Of a stretch of 64,000 nt of DNA, positions 1-64,000 are shown piece by piece (positions within the stretch are counted from its first letter, which is position 1; each line of letters starts with the position of its first letter). Under the pieces are notes generated by a model. It searched no databases. It was given only the letters and a program-made list of their open reading frames with translations, and was not told the DNA's origin. The position numbers and the translations under genes were made by a program. Source of the DNA: Nakamurella flava (lineage in GTDB: Bacteria > Actinomycetota > Actinomycetes > Mycobacteriales > Nakamurellaceae); assembly GCF_005298075.1 (NCBI RefSeq), contig NZ_SZZH01000003.1:496001-560000 (forward strand), written 5' to 3'.

Positions 1-1304
1 TGCAGCCGGGCGCGACCCTGGTGACGCGGATGGACCCCACCGGTCGGCCCGAGCTCATCGAGGCCCTGCAGTCGCGCAAGGCGACCGCGTTCTGCCTCGA
101 GGCAATCCCGCGGATCTCCCGCGCCCAGTCGATGGACGTGCTGTCGACGATGTCGAACATCTCCGGGTACCGCGGCGTCATCGACGCCGCCGAGGCCTAC
201 GGCGGGATGTTCGGCGGTCAGGTGACCGCGGCCGGTAAGACCAAGCCGGCCACCGTGTTCGTCATCGGCGCCGGGGTCGCCGGCCTCGCCGCGATCGGCA
301 CGGCCGGCAGCCTGGGCGCCCAGGTGCGGGCGTTCGACGTCCGCCCTGAGGTGGCCGAGCAGATCCAGTCGATGGGCGCGACCTTCGTGACCAGCGAGGG
401 TGCCGACCAGCAGGTGTCCTCCGACGGCTACGCCAAGGCGCTGTCCGAGGATCAGGCGGCCCGGACCGCCCGCACCTATGCCGAGGAGTCGGCCAAGGCC
501 GACGTCGTCATCACCACCGCGTTGGTGCGGGGCAAGGCCGTCCGCACCATCACGGCCGAGATGGTGGCCGGGATGAGGCCGGGCAGCGTCATCGTCGACC
601 TGGCCGCGATCGGCGGCGGCAACTGCGAGCTGACCGTGCCGGGCAAGACGATCGTCACCGACAACGGCGTGACCATCGTCGGCGCGACCGACCAGCCGAG
701 CCGGATGCCTGCGCACACCTCCCAGCTGTACGGCACCAACATCGTCAACCTGCTCAAGCTGATGACCCCGGAGAAGAACGGCGTGCTCACGCTCGACTTC
801 GACGACGTCATCCAGCGGGCCGTCACCGTCACCCACGACGGGTCGGTGCTGTGGCCGCCGCCGCCCGTGCAGGTCTCGGCCGCCGCGCCGGCGCCGGCCG
901 TCCCGGAGAAGCCGGCTCCGCCGACCGCCGAGGAACTGGCCGCGACGGCCGCCCGCCAGCAACAGCGCCGGTTCGCGCTGTTCGGGCTGGCCGCGGTGGC
1001 CGTCTTCCTGGCGGTGACGTTCTCGCCGGCCAGCTTCCTGGGGCTGTTCACCGTTTTCGTACTGGCCGTGTTCGTCGGCTTCTACGTCATCACCAACGTC
1101 AGCGCGTCGCTGCACACCCCGCTGATGGCCCAGACCAACGCCATCTCGGGGATCATCCTGGTCGGCGCCCTGTTGCAGCTCGGCAGCACCAACATCGCGG
1201 TCGAGGTGCTCGCGTTCATCGCAGCGACCGTCGCGGCCATCAACATCTTCGGTGGCTTCGGCGTGGCCGGCCGCATGATCGCCATGTTCCGAAAGGACGG
1301 CTGA
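1..1304 (+). CDS. pntA: NAD(P) transhydrogenase subunit alpha, 5'-truncated by window edge
   Basis: Proton-translocating transhydrogenase alpha chain, which passes hydride from NADH to NADP+ at the membrane. The reading frame is open from base 3 ([11 protein letters not shown]...), so the true start lies before the window; the GTG at 21 is internal. Seen: the end of the NAD-binding dI domain with a Rossmann GAGVAGLAA motif, the conserved [10 protein letters not shown] segment, an Ala/Pro linker at about residues 285-320 of the visible part, then four hydrophobic helices and a basic C-terminus. The dI domain and its membrane part are fused in one chain, as in E. coli, rather than split into pntAA and pntAB. 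pntB follows after 1 nt. Confidence 0.95.
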
Positions 1305-1305
1305 C

Positions 1306-2733
1306 GTGAACCAGACCCTGTACTCAGCGGTGCAGGCCGCGTACCTGATCGCCGGGGTGCTGTTCGTCCTGTCGTTGGCCGGGCTGTCCCATCAGCGCAG
1401 CGCCAAGGCCGGCAACCTGGCCGGCAAGATCGGAATGGGCCTGGCTCTGCTGGCCACCATCGTGCTCTCGCTGCAGCTGTCCGAGCGCAACGCCGCGGTC
1501 ACCGCGGTGCTGATCCTGGCCGTGCTGCTCATCGGCGCCGTCATCGGCACCGCCTTGTCCCGGCGGGTCGAGATGACGCAGATGCCGGAGATGATCGCGA
1601 TCCTGCACAGCTTCGTCGGCCTGGCCGCCGTGCTGGTCGGGTTCAACTCCTACCTGACCGAGACCTCCGCGGACGCCGTGCATCTCATCGAGGTGTTCCT
1701 CGGGGTGTTCATCGGCGCGGTCACCTTCACCGGCTCGATCATCGCCTACCTGAAGCTGTCGGCGAAGATGAAGTCCGCCCCGCTGACCCTGCCGGCCCGC
1801 AACCTCATCAACCTCGCCATCGTGGTCGTCTGTCTGCTGCTGCTCGTCTGGTTCCTGGCCGCTCCCAGCCTGATCCCGCTGCTGTTGATGACCGTCCTCG
1901 CGCTGGCCCTGGGCCTGCACCTCATCGCCGCCATCGGCGGCGGCGACATGCCCGTTGTCGTGTCGATGCTCAACTCGTACTCGGGGTGGGCGGCCGCGGC
2001 GGCCGGGTTCATGCTCAGCAACAGCCTGCTCATCATCACCGGCGCCCTGGTCGGCTCGTCCGGCGCGATCCTGTCCTACATCATGTGCACCGCGATGAAC
2101 CGGTCGTTCATCGCGGTCATCCTGGGCGGGTTCGGGACAGAGGCCGCCTCCGGCGGCTCCAGCGACGCGGACCTGGGGGAATACCACGAGACGACGGCCG
2201 GCGCGTTGGCCGAGCTGCTCGAGGAGTCCAACGACATCGTCATCGCCCCCGGTTACGGCATGGCCGTGGCCAAGGCCCAGGGGCAGGTGGCCGAGCTGAC
2301 CGCCAAGCTGCGGGCGCACGGCAAGCAGGTCCGGTTCGCGGTGCACCCGGTGGCCGGTCGGTTGCCCGGGCACATGAACGTGCTGCTGGCCGAGGCCAAG
2401 GTGCCGTACGACATCGTGCTCGAGATGGACGAGATCCAGGACGAGCTGCCCGAGGCCGACGTCGTGCTCGTGATCGGGGCCAACGACACCGTCAACCCGG
2501 CCGCCGAGGAGGACCCGGGCTCGCCGATCGCCGGGATGCCCGTGCTGCAGGTGTGGAAGGCCAAGAACGTGGTGGTGTTCAAGCGGTCCATGGCCACCGG
2601 CTACGCCGGCGTCGCCAACCCGCTGTTCTACAAGCCCAACGCGGCCATGCTCTTCGGTGACGCGAAGGACCAGGTCGAGAAGGTCGCCGCCGCCGTCGGG
2701 GCGGCCAACGCGGACTTCGCCCACTCCCGCTGA
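1306..2733 (+). CDS. pntB: NAD(P) transhydrogenase subunit beta
   Basis: 475 aa, GTG start one base after the pntA stop, so the two are translationally coupled. Residues 1 to about 265 form eight or nine hydrophobic helices (dII membrane domain). Residues of about 290-475 are the NADP(H)-binding dIII domain, with [10 protein letters not shown], the [18 protein letters not shown] segment and [14 protein letters not shown], all typical of PntB. Length matches the family (about 460-480 aa). With PntA it forms the membrane enzyme that uses the proton gradient to make NADPH. The gene ends facing a minus-strand gene. Confidence 0.96.
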
Positions 2734-2811
2734 TCCGGCGGGGGCCTGTTGCGACCGGCCCGGACGTCAGCCACGGATGGGGCCGACGCCCGGGCCGCGA
2801 CGCGTGGCGGG

Positions 2812-5013
2812 TCAGCCGCGGGTGCCCAGGATCTGTCGTGCGTCGTCCTGCAGGGCCACACACAGCCCGGCGTTCGGGCACGACACCAGCACCGGTTCGC
2901 CGGGCACGGTGATCGGCGGACCGAACGGATCGGTCCAGGTCGCGCCGTCCCACACCGTGATCGCATCGCTGCGACCCGTCTGCTGACTGAACACCCCGAC
3001 CGCGACGCAGAACGTCGCGTCGGTGCACGCGACCGAGGTCGGTGACTGGGGCTGCTCGAACTGGGTGCGGGCGCCCTGCCGATAGACGGCCAGCCCGGAA
3101 CCGCCGCTGCCGACCACCGCGCAGAACCCGTCCACCGGGCAGGACACCGCGGTCGTGTCCGAGTTCGGCAGCACGTCCGGACCGCCCCAGCCCGACCCGG
3201 TCCAGAACCACGACCGGGTCCCCACCGCCCCGCAGAACAGATCCGACGCGCAGGACACCTCGGTCACTTCGGGCTGCTCGTCGCCGTCCCCGGTGAAGAC
3301 AGGCGACCGCGCCGTCCACGAGGCCCCGGTCCACACCCAGTCCCGGCCGTCGGCGGCGACGAGGACGCAGGTCGACGCGCCGTGGCAGCTGACGTCGGTC
3401 AGGAAGTCGGCCGTGGGTGGGGTGACCGCGCGCCACGCCGACCCGTCGAACACCGACACGGCGGTGCCGCCGACAGCCATGCAGAACGTGGGCGATGTGC
3501 AGGAGAGCCCGTCCCGACCGGTCGGCGGCGGGGATCCTGCACCGGCCGTCCAGGTGGCGCCGGTCCGAACCGCCCACCCGGTGGTCCCGACGGCCAGGCA
3601 GAAGGACCCGGCCCCCGGGGTGCTCGGCGGACAGGACAGGGCGACGGCCTGGCCGAGGCCGCCGACGGTGTCAGTGGGTCCGGTCCATCGCAGATCGGTG
3701 GACTCGGCGGGACGGGTGACGTAGCCGAGCACGTCGACGACGACGTGCTGCACGCTGCTCGTCGGGTTCTCGAGTCGCGCCTGGCCGTTGCCGTCGAGGG
3801 CGACGAGCGCGGTACCGGTCCGGCTGCCGCGGGCCGGGAAGTTCACCGCCACCCCGGCCGGCGCCGGAACGGTCGACGGGGCCAGCCGCAGATATCCGTC
3901 GCGGGTCGGGTCGACCGCGGTGACCTGCACGACCACCGCGGCCACATCCTGAACCGGCACCCCGCCACGGCCGGTGAGGGTCAGATCGAGGCCGCCGGGG
4001 CCGAGCGGGCCGGAGCGTCCGGCCAGGCCCAGGCCCGACCGGGTGTCGATGATGCGAGTGGCCGGCAGGACTGCGAGGCCGCCTGCGACCGCCGCCCCCG
4101 AGGGCAGCCAGCCGACCACGTCGACCCGGAGACCGATCCGACCGCTCGACCGGTTGTCCAGTACGACCGAACCGTCGGCGGCCAGCGGGACGAGAGCCGG
4201 ACCGGTGATGTCCACGCCGGCCGAGAAGTTGAGCGCTGCCGGTGGCGAGGCTCCGGCGGCCCGGTCGGTCGGGCGGGCGGTCAGCCAGCCTGCGACCCTG
4301 CTGTCGGTGACACTCACCGACAGCAGGGCAGCTCGGGCGCCGGCCGGGACGCCGCCGCGTCCGGCGACGGGGACGACGAGGGAGGCGCCGGCGGCGACCG
4401 GTGTCGCCGTCAGCTCGCTCGGGGAAACCGGGACGTAGCCGCCGGCTTCGGGCGACGTCGCCGAGGACGTCCAGCCGGTGACGTCGACGACCAGCGGAAC
4501 GGCCACCGCGGCGTCGTTCCGCACTGTGACCGAACCGGCCTGCGGGCCGGTACGGGCCACGGGCACCCACACCTGCGTGCTGACGGTACGGCCGGCGGTG
4601 AAGTGGACGAGGGGCGTGGTGGCCTGCTGATCGGCGGCGAAGACGTGGAGCGCGCCGGCGGCCGACGGGGTCGGGACGGTGACCGTCAGGATGACCACCC
4701 CGGCACCTTCGGCGGGCACGTCGGCCCGGCCGGCGATCGGCAGGACGAGGGACGCGCCCGCCGGAAGCGGGCCGCGGCGGCCGAGCCCGGCGCGGGTGTC
4801 GACCACCCGCGTCGGCCCGACGGCCGCCACCAGGGGAGTCGGATCGGACTGTGCGGCACTCGAGACGACCGGAGCGGGCTCGGTGGCGCCGGCCGAGGGG
4901 GCGCTGGTCATCGCCAGGCCGATGACCAGCGCCAGCATCCCGGCGATCGCGGGGCGCGCACACACGCATCTCCTCCTGCGTGGCCGCCGGTGCGATTCAG
5001 CCTTTTCGTCCAT
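2812..5013 (-). CDS. Large secreted beta-repeat protein (three N-terminal modules plus seven Cys-pair repeats)
   Basis: 733 aa. An ATG follows a GGGGGG ribosome binding site. An Arg-rich n-region and a hydrophobic stretch ending in an Ala-rich site (about residue 44) form a signal peptide. Three modules of about 125 residues follow; modules 1 and 3 begin with the motif T-R-[VI]-[VI]-D-T-R-x-G-L-G and each ends near VDV-x-G-[WY]. Module 2 has lost the DTR-GLG motif. The last 280 residues carry seven repeats with a C-x(5-10)-C pair (such as SCTSPTFC and SCASDLFC), each followed by a Trp-rich strand such as W-x-G-x-x-W. I infer a seven-bladed propeller with one disulfide per blade. The function is not recognised; the protein is probably surface-exposed or secreted. 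It is a paralogue of the next upstream gene. Confidence 0.85.
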   Translation of the reverse strand: MDEKAESHRRPRRRRCVCARPAIAGMLALVIGLAMTSAPSAGATEPAPVVSSAAQSDPTPLVAAVGPTRVVDTRAGLGRRGPLPAGASLVLPIAGRADVPAEGAGVVILTVTVPTPSAAGALHVFAADQQATTPLVHFTAGRTVSTQVWVPVARTGPQAGSVTVRNDAAVAVPLVVDVTGWTSSATSPEAGGYVPVSPSELTATPVAAGASLVVPVAGRGGVPAGARAALLSVSVTDSRVAGWLTARPTDRAAGASPPAALNFSAGVDITGPALVPLAADGSVVLDNRSSGRIGLRVDVVGWLPSGAAVAGGLAVLPATRIIDTRSGLGLAGRSGPLGPGGLDLTLTGRGGVPVQDVAAVVVQVTAVDPTRDGYLRLAPSTVPAPAGVAVNFPARGSRTGTALVALDGNGQARLENPTSSVQHVVVDVLGYVTRPAESTDLRWTGPTDTVGGLGQAVALSCPPSTPGAGSFCLAVGTTGWAVRTGATWTAGAGSPPPTGRDGLSCTSPTFCMAVGGTAVSVFDGSAWRAVTPPTADFLTDVSCHGASTCVLVAADGRDWVWTGASWTARSPVFTGDGDEQPEVTEVSCASDLFCGAVGTRSWFWTGSGWGGPDVLPNSDTTAVSCPVDGFCAVVGSGGSGLAVYRQGARTQFEQPQSPTSVACTDATFCVAVGVFSQQTGRSDAITVWDGATWTDPFGPPITVPGEPVLVSCPNAGLCVALQDDARQILGTRG

Positions 5014-5119
5014 GACGCGCCCCCCGTGTCGCCGTGCCGGAATTCAATCAGCGAACTCGGACTCTGTAGATCCCGCCAGATGGGTGAGTTCGTCGGTCGA
5101 CCGGGCTGAAACGGCCGAC

Positions 5120-5145
5120 GCCCCGACGAGAGAACTCGTCGGGGC
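5120..5145 (-). terminator. Rho-independent-like hairpin after the 779-aa secreted protein
   Basis: GCCCCGACGAG, loop AGAA, CTCGTCGGGGC: a perfect 11-bp stem lying 28 nt past the stop of the minus-strand gene at 5173-7512. No U-tract is seen on either side, which is common in high-GC actinobacteria. Confidence 0.7.
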
Positions 5146-5172
5146 GCGGGTACGGGACAGGTCGGGCGTGGA

Positions 5173-7512
5173 CTACCGCCGGCCGATGACCTGCTGGCCA
5201 TCACGCTGCAGGGCCACACACAGCTGCCGGGTGGGGCACGAGACGACCGCCGGCGACCCGGTCACCGTGGGCGGGAACGCCGGGTTGGTCCACGTGCTGC
5301 CGTCCCACATCGCGAGTTCGCTCCCGTCGGCCACGCCGACGCAGAAGGTGGCGTCCGGGCAGGACACCGACTGCACCGGAGAGGACCACAGCACGTCGTC
5401 CTGCTGGTAGGCGCCCCCGCGGTACGTGACCATCGCGCCGATGTCGGCGGACGCCGCCGCACAGAAGGTGGTGGTCGCGCAGTCGACGGAGGTCGCGTTG
5501 CCGTAGGGCACCAGAGGCGCCTCGGACCAGGCATTGCCGTTCCACAGCCAGCCAGCGGGGGAGCCGCTGCCGACGGCCGCGCAGAACGACGGGCCGGTGC
5601 AGGACAGCGACCGGGCGTACGGCGCGGTCGGGTCGTCCGTGCCGACGGCGGTGAAGACGGTGGGCAGGGCGGTGAACGCCGTGCCGTTCCAGCTCCAGGC
5701 CCGGCCGGTCACCCCGGCGACGACCACACAGGCGTCGGCTGCCCAGCAGCTCACGTCGCTGAGGAAGTCCGGGGTGGGTGCGGTGAGGGCCGTCCAGCCG
5801 CTTCCGGTGAACTGCCGGATCCCGTTGGTGCCGAAGGTCGCCAGGCAGGAGGTGGCCGATCCGCAGCTGACTCCCGTGCTGAAGGTCGGCTGCGCCGCCC
5901 CGGTGACGGCGGACCAGGTGCTGCCGGAGAACGTGGCCGACCGGCCCTGGGTGTCCAGGGCGAGACACGACGTGGCCGACGCGCAGTCCAAGGCAACGAC
6001 CCCGCTCAGCCCCGAACTGGTGGCCGTCGCCGCGGACCACTTCATGGCCGGTTCGGTGGTGGCTGCGGCGACGTAGCCGAGTGCGTCCACGGCCACGTCC
6101 ACGGCCGCCGAGCCTCCGGGGTTGGCGATGACCACGGTGCCGTTGCTGTTCACCGGCACCAGGACCGAGGCGCTGCGGGTCTGGTTCGCCCCGAACTTGA
6201 CCGCGATGCCGGCCGGTCCGGCGCTGAAGTCCTGGGTGGCCAGCAGGTTCCCGGCGCCCCGCGGGTTGATGGCGACGACCTGCAGCAGGACGGCACTCAC
6301 CCCGGTGGCGGGGATGCCACCCACCCCGGCCACCTTGAGGGTGATGCCGTTGGACGGAGCCAGGGGGCCACGCGGGACGGGCCAGCGCAGGCCGTTGCGG
6401 GAATCGACGATGCGCGTCGCGGGGACGGCGACGAGGCTGCCGGCCGTGGCCGAGCCGCTGCGGACGTAGCCGAGAACGTCGACCTGCAGCGTGATGCCGG
6501 CTCCGCCCCGGTTGTAGACGGTCAGCGCCCCGGCGGCGGACAGCGGCACCAGCAGTTGGCCGCTGCTGGAAGCGCCGGTCGACCAGTTCAGCTGCGAACT
6601 CGGGGAGACGACGGGCGGGGACCCGGCCGGGCGTGCGGTGAGCCAGCCGCCGGCGCTCGGGTCGATCACGGTGACCTGCACCAACGCGGCGGCGGCGCCG
6701 GAGGGGACACCGGCCTTCCCGGTCACCGGCACGTCGACCGACGCGCCGGGGGCCACCGGGCCGCGGGTGCCGAGACCGAGCTTGGAGTCCAGGAGACGGG
6801 CCGGCGCGACCGGCACGAAGCTGCCCGGACCGTCCCCCGTGCCGGCGTACCCGACGGAATCGGCCAGCAGGGCGATGGGCGCGGTGGAGTCGTTCCGGAG
6901 TGTGATCGAGCCGTCGGCGCCGACCGGGACCCAGATCTGGGTCGTGACGCCGGTGCCGGCGGTGAACCGCAGCGACGGAATCGTGGCGGCCGTGGCGCCG
7001 GACGCGGAGGCGGTGACGGTGCCCGAGGTCGAGGGCCCGGGCACCGTGACGGTCAGGACGACGCTGGTGACGCCGGAGGCCGGGATTCCCCCCAGTCCGA
7101 CCACCTTGACGGTCACGGAGCGGCCGGCGCCGACCGGCCCCCGGGCGCCGAGACCGGTCCGGGTGTCGAGGATCCGCGCGGCGGCGACGGCGGTCATCGC
7201 GTCGGTCGGGGCAGCGGCGACCGTCGCCTCGGGTGTCTGGCTGGTCAACGCGTCGCCCGAAAGGGCGTCGTCGCTCCGCAGCGCCGACCGGTTCTGCTGC
7301 TCGGGTGCGGTCGACGGTGCCGAGCTCGGCGGCTCGGCGGGAGTGGTCACCGACTGGCTGGGAGCCGCCGTGGTGGCCCCGGCCGGCGTCGCACCGAGCA
7401 GACCGACGACGAGCAGGGCGACGGCCGTCAGGCCGGTGGACCGGACGAGTGACCGTCGTCGGGGTGACCCTGAACGGGTGACCGGTGAAGCGTGCGATTG
7501 CCCAGTGAACAT
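5173..7512 (-). CDS. Large secreted beta-repeat protein, paralogue of 2812-5013
   Basis: 779 aa from the ATG at 7512, chosen because GGGGGGAAA lies just upstream and the same kind of site precedes the paralogue. The open frame extends 30 codons further, to 7602, without a ribosome binding site. Signal peptide: a basic stretch, then LTAVALLVVGLLG and an A-x-A site. A Ser/Thr/Pro-rich linker leads to three modules with the D-[TS]-[RK]-x-G-L motif, each closing in a V-x-x-[LV]-GY strand. Seven Cys-pair repeats end the protein (DCASATSC, SCGSATSC, SCWAADAC, SCTGPSFC, DCATTTFC, SCPDATFC, SCPTRQLC). The fold suggested is three beta-sandwich modules and a seven-bladed propeller. Substrate or partner is unknown. 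A perfect palindrome sits 26 nt upstream of the start. Confidence 0.85.
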   Translation of the reverse strand: MFTGQSHASPVTRSGSPRRRSLVRSTGLTAVALLVVGLLGATPAGATTAAPSQSVTTPAEPPSSAPSTAPEQQNRSALRSDDALSGDALTSQTPEATVAAAPTDAMTAVAAARILDTRTGLGARGPVGAGRSVTVKVVGLGGIPASGVTSVVLTVTVPGPSTSGTVTASASGATAATIPSLRFTAGTGVTTQIWVPVGADGSITLRNDSTAPIALLADSVGYAGTGDGPGSFVPVAPARLLDSKLGLGTRGPVAPGASVDVPVTGKAGVPSGAAAALVQVTVIDPSAGGWLTARPAGSPPVVSPSSQLNWSTGASSSGQLLVPLSAAGALTVYNRGGAGITLQVDVLGYVRSGSATAGSLVAVPATRIVDSRNGLRWPVPRGPLAPSNGITLKVAGVGGIPATGVSAVLLQVVAINPRGAGNLLATQDFSAGPAGIAVKFGANQTRSASVLVPVNSNGTVVIANPGGSAAVDVAVDALGYVAAATTEPAMKWSAATATSSGLSGVVALDCASATSCLALDTQGRSATFSGSTWSAVTGAAQPTFSTGVSCGSATSCLATFGTNGIRQFTGSGWTALTAPTPDFLSDVSCWAADACVVVAGVTGRAWSWNGTAFTALPTVFTAVGTDDPTAPYARSLSCTGPSFCAAVGSGSPAGWLWNGNAWSEAPLVPYGNATSVDCATTTFCAAASADIGAMVTYRGGAYQQDDVLWSSPVQSVSCPDATFCVGVADGSELAMWDGSTWTNPAFPPTVTGSPAVVSCPTRQLCVALQRDGQQVIGRR

Positions 7513-7537
7513 GACAGATTTCCCCCCAGAACGACTA

Positions 7538-7551
7538 GATGCAATTGCATC
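7538..7551. promoter_or_regulatory. Perfect 14-bp palindrome upstream of the secreted repeat protein
   Basis: GATGCAATTGCATC reads the same on both strands. It ends 26 nt before the ATG at 7512, in the place expected for the core promoter or leader of that minus-strand gene. It may be a repressor site; no regulator gene is adjacent. Confidence 0.4.
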
Positions 7552-7751
7552 ACTGCTCTGAGTAACGACGCACCAGAGCGGCTGCCGTGTCGACAGGCGC
7601 ACCCGGTTGGGTCAGGGTTCCGCCCTTCGCGGTCCGACCGCATCGGAGAGAGAGCGACCGCGCCCACGGAGGAGTGGCGCAGCACCTGGACGCCCTAGCG
7701 TTCACCAGCCACCGGAATGGACCATTCGGGTGAGAACGACGGTTCCTCCGT

Positions 7752-8804
7752 TCAGGCGGCCCGCCACAGCGACAGCGAGAACCAGTCCCGGCTGTCGGTC
7801 CACCACCCGGCGTCGACGAAACCGGCCGACCGGAGTTCCGCGCGCAGGGTGTCGCGATCGAACTTGGCCGAGATCTCGGTGCGGATGTCCTCGCCCCGGC
7901 GCAGTGCGACGGTCAGGTCGAGATCGCGGAAGTGGAGTCGGAGGTCGCGTCGGGCCCGCAGACGCATCTCGATCCATCGTCGGTGCGGATCCCACCGGGC
8001 CAGATGGTCGAAGTCGTCCGGGTCCGCGTCGGCGTCGAGGGCCTCGTCCAGGACGCGGAGCACGTTCTTGTTGAAGGCGGCCGTCACGCCGGTCGCGTCG
8101 TCGTAGGCCGCCACCAGGATGTCCGGGGCCTTGACGAGGTCCGCTCCCAGCAGCAGGTGTTCACCCGGCCGCAGGACTGCGCGCAGGGCGGTGAGGAAGC
8201 TGCCGCGCTCGGTGGGGTCCAGGTTGCCGATGGTGCTGCCGAGGAAGGCGACCACCCGAGGTCCGTCGGCCGGGAGGGCATCGAGCTGACTGGTGAAGTC
8301 CGCGCGGACGGCCGTGATGTCGAGATCGGGGTACTCGCTGCTCAAGCCGATGGCGGCGTCCCGCAGGGCGCTCTCGCTGACGTCCACCGAGACGTATCCG
8401 GGCCCATCGGCCAGCCCCTCGCCCGACCCCGCCCCGCGCTGGGTCAACCGGTCGAGCAGCAGCCGGGTCTTGGACGAGGAACCGGATCCCAGCTCCAGCA
8501 GCACCCGACCGTTCGCCCGGGCCATGATCTCGGCGGCGTGCGCGGACAGGATCTCGGCCTCGCACCGGGTGGGGTAGTACTCCGGGAGGCGGGTGATGTC
8601 CTCGAACAGTTCGCTGCCGGTCCGGTCGTAGAACCACCGCGGCGGCAGCCACTTGTCGGCCGCCGTCAGCCCCGACTCGACGTCGCGGCGGAGCAGGTCG
8701 TCGCTGAAGTCGGCGGGCAGGTGGTCGACGTAGCGCCAGCCCTGCGTCGGGGCGGTGGTACCGGGTGACGCGGTCCTCGTCGACCGGTCGGCCTGTGTCG
8801 TCAT
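7752..8804 (-). CDS. egtD: L-histidine N-alpha-methyltransferase (ergothioneine biosynthesis)
   Basis: 350 aa, ATG preceded by GAGGAG. Uses three S-adenosylmethionine to turn histidine into hercynine, the first step of ergothioneine synthesis. Seen: the EgtD N-terminus with WLPPRWFYDRTGSELFEDIT and PEYYPTRCE, the SAM-binding LLELGSGSSSKTRLLLD, and FLGSTIGNLDP; length fits the family (about 320-350). It is the last gene of the minus-strand egtA-B-C-D cluster, 72 nt after egtC. No egtE follows; the next gene encodes an unrelated secreted protein. Confidence 0.96.
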   Translation of the reverse strand: MTTQADRSTRTASPGTTAPTQGWRYVDHLPADFSDDLLRRDVESGLTAADKWLPPRWFYDRTGSELFEDITRLPEYYPTRCEAEILSAHAAEIMARANGRVLLELGSGSSSKTRLLLDRLTQRGAGSGEGLADGPGYVSVDVSESALRDAAIGLSSEYPDLDITAVRADFTSQLDALPADGPRVVAFLGSTIGNLDPTERGSFLTALRAVLRPGEHLLLGADLVKAPDILVAAYDDATGVTAAFNKNVLRVLDEALDADADPDDFDHLARWDPHRRWIEMRLRARRDLRLHFRDLDLTVALRRGEDIRTEISAKFDRDTLRAELRSAGFVDAGWWTDSRDWFSLSLWRAA

Positions 8805-8876
8805 GACTCTCCTCGGTGAGTGTGCCGGCGACGTGCGGAAGGGAACGCCGGTGCGGACGGGGGGCCCGGTTCGGCG

Positions 8877-9614
8877 TTACGCCAGTGCCCGCACGTCGAC
8901 GCCGTCGACGGTGGCCGTCAGCAGGCTCCCGTCGGGGACGTCGGACCAGCCGGGCCCGTCGTCGAAGGGTTCGGAGGCGACGACGACACCGTGGTCGTCA
9001 GCGCGCCAGCTCAGGCTGGCACCGACGGCGGACGCGACGATGCGGTGCCCGTCGGTGAGCAGCAGGTTGACCGTCCCGCCCCCGGCCTCGGCCACCACCC
9101 CGACGATCTCCTGCACCGCCGCGTCCGGGGCTTTGCCCGAGCGCAACAGCTCCCGCAGCCGCACCCACAGCAGGGCAGAGTCGGTCGCGGCGTCCGCGGT
9201 GGCCACCGACCCGGGATCGAGGCCCCAGGCCAGTCGGGACGCGACCTGCGGCCAGCCGGAGACGGCGCCGTTGTGGCTGAACAACCAGGTGCCGTCGCGG
9301 AAGGGGGCGGCGGCGCCGATGCCCGGCGCCATGCCCGGAGTGGCCGAGCGGACCGCGGCGAGGACCGCACTGGTCCGGACCACCCGGGCCAGATCGACGA
9401 AGGTCTCGTCCGCCCAGATGGGACCGGCCGCCCGGTGCCGGGCCGGGACGGGGTCGCCTTCCACGTACCACCCGACCCCGAAGCCGTCGGCGTTCACCAC
9501 CCCACTGGTCTGCCGGCGGGGCGCCCAGGACTGCCGGTACAACGAGTGCGGTGGCCCGACCAGCAGGTCGGCCAGGCCGATGGGGGCGCCGAGGTAGGCC
9601 AGGTGGCGGCACAC
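8877..9614 (-). CDS. egtC: Gamma-glutamyl-hercynylcysteine sulfoxide hydrolase (class II amidotransferase fold)
   Basis: 245 aa from the GTG at 9614, two bases after the egtB stop. This start places Cys directly after the initiator (CRHLAYLG), as required of an Ntn-hydrolase whose N-terminal Cys is the nucleophile; longer open frame upstream overlaps egtB and is not used. It removes the glutamyl group from the EgtB product. Seen motifs: DGFGVGWY, the R-SATPG stretch and the W-FSHNGAVSGW region typical of the glutamine amidotransferase fold. Confidence 0.94.
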   Translation of the reverse strand: MCRHLAYLGAPIGLADLLVGPPHSLYRQSWAPRRQTSGVVNADGFGVGWYVEGDPVPARHRAAGPIWADETFVDLARVVRTSAVLAAVRSATPGMAPGIGAAAPFRDGTWLFSHNGAVSGWPQVASRLAWGLDPGSVATADAATDSALLWVRLRELLRSGKAPDAAVQEIVGVVAEAGGGTVNLLLTDGHRIVASAVGASLSWRADDHGVVVASEPFDDGPGWSDVPDGSLLTATVDGVDVRALA

Positions 9615-9616
9615 GG

Positions 9617-10999
9617 TCAGTCCTGGCCCGGAGCGGCGTCCCGGGCGGTCCGGAAACCGGCGAAGATCTGCCGACGGATGGGGTAGTCCCAGTTGCGGAA
9701 GGTCGTGCGACAGGCCACCTCGTCGGAGGCGAAGGATCCGCCGCGCAACACCTTGTACTCCGGCCCGAAGAAGACCTCGGAGTACTCGCGGTACGGCCAG
9801 GCCACGAAACCCGGGTACGGGGTGAAGTCGCTGGCGGTCCACTCCCAGACGTCCCCGATGAGCTGCTGCACGCCGGTGGGGGCCGCGCCGGCGGGGTAGG
9901 CGCCGATCGGGGCGGGTTGCAGATGGGCCTGCCCGAGGTTGGCCCGCTCCGGCGTGGGTTCGTCGTCGCCCCACGGGAAGGCCCGGTCGCGACCGGTGGC
10001 CGGGTCGTGGCGGGCCGCGTACTCCCACTCCGGCTCGGTGGGCAGGCGGCGGCCGGCCCACCGAGCGAAGGCGTCGGCCTCGTGGAAGCTGACGTGCACG
10101 ACGGGCTCGTCGACCGGCACCGGTTCGACCCGGCCGAAGCGCCGCCGCAGCCATTGGTCACCGTCACGCCGCCAGAACAGCGGGGCGGACAGATTGCTCT
10201 CCTGCCGGTGCTGCCACCCCGCGGCCGACCACCAGCGGGGGTCGTCGTAGCCGCCGTCGCCGATGAAGTCGAGGTAGCGACCGTTGGACACCGGGTGGGT
10301 GTCCAGCCAGAAGGTCGGGACCGTCGTCTCGTGGGCGGGGCGTTCGTTGTCCAGCGACCACGGATGGGTCGAAGTGCCCATCCGGAACGTGCCGCCGGGC
10401 ACGAGCACCTCGCCGGTGCGCACGGGGCCGGCCGGGCGGGGCGGCGGCGGTGCGTCGAGGACGGGTTCGCCCCGTCGGAGCTGATGGGTGGCCAGCATGG
10501 TCTCGCCGTGCTGCTGCTCGTGCTGGGCGATCATGCCGAACACGAAACCGTCCTGGGTCAGCCGGGTGTCGTTCAACGGGGTGCGTTCGAGCAGATCGAT
10601 GACCCGCTCACGCACCTGGACGACGTACTGCCGGGACTGGGTCGGATCCAGCAGGGGCAGCGACGGGCGGTCACAGCGGGCGTGCTGGAACGCGTCGTAG
10701 AGCTGATCGACGGTCTCGGGCAGGATCGGGTCGCGTCCGCCGACGTCGCGGAGCAGCCACAGCTCCTCCTGGTTGCCGATGTGCGCCAGGTCCCAGACCA
10801 GCGGCGACATCAGCGGCGAGTGCTGACGCACCAAATCGCTGTCGTCGACGGTGGCGGTGAGGGCCTGGGTGCGGGCACGGGCACGCTCGAGGGTGCCGAC
10901 GATGTGACGCTTGAGCTCGTCCTGCTCGCGCCGGTCGCCGGTGGCGGTGACGGGAGGCGTCGGACGGCTGGGGACTGGGGACGCCGGGATGGTCGTCAC
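9617..10999 (-). CDS. egtB: Hercynine oxygenase (sulfoxide synthase), iron-dependent
   Basis: 460 aa, GTG start overlapping the egtA stop by GTGA. Joins hercynine to gamma-glutamylcysteine with oxygen to give the sulfoxide. An N-terminal DinB-like helical domain (about residues 35-190) holds the iron-ligand histidines seen in WDLAHIGNQEE and AQHEQQHGE. The C-terminal FGE-sulfatase domain (about 200-455) ends in GGSFASDEVACRTTFRNWD and FAGFRTAR. Length agrees with characterised EgtB (about 430-460). Gene order egtA-B-C-D supports the call. Confidence 0.96.
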   Translation of the reverse strand: MTTIPASPVPSRPTPPVTATGDRREQDELKRHIVGTLERARARTQALTATVDDSDLVRQHSPLMSPLVWDLAHIGNQEELWLLRDVGGRDPILPETVDQLYDAFQHARCDRPSLPLLDPTQSRQYVVQVRERVIDLLERTPLNDTRLTQDGFVFGMIAQHEQQHGETMLATHQLRRGEPVLDAPPPPRPAGPVRTGEVLVPGGTFRMGTSTHPWSLDNERPAHETTVPTFWLDTHPVSNGRYLDFIGDGGYDDPRWWSAAGWQHRQESNLSAPLFWRRDGDQWLRRRFGRVEPVPVDEPVVHVSFHEADAFARWAGRRLPTEPEWEYAARHDPATGRDRAFPWGDDEPTPERANLGQAHLQPAPIGAYPAGAAPTGVQQLIGDVWEWTASDFTPYPGFVAWPYREYSEVFFGPEYKVLRGGSFASDEVACRTTFRNWDYPIRRQIFAGFRTARDAAPGQD

Positions 11000-12324
11000 G
11001 GGCGGGCTCCGTTCGGGTGGCTGGCGCGTGGGCGGTCGGGCTCCGCGAAAGGCGGTGCGGCAGTGGCGGTGTCATCGGCGGGGCAGCGTCCGCGCGCTGT
11101 CCAGCGGGTGCGGTAGTCGTCCACCAGCCGGGCCAGGGACCGGGTGCCCGGTTCGTGGTCGAGGGCGGTCGCGGCGATGGCCAGCAGCCGGTCGGCGGCC
11201 GTGCGCAGCTCCGGATCGGTGAGTCCGAGCCGTCCGGCCCGGGCCCAGTGATGGACGGTCGCGCAGCAGACGTCCAGGGCCTCGTCGGCGGCCCGGGCGT
11301 CGCCGAGAAGTGCGGCGAGCACCGCGATCGGCACCGGCCACCAGTCTCCGGGGGGAACGTCCAGGTAGCGCACCTCGAGGTGACCGCGCGGCCGTACCGG
11401 CGGGAAGACGGTGGTCAGGTGGTAGGCCAGGTCGTCCAGGTCCGGCGGGGGACGGTCGCCGATGGCGGCGGTCCCGCACCGCATCCAGTCCCGGAAGGTC
11501 AGCCCGGCGGGGGCGCCCCAGTCCGGGCCCGGCCGCTGCACGACCATGAGCGGTGCGTCGAGGACCTGCTCGGCCCACCAGTCGCCCAGGTCACGGTCGG
11601 TCGGTCGCGGTGGTATCCCGGGTCCGATGCGGTCCCAGATCCACTGGCGCGCACTGCGCCATCCGGTCGAGACGCCGTGCAGGCGTGGGGAATTCGCGAC
11701 GGCGGCCGACAAGGCCGGGCCGATGGTGTGCAGCAGGTCCCACCGGTCCGCGGCGGAGGCCACCGGAAATCGCCCCGACGGTGAGACCGTCACCGCCGCT
11801 TCGACGTTGGCCTGGATGGAGGCGCTCGAGCACATCATCGCCGGACCGGCCACGGCACATCCCGCGGTGCGCGCGTAGTAAGCGGCCATCGCCTCGTAGC
11901 GAGGGGTGCGCAGCAGGCGGCGGGGTGCGCGATCCGGATCGGTGGACAGGCTGGTCAGCCGGGCACCGTGGAGAAGGGCGGTGGACCGCAGCACGGCCAG
12001 GTCGGCGGCGGTGCGGGCGATGGCGGTGGGCAGGTCGGGGGCGGGCGCGGAACTGAGTTCCAGCTGGCCGCCGGGCTCGACGGTGATACGGCCGGAGAAT
12101 TCGCGGGCGGCCAGATCGTCCAGCAGGGCGGGATAGCGGTCTTCGGGGAGATGGTCACCCGGGCGGCAGGCGGGGCTGCCGTCGGCCGACGACACCAGCT
12201 GCTCGATCTCGATACCGAGGTGGTCCGGCGGGCCGTTCTTGAAACAGGTCCGGGGTATCCAAGCGGCGGCCGCCGCTTCGGACAGTGGCCCTTCGAGAAG
12301 CCCGAGTCCAGCCTCCGACCGCAT
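10996..12324 (-). CDS. egtA: Glutamate-cysteine ligase, ergothioneine type
   Basis: 442 aa, ATG preceded by GGAGGAGACC. Makes gamma-glutamylcysteine for EgtB. GCS2-type features seen: the G-I-E-I-E-Q motif near residue 37, a central R-Y-x-A-M-x-x-Y-Y segment, the MMCSSASIQANVEA stretch, and a C-terminal H-L-E-V-R-Y-L-D motif. First gene of the egt operon, divergent from the metallophosphoesterase gene with about 185 nt between the two starts. Confidence 0.94.
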   Translation of the reverse strand: MRSEAGLGLLEGPLSEAAAAAWIPRTCFKNGPPDHLGIEIEQLVSSADGSPACRPGDHLPEDRYPALLDDLAAREFSGRITVEPGGQLELSSAPAPDLPTAIARTAADLAVLRSTALLHGARLTSLSTDPDRAPRRLLRTPRYEAMAAYYARTAGCAVAGPAMMCSSASIQANVEAAVTVSPSGRFPVASAADRWDLLHTIGPALSAAVANSPRLHGVSTGWRSARQWIWDRIGPGIPPRPTDRDLGDWWAEQVLDAPLMVVQRPGPDWGAPAGLTFRDWMRCGTAAIGDRPPPDLDDLAYHLTTVFPPVRPRGHLEVRYLDVPPGDWWPVPIAVLAALLGDARAADEALDVCCATVHHWARAGRLGLTDPELRTAADRLLAIAATALDHEPGTRSLARLVDDYRTRWTARGRCPADDTATAAPPFAEPDRPRASHPNGARP

Positions 12325-12509
12325 CCAGGTCTCCTCCGAGTCCGCTGTCAGGCGTCGGCCGGGGCCGACGAGCTATGGAGTACCCACTGTGCACCCCGTC
12401 ACCGACAGCGGGTTTCGTCGGGGGTCCGCCCTTCGTGTGCGCAGGTCGCTCAGTCCGCGTCGGCCGGCTGCCGGGATTGGCCCCCGCGGTGCCCGGGCAC
12501 GATGGGCCA

Positions 12510-13667
12510 GTGGGATTCGTACTCGGTTTCGGCGGGTTGCTGCTGCTCGCCCACCTCTACCTGTACTGGCGGCTGGTGCTGTCGACCGGGACGTCCCGGT
12601 CGTGGCGGATCGGCGGCGGGGTCGTGCTGGCCCTGCTCTTCGTCGTTCTGCTCACCGCCTTCGCCACCCAGCGGTCCGGACCATGGCAGCAGGTCACGGC
12701 GCTGCACGTGGTCGGCAACCTCTGGGTCGCGATGGTCCTCTACCTGACGCTGACCCTGCTCCTGGCCGAGCTCGTGCGCGGGGTGCTGCTGATCGTGCGC
12801 CGGTCCCGCGGGCGCGACGCCCCGCCGCCGCGGCCTCGCGCCTACGCCCGTGGCGCCGCCGCCACTGCGGTGGTGGTGGCCGCCGGCACCGTCGGCTACG
12901 GCGTGACCCAGGCCTTCGCGCCCATCACGGTCGTCCAGGCCACCGTCGCGCTACCCGGTCTGCCCGCCGAGTTCGACGGCTACCGCATCGCCCTGGCCAC
13001 CGACCTACACCTGGGGGCGATCAGCGGGGCGGGACGGACCCGGGAGGTGGTCGACATCATCGCGGCCCAGGACGTCGACGTCGCGACATTCGTCGGCGAC
13101 CTGGTCGACGGCGTCCCGGAGCAGCTGGCCACGGCCGTCGATCCGATCGGTGAACTGACCGGGCCCGGCGGCCCGCCGGACGGAGTCCTGTTCACGACGG
13201 GCAATCACGAGTACTACTCCGACGCCCCCGCCTGGGAGGCCGCTCTGGCCGACCGGGGTCTGACAGTGCTGGCCAACGCCGGGATGCCGGTGACCCGGGG
13301 CGACGCCCGGCTCTGGATCGCCGGCATCAACGACTGGACCGGTTCCGACTTCGGTGATCCGGCCGACCTGACCGCGGCCCTGCAGGGTCGGCAAGACGGG
13401 GACGTGACCGTACTGATGGCCCATCAGCCGCGTCAGGTCGACATGGCGGCCGCGGCCGGGGTGGACCTCCAGCTGGCCGGACACACCCACGGCGGGCAGA
13501 TCTGGCCGTTCCACTACGCCGTCCTGGCCCAGCAGGGCTCGTTGGCCGGGCTCAGCCGGGTGGGCGACACCCAGCTCTGGACCAGTCGCGGCGCCGGGTT
13601 CTGGGGCCCGCCGGTGCGGGTCGGAGCGCCCAGTGACGTGAGCATCCTGACCCTGACCCCGGCCTGA
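12510..13667 (+). CDS. Membrane-anchored metallophosphoesterase (YkuE-like)
   Basis: 385 aa from the GTG at 12510; the frame is open to 12285 but that part overlaps egtA and looks non-coding. The first 130 residues contain four hydrophobic helices. The catalytic domain then shows the full calcineurin-type metal-binding set: DLHLG, GDLVDG, GNHEYY, a histidine in MAHQPRQ, and GHTHGGQIWPF. Such proteins are binuclear-metal phosphoesterases, sometimes acting on lipid phosphates; the substrate is unknown here. The start has no strong ribosome binding site, so a start some codons away is possible. Confidence 0.85.
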   Translation: MGFVLGFGGLLLLAHLYLYWRLVLSTGTSRSWRIGGGVVLALLFVVLLTAFATQRSGPWQQVTALHVVGNLWVAMVLYLTLTLLLAELVRGVLLIVRRSRGRDAPPPRPRAYARGAAATAVVVAAGTVGYGVTQAFAPITVVQATVALPGLPAEFDGYRIALATDLHLGAISGAGRTREVVDIIAAQDVDVATFVGDLVDGVPEQLATAVDPIGELTGPGGPPDGVLFTTGNHEYYSDAPAWEAALADRGLTVLANAGMPVTRGDARLWIAGINDWTGSDFGDPADLTAALQGRQDGDVTVLMAHQPRQVDMAAAAGVDLQLAGHTHGGQIWPFHYAVLAQQGSLAGLSRVGDTQLWTSRGAGFWGPPVRVGAPSDVSILTLTPA

Positions 13668-14233
13668 GCGCGATGTCGGTTCCGACGGGCCCGCGGAGGC
13701 TCCCCGGGCGCTAGAATGGTGGGGCAGGGCCTGCTCCGGCAGGTCCTGATGCATGTCCGCGCTGCGTTCCACGCGGCTCGGCGCCCTGCCTGCAGTCCCC
13801 GAATTACCCCTCCCAGCGCTGTGGCTCGACCCGCCGACGGATCCGTGTGATCCCCGGGAGTCGGGCCGGCTCCATCGACCACCGTTCCGGCACTCCGTCG
13901 GCGCGGCGCCGCCGGTCGACGGGAGCTCAGCCACGGACCGCCGCATTTGCCAGGCCACTGCACCCCGAGTAGCCTGGTCGATCGGCCCGGTCATGCTGGG
14001 CGATTGTCGCGTGCGCTCACGCCGGCAGTCGACTCCAGCCGGTCCGTGCAGCTTCGTTCGGTGTCGACGGTGCAGATCGTCGGTGGCTTCCGGGAAACCC
14101 GGGGTGAGCGGAGTACGGCCACCCTGGTGAGGGCGCATCGTCGCCCGCACCACCTGGAACACACCGAGAGTTCACGCATCACCCCGGCAAGCGACCGGAC
14201 CGGTCACACAGCGAAGGAAGAAGTCGCCAGCAC
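13668..14233 (+). other. 566-nt gene-free region and probable leader of the str operon
   Basis: No convincing coding frame. It contains a possible -10 box TAGAAT at 13713-13718 without a clear -35 partner, and several short G/C palindromes. A long untranslated leader in front of rpsL would explain the space. rpoB/rpoC, which often precede rpsL, are not adjacent here. Confidence 0.5.
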
Positions 14234-14608
14234 ATGCCCACAATCCAGCAGTTGGTCCGCAAGGGCCGCACCGACAAGGTCGGCAAGACGAAGACCCCCG
14301 CCCTCAAGGGCAGCCCCCAGCGGCGTGGCGTGTGCACCCGCGTCTACACCACGACCCCGAAGAAGCCGAACTCGGCGCTGCGCAAGGTCGCCCGTGTGAA
14401 GCTCACCAGCCAGGTCGAGGTCACCGCCTACATCCCCGGTGAGGGCCACAACCTGCAGGAGCACTCCATCGTGCTCGTCCGCGGCGGTCGGGTGAAGGAC
14501 CTCCCGGGTGTCCGTTACAAGATCATCCGTGGCTCGCTGGACACGCAGGGCGTGAAGAACCGCAAGCAGGCCCGCAGCCGTTACGGCGCGAAGAAGGAGA
14601 AGAGCTGA
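14234..14608 (+). CDS. rpsL: 30S ribosomal protein S12
   Basis: 124 aa, standard length. Decoding-centre protein. The [12 protein letters not shown] loop and a V-K-D-L-P-G-V-R-Y motif are intact, with the lysines of the streptomycin-sensitive form present. First gene of the str operon; one base separates its stop from the rpsG ATG. Confidence 0.99.
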
Positions 14609-14609
14609 C

Positions 14610-15080
14610 ATGCCCCGCAAGGGACCCGCTCCGCGTCGGCCGCTGACCGCCGACCCCGTGTACAACTCGCCGCTGGTCACCCAGCTGGTGAACAAGGTGC
14701 TGCTGGACGGCAAGCGCTCCATCGCGCAGTCGATCGTCTACGGCGCGCTCGAGGGCTGCCGCGAGAAGACCGGCGGCGACCCGGTCGTCACGCTCAAGCG
14801 TGCGCTGGACAACGTCAAGCCGACCCTCGAGGTCAAGAGCCGGCGAGTCGGTGGCGCCACCTACCAGGTGCCGATCGAGGTCAAGCCCGGCCGTTCCACC
14901 ACCCTGGCCCTGCGCTGGCTGGTCGGTTACTCCAAGGCCCGTCGCGAGAAGACGATGACCGAGCGTCTGATGAACGAGCTGCTCGACGCGAGCAACGGTC
15001 TGGGCGCCTCCGTCAAGCGTCGTGAGGACACCCACAAGATGGCCGAGTCGAACAAGGCCTTCGCGCACTACCGCTGGTAA
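14610..15080 (+). CDS. rpsG: 30S ribosomal protein S7
   Basis: 156 aa, normal length. Initiates assembly of the 30S head by binding the 3' domain of 16S rRNA. Begins [10 protein letters not shown] and ends with the usual [12 protein letters not shown] follows rpsL by one base. A strong hairpin follows the stop before fusA. Confidence 0.99.
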
Positions 15081-15087
15081 GAACGCA

Positions 15088-15117
15088 GTCGCCCGGTCGA
15101 TCCGTCGACCGGGCGAC
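15088..15117 (+). terminator. Perfect hairpin between rpsG and fusA
   Basis: GTCGCCCGGTCGA, loop TCCG, TCGACCGGGCGAC: a 13-bp perfect stem 8 nt after the rpsG stop, with no U-tract. A second stem (15130-15138 with 15149-15157) follows. It may be a partial terminator or mRNA stabiliser that lets fusA level differ from rpsL-rpsG. Confidence 0.6.
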
Positions 15118-15256
15118 GCGCCGCAGCGTCCGAACGGAACATCGCACGTCCGTTCGGCGTTGCACCCCGTGTCGGCACCGACACGATCGGCCTTCATGAG
15201 AGGCCGGCGGCCGGATCCCGGCACCACTCCCATCTCGGAAAGAGGAACAAGCCACC

Positions 15257-17353
15257 GTGGCATCCAACGCCCTCGACAAGGTCCGCAACATCGGGATCAT
15301 GGCGCACATCGATGCGGGCAAGACCACGACGACCGAGCGCATCCTGTTCTACACCGGCATCACGTACAAGATCGGCGAGGTCCACGAGGGCGCCGCGGTC
15401 ATGGACTGGATGGAGCAGGAGCAGGAGCGGGGGATCACCATCACCTCCGCCGCCACGACGACGTCGTGGAAGGGTCACAAGATCAACATCATCGACACCC
15501 CCGGGCACGTCGACTTCACCGTCGAGGTGGAGCGGTCCCTGCGGGTGCTCGACGGCGCGGTCGCGGTGTACGACGGAGTGGCCGGGGTCGAGCCGCAGAC
15601 CGAACAGGTCTGGCGGCAGGCCGACAAGTACCACGTCCCGCGCATGTGCTTCGTCAACAAGCTCGACCGCACCGGGGCGAACTTCTTCCGTTGCGTCGAC
15701 ATGATGATCGAGCGCCTCGGGGCCACCCCGGCGGTGCTGCAGATCCCGATCGGGGCCGAGGCCGACTTCATCGGCGTCGTCGACCTGCTGCAGATGCGGG
15801 CCCTCACCTGGCGCGGCGAGACCGTCAAGGGTGAGGACTACGCGGTTGAAGAGATCCCCGCGGAGCTGGCCGAGCAGGCTGCCGAGTGGCGCGAGAAGCT
15901 CCTCGAGACCATCGCCGATGCCGATGACGACGTCATGGAGCTGTACCTGGCCGGCGAGGAGATCCCGCTGGACCTGCTCAACGCCGCCATCCGCCGGGCG
16001 ACCATCGCCGGCAAGGTCAACCCGGTCGTCACCGGTTCCGCGTTCAAGAACAAGGGCGTCCAGCCCATGCTCGACGCGGTCGTGAACTACCTGCCGTCCC
16101 CGCTCGACGTCCCGTCGATCGAGGGCACCCTGCAGGACGGCGAGACCGTCGTCGTGCGCAAGCCCGATGCCTCCGAGCCGTTCTCCGGCCTAGCGTTCAA
16201 GGTCGCCACCGACCCGCACCTGGGCAAGCTGACCTTCGTCCGCGTCTACTCCGGGACCTTGCAGTCCGGCACCCAGGTGCTGAACGCGACCAAGGACCGC
16301 AAGGAGCGGATCGGCAAGATCTACCAGATGCACGCGAACAAGCGTGAGGAGCTGAGCAGCGTGGCTGCCGGCGACATCTGCGCGGTCATGGGTCTGAAGC
16401 AGACCACCACCGGTGAGACGCTGGCCGACCCGGCGAACCCGATCGTGCTGGAGTCGATGAGCTTCCCGGAGCCCGTCATCTCGGTCGCGATCGAGCCGAA
16501 GACCAAGAGCGACCAGGAGAAGCTGGGCACGGCCATCCAGAAGCTGGCCGAGGAGGACCCGACCTTCCGCGTCAAGAACGACGAGGAGACCGGTCAGACG
16601 GTCATCTCCGGCATGGGCGAGCTCCACCTGGACATCCTGGTCGACCGCATGCGTCGCGAGTTCAACGTCGAGGCCAACATCGGCAAGCCGCAGGTCGCGT
16701 ACCGCGAGACCATCCGCGGGACCGTCGAGAAGTACGGCTACACCCACAAGAAGCAGACGGGTGGATCCGGACAGTTCGCGAAGATCCTCATCACGGTCGA
16801 GCCGCTGGACATGGCCGAGTCCGAGGGTGCGACGTACGAGTTCGTCAACGCGGTGACCGGTGGTCGTATCCCCAAGGAGTACATCCCCTCGGTGGACGCC
16901 GGCGCCCAGGACTCGCTGCAGTACGGCGTGCTGGCCGGTTACCCGATGCTCGGGGTCAAGCTGACCCTGATCGACGGTGCCTACCACGAGGTCGACTCCT
17001 CCGAAATGGCGTTCAAGATCGCTGGTTCGATCGCCATGAAGGAAGCCGCGCGGATGGCCAAGCCGGTTCTGCTCGAGCCGATGATGAACGTCGAGGTCGT
17101 GACGCCCGAGGACAACATGGGCGACGTGATCGGCGACCTGAACTCCCGTCGCGGCCAGATCCAGGGCATGACCGAGCGCTCCGGCGCCCGCGTCGTCACC
17201 GCCCTGGTCCCGCTGTCGGAGATGTTCGGCTACGTCGGTGACCTGCGGTCCAAGACCGCCGGGCGCGCCTCGTACTCGATGGTCTTCGACTCCTACGCGG
17301 AGGTCCCGGCCGGTGTGGCCAAGGAGATCATCGCGAAGGCCACGGGCGAGTAA
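15257..17353 (+). CDS. fusA: Elongation factor G
   Basis: 698 aa, GTG start after AAGAGGAA. Translocation GTPase. Seen: P-loop [12 protein letters not shown], switch [18 protein letters not shown], then EF-G domains II-V through the C-terminal [13 protein letters not shown]. Normal length and no odd insert. Separated from rpsG by 176 nt and from tuf by 180 nt, each gap carrying a hairpin. Confidence 0.99.
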
Positions 17354-17362
17354 TCCCTCTCG

Positions 17363-17393
17363 GGGTACGGGGGTCGATGCGGCCCCCGTACCC
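17363..17393 (+). terminator. Terminator-like hairpin after fusA
   Basis: GGGTACGGGGG, 9-nt loop, CCCCCGTACCC: a perfect 11-bp stem 10 nt after the fusA stop. It implies that tuf has its own promoter or depends on readthrough. Confidence 0.7.
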
Positions 17394-17533
17394 TGCACAG
17401 TCGGGACGGTGCGTCACAGCATCGTCACGGGTCCGGGCCATACGGTTCGGTCCAGATCCATCCACCACGCCTGACGTCTCTGCTCAACGGAGTCGCGTGG
17501 CGCAACGGAATCAGTCCTGAGGAGGACACAGCA

Positions 17534-18724
<1,191 letters not shown>

Positions 18725-18744
18725 TTGCTGATCTGAGCTGTCCC

Positions 18745-18781
18745 GAAGAGGCCCGTCACGCACTGCGTGGCGGGCCTCTTC
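18745..18781 (+). terminator. Strong terminator after tuf
   Basis: GAAGAGGCCCGTCACGC, loop ACT, GCGTGGCGGGCCTCTTC: a 17-bp stem with one T-G wobble, 20 nt after the tuf stop. Ends the str operon. Confidence 0.85.
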
Positions 18782-18839
18782 GTCGTCCTGGACCGTCCCG
18801 GTCGACGTGGGAATCCGCCGAGGATGTCACGATGGACCC

Positions 18840-19937
18840 ATGAGCGGGCTCTTTGCACTCCTGGACGACGTCGCCGCGCTGGTCAAGCTCTCCGCGTCGT
18901 CCCTCGACGACGTCGCGGCGGGTGCCGGGCGAGCCTCGGTGAAGGCCGCCGGTGTCGTGGTCGACGACGCGGCGGTCACCCCCCGGTACGTCCAGGGTCT
19001 GAAGCCCGAGCGGGAGCTGTCCATCATCTGGCGTATCGCCAAGGGATCGCTGCGCAACAAGCTGCTGATCATCCTGCCGGTGGCGCTGCTGCTCAGCCAG
19101 TTCGCGCCGTTTCTGCTGACCCCGATCCTGATGATCGGCGGCACCTACCTCTGCTACGAGGGTGCCGAGAAGCTGTGGGAGAAGATTTCCGGCCACGGCG
19201 CGGCCGCGGAGGACCAGGACGCGGCGGCCGCTCAGGACCCGGAGGGCCACGAGAAGCGGGTGGTCGCCTCCGCGATCCGTACGGACTTCATCCTCTCGGC
19301 CGAGATCATGGTGATCGCGCTGAACGAGGTCGCCTCCGAGGGCATTGTCGCCCGGGCGATCATCCTGATCATCGTCGCCATCGTGATCACCGCGCTGGTC
19401 TATGGCGCGGTCGGCCTGATCGTAAAAATGGACGACGCCGGCCTGGCCCTGTCCCGTCGGTCCGGGAAGTTCGTGCCGTCGTTCGGTCGCGGTCTGGTCA
19501 AGGCCATGCCGATCGTGCTGGCCACGCTGTCCTGGGTCGGCATGGTGGCCATGCTCTGGGTCGGCGGGCACATCCTGCTGGTCGGGATGGACGAGCTGGG
19601 TCTGCACGCGCCGTATGCGGTGGTGCACCACCTGGAGGAAGCCGTCCACGATGCCACCGGTGGTTTCGGGGCCATCCTGGGATGGATCACCAACACGTTC
19701 TTCTCCGCCGTCTTCGGCGCGGTTGTCGGCGCGCTCGCCGTGGTGGTGATGCACTTGCTGCCGTTCGGCAAGAAGGGACACGGCGCTACGGCCGGACACG
19801 GTTCCGCGGGGTCGGCCACCGACGCCGCGGCGGCCGAGCCGACGCACGCCGCCGGGGCGAACCACCCTGAGCCGGCGACACCGCTGGACCCTCCCGTGCC
19901 GCCGCGGCAGCCGGACGGCGGCCCCACCGGCCGGTGA
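18840..19937 (+). CDS. DUF808 family multi-spanning membrane protein
   Basis: 365 aa from the ATG at 18840 (MSGLFALLDDVAAL), the usual start of the family; the frame is open to 18807. Seen: N-terminal LLDDVAAL-KLSASSLDDVAA, the conserved L-K-P-E-R-E-L-x-I-I-W-x-I-A-K-G-S-L-x-N-K motif, then several hydrophobic helices and an Ala/Pro/His-rich C-terminal tail of about 45 residues. It resembles E. coli YedI; the biochemical role of the family is not established. Stands alone between the tuf terminator and the ABC exporter. Confidence 0.88.
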   Translation: MSGLFALLDDVAALVKLSASSLDDVAAGAGRASVKAAGVVVDDAAVTPRYVQGLKPERELSIIWRIAKGSLRNKLLIILPVALLLSQFAPFLLTPILMIGGTYLCYEGAEKLWEKISGHGAAAEDQDAAAAQDPEGHEKRVVASAIRTDFILSAEIMVIALNEVASEGIVARAIILIIVAIVITALVYGAVGLIVKMDDAGLALSRRSGKFVPSFGRGLVKAMPIVLATLSWVGMVAMLWVGGHILLVGMDELGLHAPYAVVHHLEEAVHDATGGFGAILGWITNTFFSAVFGAVVGALAVVVMHLLPFGKKGHGATAGHGSAGSATDAAAAEPTHAAGANHPEPATPLDPPVPPRQPDGGPTGR

Positions 19938-19994
19938 GCCCGTTGTCAGGGCCGGGCCGCAAGCCCCGCCTGATGCCTGGTCACCGATAAGAAA

Positions 19995-20022
19995 TTGCTC
20001 TGTCGGTGGTCTGTTCTAGCGT
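19995..20022 (+). promoter_or_regulatory. Promoter of the ABC exporter, probably leaderless
   Basis: TTGCTC (19995-20000), 16-nt spacer, TAGCGT (20017-20022). The expected transcription start falls at about 20029-20030, on the ATG of the ATP-binding gene, so the mRNA would have no 5' leader. Confidence 0.5.
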
Positions 20023-20029
20023 GACCGAT

Positions 20030-21178
20030 ATGACCGCCATCATCGAGATCGACGGCTTGATCAAACGCTTCGGGGAGAAGACCGCGCTGGCCGGGGTCGA
20101 CCTGCAGGTGCAGGAGGGAACCGTCCTCGGCCTGCTGGGGCCCAACGGGGCGGGTAAGACGACCGTCGTCCGCATCCTGTCCACCCTGCTCAAGCCGGAC
20201 GGCGGTTCGGCCCGGGTGGCCGGTCTGGACGTCGTCCGGGACGCCAACGCCGTCCGCTCGACGATCGGCCTGACCGGCCAGTACGCGGCGGTCGACGAGT
20301 ACCTCACCGGCACCGAGAACCTCGAGATGGTCGGGCGGCTCTACCATCTCGGCCGGTCGGTGTCCCGGGACCGGGCGCGGGAGCTGCTGGAGCGCTTCGA
20401 CCTCGTCGATGCGGCCGACCGCCCCGCGAAGACCTACTCCGGAGGTATGCGGCGTCGCCTCGACATCGCCGCCTCGCTGATCGCGCACCCCAAGGTGCTG
20501 TTTCTGGACGAGCCGACGACCGGGTTGGATCCCCGCAGCCGGCAGGGCATGTGGGCGTTCATCGCCGATCTCGTCCGCGACGGCACCACCATCCTGCTGA
20601 CCACGCAGTACCTGGAGGAGGCCGATCGGCTGGCTGACCGCATGGTGGTCATCGACCACGGCAAGGTCATCGCGCGCGGCACCGCAGACGAGCTGAAGGC
20701 CCAGGTCGGCGGTCAGCGTCTGGAGCTCACCGTGGCCCAGCACAGCTCGATCGACGTCGTCCGCAACCGGCTGGCCGGGCTGGCCGATCCCGACGGAGGC
20801 GAGATCCGCGTCGACGAGGCGGTCCGGATGGTCATCGTCCCCGTCCGCAACGGGGTGGAGAGCCTGGCCGAGGCCATCCGGCTACTGGACGGCGAGGTCG
20901 AGCTGGTCGACCTCGGCCTGCGCCGACCGGACCTGGACGACGTGTTCCTCACCCTGACCGGGCGCCCCGCCGAAGAGGTGGAGGGCACCGGGGAGGGGTC
21001 CGAAGGGCCCGCCGGTCAGTCGAGCCCTCAGGGCCGGCATGGCGGCGGCCCGGCCGCACCGGCCGCGAACGCCGGTTCGCCGGTCGGCACCGGCCGGCAC
21101 GCCGCCGGACAGGACATCGCCGCCGACGATCGCGCTTCGGCCCATCCGAGTGGTACCGACAGTGAGGACGTCCGATGA
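20030..21178 (+). CDS. DrrA-type ABC exporter, ATP-binding protein
   Basis: 382 aa from ATG 20030; a GTG at 20021 would add three residues. Walker A GPNGAGKTT, signature YSGGMRRRLD, Walker B LFLDEPTTGLD and the TTQYLEEADRLADR segment place it in the daunorubicin-resistance/polyketide exporter family. Residues beyond about 310 form an unusual Gly/Ala/Pro/Ser-rich, probably disordered tail of about 70 residues. The stop overlaps the permease ATG (ATGA). It probably powers export of a drug, lipid or other hydrophobic compound; the substrate is not predictable. Confidence 0.9.
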   Translation: MTAIIEIDGLIKRFGEKTALAGVDLQVQEGTVLGLLGPNGAGKTTVVRILSTLLKPDGGSARVAGLDVVRDANAVRSTIGLTGQYAAVDEYLTGTENLEMVGRLYHLGRSVSRDRARELLERFDLVDAADRPAKTYSGGMRRRLDIAASLIAHPKVLFLDEPTTGLDPRSRQGMWAFIADLVRDGTTILLTTQYLEEADRLADRMVVIDHGKVIARGTADELKAQVGGQRLELTVAQHSSIDVVRNRLAGLADPDGGEIRVDEAVRMVIVPVRNGVESLAEAIRLLDGEVELVDLGLRRPDLDDVFLTLTGRPAEEVEGTGEGSEGPAGQSSPQGRHGGGPAAPAANAGSPVGTGRHAAGQDIAADDRASAHPSGTDSEDVR

Positions 21179-21978
21179 GCTCCGTGGCCTACGCCGTCTC
21201 CGACGGTCTCACCATCACCAAGCGGAACCTGCTGAAGATCAAGCGGGTCCCGGACCTGATCGTCTTCGCGATTCTCTCGCCGATCATGTTCGTCCTGCTC
21301 TTCGTGTACGTCTTCGGGGCCGCCATCCCGTTGGACGGCATCAGTTACGCCGAGTTCCTGTTGCCCGGCATCTTCGCCCAGACGATCATCTTCGGGGCGT
21401 CCTTCAGCGGGCTCAGCCTGGCCGAGGACCTGCAGAAGGGGCTCATCGACCGGTTCCGGTCGTTGCCGATGGCCAGGTCCGCGGTGCTGGTCGGGCGGAC
21501 GGTGGCCGACATCTTCATCAACGTCATCTCGGTCGTCGTCATGTCGATCACCGGGCTGATCGTGGGGTGGCGGATCACGTCCTCGGTGGGGGAGGCGATC
21601 CTGGGATACGTCCTGCTGCTGCTGTTCGGGTTCGCGATCTCCTGGCTGATGGCGGTGTTCGGGATGCTGGTGCGGACCCCGGAGGCGTTCAACAACGCCA
21701 GTTTCATCGTGATCTTCCCGCTGACGTTCATCGCCAACACGTTCGTTCCCACGCAGGGCTTTCCGGCCGTCCTGAAAGCGATCGCCGACTGGAACCCCAT
21801 CTCGTCCCTGGTGCAGGCCACCCGCAACCTGTTCGGCAACACCGCCCCGGGCCTTCCGGTGCCCGACGTCTGGTCCCTGCAGAACCCGGTGACGTACACA
21901 CTGATCTGGCTCGTCGGCTTCCTCCTGGTCTTCATCCCGCTGGCGGTGCGGGTGTACCTGAAGACGTCCACCCGCTGA
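21175..21978 (+). CDS. ABC-2 type exporter permease (DrrB-like)
   Basis: 267 aa, coupled to the ATPase gene by ATGA overlap. Six hydrophobic helices. The ABC-2 motif region LLPGIFAQTIIFGA, then G-L-S-L-A-E-D-L-Q-K-G-L-I-D-R-F-R-S-L-P-M is typical of DrrB-type permeases. Forms the exporter with the preceding gene. Converges with the lipoprotein gene 27 nt away. Confidence 0.92.
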   Translation: MSSVAYAVSDGLTITKRNLLKIKRVPDLIVFAILSPIMFVLLFVYVFGAAIPLDGISYAEFLLPGIFAQTIIFGASFSGLSLAEDLQKGLIDRFRSLPMARSAVLVGRTVADIFINVISVVVMSITGLIVGWRITSSVGEAILGYVLLLLFGFAISWLMAVFGMLVRTPEAFNNASFIVIFPLTFIANTFVPTQGFPAVLKAIADWNPISSLVQATRNLFGNTAPGLPVPDVWSLQNPVTYTLIWLVGFLLVFIPLAVRVYLKTSTR

Positions 21979-22005
21979 ACCGACCACACCGGCGCGGAGG
22001 CCGGC

Positions 22006-22836
22006 CTAGATCCCGGTGTCGACACCGAGATCGCTGATGAACGGGGCGATTTCGCTGTCGTAGCGGGCGGTGAAATCGGCGGTGGAGCAGACGACGGACA
22101 CCGCGAAACCCTGGCCGCCGCCCTGCGTGACGAACGAGTAGGTCTGGTCAGTCACCCCGATGGTCGGGAACTCGAAGCGGAATCCACTGAGCTGCAGATG
22201 GACCGCGGGTGGCTCGACCCTGGTCGGATCGCTGACCCGCAAGGGATCGGTCTCCTGGCCCCGGGCCTCGCCCGTTTCCGTCATCGTCGGGTCCACTTCG
22301 GCGGCGAACGCGGTGAAGCTGTACTTCGCGTGGGCCCGGGCGAAGCGTTCGTCGGTCATCTCCGGGAGATTCTGCGGGGCCGACACCACGACGACGCAGT
22401 TGCCGGAGTGCCAGCCCCAGGAGATGTCGTCGCCGGGGATCGCGTCCCAGGACTGCAGGCCGGCCGGCGCGACGATCGACCACCCGGCGGGAGCCGGGGC
22501 GGATCCGGGCGTGGTTCCGGCGCCGAGCACCTCGGACGAGGCGGGGGTGGACGGGCGGGCCGTCGTGGTGGGGGTCCGGGTCGTGGCCGAGCCGCGGGAG
22601 CTGCTCGGGGCCGAGCTGGCCACCGACGGCGCCGAGGTCGTGAGCGTGTCGTCGGCGCGGGACGCCGATGTCACCTCGACAGAACTGCCGGGTGTCGCCA
22701 GACCGGAAACGGTCGGCGCGCAGGCCGAGAGGAGGGCGCCGCCCAGGAGGGCCGAGGCGGCCGCGCGGCCGGTCCGGACCCGGTGCGGGCGGCGAGGACG
22801 GTCGGCCGGGTGGCGGGGGCCGGGGAACGGGCGCAC
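22006..22836 (-). CDS. Putative lipoprotein of unknown function
   Basis: 276 aa from the GTG at 22836, which follows AAGGAGA; the open frame to 23115 lacks such support. A basic n-region leads to ALLGGALLSAC, a lipobox (L-S-A-C), so the mature protein should be lipid-anchored outside the membrane. About 75 Ser/Thr/Pro-rich residues form a linker, then a globular C-terminal domain of about 150 residues begins at GWSIVAPAGLQSW. I do not recognise the domain; it has a shape similar to small mycobacterial-type lipoprotein domains, but that is only an impression. Confidence 0.75.
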   Translation of the reverse strand: MRPFPGPRHPADRPRRPHRVRTGRAAASALLGGALLSACAPTVSGLATPGSSVEVTSASRADDTLTTSAPSVASSAPSSSRGSATTRTPTTTARPSTPASSEVLGAGTTPGSAPAPAGWSIVAPAGLQSWDAIPGDDISWGWHSGNCVVVVSAPQNLPEMTDERFARAHAKYSFTAFAAEVDPTMTETGEARGQETDPLRVSDPTRVEPPAVHLQLSGFRFEFPTIGVTDQTYSFVTQGGGQGFAVSVVCSTADFTARYDSEIAPFISDLGVDTGI

Positions 22837-23358
22837 AAGAGGTCTCCTTCGCTGGACCGGCCGGTTCGACGGGGCCCGCGGGGGGCGGGCCTGCCGGTCG
22901 GGCTGAAGGTAGGAAGTCGACGGCCGGGCTCGCCAGCCGCCGGCGGGCGTTGTGGACAACACGCCGGGCCGGTCGGTGGAGTGGCCCACATCAAGATCGC
23001 CGGGTTGAACAGTCCCCCCGTCGTCTGGCACACTTGTCGGGTTGCCCTGACCGGGGTCGTACTGTGTTGCGGCCTGAACCAGGGTGAGTACAACCGAATT
23101 GATCGCGCTCCACACGAGCGCGGCCGGCTTTCCTCTGCCAGGTTCCGGGGCGGAGGCATGCGGAAATAGGGCGACACACCCGACCGCGTGGACCGGTGGA
23201 CCCGGACAGATGAACAGCGGCGACGGAGAGATCCGTCCGATCGGCGGCGCCTGCGAGGCAGGTGGCGTGGATCGTCATGAAGGACTTCAGGCACGGGCCA
23301 TCCCGTGACCTGTGACATGGCGCGGGGTGACCCGCGACTAGCGAGAGGGACGGCAAGC
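22837..23358. other. 522-nt region between the lipoprotein and rpsJ
   Basis: No convincing gene. It separates divergent genes and holds the rpsJ promoter candidate (23067-23094) and a leader of about 260 nt before rpsJ. Such leaders are sites of ribosomal-protein autoregulation in other bacteria; I could not identify a known fold here. Confidence 0.5.
23067..23094 (+). promoter_or_regulatory. Candidate promoter of the S10 operon
   Basis: TTGCGG (23067-23072), 16-nt spacer, TACAAC (23089-23094), giving a start near 23101 and a leader of about 258 nt before rpsJ. Confidence 0.4.
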
Positions 23359-23664
23359 GTGGCGGGACAGAAGATCCGCATCCGGCTCAAGGCCTACGAC
23401 CATGAGGCGATCGACGCGTCGGCGCGCAAGATCGTGGAAACGGTGACCCGTACGGGCGCCCGGGTGGTCGGCCCGGTGCCGCTGCCCACCGAGAAGAACG
23501 TGTACTGCGTGATTCGTTCGCCGCACAAGTACAAGGATTCGCGGGAGCACTTCGAGATGCGGACGCACAAGCGGCTGATCGACATCCTCGATCCGACCCC
23601 GAAGACCGTGGATGCGCTCATGCGCATCGACCTGCCGGCGTCCGTGGACGTCAACATCCAGTAG
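23359..23664 (+). CDS. rpsJ: 30S ribosomal protein S10
   Basis: 101 aa from the GTG at 23359 ([15 protein letters not shown]), preceded by GAGAGGGA; this is the family start although the frame is open to 23305. Contains [21 protein letters not shown] and ends in VDVNIQ. Component of the 30S head and of the NusB/NusE antitermination complex. First gene of the S10 operon. Confidence 0.98.
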
Positions 23665-23764
23665 TCCGGGATCCGCGGGCCGACTGCAGCAACCGGAGAC
23701 GGTGCGCTCGCCGGCCCAGCGAGAACGTCCACAGACATCGCAAGAGGAGATGGGTAGTTCCACC

Positions 23765-24424
23765 ATGGCAAACACGATCAAGGGGATCCTGGGCCACAAG
23801 CTCGGGATGACCCAGGTCTTCGACGAAACGAACCGGGTCGTCCCGGTCACCGTCGTCGCCGCCGGGCCGGTCGTCGTCACCGCCGTCCGCACTCCCGAGA
23901 CCGACGGTTACACGGCGGTCCAGTTCGCGTTCGGCGCGATCGACCCGCGCAAGGTCACCAAGCCGGTGGCCGGTCACTTCGCCAAGGCTGGCGTCACGCC
24001 GCGCCGGCACATCGCCGAGCTGCGGACCGAGGACGTCTCCGGCTACACCGTCGGCCAGGAGCTGACCGTGTCCGAGGTCTTCGATGCCGGCGTCGTCGTC
24101 GACGTCACCGGGACCTCGCGCGGCAAGGGCTACGCCGGCGTCATGAAGCGGCACGGCTTCGCCGGTCTCGGCGCCGGTCACGGCGTGCAGCGCAAGCACC
24201 GTTCGCCGGGTTCCATCGGCGGTTGTTCCACCCCGGGCCGCGTGTTCAAGGGCATGCGGATGGCCGGCCGGATGGGCAACGACAAGGTCACCACGCAGAA
24301 TCTCACCGTCCACGCGGTGGACGCCGACTCCGGCCTCGTGCTCATCAAGGGTGCGGTCCCCGGCCCCAAGGGCGGCGTCGTCTTCATCAAGTCCGCGGTC
24401 AAGAAGAGCGGAGCGAACGCCTGA
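23765..24424 (+). CDS. rplC: 50S ribosomal protein L3
   Basis: 219 aa from the ATG at 23765 ([17 protein letters not shown]). A second in-frame ATG at 23750 would add five residues and lies too close to the AAGAGGAG site; the downstream one fits the family. Contains [19 protein letters not shown], the segment reaching the peptidyl-transferase centre. Stop overlaps the rplD ATG by one base. Confidence 0.98.
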
Positions 24425-25149
24425 TGAGCACCGTCACCATCACCACTCCCGCGGGCGCCTCCGACGGCACCGTCGAGCTGCCGGCCCACCTGTTCGACGT
24501 CACGGCCAACGTGCCGCTGATGCACCAGGTGGTCGTCGCTCAGCTGGCCGCCGCTCGACAGGGCACCCACAAGGTCAAGACCCGTGGCGAGGTCCGCGGC
24601 GGCGGCAAGAAGCCGTACCGCCAGAAGGGCACCGGTCGCGCCCGCCAGGGCTCGACCCGCGCGCCGCAGTTCGCCGGCGGTGGCGTCGTCCACGGGCCGG
24701 TCCCGCGTGACTACAGCCAGCGGACCCCCAAGAAGATGAAGGCCGCCGCCCTGCGCGGTGCGCTGTCCGACCGGGCCCGTGGCGGCAACGTCCACGTCCT
24801 GTCCGGTCTGGTGGAGGGCGACAAGCCGTCGACCCGCACCGCCGTCAAGGCGCTCGCCGCCGTCAGCACCGCCCGGAACATCCTGGTCGTGCTGCCGGAC
24901 CACGACGAGGCCGGTTGGCTGAGCCTGCGCAACGTGCCCACCGTGCACCTGCTGACGGTCGGCCAGCTGAACACCTACGACGTGCTGATCAGCGACGACG
25001 TGGTGTTCACCAAGGACGCGTTCGCCGAGTTCGTCCACCGTTCGGCCCCGCTGGGCGCCGGTGCGGAGGAGTCCGCGGTGGACGTCAGCAAGCCGGGTCG
25101 GCACGCCGCTCCCGAGCAGACCGCTACCGAGCAGGAGGCCGGGGAATGA
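24424..25149 (+). CDS. rplD: 50S ribosomal protein L4
   Basis: 241 aa, starting in the rplC stop (TGATG). Lines the exit tunnel through its long loop, seen as [21 protein letters not shown]. The C-terminus is about 25-30 residues longer than many L4 proteins, ending in an acidic Ala/Glu-rich tail, which is common in actinobacteria. Overlaps rplW by ATGA. Confidence 0.98.
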
Positions 25150-25442
25150 TCGCCGATCCGCGGGACATCATCCTGCGTCCGATCGTGTCGGAAAAGAGCT
25201 ACGCACTGCTGGAGTCGGGCAGCTACACCTTCGAGGTGCGCCCCGACGCCAACAAGACCCAGGTGAAGATCGCCATCGAGCAGATCTTCGACGGGGTCAA
25301 GGTCGACTCGGTCAACACGCTCAACCGGCAGGGCAAGCGCAAGCGCACCCGTTCCGGTTTCGGACGTCGTAAGTCCACCAAGCGCGCCATCGTCACGCTG
25401 GCCAAGGACAGCAAGCCGATCGACGTCTTCTCGGGCGCCTGA
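25146..25442 (+). CDS. rplW: 50S ribosomal protein L23
   Basis: 98 aa, ATG overlapping the rplD stop. Lies at the tunnel exit and docks trigger factor and SRP. Begins [19 protein letters not shown] and shows [13 protein letters not shown]. Normal length. Confidence 0.98.
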
Positions 25443-25464
25443 GCCGGTAAGGGATCGAAGAACA

Positions 25465-26304
25465 ATGGGTATTCGTAAGTACAAGCCGACGACCCCCGGT
25501 CGTCGTGGCGCCTCCGTGGCGGACTTCGCGGAACTGACCCGGGACACCCCGGAGAAGTCGCTGCTGCGTCCGCTGCACTCCAAGGGCGGCCGTAACGTCC
25601 ACGGTCGGGTCACCACCCGGCATCAGGGCGGCGGGCACAAGCGTGCCTACCGGCTGATCGATTTCAAGCGGGCCGAGAAGGACGGTGTGCCGGCCAAGGT
25701 CGCGCACATCGAATACGACCCGAACCGCACCGCGCGCATCGCGCTCCTGCACTTCGCGGACGGCGACAAGCGCTACATCATCGCGCCGAACAAGCTCAGC
25801 CAGGGCGACACCGTCGAGACCGGCCCCCGCGCCGACATCAAGCCGGGTAACAACCTGCCGCTGCGCAACATCCCGGTCGGCACGGTCATCCACGCGATCG
25901 AGCTCCGCCCCGGCGGCGGCGCGAAGATCGCCCGGTCGGCGGGCACCAAGGTGCAGCTGGTCGCCAAGGACGGTCCCTACGCCCAGCTGCGTATGCCGTC
26001 CGGCGAGATCCGCAACGTCGACGTGCGTTGCCGCGCCTCCATCGGCGAGGTCGGCAACGCCGAGCAGGCCAACATCAACTGGGGCAAGGCCGGCCGCATG
26101 CGCTGGAAGGGCAAGCGCCCGACCGTTCGTGGTGTGGCGATGAACCCGGTCGACCACCCGCACGGTGGTGGCGAGGGCAAGACGTCCGGCGGTCGTCACC
26201 CGGTCAACCCGGCCGGTAAGCCCGAGGGCCGCACCCGCCGGCCGAACAAGGCCAGCGACAAGCTGATCGTCCGCCGTCGTCGCAAGTCCGGAAAGAAGCG
26301 CTGA
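25465..26304 (+). CDS. rplB: 50S ribosomal protein L2
   Basis: 279 aa, normal length. Supports subunit joining and the peptidyl-transferase centre. Contains [12 protein letters not shown] with the conserved histidine, and a Lys/Arg-rich C-terminus. Gap to rpsS is 6 nt. Confidence 0.99.
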
Positions 26305-26310
26305 TAACCG

Positions 26311-26592
26311 ATGCCACGCAGCCTGAAGAAGGGCCCGTTCGTCGACGACCACCTGCTCAAGAAGGTGGACGTCGCCAACGACAAGAACTCCAAGGCCGTC
26401 ATCAAGACCTGGTCGCGCCGGTCGACGATCATCCCCGACATGCTCGGGCACACGATCGCCGTCCACGACGGCCGCAAGCACGTCCCGGTCTTCGTGACCG
26501 AGTCGATGGTCGGACACAAGCTCGGCGAATTCGCTCCGACGCGGACCTTCAAGGGTCACGTGAAGGAAGACCGCCGCAGCCGGCGGGGCTGA
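26311..26592 (+). CDS. rpsS: 30S ribosomal protein S19
   Basis: 93 aa. [15 protein letters not shown] start and the [16 protein letters not shown] motif are standard. Head protein near the P/A-site tRNAs and S13. Confidence 0.99.
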
Positions 26593-26603
26593 GGAATCAG
26601 ACC

Positions 26604-26645
26604 GTGACGAAGATGCAGAAGAAGCAGAAGGAGGCGCAGCGATGA
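26604..26645 (+). CDS. Possible 13-codon peptide overlapping the rplV start
   Basis: GTG-initiated [13 protein letters not shown], whose TGA overlaps the rplV ATG (ATGA). The purine-rich AGAAGGAGG that makes up the end of it is also the rplV ribosome binding site, so the frame may be an accident of that sequence. It could act in translational coupling. Confidence 0.2.
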
Positions 26646-27064
26646 ACGCCAAGGCAGAGGCGGCAGTACTGCCGCGCGCCCGGGCGAGCGCCAAGTACGT
26701 CCGGATGACGCCCATGAAGGCCCGCCGGGTCGTCGACCTGATCCGCGGCCGCGACGTGGCCTCGGCGGCCGCGATCCTGCAGTACGCCCCGCAGGCGGCC
26801 AGCGAGCCGGTCGGCAAGCTCCTCGCGTCGGCCGTGGCCAACGCCGAGAACAACCTCGGCCTGGACCCGGCGACCCTGGTGATCGACACGGCGTACGTGG
26901 ACGAGGGCCCGACCCTGAAGCGGTTCCAGCCGCGCGCCCAGGGCCGTGCCTTCCGGATCCGCAAGCGGACGTGCCACATCACGCTCGAGGTGGTCTCCGT
27001 GAACACCGAGAACAAGGGCCGGTCCACCGGTCGTCGGCAGAGTGCGAAGGGAAGTGCCCGCTAG
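26642..27064 (+). CDS. rplV: 50S ribosomal protein L22
   Basis: 140 aa, ATG after AGAAGGAGG. Its beta hairpin reaches the exit tunnel; seen as the [20 protein letters not shown] segment. Slightly extended N- and C-termini, usual for actinobacteria. The TAG stop shares a base with the rpsC GTG. Confidence 0.98.
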
Positions 27065-27897
27065 TGGGTCAGAAGATCAACCCGCACGGGTTCCGCCTCG
27101 GCATCACGACCGACTGGAACTCGCGCTGGTACGCAGACAAGGCGTACGCGGACTACGTGGCCGAGGACGTCGCGATCCGCAAGCTCATGAGCAAGGGCAT
27201 GGAGCGCGCCGGCATCGCCAAGGTCGAGATCGAGCGCACCCGTGACCGGGTCCGCGTCGACATCCACACCGCCCGGCCGGGCATCGTCATCGGCCGTCGT
27301 GGTGCGGAGGCCGATCGCATCCGTGGGCAGCTCGAGAAGCTCACCGGCAAGCAGGTCCAGCTGAACATCCTCGAGGTCCGCAACCCCGAGTCCGATGCCC
27401 AGCTGGTCGCGCAGGGTGTCGCCGAGCAGCTGTCCAACCGGGTCAGCTTCCGTCGCGCGATGCGCAAGTCGATGCAGTCGGCGCTGCGCTCGCCGGCCGT
27501 CAAGGGCATCCGGGTGCAGTGCTCCGGTCGTCTGGGCGGCGCCGAGATGAGCCGTTCGGAGTTCTACCGCGAGGGTCGTGTGCCGCTGCACACCCTGCGG
27601 GCGGACATCGACTACGGCTTCTTCGAGGCCAAGACCACCTTCGGTCGCATCGGCGTGAAGGTGTGGATCTACAAGGGCGACAAGAGCGGCACCCTGGCCG
27701 AGCAGCGGGCGGCCGACGCCGCCGCGCAGCAGCGCAGCCAGCGGGATCGTGGCGCCGACCGTCCGGATCGTGGCCGCGGTGGCCGTCGTTCCGGTGCGTC
27801 GGGCACGACGCCGACCTCCACCGAGGCCGGTCGCGCCGCCGTCGAGGAGAACCCGGAAGCCGTCGCGGCTGCCCCGGGTGAGGGCACGGGAGTCTGA
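27064..27897 (+). CDS. rpsC: 30S ribosomal protein S3
   Basis: 277 aa from the GTG at 27064 ([13 protein letters not shown]). KH domain with [14 protein letters not shown]; the C-terminal domain shows [14 protein letters not shown]-terminal tail of about 50 residues rich in Arg/Asp/Ala is characteristic of actinobacterial S3. Confidence 0.98.
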
Positions 27898-27900
27898 GAC

Positions 27901-28320
27901 ATGTTGATCCCCCGCAAGGTCAAGCACCGGAAGCAGCACCGTCCGCATCGGACGGGGCTGGCCACGGGCGGCACCGCGGTCACCTTCGGTGAGTACGGCA
28001 TCCAGGCTCTCGAGCCCGCCTACGTCACCAACCGGCAGATCGAGTCCGCTCGTATTGCCATCAACCGGCACATCCGCCGTGGCGGCAAGGTCTGGATCAA
28101 CATCTACCCGGACCGTCCGCTCACCAAGAAGCCGGCCGAGACCCGTATGGGTTCCGGCAAGGGTTCGCCGGAATGGTGGGTCGCCAACGTCAAGCCCGGT
28201 CGGGTCGTCTTCGAGATGAGCTTCCCGAACGAGCAGATCGCCCGCGAGGCGCTGCGCCGCGCGATCCACAAGCTGCCGATGAAGTGCCGGATCGTCACCC
28301 GTGAAGGAGGGGAGAGCTGA
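27901..28320 (+). CDS. rplP: 50S ribosomal protein L16
   Basis: 139 aa. [15 protein letters not shown] start and [14 protein letters not shown] motif. Organises the A-site and elongation-factor region of the large subunit. Stop overlaps the rpmC ATG by one base. Confidence 0.99.
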
Positions 28321-28574
28321 TGGCAACCACCGATGTGAGCAAGGCCAACGAGCTGCGCGAGCTGGGAGGCGAGGAGCTCGTCGCCCGCCTGCGTGAGGCC
28401 AAGGAGGAGCTGTTCAACCTCCGCTTCCAGATGGCGACCGGACAGATGGACAACAACCGGCGACTGCGGACCGTCAAGCACGACATCGCCCGCATCTACA
28501 CCGTCATGCGCGAGCGCGAGCTCGGCCTGTCGGTCGGACCGGACGAACTGGCGAAGCAGGGAGGTGCCGCGTGA
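28320..28574 (+). CDS. rpmC: 50S ribosomal protein L29
   Basis: 84 aa. Helical hairpin with [25 protein letters not shown] and the [14 protein letters not shown] motif. The C-terminal tail is about 10-15 residues longer than in E. coli. Overlaps rpsQ by 4 nt. Confidence 0.98.
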
Positions 28575-28867
28575 GCGAGCAGCCTGAGGTTGGAACCTCG
28601 AACGAGGCCGTCGATTCGCGTGGCGAGCGCAAGCAGCGCGAGGGCCTGGTCGTCTCCGACAAGATGGAGAAGACCATCGTCGTCGAGCTGGAGGACCGGG
28701 TGAAGCACCCGCGGTACTCCAAGGTCATCCGCCGGACCACCAAGGTCAAGGCGCACGACGAGGAGGGCGTTGCCGGTATCGGCGACCGCGTCCTGCTCGC
28801 CGAGACCCGCCCGCAGTCCGCCACCAAGCGGTGGCGCCTGGTGCGGGTGCTGGAGAAGGCCCAGTAA
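28571..28867 (+). CDS. rpsQ: 30S ribosomal protein S17
   Basis: 98 aa, GTG start overlapping the rpmC stop. Core begins at [19 protein letters not shown], preceded by about 18 extra N-terminal residues. Last gene of the S10 operon; a strong hairpin follows. Confidence 0.98.
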
Positions 28868-28885
28868 GCACCTGACGTACGGCTC

Positions 28886-28914
28886 GGCCCCGGTCCGCAC
28901 CACGGACCGGGGCC
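28886..28914 (+). terminator. Terminator after rpsQ
   Basis: GGCCCCGGTCCG, loop CACCA, CGGACCGGGGCC: a perfect 12-bp stem 18 nt after the rpsQ stop. Confidence 0.8.
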
Positions 28915-28945
28915 GTTGCCGTTCCCGGGGTGTGACCTGCGACGA

Positions 28946-28975
28946 TTGGCTTTCGCGGCACCTTTGCCGTAGAGT
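28946..28975 (+). promoter_or_regulatory. Promoter of the spc operon
   Basis: TTGGCT (28946-28951), 18-nt spacer, TAGAGT (28970-28975). Best promoter match noticed in the window; placed directly after the S10-operon terminator. Start expected near 28983. Confidence 0.65.
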
Positions 28976-29261
28976 GAAACATTGGTGTGGGCCGCTCTGC
29001 AGTCTGGAGCGTGTGATCACCACTCTGGCCTGGCGAGGTCGGAAATCTCGCCAGGGCTCCGTCACTTTCTGCGTGAACCCGCCCGGATCCGTCCGGACGG
29101 GATCTGTGCGGCCGTGCGCCACGGGCAAGAGCGAAAAGGCGAGCAGATGCTCGTTCTTCCTCTTGTCTTTTCGTGTGTGCGGGGTCGGACGGTGCGGACC
29201 GTGTCAGAACCAGAAGACCGCGACCCGGCGCTCCCGGGTTGCCAGGAGAAGGTGGACTGCA

Positions 29262-29630
29262 GTGATTCAGCAGGAGTCCCGTCTCCGCGTCGCCGACAAC
29301 ACCGGCGCCAAGGAGATCCTGTGCATTCGCGTTCTCGGCGGCTCCGGCCGTCGGTACGCGGGCATCGGCGACATCATCGTCGCCACCGTCAAGGACGCCA
29401 TTCCCGGCGGCGCCGTGAAGAAGGGTGACGTCGTCAAGGCCGTCATCGTTCGCACCGCCAAGGAACGTCGTCGTCCGGACGGCTCGTACATCAAGTTCGA
29501 CGAGAACGCCGCGGTGCTGCTTCGCACCGACGGTGACCCGCGCGGTACCCGCATCTTCGGGCCGGTCGGGCGCGAGCTGCGCGACAAGCGCTACATGAAG
29601 ATCATTTCGCTGGCTCCGGAGGTGCTGTAG
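29262..29630 (+). CDS. rplN: 50S ribosomal protein L14
   Basis: 122 aa from the GTG at 29262 ([17 protein letters not shown]), standard length. Contains [20 protein letters not shown]. Forms intersubunit bridges with 16S rRNA. First gene of the spc operon. Confidence 0.99.
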
Positions 29631-29632
29631 CC

Positions 29633-29953
29633 ATGGCCATGAAGGTTCGCAAGGGCGATACCGTCCTGGTCATCGCCGGCAAGGACAAGGGCGCGAAGGG
29701 CAAGGTCATCCAGGCCTACCCCGAGAGCGACCGCGTCCTCGTCGAGGGTGTCAACCGCATTAAGAAGCACACCAAGGTCTCGACGACGCAGCGGGGCGCC
29801 CAGTCCGGCGGCATCGTGACCCAGGAGGCCCCCATCCACGTGTCCAACGTGCAGGTGGTGGACGGCGACAACAAGCCGACCCGGCTGGGCAAGCGGCTCG
29901 ACTCTGAGGGCCGGCGGGTGCGTTTCTCCCGTCGTACCGGTAAGGACCTGTGA
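29633..29953 (+). CDS. rplX: 50S ribosomal protein L24
   Basis: 106 aa. KOW motif [20 protein letters not shown] at the N-terminus. Early assembly protein near the tunnel exit. Stop overlaps the rplE start. Confidence 0.98.
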
Positions 29954-30528
29954 TGACGACGGTGGAGACCGTGGCCGAGAAGGTCACGCCGCGTCTGCGG
30001 ACGCGCTACGACGACGAGATCAAGGCTGCCCTGCGTGAGCAGTTCGGCATCCAGAACGTCATGCAGATCCCGAAGGTCACCAAGGTCGTCGTCAACATGG
30101 GCGTCGGCGAGGCGGCCCGTGACGCGAAGCTGATCGAGGGCGCGGTCCGTGACCTCACCCTGATCACCGGCCAGAAGCCGATCGTCCGTCGGGCGACCAA
30201 GTCCATCGCACAGTTCAAGCTGCGTGAGGGCATGCCAATCGGCGCGAAGGTCACCCTCCGCGGCGATCGCATGTGGGAGTTCCTGGACCGGCTGCTCACC
30301 ATCGCGCTGCCCCGTATCCGCGACTTCCGCGGTCTGTCGGCCAAGCAGTTCGACGGGCACGGCAACTACACCTTCGGTCTGACCGAGCAGTCGATGTTCC
30401 ACGAGATCGACATCGACCGCATCGATCGGCCGCGCGGCATGGACATCACCCTGGTGACCACCGCGACGACGGACGACCAGGGGCGCGCGCTGCTGCGGCA
30501 GCTGGGCTTCCCGTTCAAGGAGAGCTGA
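29953..30528 (+). CDS. rplE: 50S ribosomal protein L5
   Basis: 191 aa from ATG 29953; a GTG at 29950 would add one residue. Binds 5S rRNA. Shows the [18 protein letters not shown] and [24 protein letters not shown] segments. The one-base overlap with rplX indicates coupling. Confidence 0.98.
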
Positions 30529-30529
30529 G

Positions 30530-30715
30530 ATGGCCAAGACCGCCCTCATCAACAAGGCGAAGCGCAAGCCCAAGTTCGCGGTGCGCGCCTACACCCGCTG
30601 CAACCGGTGCGGTCGCCCGCACTCGGTGTACCGCAAGTTCGGCCTGTGCCGGATCTGCGTCCGCGAGATGGCGCACGCGGGCGAGCTGCCCGGCGTGACC
30701 AAGTCCAGCTGGTAA
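30530..30715 (+). CDS. rpsZ: 30S ribosomal protein S14, zinc-binding type
   Basis: 61 aa. Four cysteines at 24, 27, 40 and 43 (C-N-R-C and C-R-I-C) form the zinc site, marking the short C+ type. A zinc-free paralogue, if present, would be elsewhere and controlled by a zinc-responsive repressor. Confidence 0.97.
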
Positions 30716-30733
30716 CCACCAGCTCACTCGAAT

Positions 30734-30768
30734 TGCCGGGTGGCGGTCCTGCGGGACCGCCACCGGCA
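30734..30768 (+). terminator. Strong hairpin between rpsZ and rpsH
   Basis: TGCCGG-G-TGGCGGTCC, loop TGCG, GGACCGCCA-CCGGCA: 15 base pairs with one bulged G, in a 145-nt gap. No U-tract. May attenuate, process or stabilise the mRNA, since rpsH-rplO depend on readthrough from the same operon. Confidence 0.5.
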
Positions 30769-30860
30769 CCGATTCGCCCAGGCCCGTCACCCGCAACCGA
30801 TCGGTTCGTCCCGATCGGGACGGTGGTGCGGGAACCAGGCGAGGAAGGCACGACACACCC

Positions 30861-31259
30861 ATGACCATGACCGACCCGATCGCGGATTTCCTCACCCGGA
30901 TCCGCAACGCCTCCTCGGCGTACCACGACGAGGTCGTCATGCCCTTCTCGAAGCTGAAGGGCAACATCGCCGACATCCTCGTCAAAGAGGGTTACATCGG
31001 CTCCTGGACCACCACTGACGCCGCCGTCGGCAAGTCGCTGGTCGTCAAGCTGAAGTACGGCCCGAACCGTGAGCGCTCCATCGCGGGCATCCGGCGCGTC
31101 TCCAAGCCCGGCCTCCGCGTCTACGCGAAGTCGACCGAGCTGCCCAAGGTCCTCGGTGGCCTGGGTGTCGCGATCATCTCCACGTCGACCGGTCTGCTGA
31201 CCGATCGACAGGCGCACAAGAACAAGGTGGGCGGGGAAGTCCTCGCCTACGTCTGGTAA
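30861..31259 (+). CDS. rpsH: 30S ribosomal protein S8
   Basis: 132 aa. [17 protein letters not shown] start (a second ATG two codons later is also possible) and the C-terminal [24 protein letters not shown]. Binds 16S helix 21; in E. coli it is the translational repressor of the spc operon. Confidence 0.98.
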
Positions 31260-31271
31260 GGGGGAGCGGAC

Positions 31272-31808
31272 ATGTCCCGTATCGGAAGACTGCCCATCCC
31301 TGTGCCGTCGGGTGTCGACGTCGCGATCGATGGTGCCAACGTCACGGTGAAGGGCCCCAAGGGCGCCCTGAGCCACTCGGTCGTCGAGCCCATCTCGATC
31401 GCGAAGGAGGACGGCCAGCTGGTCGTCACCCGTCCCGACGACGAGCGTGACTCGCGGGCCCGTCACGGCCTGACGCGTTCACTGGTCAACAACATGGTCG
31501 TGGGTGTCACCCAGGGCTACAGCAAGTCGATGGAGATCGTCGGCGTCGGTTACCGCGTCGTCGCCAAGGGCAAGGACATCGAGTTCGCCCTCGGCTACTC
31601 CCATCCGGTTCCCGTCGTGGCTCCGGAGGGCATCACGTTCGTCGTGGAGTCCCCGATCAAGTTCCGCGTCGAGGGCATCGACAAGCAGCTGGTCGGCGAG
31701 GTCGCCGCCAACATCCGCAAGCTCCGCAAGCTCGACCCTTACAAGGGCAAGGGTGTGCGGTACGCCGGCGAGGTCGTCCGGCGCAAGGTCGGGAAGACGG
31801 GGAAGTAA
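31272..31808 (+). CDS. rplF: 50S ribosomal protein L6
   Basis: 178 aa. [15 protein letters not shown] start, C-terminal [21 protein letters not shown] signature. Sits near the factor-binding site. Standard length. Confidence 0.99.
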
Positions 31809-31811
31809 GTC

Positions 31812-32189
31812 ATGGCGTACAAGGCAACCGGAACCTCCGGCGTGCGGCGTGCCGCCCGGACACGGCGGCACGAGCGACTGCGCAAGAAGGTCGTCGGCAG
31901 CGCGGTTCGTCCGCGTCTGGTCGTCACCCGTTCGGCTCGGCACATCGGCGTTCAGCTGGTGGACGACGCGCTGGGTCGCACCCTGGCCTCGGCGTCGACC
32001 CTCGAGGTCGATCTGCGGCAGGGCGAGGGCGACAAGACGGCGAAGGCCCGCAAGGTCGGCGAACTCGTGGGCGAGCGGGCCAAGGCCCTCGGCGTCTCCG
32101 CGGCGGTGTTCGACCGTGGGGGCGACAAGTACCACGGCCGTATCGCGGCCCTGGCCGAAGGCGCTCGCAGCGCCGGGCTGGAGTTCTGA
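31812..32189 (+). CDS. rplR: 50S ribosomal protein L18
   Basis: 125 aa. Basic N-terminus [16 protein letters not shown], then [13 protein letters not shown] and the C-terminal [19 protein letters not shown]. Binds 5S rRNA with L5. Confidence 0.98.
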
Positions 32190-32223
32190 CCATGAACAGC
32201 AAGCGATCTGAGAGGGACATCTG

Positions 32224-32847
32224 ATGCCCGGACCCCAGCGAGGCGGAGGGTTCGGCGGCAACGACCGCGGCGATCGGCGGGACGGCCGTCGGGACCGCCG
32301 CGACGGCGGCCGTCGGGACGCACCCGTCGAGAAGAACCCGCTCCTCGAGCGCATCGTCGTCACCAACCGCGTGGCCAAGGTCGTCAAGGGCGGCCGCCGC
32401 TTCTCCTTCACCGCCCTCGTGGTGGTCGGTGACGGCGACGGCAGCGTCGGTGTCGGCTACGGCAAGGCCAAGGAGATCCCCGCGGCGATCGCCAAGGGTG
32501 TCGAAGAGGCCAAGAAGTACATGTTCAAGGTGCCGCGCATCGCGTCGACCATCCCCCACCCGGTTCAGGGTGAGGCGGCCGCCGGTGTCGTGCTGCTCCG
32601 TCCGGCCTCCCCGGGTACCGGTGTCATCGCCGGTGGTCCGGTGCGCGCCGTGCTGGAGTGCGCCGGCATCCACGACGTGCTGTCCAAGTCGCTCGGCTCG
32701 GACAACCCGATCAACATCGTGCACGCCACCATCCAGGCGCTGAAGAACCTGCAGCGTCCGGAGGCCGTGGCCGCCCGTCGTGGACTGCCCATCGAGGACG
32801 TCGCGCCGGCGGCCATGCTGCGGGCGCGGGCCGGACAGGGGGTCTGA
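32224..32847 (+). CDS. rpsE: 30S ribosomal protein S5
   Basis: 207 aa. The S5 core starts at [20 protein letters not shown]; it is preceded by about 38 residues of Gly/Arg/Asp-rich low-complexity sequence, typical of actinobacterial S5. Shows [19 protein letters not shown]. Helps decoding accuracy and mRNA unwinding. Confidence 0.98.
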
Positions 32848-32849
32848 CC

Positions 32850-33059
32850 ATGGCTGCTCTCAAGGTGACCCAGGTCAAGTCCACCATCGGCAACAAGCGT
32901 CCGGCTCGGGAGTCGGTGCGCTCGCTCGGCCTCAAGCGGATCAACGATTCCGTGGTGGTCGAGGACAACGCGGTGAACCGCGGCTACATCCGGACGGCGA
33001 CGCACCTGCTGTCGGTCGTTCCGGCGGACGCCGCCGACACCGCTGACTCAGGGAAGTAG
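32850..33059 (+). CDS. rpmD: 50S ribosomal protein L30
   Basis: 69 aa from the ATG at 32850. [26 protein letters not shown] with the RGYI-T--HL segment. Two bases separate it from the rpsE stop. Slightly longer C-terminus than usual (Ala/Asp-rich). Confidence 0.97.
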
Positions 33060-33068
33060 TGATCGACC

Positions 33069-33512
33069 GTGACCATCAAGGTGCATCATCTGCGCCCCGC
33101 GCCGGGGGCCAAGCGGGACAAGATCCGCGTGGGCCGTGGCGAGGGCTCCAAGGGTAAGACCGCGGGCCGCGGCACCAAGGGGACCGGCGCTCGCAAGAAC
33201 GTCTCCCCGGGCTTCGAGGGTGGACAGCTGCCGCTGCACATGCGGCTGCCCAAGCTCAAGGGCTTCAAGAACCGGTTCAAGGTGACCTTCCAGGTCGTCA
33301 ACGTCGGCCAGCTCGCCGAGCTGTTCCCGTCGGGCGGAACCGTGGGTGCCGCCGAGCTGGTGGCTGCCGGTGCCGTGCGCGCCGGACACCCGATCAAGGT
33401 CCTCGGCGACGGCGACGTGAACGGGGTGGCCCTGCAGGTCACCGCGACCGCGTTCTCCGGTTCCGCCAAGGAGAAGTTGGCCGCCGCCGGCGGCAGCGTC
33501 ACCGTCGGCTGA
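33069..33512 (+). CDS. rplO: 50S ribosomal protein L15
   Basis: 147 aa, GTG start. [11 protein letters not shown] start, [16 protein letters not shown] loop and the [18 protein letters not shown] motif. Last gene of the spc operon here; a strong terminator follows. Confidence 0.98.
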
Positions 33513-33874
33513 TCACGCCGACCACGACCGAGCGCCCGGGCCGATCCACTGGATCGGCCCGGGCGTCGTCGTTTCGGCCCCCTGTGCGGCAGGGCACCCG
33601 CGGGCACGCCGCTTTCGAGTGGCGCGGTGGGGCGACCCGCCTCGTCGGACGGGGTGGTGGGGGCGTGGCTTGCGTTAGAGTCGAAGGCTGCGATCGGTGG
33701 TCGTCCGGCGTGCCGTGCTGCCTGCGCGGATCTGCCTCGTCCGCGCGTCCCGGGTGACCGGGGCGCGATCCGACCGCCGCACAGCAACCGAAATTCAGCA
33801 GCGGGGGGAACCGGTTCGGTCCGGGTCCCGTCGCCACCGTCCGGCCCGGCAGGGCGGTGAAGCCAGGAGGACCA
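33513..33874 (+). other. 362-nt gap between rplO and secY
   Basis: Holds the rplO terminator (33534-33564) and a possible -10 box TAGAGT (33676-33681, no clear -35), then about 190 nt before secY. No coding frame. The gap makes secY-adk-map a separate transcript. Confidence 0.6.
33534..33564 (+). terminator. Terminator of the spc operon
   Basis: GCCCGGGCCGATCC, loop ACT, GGATCGGCCCGGGC: a perfect 14-bp stem 21 nt after the rplO stop, followed by GTCGTCGTTT. Confidence 0.85.
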
Positions 33875-35215
33875 TTGCTCGCCGCCTTCGCTTCGGCGTT
33901 GAAGACACCGGATCTGCGCAAGAAGATCCTCTTCACGCTGGCCATGGTCGCCGTCTACCGCTTGGGCGCGACCATTCCGTCGCCCGGTGTCTCGTACCCC
34001 AACATCCAGGTCTGCATCGACGAGACCGCGGGTGGGGGAGCGGACCTGTTCACGGTCCTCAACCTGTTCTCCGGTGGCGCGCTGCTGCAGCTGTCGGTCT
34101 TCGCGCTCGGCATCATGCCGTACATCACGGCGTCGATCATCGTGCAGTTGCTGACGGTCGTCATCCCGCGGTTCGAGCAGCTGAAGAAGCAGGGCCAGGC
34201 CGGCCAGGCCAAGCTGACGCAGTACACCCGCTACCTGACCATCGGTCTGGGCGTCCTGCAGTCCACCGCCTTCCTCGCCCTGGCCATCAACGGCCAGATG
34301 TTCCCCGGCTGCAGCGTCAACGACCGGATCATCCCGGACCAGTCGCCGTTCGCGCTCATCGTGCTGGTGCTGACGATGACGGCCGGCACCGCGTTCATCA
34401 TGTGGATGGGTGAGCTGGTCACCGACCGCGGCATCGGCAACGGCATGTCGATCCTGATCTTCTCCTCGATCGCCGCCCGCATCCCGGCCGAGGGCAACAA
34501 CATCCTGCAGAACCAGGGTGGCGTGGTCTTCACCGTGGTCCTGTTCATCGCGCTCGGCATCATCGCCGCGGTGGTGTTCGTCGAGCAGGGCCAGCGGCGG
34601 CTGCCCGTGCAGTACGCCAAGCGGATGATCGGCCGGAAGATGTACGGCGGCACGTCGACCTATCTGCCGCTCAAGGTCAACCAGGCCGGCGTCATCCCGG
34701 TCATCTTCGCGACGTCCCTGCTGTACCTGCCGCTGCTGCTGGTGCAGCTGGTCAGCCCGACCACCGTGGACGCCGAAGGCAACACCCAGGTCAGTGGCTG
34801 GGTCTCGTTCATCAGCACCTACATCGTCGATCAGGGCACCTGGTCGCACATCCTGCTGTACTTCGCCCTGATCATCTTCTTCACGTACTTCTACGTCGGC
34901 ATCACGTTCAACCCGACGGAGCGGGCCGACGAGCTGAAGAAGTACGGCGGCTTCATCCCGGGGATCCGCCCGGGCCGCCCGACCGCCGAGTACCTGCAAT
35001 ATGTGTTGTCCAGGATCACACTGCCCGGATCCATCTACCTCGGTATCGTGGCGATCCTTCCCAACCTGTTCCTCGAGCTCACGGGTGGCGGCCAGAATCA
35101 GAACTTCCCCTTCGGCGGCACTGCGGTCCTGATCATGGTCGGGGTCGGCCTCGACACGGTGAAGCAGATCGAGACGCAGCTCATGCAGCGCAACTATGAA
35201 GGGTTCCTTCGCTGA
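33875..35215 (+). CDS. secY: Protein translocase channel subunit SecY
   Basis: 446 aa from the TTG at 33875, which lies 4 nt after AGGAGG and gives the family N-terminus (L-A-A-F-A-S-A-L-K-T-P-D-L-R-K-K). The in-frame GTG at 33857 has a weaker site. Ten membrane helices; the YRLGATIPSPG start, the FTYFYVGITFNP segment of cytoplasmic loop 5 and PGIRPGRPTAEYL are seen. Stop overlaps the adk ATG. Confidence 0.97.
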   Translation: MLAAFASALKTPDLRKKILFTLAMVAVYRLGATIPSPGVSYPNIQVCIDETAGGGADLFTVLNLFSGGALLQLSVFALGIMPYITASIIVQLLTVVIPRFEQLKKQGQAGQAKLTQYTRYLTIGLGVLQSTAFLALAINGQMFPGCSVNDRIIPDQSPFALIVLVLTMTAGTAFIMWMGELVTDRGIGNGMSILIFSSIAARIPAEGNNILQNQGGVVFTVVLFIALGIIAAVVFVEQGQRRLPVQYAKRMIGRKMYGGTSTYLPLKVNQAGVIPVIFATSLLYLPLLLVQLVSPTTVDAEGNTQVSGWVSFISTYIVDQGTWSHILLYFALIIFFTYFYVGITFNPTERADELKKYGGFIPGIRPGRPTAEYLQYVLSRITLPGSIYLGIVAILPNLFLELTGGGQNQNFPFGGTAVLIMVGVGLDTVKQIETQLMQRNYEGFLR

Positions 35216-35793
35216 TGAAGATCCTGATCGTCGGTCCGCAGGGCGCCGGCAAGGGCACTCAGGCAGAAAAACTGCAGGAGAACCTCGGTATCCCGCACAT
35301 CTCGACCGGCGATCTCTTCCGGGCCAACATCGCGCAGCAGACCGAGCTCGGCACCTTGGTGCAGAAGTACACCGAGGCCGGTGAGCTCGTCCCCGACGAG
35401 GTGACCCAGGCGATGGTGGCCGCCCGGCTGTCCGAGCCCGACGCCGAGAAGGGCTTCCTGCTCGACGGCTTCCCGCGGACGACCGGCCAGGCCCAGTGGT
35501 TGGCCGATCTGCTGCGCACCCGTGATCAGCAGCTCGACGCCGTGGTGCTGCTGGAGGTCTCCGACGACGTGCTGATGGAACGGCTGCTGTCGCGCGGTCG
35601 TTCGGACGACACCGCTGAGGCGATCTCCCGCCGCCTGTCGCTGTACCACGACCAGACCCGTCCGCTGCTGGAGCACTACTCCGACATCCTGCTCGCGGTC
35701 GACGGCGTCGGCGCCGTCGACGAGGTGCAGCAGCGCATCCTCAAGGCGTTGGACGCCAGCCAGGCGAACACGCCCACCGACCGACGGAGCTGA
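35215..35793 (+). CDS. adk: Adenylate kinase
   Basis: 192 aa. P-loop GPQGAGKGTQ, ISTGDLFR, LDGFPRT. The short LID (RGRSDDTAEAISRRL) lacks the zinc-binding cysteines, as in other short actinobacterial kinases. Interconverts ATP + AMP and 2 ADP. Coupled to secY by a one-base overlap. Confidence 0.98.
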   Translation: MKILIVGPQGAGKGTQAEKLQENLGIPHISTGDLFRANIAQQTELGTLVQKYTEAGELVPDEVTQAMVAARLSEPDAEKGFLLDGFPRTTGQAQWLADLLRTRDQQLDAVVLLEVSDDVLMERLLSRGRSDDTAEAISRRLSLYHDQTRPLLEHYSDILLAVDGVGAVDEVQQRILKALDASQANTPTDRRS

Positions 35794-35803
35794 GCTTTCC
35801 TGC

Positions 35804-36670
35804 ATGAGCGACCGTGACATCGAACTGAAGACCCGGGGCGAGCTGCAGGCCATGCGCGCGTCCGGCGTCCTGCTCGCGCAGGCGCTGGACGCAGCGCGGG
35901 CCGCGACCCGACCCGGGGTCAGCACCCGTGACATCGACGAGGTGGTGGCCACCGTCATCCGGGACGCCGGCGCGGTCAGCAGCTTCCTGGGCTACGGGGC
36001 GGCCAAGGATGGCACCGGCGGGTTCGACGGCGTCATCTGCGCCTCCGTCAACGACGAGGTGGTGCACGGGATCCCCGGTCCCCGGGTCCTGCAGCAGGGC
36101 GACCTCATCAGCATCGACGCCGGGTGCATCCTCGACGGCTGGCATGCCGACTCTGCGATCTCCCTGCATGTGGGTGAGCCCCCGGAGGACGAGCAGGGTG
36201 CCGCCGAGGTCGATCTCATCCAGGCCTGCGAGACCGCCATGTGGGCCGGTATCGCCGCGGCGCACGACGGCGGCCGCCTGGGCGACGTCTCGGCGGCGAT
36301 CGGTGGCTCGGTGGCCCGGTCGGCCAAGCTGGACGGCCGCCGGTACGGCTCGGTCTCCGGGTACGGGGGCCACGGGATCGGCACGCAGATGCACATGGCG
36401 CCGTTCGTGCCCAACGAGGGCAAGAAGGGCAAGGGGCCGCGTCTGGTTGCGGGGATGGCCCTGGCCATCGAACCGATGGTGACCCTCGGCAAGTCCGCCA
36501 CCCGTGTGCTGGACGACGATTGGACTGTTGTCACCAAAGACGGCAGTCGGGCCGCCCACACCGAACATTCCATGGCCATCACCGCCGACGGCATCTGTGT
36601 GCTGACCGCGGCCGACGGCGGGGTGGCCGGTCTGCGTCCGTACGGCGTCACCCCCATCTCCCTGGACTGA
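35804..36670 (+). CDS. map: Methionine aminopeptidase, type I
   Basis: 288 aa. Removes the initiator Met from new proteins. Metal ligands seen in order: DAGCILDGWHADSA (two Asp), GHGIGTQMH (His), AIEPMV (Glu) and the Glu of HTEHSMAI; a substrate His in NDEVVHGIPGP. Follows adk by 10 nt in the usual secY-adk-map order. Confidence 0.97.
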   Translation: MSDRDIELKTRGELQAMRASGVLLAQALDAARAATRPGVSTRDIDEVVATVIRDAGAVSSFLGYGAAKDGTGGFDGVICASVNDEVVHGIPGPRVLQQGDLISIDAGCILDGWHADSAISLHVGEPPEDEQGAAEVDLIQACETAMWAGIAAAHDGGRLGDVSAAIGGSVARSAKLDGRRYGSVSGYGGHGIGTQMHMAPFVPNEGKKGKGPRLVAGMALAIEPMVTLGKSATRVLDDDWTVVTKDGSRAAHTEHSMAITADGICVLTAADGGVAGLRPYGVTPISLD

Positions 36671-36671
36671 G

Positions 36672-38141
36672 GTGGCGATCGCCCCGGCAACGGAGCAGCC
36701 GGCCGTCCGTCGGTGGGGCGTACTCCGGGCCGGATCGCTGGTCTTCGTCCTGCTGACCACCGTCCTCTGCGGCGTGACGCTGGTCTTGGGGTTCGCGAAC
36801 AAGGAACGCTGCGTCGGTCCGACCTACGACGCGTCGGGTCGGTCCACTCCGGACTACAGCACCCGGGTCGCGCGGGACGTCTGCTACTCCGACATCCAGC
36901 AGTTGTGGATCGGTCGGGGCATCGACGACCACGTCTTCCCGTACGTCTCGGGCGGCTTCCGACCGCCGAGCCAGCTCTACGGCGGCTCCCTCGAGTATCC
37001 GGTGCTGACCGGGGTCGTCATCTGGCTGTCGGCCCTGCCGGCCGACACCGACGGGCAGTTCCTGGCCTGGTCGGCGATCCCGCTCGCCGTCGCGGGTCTG
37101 CTCTCGGCGGCGCTGTTGGCCTGGCTGGCCGGTCTGCGGTCGTGGTGGTTCGCGCTGGCGCCGCCGTTGGTGCTGTACGCCTTTCACAACTGGGACCTGC
37201 TGGCCGTGGCCAGCACGGTGGTGGCCTGCTGGGCTCTCCTGCGGCTGCCGCCTCCGGTTCCGGGCGGATCGGACGGTGGACCAGGGCCGGGCGGACCCGG
37301 CGTGGACGATGGGTCGGCGGTGCGCCGTCGGCGGCTGGTCGTCGCCGCGGTCGCCCTCGGACTGGGTGGCGCGTTCAAGCTCTACCCCTTGATGTTCGTC
37401 CTACCGGTCGCCCTGTTCCTCGTCCTCGGGGAGGGGGCCGCGGACCGGGCTGTCCGGTCGGCGGCCGCGCGGTGGCGGTCGGGACTGGCGTTCGCCGCCG
37501 GGGCGTTCGGGGTGTGCCTGGCGGCCAACCTGCCCTTCATGGTGGTCGGGTTCCGGGGCTGGTGGGCGTCGTTCCAGTTCCAGTGGAGCCGGCCCATCGA
37601 TCTGACGACGAATTCGATCTGGTTCTGGGCGTTCCGGCCGGAGAGCAATTCCGACAATGCCGCCACCCAGGCGCTGATGGCGCAATGGGCGACGGTCACC
37701 ACGTTCGCCGGGCTCCTGCTGGCCGTGGGCCTGGGCTTCATTCGGTACCGGCGGGAGGGTGTCTATCCGTGGCTTGCCGTCGCCGCGGCGATGCTCTGCG
37801 CGTATCTGCTGTTCAACAAGGTGCACAGCCCGCAATTCACCCTGTGGTTGTTGCCGTTCTTCGTCCTGCTCCGCATTCCGGTGGGCTGGATTCTGGCGTA
37901 CTTCACGGTCGACGCTGCGATGGGTGTCGGTTTCTTCCGGTGGATGTATCTGCTGGGAACGGGTGCGCCGGCCGGGGTCTACGACGCGATCTCACCTCAG
38001 CTGGTGCTCATCGGCGTCTGGGGGCGGGCCGGCCTGCTCGTTGCGCTGTTCGTGGCGTTCCTGCGGGCCCGCGCCGTACCGACGGCGACGGCAAACGGAC
38101 AAGCGGGGCGAACGAAAATCACCGCTGATTCATCCGGGTGA
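36672..38141 (+). CDS. Multi-spanning DUF2029-type membrane protein (GT87-like glycosyltransferase)
   Basis: 489 aa, GTG start one base after the map stop. About ten to twelve hydrophobic helices. After the first helix a periplasmic loop carries KERCVGPTYDASGRS and D-Y-S, and LYGGSLEYPVLTG resembles the D/E-P-V-x-T motif of polyprenyl-phosphate-mannose-dependent transferases. FHNWDLLAV and the late FNKVHSPQFTLWLLPF segment are also typical of this family. Probably transfers a sugar to a cell-envelope glycolipid or glycan; the acceptor is unknown. Its position directly after map is unusual. Confidence 0.75.
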   Translation: MAIAPATEQPAVRRWGVLRAGSLVFVLLTTVLCGVTLVLGFANKERCVGPTYDASGRSTPDYSTRVARDVCYSDIQQLWIGRGIDDHVFPYVSGGFRPPSQLYGGSLEYPVLTGVVIWLSALPADTDGQFLAWSAIPLAVAGLLSAALLAWLAGLRSWWFALAPPLVLYAFHNWDLLAVASTVVACWALLRLPPPVPGGSDGGPGPGGPGVDDGSAVRRRRLVVAAVALGLGGAFKLYPLMFVLPVALFLVLGEGAADRAVRSAAARWRSGLAFAAGAFGVCLAANLPFMVVGFRGWWASFQFQWSRPIDLTTNSIWFWAFRPESNSDNAATQALMAQWATVTTFAGLLLAVGLGFIRYRREGVYPWLAVAAAMLCAYLLFNKVHSPQFTLWLLPFFVLLRIPVGWILAYFTVDAAMGVGFFRWMYLLGTGAPAGVYDAISPQLVLIGVWGRAGLLVALFVAFLRARAVPTATANGQAGRTKITADSSG

Positions 38142-38263
38142 GTCGCCGGCCGGGAGTGGTGCGGATATCAGGTGAATTCCACCCCGCCATTGTCAGGGAA
38201 TCAGACGGTGTTCCCGATTGGCAATATGAGAAATGGCATGGTGTCGAAAGGCAACCTGCTCGC

Positions 38264-38269
38264 TAGCGT
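38264..38269 (+). promoter_or_regulatory. -10 box of the first secreted glycosidase-like gene
   Basis: GCTCGC-TAGCGT, 60 nt before the start. The paralogue has GCTCGT-TACTTT at 39809-39820, 65 nt before its start. The shared GCTCG-Y-TA-nnn-T core suggests a common promoter type. Confidence 0.4.
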
Positions 38270-38329
38270 TTTGCCGGTCGGACCGCGTCGGTCAGGCACT
38301 GTCCTGTCGCCGACCGATCGGAGTCCGTC

Positions 38330-39643
38330 GTGCTCTCTCCCGGTTCCCGCCCTGGCCACCGCCGCGGGCGATCGGCCCCGCTCGCCGGCACCGTCCGGAT
38401 GCGGGGTGCCGCCGGCCGGTGCTCACGTCCCCGGCGGATGCTGCTTGTTCTGCTGCTGGCTCTCGCCGCGACGACCGTGTCGGTCACGCCGGCGGGGGCG
38501 GCCCCGGTGGCGCCGGCCGGGACATCGTTCCCGGGTCTGGGCACGCTGGGCACCAATCCGTCGCGGGCCGCCGGCGAGGCGGCCGCCGGGGTGCGCACGG
38601 CCATGATGGAAGTCAGCTGGCGTGAGTGGGAGCCGCGGTCCGGCCAGTTCGACGCCGGCTATGAGCGGCAGATGCGCGCCCGGCTGGCGCAGCTGCGCGC
38701 GTCCGGCATGAAGGTCACCCTGGGTCTGGGCCTGCACTTCACACCGGACTGGGTCAAGGCGTTGCCGGACGCCCGGTTGGTCGATCAGAACGGCCGGGTC
38801 TCGGCCGGCGCGGACTTCGTCTTCTCGGGGGCCGTCCGGGAGCGCGCCTGGGACTACCTGCAGCGGCTGGGGACGGTGCTCGACCTCGGTCAGGTCGCCG
38901 CCGTGCGGGTGACCTCCGGGGTGCGGTCGGAACTGCTCTACCCGGAGGGCGGTACGTACTGGGCGTTCGACGCCAACGCCCGGACCGGGCGGGGCCTACC
39001 CGAGGGCGTCGCCCGCAACCCCTATCCGGACTGGCGACCGGGCGGGGGCGGGCTCACGACCGCCCAGATGCAGCAGTGGGCACTGTGGTACGTCGATTCC
39101 CTCGCCGAGGCCGGTGCTTTCCAGATGCGGGCCCTGCGCAAGATGGGTTTCGGTGGCGCGTTCGAGATCCTCACCCCGGGGGTCGGGGTCTACGCGAACA
39201 AGCTGGACAACCTGGCCGAGCAGAACCTGCCGGAGGGTGCGCTGGGGGTCGGGGCGTACTGGTCGCGGATCTACCCCCGGCTGCTGCAGACCGACCGGCG
39301 GATCGTGGCCAACATCAGTTCGCTGGCCGACGGCTCGGGCGGCGACGACTCGTGTTCGTCGGAGGACCGGTCCGTCGCCCTCACCTCGCCCACGACGAAC
39401 TGGTGGGGCGGGGCCCGGTGGATCAGCCGCATCGCCGATGAGTACGGGATCGCCAAGGTCGGCGAGAACCCGGGGTACAGCAGCTCGACCCGCTCCGACT
39501 ACGTCGACCTGTCGTCGTCGGGGGCGATGGCCACCGCGATGCGCCAGGGCGCGACGTGTGGTCTGCGCACCGTGTACTGGGCCCACGACGACCAGTTCTG
39601 GGACGGCACCGTCGCGTTCTCCCGGTGGGCCGCCTACGCCTGA
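38330..39643 (+). CDS. Secreted barrel-type glycoside-hydrolase-like protein, copy 1
   Basis: 437 aa, GTG start preceded by CGGAGT (the identical site precedes copy 2). A long basic n-region and LLVLLLALAATT with an AGAAPV cleavage site make a signal peptide of about 58 residues. The mature part resembles a beta/alpha-barrel hydrolase of the GH42/GH5 type: EVSWREWEP near the start, G-M-K-V-T-L-G-L-G-L-H-F-T-P-D-W-V, RSELLYPEGGTYWAF, WALWYVDSLAEAG, EILTPGVGVYANK, KVGENPGYS and TVYWAHDDQFWDG. Glutamates in RSELLY and GENPGY are candidate catalytic residues (inference). Substrate unknown. No cellulose-binding module is present. Confidence 0.75.
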   Translation: MLSPGSRPGHRRGRSAPLAGTVRMRGAAGRCSRPRRMLLVLLLALAATTVSVTPAGAAPVAPAGTSFPGLGTLGTNPSRAAGEAAAGVRTAMMEVSWREWEPRSGQFDAGYERQMRARLAQLRASGMKVTLGLGLHFTPDWVKALPDARLVDQNGRVSAGADFVFSGAVRERAWDYLQRLGTVLDLGQVAAVRVTSGVRSELLYPEGGTYWAFDANARTGRGLPEGVARNPYPDWRPGGGGLTTAQMQQWALWYVDSLAEAGAFQMRALRKMGFGGAFEILTPGVGVYANKLDNLAEQNLPEGALGVGAYWSRIYPRLLQTDRRIVANISSLADGSGGDDSCSSEDRSVALTSPTTNWWGGARWISRIADEYGIAKVGENPGYSSSTRSDYVDLSSSGAMATAMRQGATCGLRTVYWAHDDQFWDGTVAFSRWAAYA

Positions 39644-39814
39644 CCCGGCGCGCGGACGACGAACATCCCGATCGCGGGACATCCCTGGTGCAGCAGCCGG
39701 GGGTGCCCTGATGCAGCTGACCCAGGCGCCGGCCAGGTGCCCCAGGCGTTCCGATGCATTCTGACCAGCGCAATTGCGGTCGAACGCACGATGTGCGGAG
39801 GGTAGGCGGCTCGT

Positions 39815-39820
39815 TACTTT
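39815..39820 (+). promoter_or_regulatory. -10 box of the second secreted glycosidase-like gene
   Basis: TACTTT preceded by GCTCGT, matching the copy-1 promoter region in place and sequence. Confidence 0.35.
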
Positions 39821-39885
39821 CGGTTGGTCAGTTGGACGGTCACCGCCATCTCCGTCCAGACGCCCGCCCCTTCCCGGAGTTGACG

Positions 39886-41190
39886 ATGATCACAAGCCGC
39901 CTGTCCAGCGCCCCCGCCGGACCGTCGTTACGCTCCCCGCGCCGGTGGGTCCGGGCCACCGCGACCGCTCTGGTCGCCGCCCTCGGCATCAGCCTGGCCG
40001 CACTGACCGGGACCGGCGTGGCCGCCGCGGCGACCGTGGCCCCGCCGCCCGCCGGGACCTCCTACCCGGCGCTGGGCACGCTCGGCACCACGCCGGAGAA
40101 GGCGCCGACCGAGTACTCGGCGGGCGTCCGCTCGGCGATGCTCGAGATCAGCTGGCGCTCCTGGGAACCGCAGGACGGGGTGTTCAACGCCGCCTACGAG
40201 AGCTACATCAAGAGCCGGCTCGCCCAGCTGCGGGCCTCGGGCATGAAGGTCAGTCTCGGCCTCGGGCTGCATTTCACGCCGGACTGGGTCAAGAACATGC
40301 CCAACGGCCGGTTCGTGAACCAGAACGGTCAGGTGTCCGCCGAGGCCAACCTGGTGTTCAACAGCAAGATCCGCAGCCAGGGCTGGGGTTTCCTGCAGCG
40401 GGTCGGTCAGGTCCTGGACCTGTCGCAGGTGGACTCCATCCGCATCACCTCCGGGGCGCGGTCCGAGCTGCTGTACCCGTCCGGCAACACCTACTGGGCT
40501 TTCGACACCAACGCCCAGAACGGGGCCGATCTGCCCGCCACGATCGACAAGAACCCGTTCCCCGGCTGGAAGCCCGGCACCCCGGGCCTCACTGCGGCTC
40601 AGGCCAAGCAGTGGGCGTTGTGGTACGTCGACGCGCTCTCGGACGTCGGCCAGTGGCAGATGCGGGCCATGCGCAAGGTGGGCTTCACCGGAACCTTCCA
40701 GATCCTCACCCCGGGGGTCGGGGTCTACGCCCGCAAGATCGACGTGCTGGCCGCCCAGAACCTGCCGTCCAGCCCGCTCGGGGTCGGGGCCCTGTGGGAC
40801 CGGGTCTACGCCGACATGTACTCCACCGACCGGAACATCGCGGCGATGGTCAGCTCGATGGCCGACGGCTCGGGTGGCAACGACCTGTGCACCACGAGTG
40901 ACCGCAGCCTGCCGCTCACCGACATGGGCGTCACCACCTGGGGCGGCACCCGCTGGATCTCCCGGATCGCCGACGAGTACGGCATCGCCAAGGTCGGCGA
41001 GAACCCGGGATACAGCGCGGCCACCGCGGCCAAGTACACCGACCTGTCGGAGAACGGCTACATGGCCACCGCGATGCGACAGGGCGCCAGTTGCGGCTTC
41101 TCGACGGTCTACTGGGCCCATGACAACAAGTTCTGGGACGGCACCATCGACTTGTCCAACTGGGCGGCGTACGCGGCCCCGACCACCTGA
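39886..41190 (+). CDS. Secreted barrel-type glycoside-hydrolase-like protein, copy 2
   Basis: 434 aa from the ATG at 39886 (site CGGAGT); the frame is open to 39754 but that part has no site. Signal peptide with a basic Arg-rich n-region, hydrophobic core VAALGISLAALTG and A-A-A site. The mature domain is collinear with copy 1 and by eye about two-thirds identical: EISWRSWEP, GLGLHFTPDWVK, RSELLYPSGNTYWAFD, ILTPGVGVYARK, KVGENPGYS, VYWAHDNKFWDG. The tandem arrangement points to a duplication; each copy has its own promoter. A terminator follows. Confidence 0.78.
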   Translation: MITSRLSSAPAGPSLRSPRRWVRATATALVAALGISLAALTGTGVAAAATVAPPPAGTSYPALGTLGTTPEKAPTEYSAGVRSAMLEISWRSWEPQDGVFNAAYESYIKSRLAQLRASGMKVSLGLGLHFTPDWVKNMPNGRFVNQNGQVSAEANLVFNSKIRSQGWGFLQRVGQVLDLSQVDSIRITSGARSELLYPSGNTYWAFDTNAQNGADLPATIDKNPFPGWKPGTPGLTAAQAKQWALWYVDALSDVGQWQMRAMRKVGFTGTFQILTPGVGVYARKIDVLAAQNLPSSPLGVGALWDRVYADMYSTDRNIAAMVSSMADGSGGNDLCTTSDRSLPLTDMGVTTWGGTRWISRIADEYGIAKVGENPGYSAATAAKYTDLSENGYMATAMRQGASCGFSTVYWAHDNKFWDGTIDLSNWAAYAAPTT

Positions 41191-41567
41191 CCCCACCGCC
41201 CGGCCGCACTCGAGGTCCCTTCCCGCTCGCGGGAGGGGGCCTCGAGTCGTTCCTGCCGGCTCCCGCACGAACCCACCGGGCTGTTGCGTACATGGCGGGC
41301 CGTCCGCTCGTCGGGCGCCCGCAGGCCGCTCGGCTCCGGGTGTCCCCGCAGGTCAGTAGGGCTGCCGGCACCTCACCCGTCGTCGGCATGTCAAGGGCCT
41401 GTGAGCGCGGTCGGTTTTCCTTATGTACGTATCGGTGACCCAGATCGCAATCCCGAGCAATCTCTGTGGTGTCCCGCAGAGCTGATCCCCGGTTCGACCG
41501 CCAGCCCGCCGGACCACTGACGGTCCGAGACCCGGGGCGCCAGCCCACAGACCCGCAGGAGATGGCA
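41191..41567 (+). other. 377-nt gap between the glycosidase-like gene and dctA
   Basis: Holds the terminator at 41209-41246 and a poor promoter candidate for dctA (CTGTGA 41399-41404, 17 nt, TATGTA 41422-41427). Nothing coding is seen. Confidence 0.4.
41209..41246 (+). terminator. Terminator after the second glycosidase-like gene
   Basis: CTCGAGGTCCCTTCCCG, loop CTCG, CGGGAGGGGGCCTCGAG: a long stem with a few mismatches, 19 nt after the stop. Confidence 0.75.
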
Positions 41568-42962
41568 ATGACGCTCAACGCTCCCGGAACCCCCATGGGG
41601 GATCCCGCCGGCCCCGCCGCGCCGGCCACGCCCGCCAAGAAGAAGGGCCTGGGCACCCACTGGCTCTACATCCTGGTGATCGCCGCCGTGGTGGCCGGCA
41701 CGATCGTCGGCCTGATCTTCGGCAAGGACGCCGTCTGGCTCGGCGACATCGGCAAGGCGTTCGTCAACCTCATCAAGATGATCATCGGCCCGGTCATCTT
41801 CTGCACCATCGTCCTGGGCATCGGCTCCATCCGGAAGGCCTCCCAGGTCGGCAAGGTCGGCGGCCTGGCCCTCGGCTATTTCATCGCCATGTCGACCCTG
41901 GCGCTGATCATCGGTCTGGTCGTCGGCAACTTCCTGCCGGTCGGTGACGGTCTGGCTGCCGCCGCGAGCGCCTCGAAGTACGAGGTCCCCGCGGTCGCCG
42001 GCACCGGCAACTTCTTCCTCGACATCATCCCGACCACGCTGTTCTCGGCCCTGACCGTCGGTTCCGTGCTGCAGGCCCTGTTCGTCGCCCTCATCGTCGG
42101 TTTCGCGGTGCAGTCCCTCGGCAAGCGCGGCGAGCCGATCATCAACGCGGTCTCCGTCCTGCAGCGTCTGGTCTTCAAGATCCTGGCCGGCATCATGTGG
42201 CTGGCCCCGATCGGCGCCTTCGGTGCCATCGCCGGTGTCGTCGGTGCGACCGGCTGGTCCGCGATCACCTCGCTGGCCCTGTTCATGGGCACCTTCTACC
42301 TGACCTGCGCCGTCTTCATCTTCGTCATCCTGGGCGGGATCCTGAAGGCCGTGACCGGCTTCTCGATCTTCAAGCTGCTGGCCTACCTGAAGCAGGAGCT
42401 GCTGCTGATCGTCGCCACGTCGTCCTCGGAAACCGTGCTGCCCCGCCTCATCGCCAAGATGGAGCACGCCGGTGTCTCCAAGCCCGTCGTCGGCGTCGTC
42501 GTCCCCACCGGGTACTCGTTCAACCTGGACGGCACCGCGATCTACCTGACCATGGCCTCGCTGTTCATCGGTCACGCCATGGGCACCCCGCTGAGCATCC
42601 CCGAGCAGATCTCGCTGCTGGTCTTCATGATCGTCGCCAGCAAGGGCGCCGCCGGGGTCACCGGTGCCGGCCTGGCCACCCTGGGTGGCGGCCTCGCCGC
42701 TCACCGCCCGGACCTGCTGAACGGTGTCGGCCTCATCGTGGCCATCGACCGATTCATGTCCGAGGCCCGCGCCGTCACCAACTTCTCCGGCAACGCCGTG
42801 GCCACCGTCCTGGTCGGCAAGTGGACCAGGGAGATCGACAAGCAGCGCATGGCCGACACCCTGAACGGCAAGAACCCGTTCGACGAGTCGGACATGCTCG
42901 ACGAGCACGGTGGAGCCCCCGAGGCCGAGAGCTCCGAGCGCAAGGCGGCGCTGTCCCACTGA
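41568..42962 (+). CDS. dctA: C4-dicarboxylate/amino acid:cation symporter (DAACS family)
   Basis: 464 aa from the ATG at 41568, six nt after CAGGAG; an ATG two codons earlier lies too close to that site. Imports dicarboxylates such as succinate, fumarate or malate with cations. Seen: eight helices, the family motif L-I-K-M-I-I-G-P-V-I-F-C-T-I-V-L-G-I, the re-entrant Ser-rich ATSSSETVLPRLI, GYSFNLDGTAIYLTMA, and the second hairpin GAAGVTGAGLATLGG, then D-R-F-M-S-E-A-R-A-V-T-N. The CitA/CitB-like two-component pair at the window end may control it (inference). A strong terminator follows. Confidence 0.9.
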   Translation: MTLNAPGTPMGDPAGPAAPATPAKKKGLGTHWLYILVIAAVVAGTIVGLIFGKDAVWLGDIGKAFVNLIKMIIGPVIFCTIVLGIGSIRKASQVGKVGGLALGYFIAMSTLALIIGLVVGNFLPVGDGLAAAASASKYEVPAVAGTGNFFLDIIPTTLFSALTVGSVLQALFVALIVGFAVQSLGKRGEPIINAVSVLQRLVFKILAGIMWLAPIGAFGAIAGVVGATGWSAITSLALFMGTFYLTCAVFIFVILGGILKAVTGFSIFKLLAYLKQELLLIVATSSSETVLPRLIAKMEHAGVSKPVVGVVVPTGYSFNLDGTAIYLTMASLFIGHAMGTPLSIPEQISLLVFMIVASKGAAGVTGAGLATLGGGLAAHRPDLLNGVGLIVAIDRFMSEARAVTNFSGNAVATVLVGKWTREIDKQRMADTLNGKNPFDESDMLDEHGGAPEAESSERKAALSH

Positions 42963-42991
42963 CCGCTCCACCGGCGCACTCCGCCCCAGAC

Positions 42992-43030
42992 ACCGAGGCC
43001 CTCTTCCCCAGCCGGGAAGGGGGTCTCGGT
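42992..43030 (+). terminator. Terminator after dctA
   Basis: ACCGAGGCCCTCTTCCC, short loop, GGGAAGGGGGTCTCGGT: a long stem with one or two mismatches, 29 nt after the stop. Confidence 0.75.
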
Positions 43031-43062
43031 CTGTCGGCGGGCCAACGCGGGCGACAACCGCA

Positions 43063-43096
43063 CGACACCGCGGGGGCTGACACCCCCGCGGTGTCG
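43063..43096. terminator. Second perfect hairpin before the methyltransferase
   Basis: CGACACCGCGGGG, 8-nt loop, CCCCGCGGTGTCG: a perfect 13-bp stem, ending 26 nt before the methyltransferase ATG. May be a second terminator of dctA or an element in the leader of the next gene. Confidence 0.5.
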
Positions 43097-43121
43097 CGGT
43101 GTGGCCCGGCAGGATGATCCG

Positions 43122-43991
43122 ATGACCGACGAACCGAGCGCCGAACCGACCGTGGACGCGGTGACCGGCTACCTGGCCGCGAACCGGGCCAACTGGGACG
43201 AGCGGGCCGAACTGCACGCCAGCCGTACCGGCACCGGGTACGGCGTCATGCGATACGTGCAGGACCCCGCACTGCTGTCGGACGTGGTGCGGTTCGACCG
43301 GGAGCGGCTCGGCGACATCGCCGGGCAGCGGACGGTGCACCTGCAGTGCCACATCGGCACCGACACCCTGTCACTGGCCCGGCTGGGAGCCCGGGTCACC
43401 GGCCTGGACTTCTCGCCGACCGCGGTCGCCGAGGCCCGCCGTCTGGTCGGCGAGACCGGTGACGCCGTGGACTTCGTCGAGTCCGATGTGCTGCATGCTC
43501 TCACCGCGCTCGAACCGGGTTCCTTCGACCTGGTCTACACGGGCATCGGGGCGATCGGATGGTTGCCGAGCGTGCGGCAGTGGGCCGAGGTGGTGGCCGG
43601 GCTGCTGGCCCCGGGTGGGCGGCTGTTCATCCGGGAGGGACACCCCATCCTGTGGACCGTCGACGAGGAACAGACCGACGACCTGCACCTGCGGTACCCG
43701 TACTTCGAGCACGACGAGCCGCTGGTGTTCGACGGGAGCAGTTCCTACGTACCGACCGACCGGCCGTTGCGGGCCACCCGCACCTACGAGTGGAACCGCG
43801 GTCTGGGCGAGATCGTCACCGCCGTCCTGGACGCGGGTCTGGTGCTCACCGGCCTGACCGAACACGACAGCGTGCCGTGGGAGGCGTTGCCTGGTCAGAT
43901 GGTCGAACGCCCGGACGGTGAGTACGCGCTCGACGCCCGGGCCGGGGTCATGCCGTTGTCCTTCACCCTGCAGGCGGTCCGCCCCCGCTGA
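43122..43991 (+). CDS. Class I SAM-dependent methyltransferase
   Basis: 289 aa from the ATG at 43122 (site AGGA). SAM-binding motif I is seen as VHLQCHIGTDTLSLARLGA with V-T-G-L-D-F-S at the end of strand 2, and D-L-V-Y-T-G-I-G-A as motif II. The N-terminal N-R-A-N-W-D-E-R-A segment is common in this group. Substrate unknown. Confidence 0.85.
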   Translation: MTDEPSAEPTVDAVTGYLAANRANWDERAELHASRTGTGYGVMRYVQDPALLSDVVRFDRERLGDIAGQRTVHLQCHIGTDTLSLARLGARVTGLDFSPTAVAEARRLVGETGDAVDFVESDVLHALTALEPGSFDLVYTGIGAIGWLPSVRQWAEVVAGLLAPGGRLFIREGHPILWTVDEEQTDDLHLRYPYFEHDEPLVFDGSSSYVPTDRPLRATRTYEWNRGLGEIVTAVLDAGLVLTGLTEHDSVPWEALPGQMVERPDGEYALDARAGVMPLSFTLQAVRPR

Positions 43992-44024
43992 TCGCGCCGC
44001 CCCGGGTCGCTGGGCTGCCGGACG

Positions 44025-44966
44025 GTGGGGAACGGTGGGCTCGTGCTGATATCCCCGCTCCCGACGGATGTGGCCTGGACTCCACTGCGTCGTTTCCTGG
44101 CCGCGCATCAGGTGCCGGGGCGGGAATGGGTGGACCCGGACGACGGGGCCCACATCCGGGTGATCGACACCCCCGCCGGGCCGGTGCTCGCCCGGGTGTC
44201 CTGGCCCGGCCCGGACGGCGCGCCGCCGGTGGTGACCGTCGACGGGCTGCCGTCCGACGAACTCTTCCCGCAGGTGGACGGGGTCGTGCGGCGGTGGCTC
44301 GGCCTGGACCTCGACCCGGCGGGGGCGGTCGCCCACCTCGGCGCCGACCCCCTACTGGGTCCGCTGGTGGCCGCCCGGCCGGGGCTGCGGATCCCCGGAT
44401 CGGTCGACGGGGCGGAAACGGCGCTCTTCACCGTCCTCGGGCAACAGGTGTCGCTCGCGGCGGCCCGCACCTTCGCGGGGCGGCTCGTCCAGCACTGGTC
44501 GACCCCGGTCGAGGCCGGCCGGGTCGACTCAGCGGTGGCCGGGCCCCTGGACCTGCGACGGATCGCCGGTGCGGCGGCCGAGGAGTTCCGGGCGTCGCTC
44601 GGGGTCACCGGGGCCCGGGCCCGGACCCTGCAGGCCCTGGCCGGGGCGCTCGCCGACGGGTTGACCGTCGCGCCGGGTCCGGCCGATCAGCGGGCGGCGG
44701 TGCGGGCGGGGCTGCTGGCTCTGCCGGGTATCGGGCCGTGGACCGTCGAGTACCTGACCCTGCGGTGCCTGCGGGATCCGGACGGCTACCCGGCCGGCGA
44801 TCTGGTGCTGCGGCGGATGCTGGCCGGGGAGAGCCCGCCGTCCGGTGTGGTGGGGGAGAGACCGACCGTGCCGGGGGAGCGAGCGGCCCGGGTGCGGGCG
44901 GAGCCGTGGCGGCCGTGGCGCGGGTTCGCCCTGTTGCACCTGTGGACGGCCGCGGTGTTCCTCTGA
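44025..44966 (+). CDS. DNA-3-methyladenine glycosylase, AlkA type
   Basis: 313 aa, GTG start (another GTG six codons later is possible). Excises alkylated bases. HhH-GPD features: the ETALFTVLGQQVSLAAART segment, the helix-hairpin-helix LLALPGIGPWTVEYLTLR, and the downstream catalytic Asp in YPAGDLVLRR; C-terminal W-R-P-W-R-G-F-A-L-L-H-L-W. The N-terminal AlkA-like domain is present but no Ada fusion. Length agrees with AlkA (about 280-310). Confidence 0.88.
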   Translation: MGNGGLVLISPLPTDVAWTPLRRFLAAHQVPGREWVDPDDGAHIRVIDTPAGPVLARVSWPGPDGAPPVVTVDGLPSDELFPQVDGVVRRWLGLDLDPAGAVAHLGADPLLGPLVAARPGLRIPGSVDGAETALFTVLGQQVSLAAARTFAGRLVQHWSTPVEAGRVDSAVAGPLDLRRIAGAAAEEFRASLGVTGARARTLQALAGALADGLTVAPGPADQRAAVRAGLLALPGIGPWTVEYLTLRCLRDPDGYPAGDLVLRRMLAGESPPSGVVGERPTVPGERAARVRAEPWRPWRGFALLHLWTAAVFL

Positions 44967-45118
44967 CCCCGGCCGAGCGCGGTCGGCCGCCCCTTCCGCG
45001 CAGGTCGGGCATCGTGGATCCGGCTCGTCCGCGCGCCGGCCGGTAGATTCCTGCCGCGGCGGAGCGGGTTCCCGGGGGCGGTCCTGGCGGCCCGGGAGCA
45101 GAGCGGATCGGGGACGAG

Positions 45119-45991
45119 ATGTACGACGCATCGACCGTGACGGTGGCCCTGGCGTTGCCGGTGGTCCTGCTGGCCGCGTACCTGATCGGGCTGGCCGCTC
45201 GCTGGGTGCTCCGTGGCCGGGTGCGGTTGTCGACGTCGACGACCATCGTGCTGTCGGTCATCGGCATCTCCGTCGGGCTGCTCGTCGGTGGACTGACGCT
45301 GGATGCCCACCGGCCGTGGAACGTGGGCGTCATCCTCATCGCGGTCGGGGTGACGGCCCTGCTGCTGGCCGGGTTCGCAGCGGTCGCCGCGCGCCTGCAG
45401 CCACCGCCAGCCCGGGAGTCGGTGCCCGACCTCATCGCCCGCGGTGAATCGGACCGGCTCGAGTTCAAGTCCTCCGCCCGGTACAACCTGCACACCGGGA
45501 CCCGCGACGAGAAGATCGAGGCGGTGATCGCCAAGACGGTCGCCGCGTTCGCCAACGCCGACGGCGGCACGCTGCTCATCGGTGTGGCCGACGACGGCGA
45601 GATCCTCGGCCTGGCCAACGATCTGGCCATCATGAAGGCCCCGGACCCAGACCGGTTCGAGCTGTGGCTGCGGGACTTCCTGTCCACCGTGCTGGGTCCG
45701 AACGCGGCCGCGCTGCCGGCGGTCGACTTCGCCCGCGTCACGGCCGACGACGGGTCGGCGACCGGCGAGCGGATCGTCTGCCGGGTGACGTGCCCGGCGT
45801 CGCCGCGGCCCGTGTACCTGCGACCGGCCAAGGGCAACGGTCCGACCGACTTCTTCGTCCGGACGGGCAATTCCACCCGTGCCCTCCGGGTCGACGAGGC
45901 CACCGAGTACGCCATGGTGCGCTGGCCGCTCGGTATCGGCCGGACGGTGTCGGCCCAGTTGCGGGCGGCGGCCCGCGGGGCGGGACGCTGA
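45119..45991 (+). CDS. Membrane protein with cytoplasmic AlbA_2 (Schlafen-like) domain
   Basis: 290 aa. Three hydrophobic helices in residues 1-95, then an AlbA_2 domain: ESDRLEFKSSARYN, the helix K-T-V-A-A-F-A-N-A-D-G-G-T-L-L-I-G-V-A-D-D-G, and the C-terminal F-F-V-R-T-G-N-S-T-R-A-L. These domains bind nucleic acid or nucleotide and are usually part of helicases or Schlafen-like proteins; a membrane-tethered form of unknown role is seen here. A TAGATT box lies at 45044-45049. Confidence 0.75.
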   Translation: MYDASTVTVALALPVVLLAAYLIGLAARWVLRGRVRLSTSTTIVLSVIGISVGLLVGGLTLDAHRPWNVGVILIAVGVTALLLAGFAAVAARLQPPPARESVPDLIARGESDRLEFKSSARYNLHTGTRDEKIEAVIAKTVAAFANADGGTLLIGVADDGEILGLANDLAIMKAPDPDRFELWLRDFLSTVLGPNAAALPAVDFARVTADDGSATGERIVCRVTCPASPRPVYLRPAKGNGPTDFFVRTGNSTRALRVDEATEYAMVRWPLGIGRTVSAQLRAAARGAGR

Positions 45992-45996
45992 CGACC

Positions 45997-46386
45997 GTGG
46001 ATGCCGTCGAGGACCAGAACCGGCGGTTGCTGCGGGCCCGCGACGCGATGGACGCGGCCTACGCCGAGCCGTTGGACATCGCGAGGCTGGCGGCCATCGC
46101 GATGGTGTCGAGCGCCCACTTCATCCGGATCTTCAAGGCCACGTTCGGCGAGACGCCCCACCGCTACCTGCAACGCCGTCGGATCGAACGGGCCAGTGCT
46201 CTGCTGCGGGACACCGACCTCCCGGTCACCGAGATCTGTCTGGCGGTCGGGTTCACCAGTCTGTCCACGTTCACCCGGACCTTCGGGGCGGTGGTCGGGG
46301 AGACCCCGACCGCCCACCGGCGGCGCGCCGCCACCCCGGGCCCGGTCCCGACCTGCTTCGTCAAGGCCTGGCGCCGGCCGGCGTGA
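45997..46386 (+). CDS. AraC family transcriptional regulator (HTH domain only)
   Basis: 129 aa from the GTG at 45997; the frame is open further upstream but overlaps the AlbA_2 gene. Two helix-turn-helix motifs: LDIARLAAIAMVSSAHFIRIFKATFGETPHRYL and VTEICLAVGFTSLSTFTRTFGAVVGETP. No ligand-binding domain. It is followed 65 nt later by a VOC-family gene, a frequent pair in actinobacteria, so it probably controls that gene. Confidence 0.85.
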   Translation: MDAVEDQNRRLLRARDAMDAAYAEPLDIARLAAIAMVSSAHFIRIFKATFGETPHRYLQRRRIERASALLRDTDLPVTEICLAVGFTSLSTFTRTFGAVVGETPTAHRRRAATPGPVPTCFVKAWRRPA

Positions 46387-46438
46387 CCCGGTCGGGGATC
46401 GAGCAGTTTCGGACAAGCGCGCCGGCTGCTCCGGGACC

Positions 46439-46444
46439 TAGCGT
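46439..46444 (+). promoter_or_regulatory. -10 box of the VOC gene, leaderless start
   Basis: TAGCGT seven nt before the ATG at 46452 with no ribosome binding site between, so transcription should start at or next to the ATG. No -35 box is evident, suggesting activation, perhaps by the AraC protein encoded upstream. Confidence 0.45.
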
Positions 46445-46451
46445 TCGGACC

Positions 46452-46889
46452 ATGACGAGCGCCTCTGCGACCACGATCCGCCAATCCTCGATCTTCGTCC
46501 TCGACCAGGACCAGGCCCTCGACTTCTACGTCGGCACCCTCGGTTTCGAGGTGCACACCGATGTCGATCTCGGCTTCATGCGCTGGCTGACCGTGTGCCT
46601 GCCGGGCCAGCGCGACCGTGAGGTCCTGCTGGAGGTGCCGGGGCCGCCGTCGATGAGCCCGGACACGGCCGCCCAGGTGCGGGACGCCCTGACCAAGGGC
46701 GCGGCCGGCGGCTGGCTGGCCCTGGTCACCGACGACGCCCGCGCGACGGCGGCCGAGTTGAAGGCCAAGGGCGTCGACTTCACCGACGAGGTGTCGGAGA
46801 AGCCCTACGGCGTCGACTTCGGCATCCGGGACCCGTTCGGCAACCGCATCCGCATCGGCAGCCTGGCCGCGCCCGGGGAGTCCGCGTGA
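46452..46889 (+). CDS. VOC superfamily protein (glyoxalase/extradiol dioxygenase fold)
   Basis: 145 aa from ATG 46452. Paired beta-alpha-beta-beta-beta units: SSIFVLDQDQALDFYVGTLGFEV at the start and YGVDFGIRDPFGNRIRIG at the end. Only some of the metal ligands of glyoxalase I are evident, so the enzyme activity is uncertain. Stop overlaps the next gene (GTGA). Confidence 0.82.
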   Translation: MTSASATTIRQSSIFVLDQDQALDFYVGTLGFEVHTDVDLGFMRWLTVCLPGQRDREVLLEVPGPPSMSPDTAAQVRDALTKGAAGGWLALVTDDARATAAELKAKGVDFTDEVSEKPYGVDFGIRDPFGNRIRIGSLAAPGESA

Positions 46890-47335
46890 GCGCGCCCCTG
46901 GAGGTGACGACCCGGCTGGAGCCGCGGGGACCGGCGGCGGCCGTGGTGCTCACCGACGAGCAGGTCGCCGGACTGGGCGCCGGCAGGACGCCCGCGGTGC
47001 GCTTCACCGTGGGCGGCACCACCATCGACGGCCGGATCGGGCGGATGGGCGGCGAGAACCTGCTCGGCTTCAACAAGGCCGTGCGGGATCGGCTCGGGGT
47101 GGCGGCGGGGGACGAGATCACCGTCGTCATCGAACTGGCCGACGGGCCGCCGCCGGTCGACGTCCCGGCCGATCTGGCGGCCGCGCTGGACGCCGACCCG
47201 GCGGTGCGGGCCGCGTTCGACGCGCTGGCCCCGTCCCGCCGCAAGGAGCACGCCCGCTCGGTGGCCGACGCCAAGCGCCCGGAGACCCGCGAGCGGCGGA
47301 TCGCCGCAGTGGTCGCGTCGCTGAGCCGGGGCTGA
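46886..47335 (+). CDS. DUF1905/YdeI-like protein
   Basis: 149 aa, GTG start overlapping the VOC stop. Residues 1-85 look like a DUF1905 domain (beta barrel; AVRFTVGGTTIDGRIGRMGG, GFNKAVRDRLGVAAGDEITV). Residues 90-149 match the YdeI/OmpD-associated helical domain (F-D-A-L-A-P-S-R-R-K-E-H-A-R-S-V-A-D-A-K-R-P-E-T-R-E-R-R-I). Role unknown; it may be co-transcribed with the VOC gene. Confidence 0.75.
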   Translation: MSAPLEVTTRLEPRGPAAAVVLTDEQVAGLGAGRTPAVRFTVGGTTIDGRIGRMGGENLLGFNKAVRDRLGVAAGDEITVVIELADGPPPVDVPADLAAALDADPAVRAAFDALAPSRRKEHARSVADAKRPETRERRIAAVVASLSRG

Positions 47336-47427
47336 CGCCGATCGTCGTGGGCGACGCGGCGCAAGTGGGTCGACGGTGATCATGTGTGCGGCAACACGCT
47401 GTTTCGGCCTCCGAAGTGCCTTCTTGG

Positions 47428-48402
47428 TCAGCGTCGACCGACGTGGTCGACGTCGGCCGTCGCCCCCGGCGCCGTGGACAGCCGCTGCCGCCACCACTGC
47501 ACCGTGGCCCGGACGCCTTCACCCAGTGGGGTGGCGGCCAGACCGAGAATCCGCTCGCTGGAACGGGAGTCGAGGACGAAGGGCGCGGTGAACTGGTACC
47601 CCAGCTCGGCCAGCTCGCGGCTGCCTCCGTGGACGACACCGACCGCGCGGAGCAACCCGACCGGAAGCCGACCCACCCGGGGGGCGGCCACGTCGGCCGC
47701 CGCCGCGAACAGCCCGACCAACGCGCGCTGAGTGATCGCGGGTGCCGTCGGCGCGAGCAGGAACTCGTCGTCCGGGCCGGGGCGGCCGGCGGCGGCGATC
47801 ATGGCCGCGGCGAGATCGGGGACGTAGGTGAAGGAATGCGGCTGATCGGCCGACCCGATGACCTGCACCGATCGGCCGGCCAGTACCCGGGCCACCATCC
47901 GCTCGCCGGCGTGGGCGGTCAGCACCTCCGGTCCGTAGAAGTCGGAGGCGGCCACGCTGATGGTGCGGGTCGGTGAGGCGGCCCGGGCATGCAGCAGCTC
48001 GACCCGGATCCCGGGCTTGCCGGTGGTCGCGGCCAGCGGCGTGCGTTCGGTCATCGGGCCGTCGACGGGCCCGAACCCGTACAGGCTCTCGGGGAAGACG
48101 GCGGTCGCGCCGACCCGGCCGGCGGCGGTGAGCACGGCGGCGTCGGCGGCCGGCAGTTCGGCGCGCCAGGTGGCGGCGGCGTACCGGCTGGCGTGGATGC
48201 AGCTGAAGATGGCGGCCGACCCGTCCAGCTGGGCGGTCAGGTCGTCGACCCGGCTGATGTCCGTCGCGACCCGCTCGATCGACGGATGGTCCGGGCCGCG
48301 TCCGGACCGGGTGAGCAACCGGACGTGGTGGCCGGCGGTGGCGAGCTGCCGGGCCACGGTGGTGCCGACCGGGCCGGCTCCGGCGACGACATACTGGGTC
48401 AT
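47428..48402 (-). CDS. NAD(P)-binding epimerase/NmrA-like protein
   Basis: 324 aa from the ATG at 48402, six nt after GGAGG; an ATG two codons earlier abuts that site. Rossmann motif GAGPVGTTVARQLA, then LLTRSGRG. A Y-G-F-G-P stretch and the H-S-F-T-Y-V-P-D-L segment resemble extended short-chain dehydrogenases; no clear Y-x-x-x-K. Substrate unknown. Two copies of a GAGCA-G-TGCTC palindrome precede it. Confidence 0.75.
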   Translation of the reverse strand: MTQYVVAGAGPVGTTVARQLATAGHHVRLLTRSGRGPDHPSIERVATDISRVDDLTAQLDGSAAIFSCIHASRYAAATWRAELPAADAAVLTAAGRVGATAVFPESLYGFGPVDGPMTERTPLAATTGKPGIRVELLHARAASPTRTISVAASDFYGPEVLTAHAGERMVARVLAGRSVQVIGSADQPHSFTYVPDLAAAMIAAAGRPGPDDEFLLAPTAPAITQRALVGLFAAAADVAAPRVGRLPVGLLRAVGVVHGGSRELAELGYQFTAPFVLDSRSSERILGLAATPLGEGVRATVQWWRQRLSTAPGATADVDHVGRR

Positions 48403-48418
48403 GTCCATCCTCCAAGTG

Positions 48419-48431
48419 TGAGCAGTGCTCT
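48419..48431. promoter_or_regulatory. Palindromic operator candidate, site 1
   Basis: TGAGCAGTGCTCT: GAGCA-G-TGCTC inverted repeat 17 nt before the epimerase-like start. An exact second core lies 53 bp away. Shape typical of TetR-family sites. Confidence 0.5.
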
Positions 48432-48471
48432 CTGTTGGCTCCACGATGCGCTCTGATGTCGGTCTCTGTCA

Positions 48472-48484
48472 AGAGCAGTGCTCT
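48472..48484. promoter_or_regulatory. Palindromic operator candidate, site 2
   Basis: AGAGCAGTGCTCT: 6-1-6 perfect inverted repeat, 70 nt before the epimerase-like start and 55 nt before the kinase ATG, so it may act on both divergent genes. Confidence 0.55.
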
Positions 48485-48539
48485 CGTTTGCGGCACCCGA
48501 GTCCGACGACCGGCGGGACCGTGTGTCACAGTCGGACCC

Positions 48540-49763
48540 ATGAGCGCCCCGCTCGCCGGCCTCGTCGTGGTCGCCGTCCTGCTGGTGATCGGTGCCGTCG
48601 TGCTGCTCGGCGGGCGGTGGGTGCGGCATCGGATGGTGGAACCACCCGGGGTGCGAGCCGCCGCACTGGCCCTGCAGACGGCCGGACAGGCCGGCCCGCC
48701 GTTGCGGGCCGGGCTCACCGCCCGGGCCGCGGGGGAGGCGCTGCCCTGGTTGCGCACCCTGCTCGACACCCCGGGGGTGGCGCTCACCGACGCCGACGGC
48801 CGGGTGCTCGGCGAACACGGCCCGGGCGGGCACCACGCGGCCGACGCCCTGCCCGCCGCCCACGAGGCGGTGCGGGTCGGTCGGCGACAACTCGTCCCGG
48901 TGGCCGAGTGCGGACGGTCGGACTGTCCGGTCAGCCGGGCGGTGGTCGCCCCGCTGATCGTCGGCGAGCGCGCGGTCGGAGCCCTCGTGGTGCTGGCCGG
49001 CTCGGCCGTCGGACCGTTCCTCATCCGGGCCACCGACGAGACCGCCCGGTTCATCGGAACCCAGTTGGAACTGGCAGATCTCGACGAGTCGCGGGCCGAC
49101 CTGGCCCGGGCCGAGGTGCGCGCGCTGCGGGCGCAGATCTCCCCGCACTTCATCTACAACGCGCTGACCACCATCGCCTCGTTCGTCCGCAGCGACCCGG
49201 ACCGGGCCCGCGAACTGCTGCTGGAGTTCGCCGACTTCACCCGGTACTCCTTCCGGCAGGCCGGGGAGTTCACCACCCTGGCCGACGAGATGGCCAACAT
49301 CGACAAGTACCTCACCCTAGAGCGGGCCCGCTTCGGCGACCGCCTGCAGGTCCGGTGGCGGGTCGCCCCCGAGGTGCTGGGCGTCGTCGTCCCGTTCCTG
49401 GCCGTGCAACCGCTGGTCGAGAACGCCGTCCGGCACGGGCTGGCCGGACGACCGTCCGGCGGCACGGTCACCGTCGCCGCCGAGGACGCCGGGCCGGACT
49501 GCGTGATCAGCGTCGAGGACGACGGGGCCGGTATGGACCCGGCGACGGTCGGACAGGTCGTCGACGCCGACGAGCTGACCGAAAGTCTGGGTACCGCAGG
49601 TGATCTCGGTGGCAACCACGTCGGTCTGCGAAACGTGCACGACCGGCTCCGCGCGGCCTTCGGGGCCGACTACGGACTGGTGGTGGAGACCGCGCCCGGG
49701 GCCGGCACCAAGGTCATCGTGCGGCTGCCGAAATTCGCTCCCGGGGTCACCGCGGATTCCTGA
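48540..49763 (+). CDS. LytS/YehU-type sensor histidine kinase with GAF-like domain
   Basis: 407 aa from ATG 48540. One N-terminal helix (LVVVAVLLVIGAVVLLGG), then a GAF-like sensor region (about 60-190), then the His_kinase domain: LRAQISPHFIYNALTTIAS with the phosphoacceptor His, and an HATPase with Q-P-L-V-E-N-A-V-R-H-G and the D-D-G-A-G-M box. Pairs with the LytTR regulator 90 nt downstream. Kinases of this type in E. coli sense pyruvate or similar acids and control transporters. Confidence 0.9.
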   Translation: MSAPLAGLVVVAVLLVIGAVVLLGGRWVRHRMVEPPGVRAAALALQTAGQAGPPLRAGLTARAAGEALPWLRTLLDTPGVALTDADGRVLGEHGPGGHHAADALPAAHEAVRVGRRQLVPVAECGRSDCPVSRAVVAPLIVGERAVGALVVLAGSAVGPFLIRATDETARFIGTQLELADLDESRADLARAEVRALRAQISPHFIYNALTTIASFVRSDPDRARELLLEFADFTRYSFRQAGEFTTLADEMANIDKYLTLERARFGDRLQVRWRVAPEVLGVVVPFLAVQPLVENAVRHGLAGRPSGGTVTVAAEDAGPDCVISVEDDGAGMDPATVGQVVDADELTESLGTAGDLGGNHVGLRNVHDRLRAAFGADYGLVVETAPGAGTKVIVRLPKFAPGVTADS

Positions 49764-49852
49764 GCGCCGCCGGTCGTGTTGCCTCCCGTGCCGGCATTGA
49801 CGAGACTCGAACCACCCCTGCGCCTGCCCGCCGACCACGATGAGGTGGACCG

Positions 49853-50728
49853 ATGACCACCCTGCCGCCGACCGCGGAACCGGCCCGTTCCGGCCTGGTC
49901 GTGCTCGCCGTCGACGACGAGGCTCCCGCGCTCGACGAGATCAGCTACCTGCTGGGCCGCGACCCGCGGGTCGGCGAGGTCCGCACCGCGGCCAACGCCA
50001 CCGCCGCGCTGGCCGCCCTGCAACCGGACGCCGACGGCCCGGTCCCGGACGCCGTGCTGCTCGACATCGCGATGCCGGGGTGGGACGGCATCGACCTGGC
50101 CCGCATGCTGTCCGGCCTGCCGCACCGCCCGGCGGTGGCGTTCCTGTCCGCGCACGACGATCGGGCGGTCGACGCCTACGAGATCGGTGCCGTGGACTAC
50201 CTGCTCAAACCGGTGCGGCCGGCCCGCCTCGCCGAGGCGGTCGGCCGGCTGTGCGCCGCCCGCGATCGGGCCGACGAGGGCCGCGAGCCGGCGGCCGCCG
50301 CCCCCTCGACAGCGACGACGAACGGTGGCGGGACGGGTCGCCCGGTCCCGGCCGACGATCGCGGGGCGACCATCGCGGTCGACCTCGCCGGGACGACGAC
50401 GCTGGTGCCGCGGTCGGCGGTGTGCTGGGCCGAGGCGCAGGGCGACTACGCGCGACTGCAGATGGCCGGCGGAGCGAGTCACCTGCTGCGGACACCGTTG
50501 TCCGTGCTGCAGGAGGAATGGGAACCGGCCGGATTCGTGCGCGTGCATCGCAGCTACCTGGTGGCGTTGGACCGCATCGTCGAGTTGCGCTCGGGGGAGG
50601 GCGGGCACCGGATCCGGGTGACCGGGCAGGCCCGTCCGGCCGATCTGCCGGTCAGTCGTCGGCACCTGCGGGAATTGAAGGAGCGGCTGCTGGCCGGCCG
50701 TCGCCCGGGGCGGCGGACCGGCCCGTGA
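49853..50728 (+). CDS. LytTR-family response regulator
   Basis: 291 aa. The receiver domain (about 15-130) has VDDE, the phosphoacceptor Asp in VLLDIAMPGWDG and the Lys of YLLKPVRPARL. An Ala/Gly linker leads to a LytTR DNA-binding domain (about 175-280): VCWAEAQGDYARLQ, E-W-E-P-A-G-F-V-R-V-H-R-S-Y-L-V. LytTR domains bind paired direct repeats; a matching pair lies at 56564-56593 before the DUF485-actP operon. Confidence 0.92.
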   Translation: MTTLPPTAEPARSGLVVLAVDDEAPALDEISYLLGRDPRVGEVRTAANATAALAALQPDADGPVPDAVLLDIAMPGWDGIDLARMLSGLPHRPAVAFLSAHDDRAVDAYEIGAVDYLLKPVRPARLAEAVGRLCAARDRADEGREPAAAAPSTATTNGGGTGRPVPADDRGATIAVDLAGTTTLVPRSAVCWAEAQGDYARLQMAGGASHLLRTPLSVLQEEWEPAGFVRVHRSYLVALDRIVELRSGEGGHRIRVTGQARPADLPVSRRHLRELKERLLAGRRPGRRTGP

Positions 50729-50755
50729 ACGGTGGAGCGATGACGAGGTCCGCGA

Positions 50756-51163
50756 GTGAGTGAACGGCACGGCGGGGTCGAGCGCGGGGCCCGCGACCGC
50801 CAGTCCGGACGGCGGGTCCGCATCGTGCTGGCCGACCACCGGCCGGGACCGGCGCCGGTGCGCCGCGGCGTCGAGGTCGCCGAACAGACCGCGATCGGAC
50901 GGGAGCTGGTCCGGGGCCTGATGCGCGCGCAGCTCGCCGCGTCCCTGCGGATCGCTGCGGTCGCGGTGCTGCTCTTCGCGCCGTTGCCGCTGTTGTTCGC
51001 CGCGCTGCCGGTCGTGTCCTCGCTCGCGCCGTGGGGAGTGCCGCTGCCGTGGTGGGTGCTGGCCGTCCTGTCGTACCCGGCACTGCTGGGGCTGGCCCGG
51101 CTGCACCGTCGCCAGGCCGAACGCATCGAGCGGGAGTTCGCCGACCTGCTCGACCGGGGCTGA
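50756..51163 (+). CDS. Small two-helix membrane protein preceding an SSS symporter
   Basis: 135 aa, GTG start 27 nt after the response-regulator gene. Basic N-terminus of about 60 residues, then two hydrophobic helices (LRIAAVAVLLFAPLPLLFAAL and WWVLAVLSYPALLGLARL), then a charged end. Position and shape match the DUF485 partner of acetate/pyruvate-type symporters, but the sequence is not an obvious DUF485. Confidence 0.65.
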   Translation: MSERHGGVERGARDRQSGRRVRIVLADHRPGPAPVRRGVEVAEQTAIGRELVRGLMRAQLAASLRIAAVAVLLFAPLPLLFAALPVVSSLAPWGVPLPWWVLAVLSYPALLGLARLHRRQAERIEREFADLLDRG

Positions 51164-51172
51164 GGCGACAGG

Positions 51173-52678
51173 GTGAACCTCGGCCAACCGACGCTGTCCC
51201 TCGTCGCCATCGCCCTGGTGGTGCTGGCGACCGGGGTCGTCGGCGCGTTCGGCGGCCGGTTCGCCCGCACCACCGGCGACTTCCTCGTGGCCTCCCGCAC
51301 CGTCCGTCCGGCCTGGAACGCGGCCGCGATCAGCGGCGAGTACCTCTCCGCCGCATCGTTTCTCGGCGTCGCCGGGCTGGTCGCCGTCTACGGACCGGAC
51401 GCCCTGTGGTTCCCGGTCGGATTCACGGCGGGGTTCCTGGCGCTGCAACTGTTCGTCGCCGCACCGCTGCGGCGGTCGGGCGCGTACACGGTCCCCGACT
51501 TCGCCCAGATCCGTTGGGGGTCACAGCGGCTGCGGTCGCTGGTCACCGCCCTGGTACTGGTCATCGCCTGGGTCTACCTCGTCCCGCAACTGCAGGGCGC
51601 CGGCCTGGTGCTGTCCGAGGTGACCGGGTTGCCCCGCTGGGTCGGCGTGGTGACGGTGGCGCTGGTCGTCACGATCAACGTGGTCGCCGGCGGGATGCGG
51701 TCGATCACCCTGGTGCAGGCGGTGCAGTACTGGGTGAAGCTGGTGGCCATCGCCGCGCCGGTGCTGATCGTGGTGGTGCTGCTCCGCCCGGACGTCGCCG
51801 GCCTGTTCGCGGATCCGTGGGCGCAGCCGGGCGGCGGGCTCGGCGGCGGGCACCCCACCGCCGAGGTGTACTCGCTGATGCTGGCGACGTTCCTCGGCAC
51901 CATGGGGCTGCCGCACGTGCTGGTCCGCTTCTACACCAACGTCGACGGCGGGTCGGCCCGGGCGACCACTGTGCGGGTCATCGCCCTGCTCGGCGTCTTC
52001 TACGTGTTCCCCGGGGTGGCCGGTGTGCTGATGCACTCGCTGCTGCCGACGCCCGCGCCCGGCGACTCCGACACGCTGCTGCTGGCCCTGCCGGCCGTGA
52101 CACTGGGCGGCACCCTCGGGGCCGTGCTGTCCGCGCTGGTCGCCGCGGGCGCGATCGCGGCGTTCCTGGCCACCTCGTCGGGTCTGGTGGTCGCGGCCGC
52201 CGGGGTGCTGTCCACCGACGTGCTCCGCGGCCGGGTCCGCGACTTCCGGCTCGCCGCGGTGGCCGCCGGGCTGATCCCCCTGGCCCTGGCCCTGCCGGTC
52301 ACCGGCGTGGACATCTCCCGGGTGGTCGGGATGGCGTTCGCGGTGGCCGCGTCGACGTTCTGTCCGCTGCTGGTGCTCGGGATCTGGTGGCGCGGACTGA
52401 CCGTGGCCGGAGCGATGGCCGGGCTCATCGTGGGCGGCGCGACATCGCTGACCGCACTGGTGGTCTCGGTCGGGTTCGGCGACCGGCTGATCGACCCGGT
52501 GGGGTCACTGCTCGCCCAGCCGGCCGTCGCCACGGTGCCGCTGGCCTTCGCGACGATGATCGGGGTGTCGCTGGTGACCCGGTCGACCATCCCGCCGACC
52601 GTGGACGCCGTGCTGACCACGTTGCACGTCCCGGCGGCTGCGCGCCGGGCCTTCCGGGAGGAGGGCCGCGCGAGGTGA
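51173..52678 (+). CDS. Sodium:solute symporter (SSS family, monocarboxylate type)
   Basis: 501 aa, GTG start 9 nt after the small membrane gene. About 13 helices. Shows R-T-T-G-D-F-L-V-A-S-R-T-V, SGEYLSAASFLGVAG and ATFLGTMGLPHVLVRFYTN, conserved in ActP/MctC-like carriers of acetate, pyruvate and related acids. By context controlled by the LytS/LytTR pair just upstream. Substrate not known. Confidence 0.85.
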   Translation: MNLGQPTLSLVAIALVVLATGVVGAFGGRFARTTGDFLVASRTVRPAWNAAAISGEYLSAASFLGVAGLVAVYGPDALWFPVGFTAGFLALQLFVAAPLRRSGAYTVPDFAQIRWGSQRLRSLVTALVLVIAWVYLVPQLQGAGLVLSEVTGLPRWVGVVTVALVVTINVVAGGMRSITLVQAVQYWVKLVAIAAPVLIVVVLLRPDVAGLFADPWAQPGGGLGGGHPTAEVYSLMLATFLGTMGLPHVLVRFYTNVDGGSARATTVRVIALLGVFYVFPGVAGVLMHSLLPTPAPGDSDTLLLALPAVTLGGTLGAVLSALVAAGAIAAFLATSSGLVVAAAGVLSTDVLRGRVRDFRLAAVAAGLIPLALALPVTGVDISRVVGMAFAVAASTFCPLLVLGIWWRGLTVAGAMAGLIVGGATSLTALVVSVGFGDRLIDPVGSLLAQPAVATVPLAFATMIGVSLVTRSTIPPTVDAVLTTLHVPAAARRAFREEGRAR

Positions 52679-52743
52679 CGGCGACGGGGCGCGCCGGGCG
52701 TCGATGGCCGCCGGCCGCCACCGGACCGGCGAGACTGCCAGGC

Positions 52744-53484
52744 ATGACAGCGACGCCGCGCGCACTGGCCCGGGAGCGGACGATGGCCGACATCCTGCGG
52801 ATCGGCCGCGAGCACCTGGCCGCGCACGGGGCGGCGGCACTGTCGCTGCGGGCGGTGGCCCGAGATCTCGGCGTGGTGTCGTCCGCGGTCTACCGCTACG
52901 TGGCCAGCCGGGACGAGCTGCTGACCCTGCTGGTCGTCCAGGGCTACACCGAGTTGGGAGACGCGGTCGACGCGGCCGTGGATCGTGTCACCGTGGACGG
53001 TGGGGGCGCTCATCGCGCGCAGTTCGGGGCCCTGGCGACCGCGGTGCGCGACTTCGCGCACCGGGAGCCCGCGTTGTACGCCCTACTGTTCGGCGCGCCG
53101 GTCCCCGGGTACGCCGCACCGGCCGAGCGGACGACCGTCCCCGGTACCCGTGTGGTGGTCCGGCTCGTGCGGCTGGTGGCGGACGCCTACCGGGCCGGCG
53201 AGCTACGGGAACCGCCGAGCATCCCCCTGGGGGCCGGCCTGGCTGCCGACGTCGAGCGCATCATGGCCGATCCGACGGTACGACCGGCGGAACCCGCCGG
53301 GGCGCGACCGCTCCCGCCGGAGCTCGCCGCCCGGGTGCTCCTGGTCTGGCCGGCGCTGTTCGGAGCGGTGAGCTGGGAGGTGTTCGGCCAGTTCGGCGCC
53401 GGGACCCTCACGGATCCGGCGGCGCTGTTCGACCACTCGGTGGAGTTGCTGGCCCACCAGCTCGGTTTCGCCCCCGCCGCCTGA
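52744..53484 (+). CDS. TetR family transcriptional regulator (WHG-type C-terminal domain)
   Basis: 246 aa from the ATG at 52744. N-terminal HTH with ALSLRAVARDLGVVSSAVYRYVASRDELL; the C-terminal part with P-A-L-Y-A-L-L-F-G-A-P-V-P-G-Y resembles the TetR_C_33 (WHG) family. It could be a source for the GAGCA-G-TGCTC operators 4 kb upstream, but nothing shows this directly. Faces the GlsB gene across a shared terminator. Confidence 0.88.
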   Translation: MTATPRALARERTMADILRIGREHLAAHGAAALSLRAVARDLGVVSSAVYRYVASRDELLTLLVVQGYTELGDAVDAAVDRVTVDGGGAHRAQFGALATAVRDFAHREPALYALLFGAPVPGYAAPAERTTVPGTRVVVRLVRLVADAYRAGELREPPSIPLGAGLAADVERIMADPTVRPAEPAGARPLPPELAARVLLVWPALFGAVSWEVFGQFGAGTLTDPAALFDHSVELLAHQLGFAPAA

Positions 53485-53489
53485 GGGCC

Positions 53490-53529
53490 GGGACCGACCG
53501 GCCCACCCCCCGGGCGGCCGGTCGGTCCC
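53490..53529. terminator. Bidirectional terminator between tetR-like and glsB-like genes
   Basis: GGGACCGACCGGCC, 12-nt loop, GGCCGGTCGGTCCC: perfect 14-bp stem between two convergent stops. Confidence 0.8.
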
Positions 53530-53539
53530 GTCGGGGAGA

Positions 53540-53827
53540 TCAACGGTGGGTGACGCTGCGGCGACCACCGACCCGGGTCCAGATGAGCAGCACGATGACG
53601 GCGCCGATGATCGACCCGATGATGCCGGCCGGCTGCAGGAAGCCCTCGGCGGCGTCCTTGTGGAACAGCAGGTAGCCGAGGAACCCGCCGACGAACGAGC
53701 CGATGATGCCGATGACGATCGTCATCGGGATCGACAGGTTCTGCTTGCCGGGAACGAGCAGGCGGGCGACGGCGCCGGCGATGAGCCCGACGACGATGAA
53801 GCTGATGATGAGTCCGATCCAGTGCAT
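53540..53827 (-). CDS. GlsB/YeaQ/YmgE family stress-response membrane protein
   Basis: 95 aa from the ATG at 53827 after ACGGAGG. Three helices with IGLIISFIVVGLIAGAVARLL, GIIGSFVGGFLGYLLF and GIIGSIIGAVIVLLIW. The family is linked to general stress; the biochemical role is not known. Divergent from the LuxR response regulator with a 143-nt control region. Confidence 0.9.
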   Translation of the reverse strand: MHWIGLIISFIVVGLIAGAVARLLVPGKQNLSIPMTIVIGIIGSFVGGFLGYLLFHKDAAEGFLQPAGIIGSIIGAVIVLLIWTRVGGRRSVTHR

Positions 53828-53920
53828 GGCTGCCTCCGTGGGCGGGATGGGACCGGGGAGAGGAATCTCCGGTCGGGTCGTCCGTCGGAACGAGGGATGA
53901 CCCGTCCGAACGACACAACC

Positions 53921-53955
53921 ACCCCCAGGGAGGGTCCGGCACACCCCTAGGGAGG
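53921..53955. promoter_or_regulatory. Direct repeats in the glsB/luxR divergent region
   Basis: ACCCCCAGGGAGG (53921-53933) and ACCCCTAGGGAGG (53943-53955), 12 of 13 bases identical, 22 bp from start to start (two helical turns). Each has a CCC-AGGG core. Likely a regulator binding site, possibly for the orphan regulator itself. Confidence 0.45.
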
Positions 53956-53970
53956 TTTACGGTCCGTGAC

Positions 53971-54639
53971 ATGTCCCCACCTGACGGCGGTCCCATCACG
54001 GTGGCCCTGGTCGACGACTACGACGTCGTCCTCATCGGGGTGGCCAGCATCCTGGACCAGTACCGGGAGCGGGTGGTCATCGCCGAGATCGACGCCAACA
54101 GCTCGTTGCACGACGCGGTGGACGTCGTGCTCTACGACTCGTTCGCCCAGCCGGAGGCCGACCACGACGAGATCGAAGTACTGGTCGCCAACCCGCGGGC
54201 CCGGCGGGTCGTCGTCTACACCTGGAACTTCCACCCGGATCTGATCCGCAGTGCCCGCGCGAAGGGTGCCGACGGCTACCTGTCCAAGGCGCTGCCGGCC
54301 CGCGACCTGGTCGCCGCGCTCGAGAGGGTGCACGCGGGCGAGATGGTCGTCAGCGACCCACCGCGGGGGACGCGCACCGTCACCGGGCTGGACTGGCCCG
54401 GCCGGCGGGAGGGGCTGACGGACCGGGAGGCCGAGATCCTCGCCCTGATCACCCAGGGCAAGAGCAACGCCGAGGTCGCCGCCCTGACGTTCCTCAGCCC
54501 CAACACGGTGAAGTCCTACATCCGCACCGTCTACCGCAAGATCGGCGTGGCCAGCCGGACGCAGGCCGTGCTGTGGGGGATCGACAACGGTTTCGCCCCC
54601 GACCACCACCGCATCGACCATTGGCGCGGCGGGCCCTAG
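53971..54639 (+). CDS. Orphan NarL/LuxR-type response regulator
   Basis: 222 aa. Receiver domain (about 8-125) with VDDYD, Asp in VVLYDSF, Thr of VVVYTWN and Lys of YLSKALPA; LuxR HTH (about 145-205) with LTDREAEILALITQGKSNAEVAALTFLSPNTVKSYIRTVYRKIGV. No kinase gene is adjacent. The loop after the phospho-Asp is longer than usual. The start has only a weak ribosome binding site. Confidence 0.9.
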   Translation: MSPPDGGPITVALVDDYDVVLIGVASILDQYRERVVIAEIDANSSLHDAVDVVLYDSFAQPEADHDEIEVLVANPRARRVVVYTWNFHPDLIRSARAKGADGYLSKALPARDLVAALERVHAGEMVVSDPPRGTRTVTGLDWPGRREGLTDREAEILALITQGKSNAEVAALTFLSPNTVKSYIRTVYRKIGVASRTQAVLWGIDNGFAPDHHRIDHWRGGP

Positions 54640-54755
54640 TTGGAGGTTGATAGATTGCGTGAACTTCAATTGTCAAAGATTGCGTTAGCTGAAACGGTGA
54701 GTATCGTCGAGCTGTAACCCGGAGCTAGCCGAGTGTTGGGGGTGTTCACAAAGAA
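54640..54755 (+). other. AT-richer leader of the TIR-domain gene; islet left edge
   Basis: GC content falls abruptly after the response-regulator stop. Contains AGATTGCGT twice (54652-54660, 54677-54685) and GCGTTAGCT at 54682-54690, which recurs at the end of the islet. A TTG-started 20-codon frame (54655-54717) after GGAGGT is probably chance. No clear promoter was identified. Confidence 0.5.
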
Positions 54756-56504
54756 ATGAGTCGGCTGTCGACTATCGCTCTTAGTTCTGGGCAAATGCAG
54801 TTGCTGCGGACAATCTTCTGGTTTGCAACGCATGAGTCATTCCGTGGCCCTGTCACATCTTGGCCGTCCTGGGATGCCGTAGTTGGTCAGACTGACCTTG
54901 ATGAATCTATAGACCTAGACGCAGAGGTGCAGTCCCTCCCCTCAATATCGCTGCCTTCAAGTACCTATACGTTGCTGTGGCGGAGTGCTCCGCGCGCCGG
55001 GCTTAGTATTCAGGAAAGCGAGACAGTGGGATTAACCCTGGCCGGACTTTGCCGCATCAACGAGCAGGCTGCGACCCTGGTTTCTCGATTCCTCGGTTCC
55101 TGTGCTGAAGAAGAACGCGCGCTGCCCATCGATCCGAATGGGGTGCGACGGGGCTTCATTGAACTTGAGCCTCGCCTGATGTCCCAAATTCGGGACTTGG
55201 ATGGGCTCGTTGGGCATGTCAGTATGACGGAGCGTGCTGTTGGCGAGATGCTCATTCACGAGTTCATGCCTCTGGCGGAGGAGCATTCGAGCTTCAAGTA
55301 TCGAGTTCCTTTGGGCGGGAGACGCCTGCGACCCCTGCGGGGCGTTGATTCGGTGAGTGAGTACCTGGGTAGAATCGAAGGCCTCCAGTCGAACGGCCAA
55401 GAAGAGCCACGGGTGGCAGGAGTCGAGGTTATAAGCAGACGCGTGGAACGCTCGGAGAAGCTCACCAACAGAGGAGGTGGCACGATGTCAAAGAGACACT
55501 CGAAGGTTTTCATAGCCTCCTCGACGGAGGGTTTACGGGTGGCTAATGCTATCAAAAATGGTCTCGAGTATGGGTTCGAGTCGACCATATGGACGCAGGG
55601 TGTCTTTGACCCCGGTTCTTACGTGCTGGAGCAGCTTATCGCCCAGACGAAGCAGAAGGATTTTGCTATCTTTGTGGTCGATGCCGACGACGTAACGCGA
55701 AGTAGGGACCAGGACAAGAGAACTACGCGTGATAACGTCATACTAGAGCTAGGTCTGTTCATTGGAGCTCTTGGGCTAAGTCGGTGTTTCATGGTTTTTG
55801 ACCGCGAGAGACGGCCGGACCTGCCCACCGATCTATTAGGGGTCACGCCCGTCGACTACAGGGTATATAGCGACGAGAACTATGATGCCTCCGTGGGTTC
55901 GGCAGTCTCAAGATTGTCGGAGGCGATGTCTAAGCTGGGGCCGCTTAGCAAGGACTCCGCGGCTACGGATTTTGTTGGGCGCGATTCGAGAGTTTCGATA
56001 TCAGTTCGAGACCCGAATTCACTTCATTCGCCAGGACCAATTCTGAGTAATACTCAGAGCGGTGCCCTCTATAGGAATCTAGCCAAATCTTGGAGTTTCA
56101 TGGTGGAATTTAGTTACATTAAACGAGTTCCTGATCCTGGTTCTGGAAATGTCATTGGTTCAGTAAAAGCAGAGATTCCAACAACCTGGACGGAGCTCCT
56201 GGTTGAGGCGGGGCGCTTCTTGTATCAAGGAGTGAGTGCACCAGGTCTTGTTGTGCCAATGGCCCGCCTTGCAAACCGCGTGATTGTCGAAGATGGGTCG
56301 TATTTCCCTCCCGACTTTGAGCGCTCCAACGGCGTTTCGGTGGGACTGGAGCCCATCACAGACGTGCTCGCAATGTTTGAGGGCCTGGGGCTGGTGCGAC
56401 GGCAGGAGCTTGGAACGTCTTTCAGTGAGCGGCAATGGGAGTTCACCGATCTCGGCATTCGTACGTATTCGGAATTGATTGGTAGTGAAGGGGCGAAGCG
56501 TTAG
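54756..56504 (+). CDS. TIR-like (CAP12/Pycsar-effector type) domain protein, candidate anti-phage effector
   Basis: 582 aa. Residues 1-243: domain not recognised, beginning LSSGQMQLLRTIFWF and ending RGVDSVSEYLGRIEGL. Residues 249-370: TIR-like domain of the CAP12/PycTIR family (KVFIASSTEGLRVA, FAIFVVDADDVTRSR, RDNVILELGLFIGALGLSR, DLLGVTPVDY). The Glu of NVILELG (residue 331) is the likely NADase catalytic residue. Residues of about 400-582 end in a possible winged helix (ITDVLAMFEGLGLVRRQ, WEFTDLGIRTYSEL). Such domains destroy NAD+ when a cyclic nucleotide or phage trigger is sensed. Base use is foreign: about 50% GC against about 70%, with TTA codons. The upstream start has a weak site, whereas AGGAGGT stands before the in-frame ATG at 55485. 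No cyclase gene is adjacent. Confidence 0.8.
   Translation: MSRLSTIALSSGQMQLLRTIFWFATHESFRGPVTSWPSWDAVVGQTDLDESIDLDAEVQSLPSISLPSSTYTLLWRSAPRAGLSIQESETVGLTLAGLCRINEQAATLVSRFLGSCAEEERALPIDPNGVRRGFIELEPRLMSQIRDLDGLVGHVSMTERAVGEMLIHEFMPLAEEHSSFKYRVPLGGRRLRPLRGVDSVSEYLGRIEGLQSNGQEEPRVAGVEVISRRVERSEKLTNRGGGTMSKRHSKVFIASSTEGLRVANAIKNGLEYGFESTIWTQGVFDPGSYVLEQLIAQTKQKDFAIFVVDADDVTRSRDQDKRTTRDNVILELGLFIGALGLSRCFMVFDRERRPDLPTDLLGVTPVDYRVYSDENYDASVGSAVSRLSEAMSKLGPLSKDSAATDFVGRDSRVSISVRDPNSLHSPGPILSNTQSGALYRNLAKSWSFMVEFSYIKRVPDPGSGNVIGSVKAEIPTTWTELLVEAGRFLYQGVSAPGLVVPMARLANRVIVEDGSYFPPDFERSNGVSVGLEPITDVLAMFEGLGLVRRQELGTSFSERQWEFTDLGIRTYSELIGSEGAKR
55472..55487 (+). promoter_or_regulatory. Internal ribosome binding site and start within the TIR gene
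   Basis: AGGAGGT (55472-55478), six nt, ATG at 55485, in frame with the large ORF (codon 244). It would give a 339-aa product, MSKRHSKVFIAS..., beginning five residues before the TIR core. Confidence 0.55.
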
Positions 56505-56563
56505 CTTGTCCGCCTGCGTCGGTCCGGACGTTTGGTCCGCGACTGAGGGGCGTTGCCGGGTCG

Positions 56564-56593
56564 ACCGTTCGTCGTGCTGCGGCGACCGTTCGT
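56564..56593 (+). promoter_or_regulatory. LytTR-type binding site (two ACCGTTCGT repeats, 12-bp spacing)
   Basis: ACCGTTCGT at 56564-56572 and again at 56585-56593, exactly 12 bp between. Both fit the published LytTR consensus [TA][AC][CA]GTTN[AG][TG] with 12-13-bp spacing. Located about 55 bp upstream of the TAGCGT box of the DUF485-actP operon. Confidence 0.65.
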
Positions 56594-56647
56594 CGCATAG
56601 ACGGTGGCGCTGCCCGAACGGGTGGCGCGAACCGGACACCACGGACC

Positions 56648-56653
56648 TAGCGT
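56648..56653 (+). promoter_or_regulatory. -10 box of the DUF485-actP operon
   Basis: TAGCGT with no recognisable -35, as expected for an activator-dependent promoter. Start near 56660 puts the LytTR repeats at about -96 to -67. Confidence 0.45.
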
Positions 56654-56710
56654 GCGCTGCATCACACCGCCGGTGCAGCCGGCGGAGATGCCCTGCGACA
56701 AGGAGGTCCC

Positions 56711-57091
56711 ATGGCCGAACCGCCCACCCCCGCCGCCGCGATCACCGCGGCCGAGTGGGAGTCCATCCAGGCCGGCGCCGAATTCGGCCGGCTGCGCCGC
56801 GCCGTCCGGTCCTTCATCTTCCCCACCACGGTCGCCTTCCTGACCTGGTACCTGCTGTACGTGCTGATGGCGGCCTTCGCCCGGCCGATCATGAACACGC
56901 AGGTGTTCGGCAACATCACGTTCGGGCTGATCTTCGGGCTGCTGCAGTTCGTCACCACCTTCGGCATCGCGGTGCTGTACGCCCGGTACGCGAACCGGAA
57001 GATGGATCCGCTGGCCGACGAGCTCCGGGACGACATCGAATCCGGCGTCACCACCGGCAGTGCCCGGGGCGCCACGGGAGGCGCACGATGA
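56711..57091 (+). CDS. DUF485 family membrane protein, symporter partner
   Basis: 126 aa, ATG after AAGGAGGT. The cytosolic N-terminus (E-W-E-S-I-Q-A-G-A-E-F-G-R-L-R-R-A-V-R-S-F-I-F-P) leads to two helices with LTWYLLYVLMAAFA and GLIFGLLQFVTTFGIAVLYARYA, then K-M-D-P-L-A-D-E-L-R. This is the characteristic DUF485 pattern found before actP. Overlaps the symporter ATG (ATGA). Confidence 0.93.
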   Translation: MAEPPTPAAAITAAEWESIQAGAEFGRLRRAVRSFIFPTTVAFLTWYLLYVLMAAFARPIMNTQVFGNITFGLIFGLLQFVTTFGIAVLYARYANRKMDPLADELRDDIESGVTTGSARGATGGAR

Positions 57092-58782
57092 GCACGCAGG
57101 TGCTGGCCGACACCGTGCAGGTCGCCGCGGAGGCCGAGAGCAACCACCAGACCCTGACGATCGGGCTGTTCGCCGTGTTCGTCGCCGCCACCCTCGGCAT
57201 CACCATCTGGGCCAGCCGGCAGACCCGCACCGCGGCCGACTTCTACGCCGGGGGAAGGTCTTTCACCGGTTGGCAGAACGGCCTGGCCATCGGCGGCGAC
57301 TACATGTCGGCCGCCTCGTTCCTCGGCATCGCCGGGACCATCGCGCTCTACGGCTACGACGGGTTCCTCTACTCCATCGGCTTCCTCGTCGCCTGGCTGG
57401 TCGCACTGCTGCTGGTCGCCGAGCTGATGCGCAACACCGGCAAGTTCACGATGGCCGACGTGCTCTCGTTCCGGATGCGGCAGCGCCCGGTGCGGACGGC
57501 GGCGTCGCTGTCCACCGTGGTCGTGTCGATCTTTTACCTGCTGGCCCAGATGGTCGGCGCCGGAACGCTTGTCGCGCTGCTGCTCGGCATCACCTCGCCG
57601 ACCGCCAAGAACCTGGTGGTCGTCGGCGTCGGCATCCTGATGATCGTCTACGTGGTCTTCGGCGGCATGAAGGGCACCACCTGGGTGCAGATCATCAAGG
57701 CCGTCCTGCTCATCACCGGCGCCGGCATCATGACGATCTGGGTGCTCGCCAAGTACGGCTTCAACGTCTCCTCGCTGCTCGGTGCCGCGGCCGAGAACTC
57801 CGGCAAGGAGGGCTTCCTGCAGCCCGGCCTGTACTACGGCAAGGAGGGCGCGACCACCTGGGCGACGATCGTCTCCAAGCTCGACTTCATCTCGCTGGCC
57901 CTGGCTCTCGTCCTCGGCACCGCCGGACTGCCGCACATCCTGATCCGCTTCTACACGGTGCCGGACTCCAAGACCGCGCGGAAGTCGGTCAACTGGGCCA
58001 TCGCGATCATCGGCCTCTTCTACCTGATGACCCTGGTCATCGGCTTCGGCGCGGCCGCGCTGCTCAGCCAGAAGGAGATCACCGACCGAAACCCGGCCGG
58101 CAACACCGCGGCACCGCAGTTGGCGGAGGCGCTGGGCGGGGTGGGCACCGGGCTCGGCGCGGTGATGCTGTCGGTGATCGCCGCGGTCGCGTTCGCCACC
58201 ATCCTGGCGGTCGTCGCCGGCCTGACCCTGGCGTCGTCGTCGTCGATGGCGCACGACTTCTACGCCAACGTCATCCGTAAGGGAAAGGCGACGGAGAAGG
58301 AGGAGGTCAAGGTCGGGCGGATCTCCGCGGTCATCATCGGGGCCGTCTCCATCGCCCTGGCCATCCCGGCGCAGAGCCTGAACGTCGCGTTCCTGGTCGC
58401 CCTGGCCTTCGCCATCGCCGCGTCGGCCAACCTCCCGTCGATCCTGCTGTCGCTGTTCTGGAAGCGGTTCAACACCCGCGGCGCGACCTGGGGCATCTAC
58501 GGCGGTCTGGGCTCGGCGTTGTTCCTGCTGCTGTTCTCACCGGTCGTGTCGGGCAAGCCGGCCAATCCGACGACCGGGAAGTCGGCCAGCCTGTTCACCG
58601 ACCCGTCCATCGACTTCCACTGGTTCCCGCTGGACAACCCCGGGCTCGTCTCGATCCCGCTCGGCTTCCTGTTCGCGATCGTCGGGACGCTCACCAGTCG
58701 TGAGCTGGACAAGGCCAAGTGGGCCGAGATGGAGGTGCGTTCGCTGACCGGGGCGCACGCCGAGAAGGCGGCCAACCACTGA
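57088..58782 (+). CDS. actP: Cation/acetate-type symporter (ActP/MctC family)
   Basis: 564 aa from the ATG at 57088; the longer open frame upstream overlaps DUF485. SSS-family carrier with about 13 helices: R-T-A-A-D-F-Y-A-G-G-R-S-F, GDYMSAASFLGIAG, LGTAGLPHILIRFYTV, and a long periplasmic loop (GKEGFLQPGLYYGKEG). Members carry acetate, propionate or pyruvate with Na+ or H+; which one is not certain here. Predicted target of the LytTR regulator. A strong terminator follows. Confidence 0.88.
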   Translation: MSTQVLADTVQVAAEAESNHQTLTIGLFAVFVAATLGITIWASRQTRTAADFYAGGRSFTGWQNGLAIGGDYMSAASFLGIAGTIALYGYDGFLYSIGFLVAWLVALLLVAELMRNTGKFTMADVLSFRMRQRPVRTAASLSTVVVSIFYLLAQMVGAGTLVALLLGITSPTAKNLVVVGVGILMIVYVVFGGMKGTTWVQIIKAVLLITGAGIMTIWVLAKYGFNVSSLLGAAAENSGKEGFLQPGLYYGKEGATTWATIVSKLDFISLALALVLGTAGLPHILIRFYTVPDSKTARKSVNWAIAIIGLFYLMTLVIGFGAAALLSQKEITDRNPAGNTAAPQLAEALGGVGTGLGAVMLSVIAAVAFATILAVVAGLTLASSSSMAHDFYANVIRKGKATEKEEVKVGRISAVIIGAVSIALAIPAQSLNVAFLVALAFAIAASANLPSILLSLFWKRFNTRGATWGIYGGLGSALFLLLFSPVVSGKPANPTTGKSASLFTDPSIDFHWFPLDNPGLVSIPLGFLFAIVGTLTSRELDKAKWAEMEVRSLTGAHAEKAANH

Positions 58783-58811
58783 CCGCGCGCTGAGGCACAC
58801 ATCGACGGGAC

Positions 58812-58850
58812 GCTGGTGCCGCTCCGGGACGCCCCCGGAGCGGCACCAGC
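58812..58850 (+). terminator. Terminator after actP
   Basis: GCTGGTGCCGCTCCGGG, loop ACGCC, CCCGGAGCGGCACCAGC, then GTCTTT: a perfect 17-bp stem 29 nt after the stop. Confidence 0.9.
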
Positions 58851-58887
58851 GTCTTTCCGCGGTCGGACCGTTCCCCGGTCATCGGAA

Positions 58888-58920
58888 CATCTGGGCAGAT
58901 GACCAGACGACGGCTAGGCT
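58888..58920 (+). promoter_or_regulatory. cbiM promoter with operator-like inverted repeat
   Basis: CATCTG-GG-CAGATG (58888-58901) covers the -35 position of a TAGGCT -10 box at 58915-58920. Start expected near 58927, 20 nt before the ATG. A repressor site, perhaps metal-responsive, is plausible. The leader is too short for a cobalamin riboswitch. Confidence 0.45.
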
Positions 58921-58946
58921 CCCGCTGTCCGAGCGCAGGAGGTCCG

Positions 58947-59648
58947 ATGCACATCCCCGACGGGTTCATCAACGCCCCGGTGTCCATCGCCGGGGGTGTG
59001 GTGGCGGCCGGACTCATCGCCATCTCGATCCGCAAGGCCGGCACCGCCCTGGACGACCGGGACCTCCCGCTGGCCGGCCTGGTCGCCGCGTTCGTCTTCG
59101 CGGTGCAGATGCTGAACTTCCCGGTGGCCGGCGGCACCAGCGGGCACCTGCTCGGCGGGTGCCTGGCCGCCGTCCTCGTGGGGCCGTGGGTCGGTGGTCT
59201 GGCCCTGTCCGTGGTCTTCATCGTGCAGGCCCTGGTCTTCGCCGACGGCGGGCTGACCGCACTCGGGCTGAACATCATCGTGATGGGCTACGCCACCTGC
59301 TTCGTCGGGTACGGCATCTTCCGTCTGCTCCGGCTGGCCCTGCCCCGGACGAAGGCGGCGGTCGGGGTGGCCTCCGGGCTGGCCGCCTGGTGCGGCGTGG
59401 TCGCCGCGTCGCTGGTCTTCACCGCGTTCTACGCGCTCGGCGGAGCCGGCGGGGCGCCGGTCGGCACGGTGGCCCTGGCGATGGTCGGTGTGCACATGCT
59501 CATCGGCATCGGTGAGGGCGTCATCACCGCGCTGACCGTCGGCGCCGTCCTGGCCACCCGGCCCGATCTGGTCCACGGAGCCCGCGACCTGGTGCCCGCC
59601 CTGGTCGTCGCCCCGCCGGCGACCGTGCCGACCGGGGACGCCCGGTGA
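58947..59648 (+). CDS. cbiM: Cobalt/nickel ECF transporter, substrate-binding CbiM
   Basis: 233 aa from the ATG at 58947 after CAGGAGGT. The M-H-I-P-D-G-F start is essential: the N-terminal amine and His2 coordinate the metal in this family, which fixes the start. Helices with FAVQMLNFPVAGGTSGHLLGG and F-A-D-G-G-L-T-A-L-G-L-N. First gene of cbiM-N-Q-O; stop overlaps cbiN (GTGA). Confidence 0.94.
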   Translation: MHIPDGFINAPVSIAGGVVAAGLIAISIRKAGTALDDRDLPLAGLVAAFVFAVQMLNFPVAGGTSGHLLGGCLAAVLVGPWVGGLALSVVFIVQALVFADGGLTALGLNIIVMGYATCFVGYGIFRLLRLALPRTKAAVGVASGLAAWCGVVAASLVFTAFYALGGAGGAPVGTVALAMVGVHMLIGIGEGVITALTVGAVLATRPDLVHGARDLVPALVVAPPATVPTGDAR

Positions 59649-59977
59649 GCCGCCGCTCCGGTGTCGGTCTGTTCGTCGGCCTCGGCCTCGCCGTCGCCCT
59701 GCTGCTGGCCCTGGTCGTGAGCCACTGGGCCAGCTCGGAACCGGACGGCCTGGAACGGGTCGCACTCGACCAGGGATTCGCCGGGCATGCCGCCGACTCG
59801 GCCGCGGCGGGCAGTCCGCTGGCCGACTACACCACCGCCGGCGTCGACTCGCCGTGGCTGTCGACCGGGCTGTCCGGGGTGATCGGGGTGCTGCTGTGCT
59901 TCGCGCTCGCCGCCGGGCTGACCGCGCTGCTCCGGCGCTCGCGTCGCCGCCGAGCGACCGGGACCGGTCGATCCTGA
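59645..59977 (+). CDS. cbiN: Cobalt transport protein CbiN (PDGLE domain)
   Basis: 110 aa, GTG start overlapping the cbiM stop. Two helices flank an extracytoplasmic region beginning S-S-E-P-D-G-L-E-R-V-A, the PDGLE motif, with SPLADYTTAGVDSPWLSTGLSGVIG later. It helps CbiM load the metal; the presence of CbiN favours cobalt over NikMQO-type nickel uptake. Confidence 0.92.
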   Translation: MSRRSGVGLFVGLGLAVALLLALVVSHWASSEPDGLERVALDQGFAGHAADSAAAGSPLADYTTAGVDSPWLSTGLSGVIGVLLCFALAAGLTALLRRSRRRRATGTGRS

Positions 59978-60030
59978 ACGCCTTCCTCCCGACGACGAGC
60001 CCGGTCGTCCTCCTTCCGGCCCGTTCGAGA

Positions 60031-60798
60031 ATGCCGTCGCCCGCCGGCGGGTGGGCGGCGAACCCTGCGGACACACCCGTGCACCGGTTGCCACCGGCGG
60101 TCCGGGTCCTGGCCACGGTGCTGTACGTCCTGGCCGTCGTGGCCACCCCCCGCGAGGCGATCTGGGCGTTCGCCGTCCACGCTCTGCTGCTCGTGGTGGT
60201 CGCCCGGGTCGCCGGAGTCCCGGCGGGTCGCTGGCTGCGGCGCTGTGTGGTCGAGGTGCCGTTCCTGGCGTTCGCGGTCTTCCTGCCGCTGGTCGGCTCC
60301 GCGCCGTACGTCGAGGTCGGGCCGGTGACGCTGTCCGAACCCGGACTGTGGGCGGCATGGGGGATCGCGGTGAAGGGCACCCTCGGGGTCGCCGCCTCCG
60401 CCCTGCTCGCCCTGACCACCACCGTGCCGCAGCTGCTGCAGGCCCTCGAACGTCTGCGGGTGCCCCGGGCCCTGGTCGCCATCGCCACCTTCATGGTGCG
60501 GTACGGCGAGGTGCTCGCCGACGACCTGCGCCGCATGCGGATCGCCCGGGTGTCCCGCGGCGACGACCCCCGGTTCCTCTGGCAGATCCGGGCGACGGCT
60601 GCGACCGCCGGGGCGCTCTTCGTCCGGGCCTACGAACGGGGCGAGCGCGTCTACGTGGCCATGCTGGCCCGCGGATACGGGTCGACCGCCGACGATCGGC
60701 CCGACCGGAGCGCCGTCCCCCGACGGGCCTGGCTCGCCGGCCTGACCCTGCCGGTCACGGCCGCCCTGGTCTGCCTGCTCGCCGCCGTGACCACGTGA
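60031..60798 (+). CDS. cbiQ: ECF transporter transmembrane protein CbiQ
   Basis: 255 aa from ATG 60031; a GTG at 60079 is an alternative. Shows V-H-R-L-P-P-A-V-R-V near the start, five to six helices, and the coupling-helix region ALERLRVPRALVAIATFMVRYGEVLADDLRRMRIAR, then the AMLARGYG motif. Scaffold between CbiM and the ATPase. Gap of 53 nt after cbiN; stop overlaps cbiO. Confidence 0.92.
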   Translation: MPSPAGGWAANPADTPVHRLPPAVRVLATVLYVLAVVATPREAIWAFAVHALLLVVVARVAGVPAGRWLRRCVVEVPFLAFAVFLPLVGSAPYVEVGPVTLSEPGLWAAWGIAVKGTLGVAASALLALTTTVPQLLQALERLRVPRALVAIATFMVRYGEVLADDLRRMRIARVSRGDDPRFLWQIRATAATAGALFVRAYERGERVYVAMLARGYGSTADDRPDRSAVPRRAWLAGLTLPVTAALVCLLAAVTT

Positions 60799-61547
60799 CG
60801 GGGCCGACCGGGTCGACCCGCGGCACCCTCGAGGTGCGCGGGCTGGCCTTCGCCTATCCCGACGGGCGGCAGGCCCTCTTCGGGGTCGACCTGACCGTCA
60901 CCCCCGGGGAACGGGTCGCCGTCCTCGGACCCAACGGCGCCGGCAAGACGACGTTCGTCCTGCACCTCAACGGCACCCTCACCGCCGGGGCCGGCCAGGT
61001 CATCGTGGACGGCATCCCCGTCGCCAGGGACACCCTCAAGGAGATCCGCCGCCGGGTCGGCATCGTCTTCCAGGACCCCGACGACCAGCTGTTCATGGCC
61101 AGCGTCCGCGACGACGTCGCCTTCGGGCCCCGCAACCTCGGACTCCGCGGGACCGAGCTGACCACCCGGGTCGAGCAGGCGCTGCAGGCCACCGGGATGC
61201 TCGGCGCCGCCGACCGCCCGCCGCACCACCTGTCGTTCGGTCAACGCCGCCGGGTCGCCGCCAGCACCGTGCTGGCCATGGATCCCACCGTGCTGGTCCT
61301 GGACGAACCGTCGTCCAACCTGGACCCGCAGGCCCGCCGCGAGTTCGCCGACATCGTGACCTCGCTGGGGCTGACCACCCTGGTCGTCACCCACGACCTG
61401 CTGTACGCGCTGCAACTGTGCCCGCGGTCCGTCATCCTGGACGGCGGGCGGATCGTCGCCGACGGACCGACCGACCGGATCCTGCGCGACCAGCAGTTGC
61501 TGGCCGCCCACCGCCTGGAACTACCCTTCGGGTTCACCTGGCCCTGA
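60795..61547 (+). CDS. cbiO: Cobalt ECF transporter ATP-binding protein CbiO
   Basis: 250 aa from the GTG at 60795 (GTGA overlap with cbiQ). Walker A GPNGAGKTT, Q-loop VFQDPDDQLFMASVRDDVAFGP, signature LSFGQRRRVA (a variation of LSGGQ typical of ECF ATPases), Walker B LVLDEPSSNLDP and H-loop VTHDL. Energises metal uptake. Confidence 0.94.
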   Translation: MTGPTGSTRGTLEVRGLAFAYPDGRQALFGVDLTVTPGERVAVLGPNGAGKTTFVLHLNGTLTAGAGQVIVDGIPVARDTLKEIRRRVGIVFQDPDDQLFMASVRDDVAFGPRNLGLRGTELTTRVEQALQATGMLGAADRPPHHLSFGQRRRVAASTVLAMDPTVLVLDEPSSNLDPQARREFADIVTSLGLTTLVVTHDLLYALQLCPRSVILDGGRIVADGPTDRILRDQQLLAAHRLELPFGFTWP

Positions 61548-61601
61548 CGGCCCGTGATCACCGCCCCGGCGTCCGCCGGGAACCCGACGAGGAGGTCGAC
61601 C

Positions 61602-63329
61602 GTGGCTCGGCTGCCGTTCCGCAGCGGTTCCAGCTGGTCCCTCGCCCGGCGGATCCTGGTGCTCCAGGCGGTCGTCCTGGTCGGGCTGGTCGCCGTCGCT
61701 CTCGCGCTGCTGCTGTGGGACGCCAACCAGGAAGCCGAACGGGCCACCGGGGACCGGGTCACCGCCATCGCCGAGACCGTCGCCGCCGACCCGACCGTCC
61801 GCCAGCAGATCCAGGACCGGACCGCCGGAACCGCCGGTCCGTCGGGCGTGCTCGAGCCGTACGCCGAACAGGTGCGGGCCAACACCGGGACCGACTTCGT
61901 CGTCATCATGTGGCCCGACGGAACCCGGCTGACCCACCCCGACCGCAACCAGATCGGCAAGCAGTACCTGGGAACCCGCGACGCCGCCCTCGCCGGGGGG
62001 ATCGGCGTCGAGACGTACGTCGGCACCCTCGGCCCTTCGGTCCGGGCCATCGTGCCGATCACCGCCGCGGACGGGCAGGTGCAGGGGATGGTCGCCGTCG
62101 GCGTCACCGTCGAGCGGGTCGATTCGCTGACCGCCCGGCGACTCTGGCTGCTGGCCGCGTTCGCGGCGGGCGCGATCATCGTCGGCGTCATCGGGTCGGT
62201 GCTCATCGCCCGCTGGGTCAGGCGCCAGACCCTGGGCCTCGGGCCGCGGGAACTCGCCCGCACCTTCACCTACTACGACGCCGTGCTGGCCTCGGTGCAC
62301 GAGGGCATGCTGATGCTCGACCGCAACGGCCGCATCGTCAGCGTCAACGCCCAGGCCCAGCGACTGCTCGGACTGGATCGGTCGGCGATCGGTCGCACCC
62401 CGACCGAGGCCGGGCTGCCGTCGCACATCACGGCGATCGTCGAGGCCGACGCCGGGTCGACGAGCGGCGCCGAGGAACTCGGGGGCACGACCACGTCCGA
62501 CGAGCTGGCCCTGCTCGACGACCGGACGCTGGTCATCAGCCGCCGTCCGGTGCGGGTGAACGGCCGTCCGGCGGGGGCGGTGGTGAGCATGCGCGACCAC
62601 ACCGAACTGACCGAGCTGAGCGGTGAACTGGATCGCGTCTCCAGCTTCTCGGAGGCGCTGCGCGCGCAGGCCCACGAGTCGGCCAACCGCCTGCACACCG
62701 TGGTGTCGTTGATCGAGCTGGGGGAGACCGAGCACGCCGTCGAATTCGCGCTGGAGGAACTCGAGATGGCCCAGGCCCTGGCCGACCGGGTGCTGGACGG
62801 CGGTGGCAACCGCGCGGTGGAGGCGCTGCTGCTGGCCAAGTCGGCCCAGGCGGCCGAGCGCGGCATCGAGTTGGTCGTGCGAACCCGGGTGCTGCCGGCC
62901 GACCTCGCGCCCGACCAGGACCTGGTGACCATCATGGGCAACCTGCTCGACAACGCGATGGACGTCCTGGCCGGACAACCGGCCGGCCAGGACCGCCGCA
63001 TCGAGGTCGCCGCGTCCGGGGTCGACGATCCGGCCGCCGGCTACCGCATCACCGTCAGCGACACCGGTCCGGGGATGAGCGCCGGCCAGGCTGCCGCCGT
63101 CTTCCGTCGCGGCTGGTCGACCAAGCAGGCCCGCGGCCCGGCCGGGGCCCGGGGACTCGGATTGGCCCTGGTCGCACAGGCCGTCCGCCGCTGCGGCGGC
63201 ACCGTCGTCGCCCACCCGGGCCCGGGCGCGGTGTTCGACGTGTGGCTGCCGTACGACCGGGCCACGGCGGATCCGAACACCGTCCCTGGTTCCGCCGGAT
63301 CGGATCAGCCCGTGGGAGGTCACCGGTGA
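61602..63329 (+). CDS. CitA/DcuS-type sensor histidine kinase
   Basis: 575 aa from the GTG at 61602, after GAGGAGGT; the frame is open to 61554. Helix 1 near residues 20-38, an extracytoplasmic PDC/sCache-like domain (about 40-185; DFVVIMWPDGTRLTHPDRNQIG is the ligand-loop type seen in DcuS/CitA), helix 2, a PAS domain (about 220-330), then the SpoOB-type HisKA LRAQAHESANRLHTVVSLIELG with the phospho-His, and an HATPase with NLLDNAMDV and DTGPGMS. Likely senses a C4-dicarboxylate, citrate or related acid. Coupled to the regulator by GTGA. Confidence 0.92.
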   Translation: MARLPFRSGSSWSLARRILVLQAVVLVGLVAVALALLLWDANQEAERATGDRVTAIAETVAADPTVRQQIQDRTAGTAGPSGVLEPYAEQVRANTGTDFVVIMWPDGTRLTHPDRNQIGKQYLGTRDAALAGGIGVETYVGTLGPSVRAIVPITAADGQVQGMVAVGVTVERVDSLTARRLWLLAAFAAGAIIVGVIGSVLIARWVRRQTLGLGPRELARTFTYYDAVLASVHEGMLMLDRNGRIVSVNAQAQRLLGLDRSAIGRTPTEAGLPSHITAIVEADAGSTSGAEELGGTTTSDELALLDDRTLVISRRPVRVNGRPAGAVVSMRDHTELTELSGELDRVSSFSEALRAQAHESANRLHTVVSLIELGETEHAVEFALEELEMAQALADRVLDGGGNRAVEALLLAKSAQAAERGIELVVRTRVLPADLAPDQDLVTIMGNLLDNAMDVLAGQPAGQDRRIEVAASGVDDPAAGYRITVSDTGPGMSAGQAAAVFRRGWSTKQARGPAGARGLGLALVAQAVRRCGGTVVAHPGPGAVFDVWLPYDRATADPNTVPGSAGSDQPVGGHR

Positions 63330-64000
63330 TCCGGGTGCTGGTCGTCGAGGACGAGCCCATCGCGGCCCGGGCGCACCGGGCTTACGTCGAACGGGTCCGG
63401 GGCTTCGAGGTGGTCGGGCTGGCGGCGTCGCGGTTGGAGGCCGAACGGGTCCTGGCCCGCGGCGGGGTCGACCTGGTGCTGCTCGACCTGCACCTGCCGG
63501 ACGGCAGCGGCCTCGACCTGTTCCGACGGGTGCGGGCGGCTGGGTCGACGGTCGACGTCATGGTGGTCTCGTCGGCACGGGACGCCGACATCGTGCGGTC
63601 CGCGGTCGCCCAGGGCGCCGTGCAGTACGTCATCAAACCCTTCGCGTTCACCACGCTGCGCGACCGGCTGCTGGCCTACCAGGATTTCCGGCAGCAGGTC
63701 GACGACACCGGCGCCGTCGACCAGCTGGCCGTCGACCGGGCGTTGTCCCTACTGCGGGCGCCGTCGGCCGGGTCGCTGCCCAAGGGGATGACCAAGGAGA
63801 CCCTCGCGGTGGTGGTCGGCGCGCTCCGGGAGTTCGGGGAGGCCTCGTCCGCGCAGGTCGCCGAGGTCCTGGGCGTCTCCCGGATCACCGCGCGCCGCTA
63901 CCTGGAGCACCTGGCCGACACCGGGGCGGCCGATCGCAGTCTGCGGTACGGGCAGGTCGGCCGGCCGGAGACCCGCTACGGGTTGCGCCGGCCGGACGGA
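63326..64000 (+). CDS. CitB/DcuR-type response regulator, 3' end outside window
   Basis: 225 codons are visible and the frame is still open at base 64000. GTG start overlapping the kinase stop. Receiver domain: VVEDEP, phosphoacceptor Asp54 in LVLLDLHLPDGSG, S-S-A-R-D, Lys in YVIKPFAFTTLRDRL. The C-terminal HTH part (S-S-A-Q-V-A-E-V-L-G-V-S-R-I-T-A-R-R-Y-L-E-H-L) resembles the CitT/DcuR regulators, which control uptake of citrate and dicarboxylates. Family length is about 225-240, so only a few codons are missing. Confidence 0.92.
   Translation, partial: MIRVLVVEDEPIAARAHRAYVERVRGFEVVGLAASRLEAERVLARGGVDLVLLDLHLPDGSGLDLFRRVRAAGSTVDVMVVSSARDADIVRSAVAQGAVQYVIKPFAFTTLRDRLLAYQDFRQQVDDTGAVDQLAVDRALSLLRAPSAGSLPKGMTKETLAVVVGALREFGEASSAQVAEVLGVSRITARRYLEHLADTGAADRSLRYGQVGRPETRYGLRRPDG

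Follow-up and report, generated by a model that had tools for sequence, protein, structure and literature searches.

LytTR response regulators that target transporter genes are known from the BtsS/BtsR and YpdA/YpdB systems of Escherichia coli (PMC5552118, in the part of its text available). A canonical LytTR site consists of two 9-bp direct repeats that lie 10–13 bp apart, according to the accessible portion of PMC11347149. CrbS/CrbR, in the accessible portions of two articles, is an acetate two-component system with an SSF module that controls acs and, in P. fluorescens, also actP (PMC7918813, PMC5715377). SCO1220, a LytTR regulator of Streptomyces coelicolor, figures as an orphan without a name in a review (PMC9739842, as far as its available text goes), and our literature search, which had most subscription journals outside its coverage, found no actinobacterial LytTR regulon for mctC or actP. 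Here, we show by comparing a 64,000-nucleotide stretch of the Nakamurella flava genome (the window) with loci of its relatives that a putative LytTR operator is conserved, is nearly confined to promoters of DUF485-transporter genes, is found together with a LytTR gene, and is phased to the −10 element. That the regulator binds the DNA, is phosphorylated and activates instead of repressing is our inference from these patterns, as is the nature of its ligand. It is likely that the repeats are the operator of the sole LytTR regulator, which in its phosphorylated form would activate DUF485-mctC through a promoter with a −10 element only.

The candidate operator is made up of two exact copies of ACCGTTCGT on the forward strand (56564–56572 and 56585–56593), the second starting 21 bp after the first. 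An earlier note on this DNA had described these copies and the 12 bp between them, and we find them as described, with no such pair in 100 dinucleotide shuffles; the stretch shared by both repeats is longer than stated there and spans the 13 bp of CGACCGTTCGTCG (56562–56574 and 56583–56595). The spacing falls inside the canonical 10–13 bp. A regular expression written from the 9-mer LytTR consensus, which fits both copies, matches nothing else in the window; the agreement with consensus and spacing claimed previously holds on this consensus. No window pair of at least 20 bits exists besides the one at 56564, and thus no second operator is seen upstream of the kinase or SSF1. We also ran the genome search for more ACCGTTCGT pairs that the note had proposed: in the 4.84-Mb genome, 56564–56593 is the sole place with fewer than two mismatches. 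Places with two or three mismatches were dropped as further operators because they look chance-like, with 13 matches at up to three mismatches vs 10 for the backwards pattern that served as control.

How well is this arrangement conserved? We assembled 122 DUF485 loci. Whole genomes gave 42 of them (39 of 61 genomes had any), and the other 80 are among 84 that were found on named genome contigs; the 119 loci whose upstream sequence is 300 bp or longer were scored for chains of the 9-mer. A chain score of at least 8 is reached by 51 of the 119 upstream regions vs 0.3% of dinucleotide shuffles, and a score of at least 10 by 40 vs 0.03%, in loci that share ancestry, so that the counts are not independent; the placement of an operator in front of the transporter operon, as proposed before, is thus kept in many relatives. 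The arrays contain two to four repeats, mostly 20–22 bp apart; many Nocardiopsis, for instance, show steps of 20-22-20, and some Streptomyces show 21-22-20. The fifth base of the 9-mer is T or C across relatives, and the conserved unit is longer than the 9-mer, as the operator profile reads cgACCGYTCGKCGca. In the relative G002, about four GCCGCTCATCGGCACCG units stand in tandem upstream of DUF485 and before the last full repeat, and every unit contains a stretch that resembles a half-site (L196:10736–10830).

The repeats occur with the regulator gene. Chain scores of at least 8 are found at 39 of 55 loci with a LytTR gene in the flank, at 6 of 30 loci of whole genomes with LytTR, at 5 of 15 loci with LytTR elsewhere in the genome, at one of the two loci classed as undetermined in LytTR status, and at none of 17 LytTR-free loci, of which three come from metagenome bins, where LytTR absence is weak. 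When a profile trained on 36 named-contig loci is run on the 42 whole-genome loci, the top ranks go to 20 of the 30 LytTR loci (at least 12.8 bits, a cut set after the ranking had been viewed) and to none of the 12 LytTR-free loci, the best of which scores 10.6 bits (Fisher 7e-5, on related loci). Ten of the 30 loci in LytTR genomes fall under the cut, three of them second DUF485 copies; by eye, weaker repeats are present in L026, L029, L030, L039 and L042, and none in L035 and L041. Within the genus of the window, the profile separates 3/3 LytTR loci, the window included, from 0/6 (p 0.012), and the 9-mer chain at 8 or more gives 2/3 vs 0/6. This comparison of sequences supports the link between regulator and operator that the note had drawn. 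That the pair is instead a chance direct repeat has some ground in the fact that CG-rich repeats arise in GC-rich genomes, and a loose pattern with ACCGNTCG, which matched 92 places in 41 of 61 genomes vs 57 places for its reversed control, was dropped as evidence for being largely chance-like; the empty shuffles, the conservation and the co-occurrence with the regulator all contradict chance, which we hold to be extremely improbable.

Which proteins does the locus encode? The gene at 49853–50728 (forward strand) has both a receiver domain (PF00072, 8.9e-21) and a LytTR domain (PF04397, 7.1e-16) and is thus a LytTR response regulator; it is the one such regulator that the window had been said to contain, and the genome search found no LytTR gene besides it. 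The best NCBIfam model for it is that of BtsR (NF008677), at 119 bits below the cut-off of 246, and the best stretches in a PDB search lie in the receiver part only. The kinase gene in front of it (48540–49763, forward strand) has His_kinase (PF06580) and HATPase_c domains, with no 5TM-LYT model at E up to 1 in Pfam and GAF only below the cut-off. We take a LytS kinase to be one with a 5TM-LYT membrane domain and His_kinase, and 'LytS' is a loose name here because Pfam gives His_kinase and HATPase_c without 5TM-LYT; of the 'LytS/LytTR pair' described previously, the LytTR member stands. Both genes are followed on the forward strand by a small protein, TMx (50756–51163), with no family above cut-off and a counterpart in the relative G006 that has a DUF485 match below cut-off, and by SSF1 (51173–52678), the transporter paralogue of this regulatory block and a possible transporter-type co-sensor for the kinase.

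The putative target operon starts with a gene for a DUF485 small membrane protein (56711–57091, forward strand; PF04341, 2.4e-31) and continues with SSF2 (57088–58782, forward strand), whose start codon we chose at the overlap with the DUF485 stop. SSF2 scores 863.9 bits with the MctC model NF058657 (cut-off 670), and its assignment as ActP was rejected at 549.6 bits with NF006903, under the cut-off of 750; the operon previously called DUF485-actP accordingly contains an MctC-type monocarboxylate SSF transporter. SSF1 and SSF2 differ at an otherwise fixed acidic site, as all 65 SSF1 copies read GEY[LV]SAAS, with E, and all 94 SSF2 copies read [GS]D[YF][ML]SAASF, with D. This site presumably corresponds to the region of the cation-site aspartate of PutP.

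Between the block and the operator, the window has genes for a TetR regulator (52744–53484), a transglycosylase-associated small protein (53540–53944, reverse strand), a LuxR-type response regulator (53971–54639) and a CAP12/Pycsar-type TIR protein (54756–56504), the last ending 59 bp before the operator. An AT-richer island covers 54640–56504, with 54.5% GC in the TIR gene and 47% before it, the window having 70%. We take the TIR gene for a probable defence gene that was inserted in the stretch from SSF1 to the operator. Among the 80 relatives' loci, 52 hold the kinase, the LytTR regulator and SSF1 inside the fetched flank of the DUF485-transporter genes, in several gene orders, so that these genes are normally linked and the 6-kb gap seen here is exceptional; the regulator is present in 57 loci, and 19 have DUF485 and SSF2 only. 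The distance from the SSF1 match to the DUF485 match is 275 bp in G013, a genome of the same genus, and about 3.2 kb with other frames between in G002, and the gap is therefore best read as genes inserted between formerly adjacent parts.

The TetR and LuxR-type genes lie nearer to the operator than the LytTR gene does, and one of their products, or yet another regulator, could bind the repeats and merely co-occur with the LytTR block. Against this, tblastn at 1e-6 finds a relative of the LuxR-type gene in 2 and of the TetR gene in none of the 80 loci, where the operator still recurs; the one DNA-binding protein that recurs with the block is the LytTR regulator, and the repeat length and 12-bp spacing are LytTR-like (PMC11347149, accessible portion), which makes another regulator distinctly unlikely. 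As judged from the sequence, the sole LytTR regulator of the cell very probably docks at the repeats upstream of the transporter.

The distance from the start of half-site 2 to a −10-like element, TAGCGT (56648–56653, forward strand), is 63 bp; boxes of this type recur in relatives. Placing the T of this element at −12 puts the repeats at −96 to −67, the same positions that the earlier note had given, and its description of a −10 without a −35 is borne out as well, the best TTGACA match at 16–19 bp spacing being 2/6. We searched all 79 loci with at least two repeats for YYTANNNT boxes at 30–130 bp, counted from the last repeat's start, and 66 have one (13 do not). The distances are 52–54 in 46 loci, 63 in two (the window and G002), 73–75 in 17 and 84 in one, with none elsewhere, so that box positions differ by steps of one helical turn and all 66 box-bearing loci are in phase; L021, a LytTR-free locus with a weak pair and a box at 56, was left out of this count, which would be 66/67 with it. 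Among seven periods tested, the vector strength peaks at 10.5 bp, at 0.93, and at 0.94 in the de-duplicated set (45 of 54 loci with a box). The 21-bp step between the two main distance groups may in part reflect a degenerate extra repeat missed by the profile, and the cases at 63 and 84 are more telling for phasing than these groups. Of seven places outside the profile training, five (L237, L238, L239, L227 and L198) lack a box by this rule. The other two have one, both at in-phase distances, which are 74 for L234, counted from its second repeat, and 64 for L235, the promoter of the MFS gene in G254.

Does the regulator activate or repress? CoxC, a known LytTR repressor, has three repeats spaced two turns apart (PMC11347149, accessible portion), and the DUF485 gene is kept at twelve whole-genome loci without LytTR, both of which would suit a LytTR regulator that binds the repeats and represses. 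However, in the same portion of that source the CoxC repeats overlap the −35, whereas those of the window would lie at −96 to −67 in phase with the −10, and there is no −35 to be covered, as none of the 66 operator loci has at least 5 of 6 TTGACA matches; repression is therefore unlikely. A −35 regained in LytTR-free loci is not supported either, with one among the 10 scorable of 17 such loci.

A second input may act on the same core promoter. An imperfect CRP/GlxR-like palindrome, CGTGCGCTGCATCACA (56651–56666, forward strand), overlaps the end of the −10 and matches TGTGA-N6-TCACA, which we took as the consensus for scoring CRP-type palindromes, at 8 of 10 positions. Of 45 de-duplicated loci, 31 have a palindrome of at least 8/10 over the core promoter, vs 0.8% of letter shuffles. 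Its position depends on the lineage and is mostly +3, +10 or −12 relative to the −10; in the −12 case the −10 itself supplies part of the match. The Nakamurella flava genome has CRP-type HTH matches, two of them above cut-off. By eye, the LytTR-free genome G004 of the same genus keeps TAGCGT and a CRP-like palindrome and has no repeats. The CRP-like site might provide a carbon-status input.

Is the operator restricted to these promoters? In the 80 named loci (1,155,702 bp), 117 pairs of at least 24 bits lie upstream of DUF485, a count that takes overlapping pairs of one array apart and is partly circular as the profile was trained on the scanned loci, and 0 lie elsewhere, which is not circular. 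An extended pattern occurs once each in 11 of 19 genomes, picked mostly for strong arrays, and is absent from the other eight, with 0 for the reversed control; by coordinates, ten of these places are upstream of DUF485. The eleventh (L227) consists of operator-like repeats before an acetate-CoA ligase gene (acs) in G088, Nocardiopsis sp. NRRL B-16309, the genome of L079, and this gene is a possible second member of the regulon.

A stricter pattern is found at eight places in 7 of 396 genomes of the phylum (control 0). All seven have a LytTR gene, against a base rate of 154/396 counted regardless of the block (hypergeometric 0.0012), and the pattern thus occurs in at most 7 of the 154 LytTR-carrying genomes. 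It stands upstream of DUF485 in Nakamurella flava, G370 and G430 (tblastn), before a lactate-type MFS gene in G254 (L-lactate model 302.5 bits, cut-off 320) and, in G169, roughly 1 kb ahead of an SSF gene from which small frames separate it. In G211 it lies inside a minisatellite, and in G300 before a frame that by eye resembles a phosphatidyltransferase and is seemingly unrelated. G006, of the same genus as the window, has the regulatory block and no DUF485 match to the query; a weaker pair (21.5 bits), for which no −10 box was found, lies there between SSF1 and a SatP-type gene above the acetate uptake transporter cut-off.

How might the system operate? The linked histidine kinase would phosphorylate the LytTR regulator upon a signal that is probably a small monocarboxylate, for example acetate, pyruvate or lactate, ligands suggested by the operator preceding an MctC-type transporter and, in single cases, acs, a lactate-type MFS gene and a SatP-type gene. 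Once phosphorylated, the regulator would sit on the repeats along one face of the DNA helix and recruit RNA polymerase to the −10-only core promoter, and the polymerase would then switch on DUF485-mctC. In a wider and tentative reading, which is possible but rather doubtful, actinobacteria would possess a two-component system gated by a transporter, in which SSF1, altered to E at the acidic site, senses a monocarboxylate on behalf of the kinase together with its DUF485-like partner. The LytTR regulator would then drive whichever importer the genome has (MctC, SatP or lactate-type MFS) through the phased array.

These results propose a target and a function for a kinase–regulator block that lies beside DUF485-transporter genes at most of the relatives' loci, and they offer a sequence rule composed of repeat, spacing and phase to the −10. 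They may also present a case in which one regulator keeps its operator while the transporter behind it has changed. MctC of Corynebacterium glutamicum is of the same transporter family as SSF2. A LytTR gene was found in five of 14 control genomes, C. glutamicum being one of the 14 and not among the five, and mctC should therefore be regulated otherwise there, with RamA and RamB as its regulators. The MFS gene of G254 also matches the oxalate/formate family, well below the cut-off, and YhjX is of that kind. Similar to BtsS/BtsR and YpdA/YpdB, the locus combines a LytTR response regulator, for which the BtsR model is the best if sub-cut-off hit, with a transporter gene as target. Unlike in these systems, Pfam gives no LytS membrane domain for the kinase, an SSF transporter accompanied by DUF485 is the main target, and the repeats read ACCGYTCGKCG in arrays of two to four; the host belongs to the Actinomycetota, whereas the available text of PMC5552118 covers gamma-proteobacteria. 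The arrays resemble the sites of CoxC and RcoM in having three direct repeats about two helical turns apart, but CoxC and RcoM are single-protein gas sensors, CoxC represses over the −35, and the RcoM repeat is TTCNNGCA (PMC11347149, accessible portion). Finally, in CrbS/CrbR, as the accessible text of its sources has it, the SSF module is fused to the kinase, whereas in the window SSF1 is encoded on its own next to the kinase and regulator genes, and this regulator is of the LytTR type.
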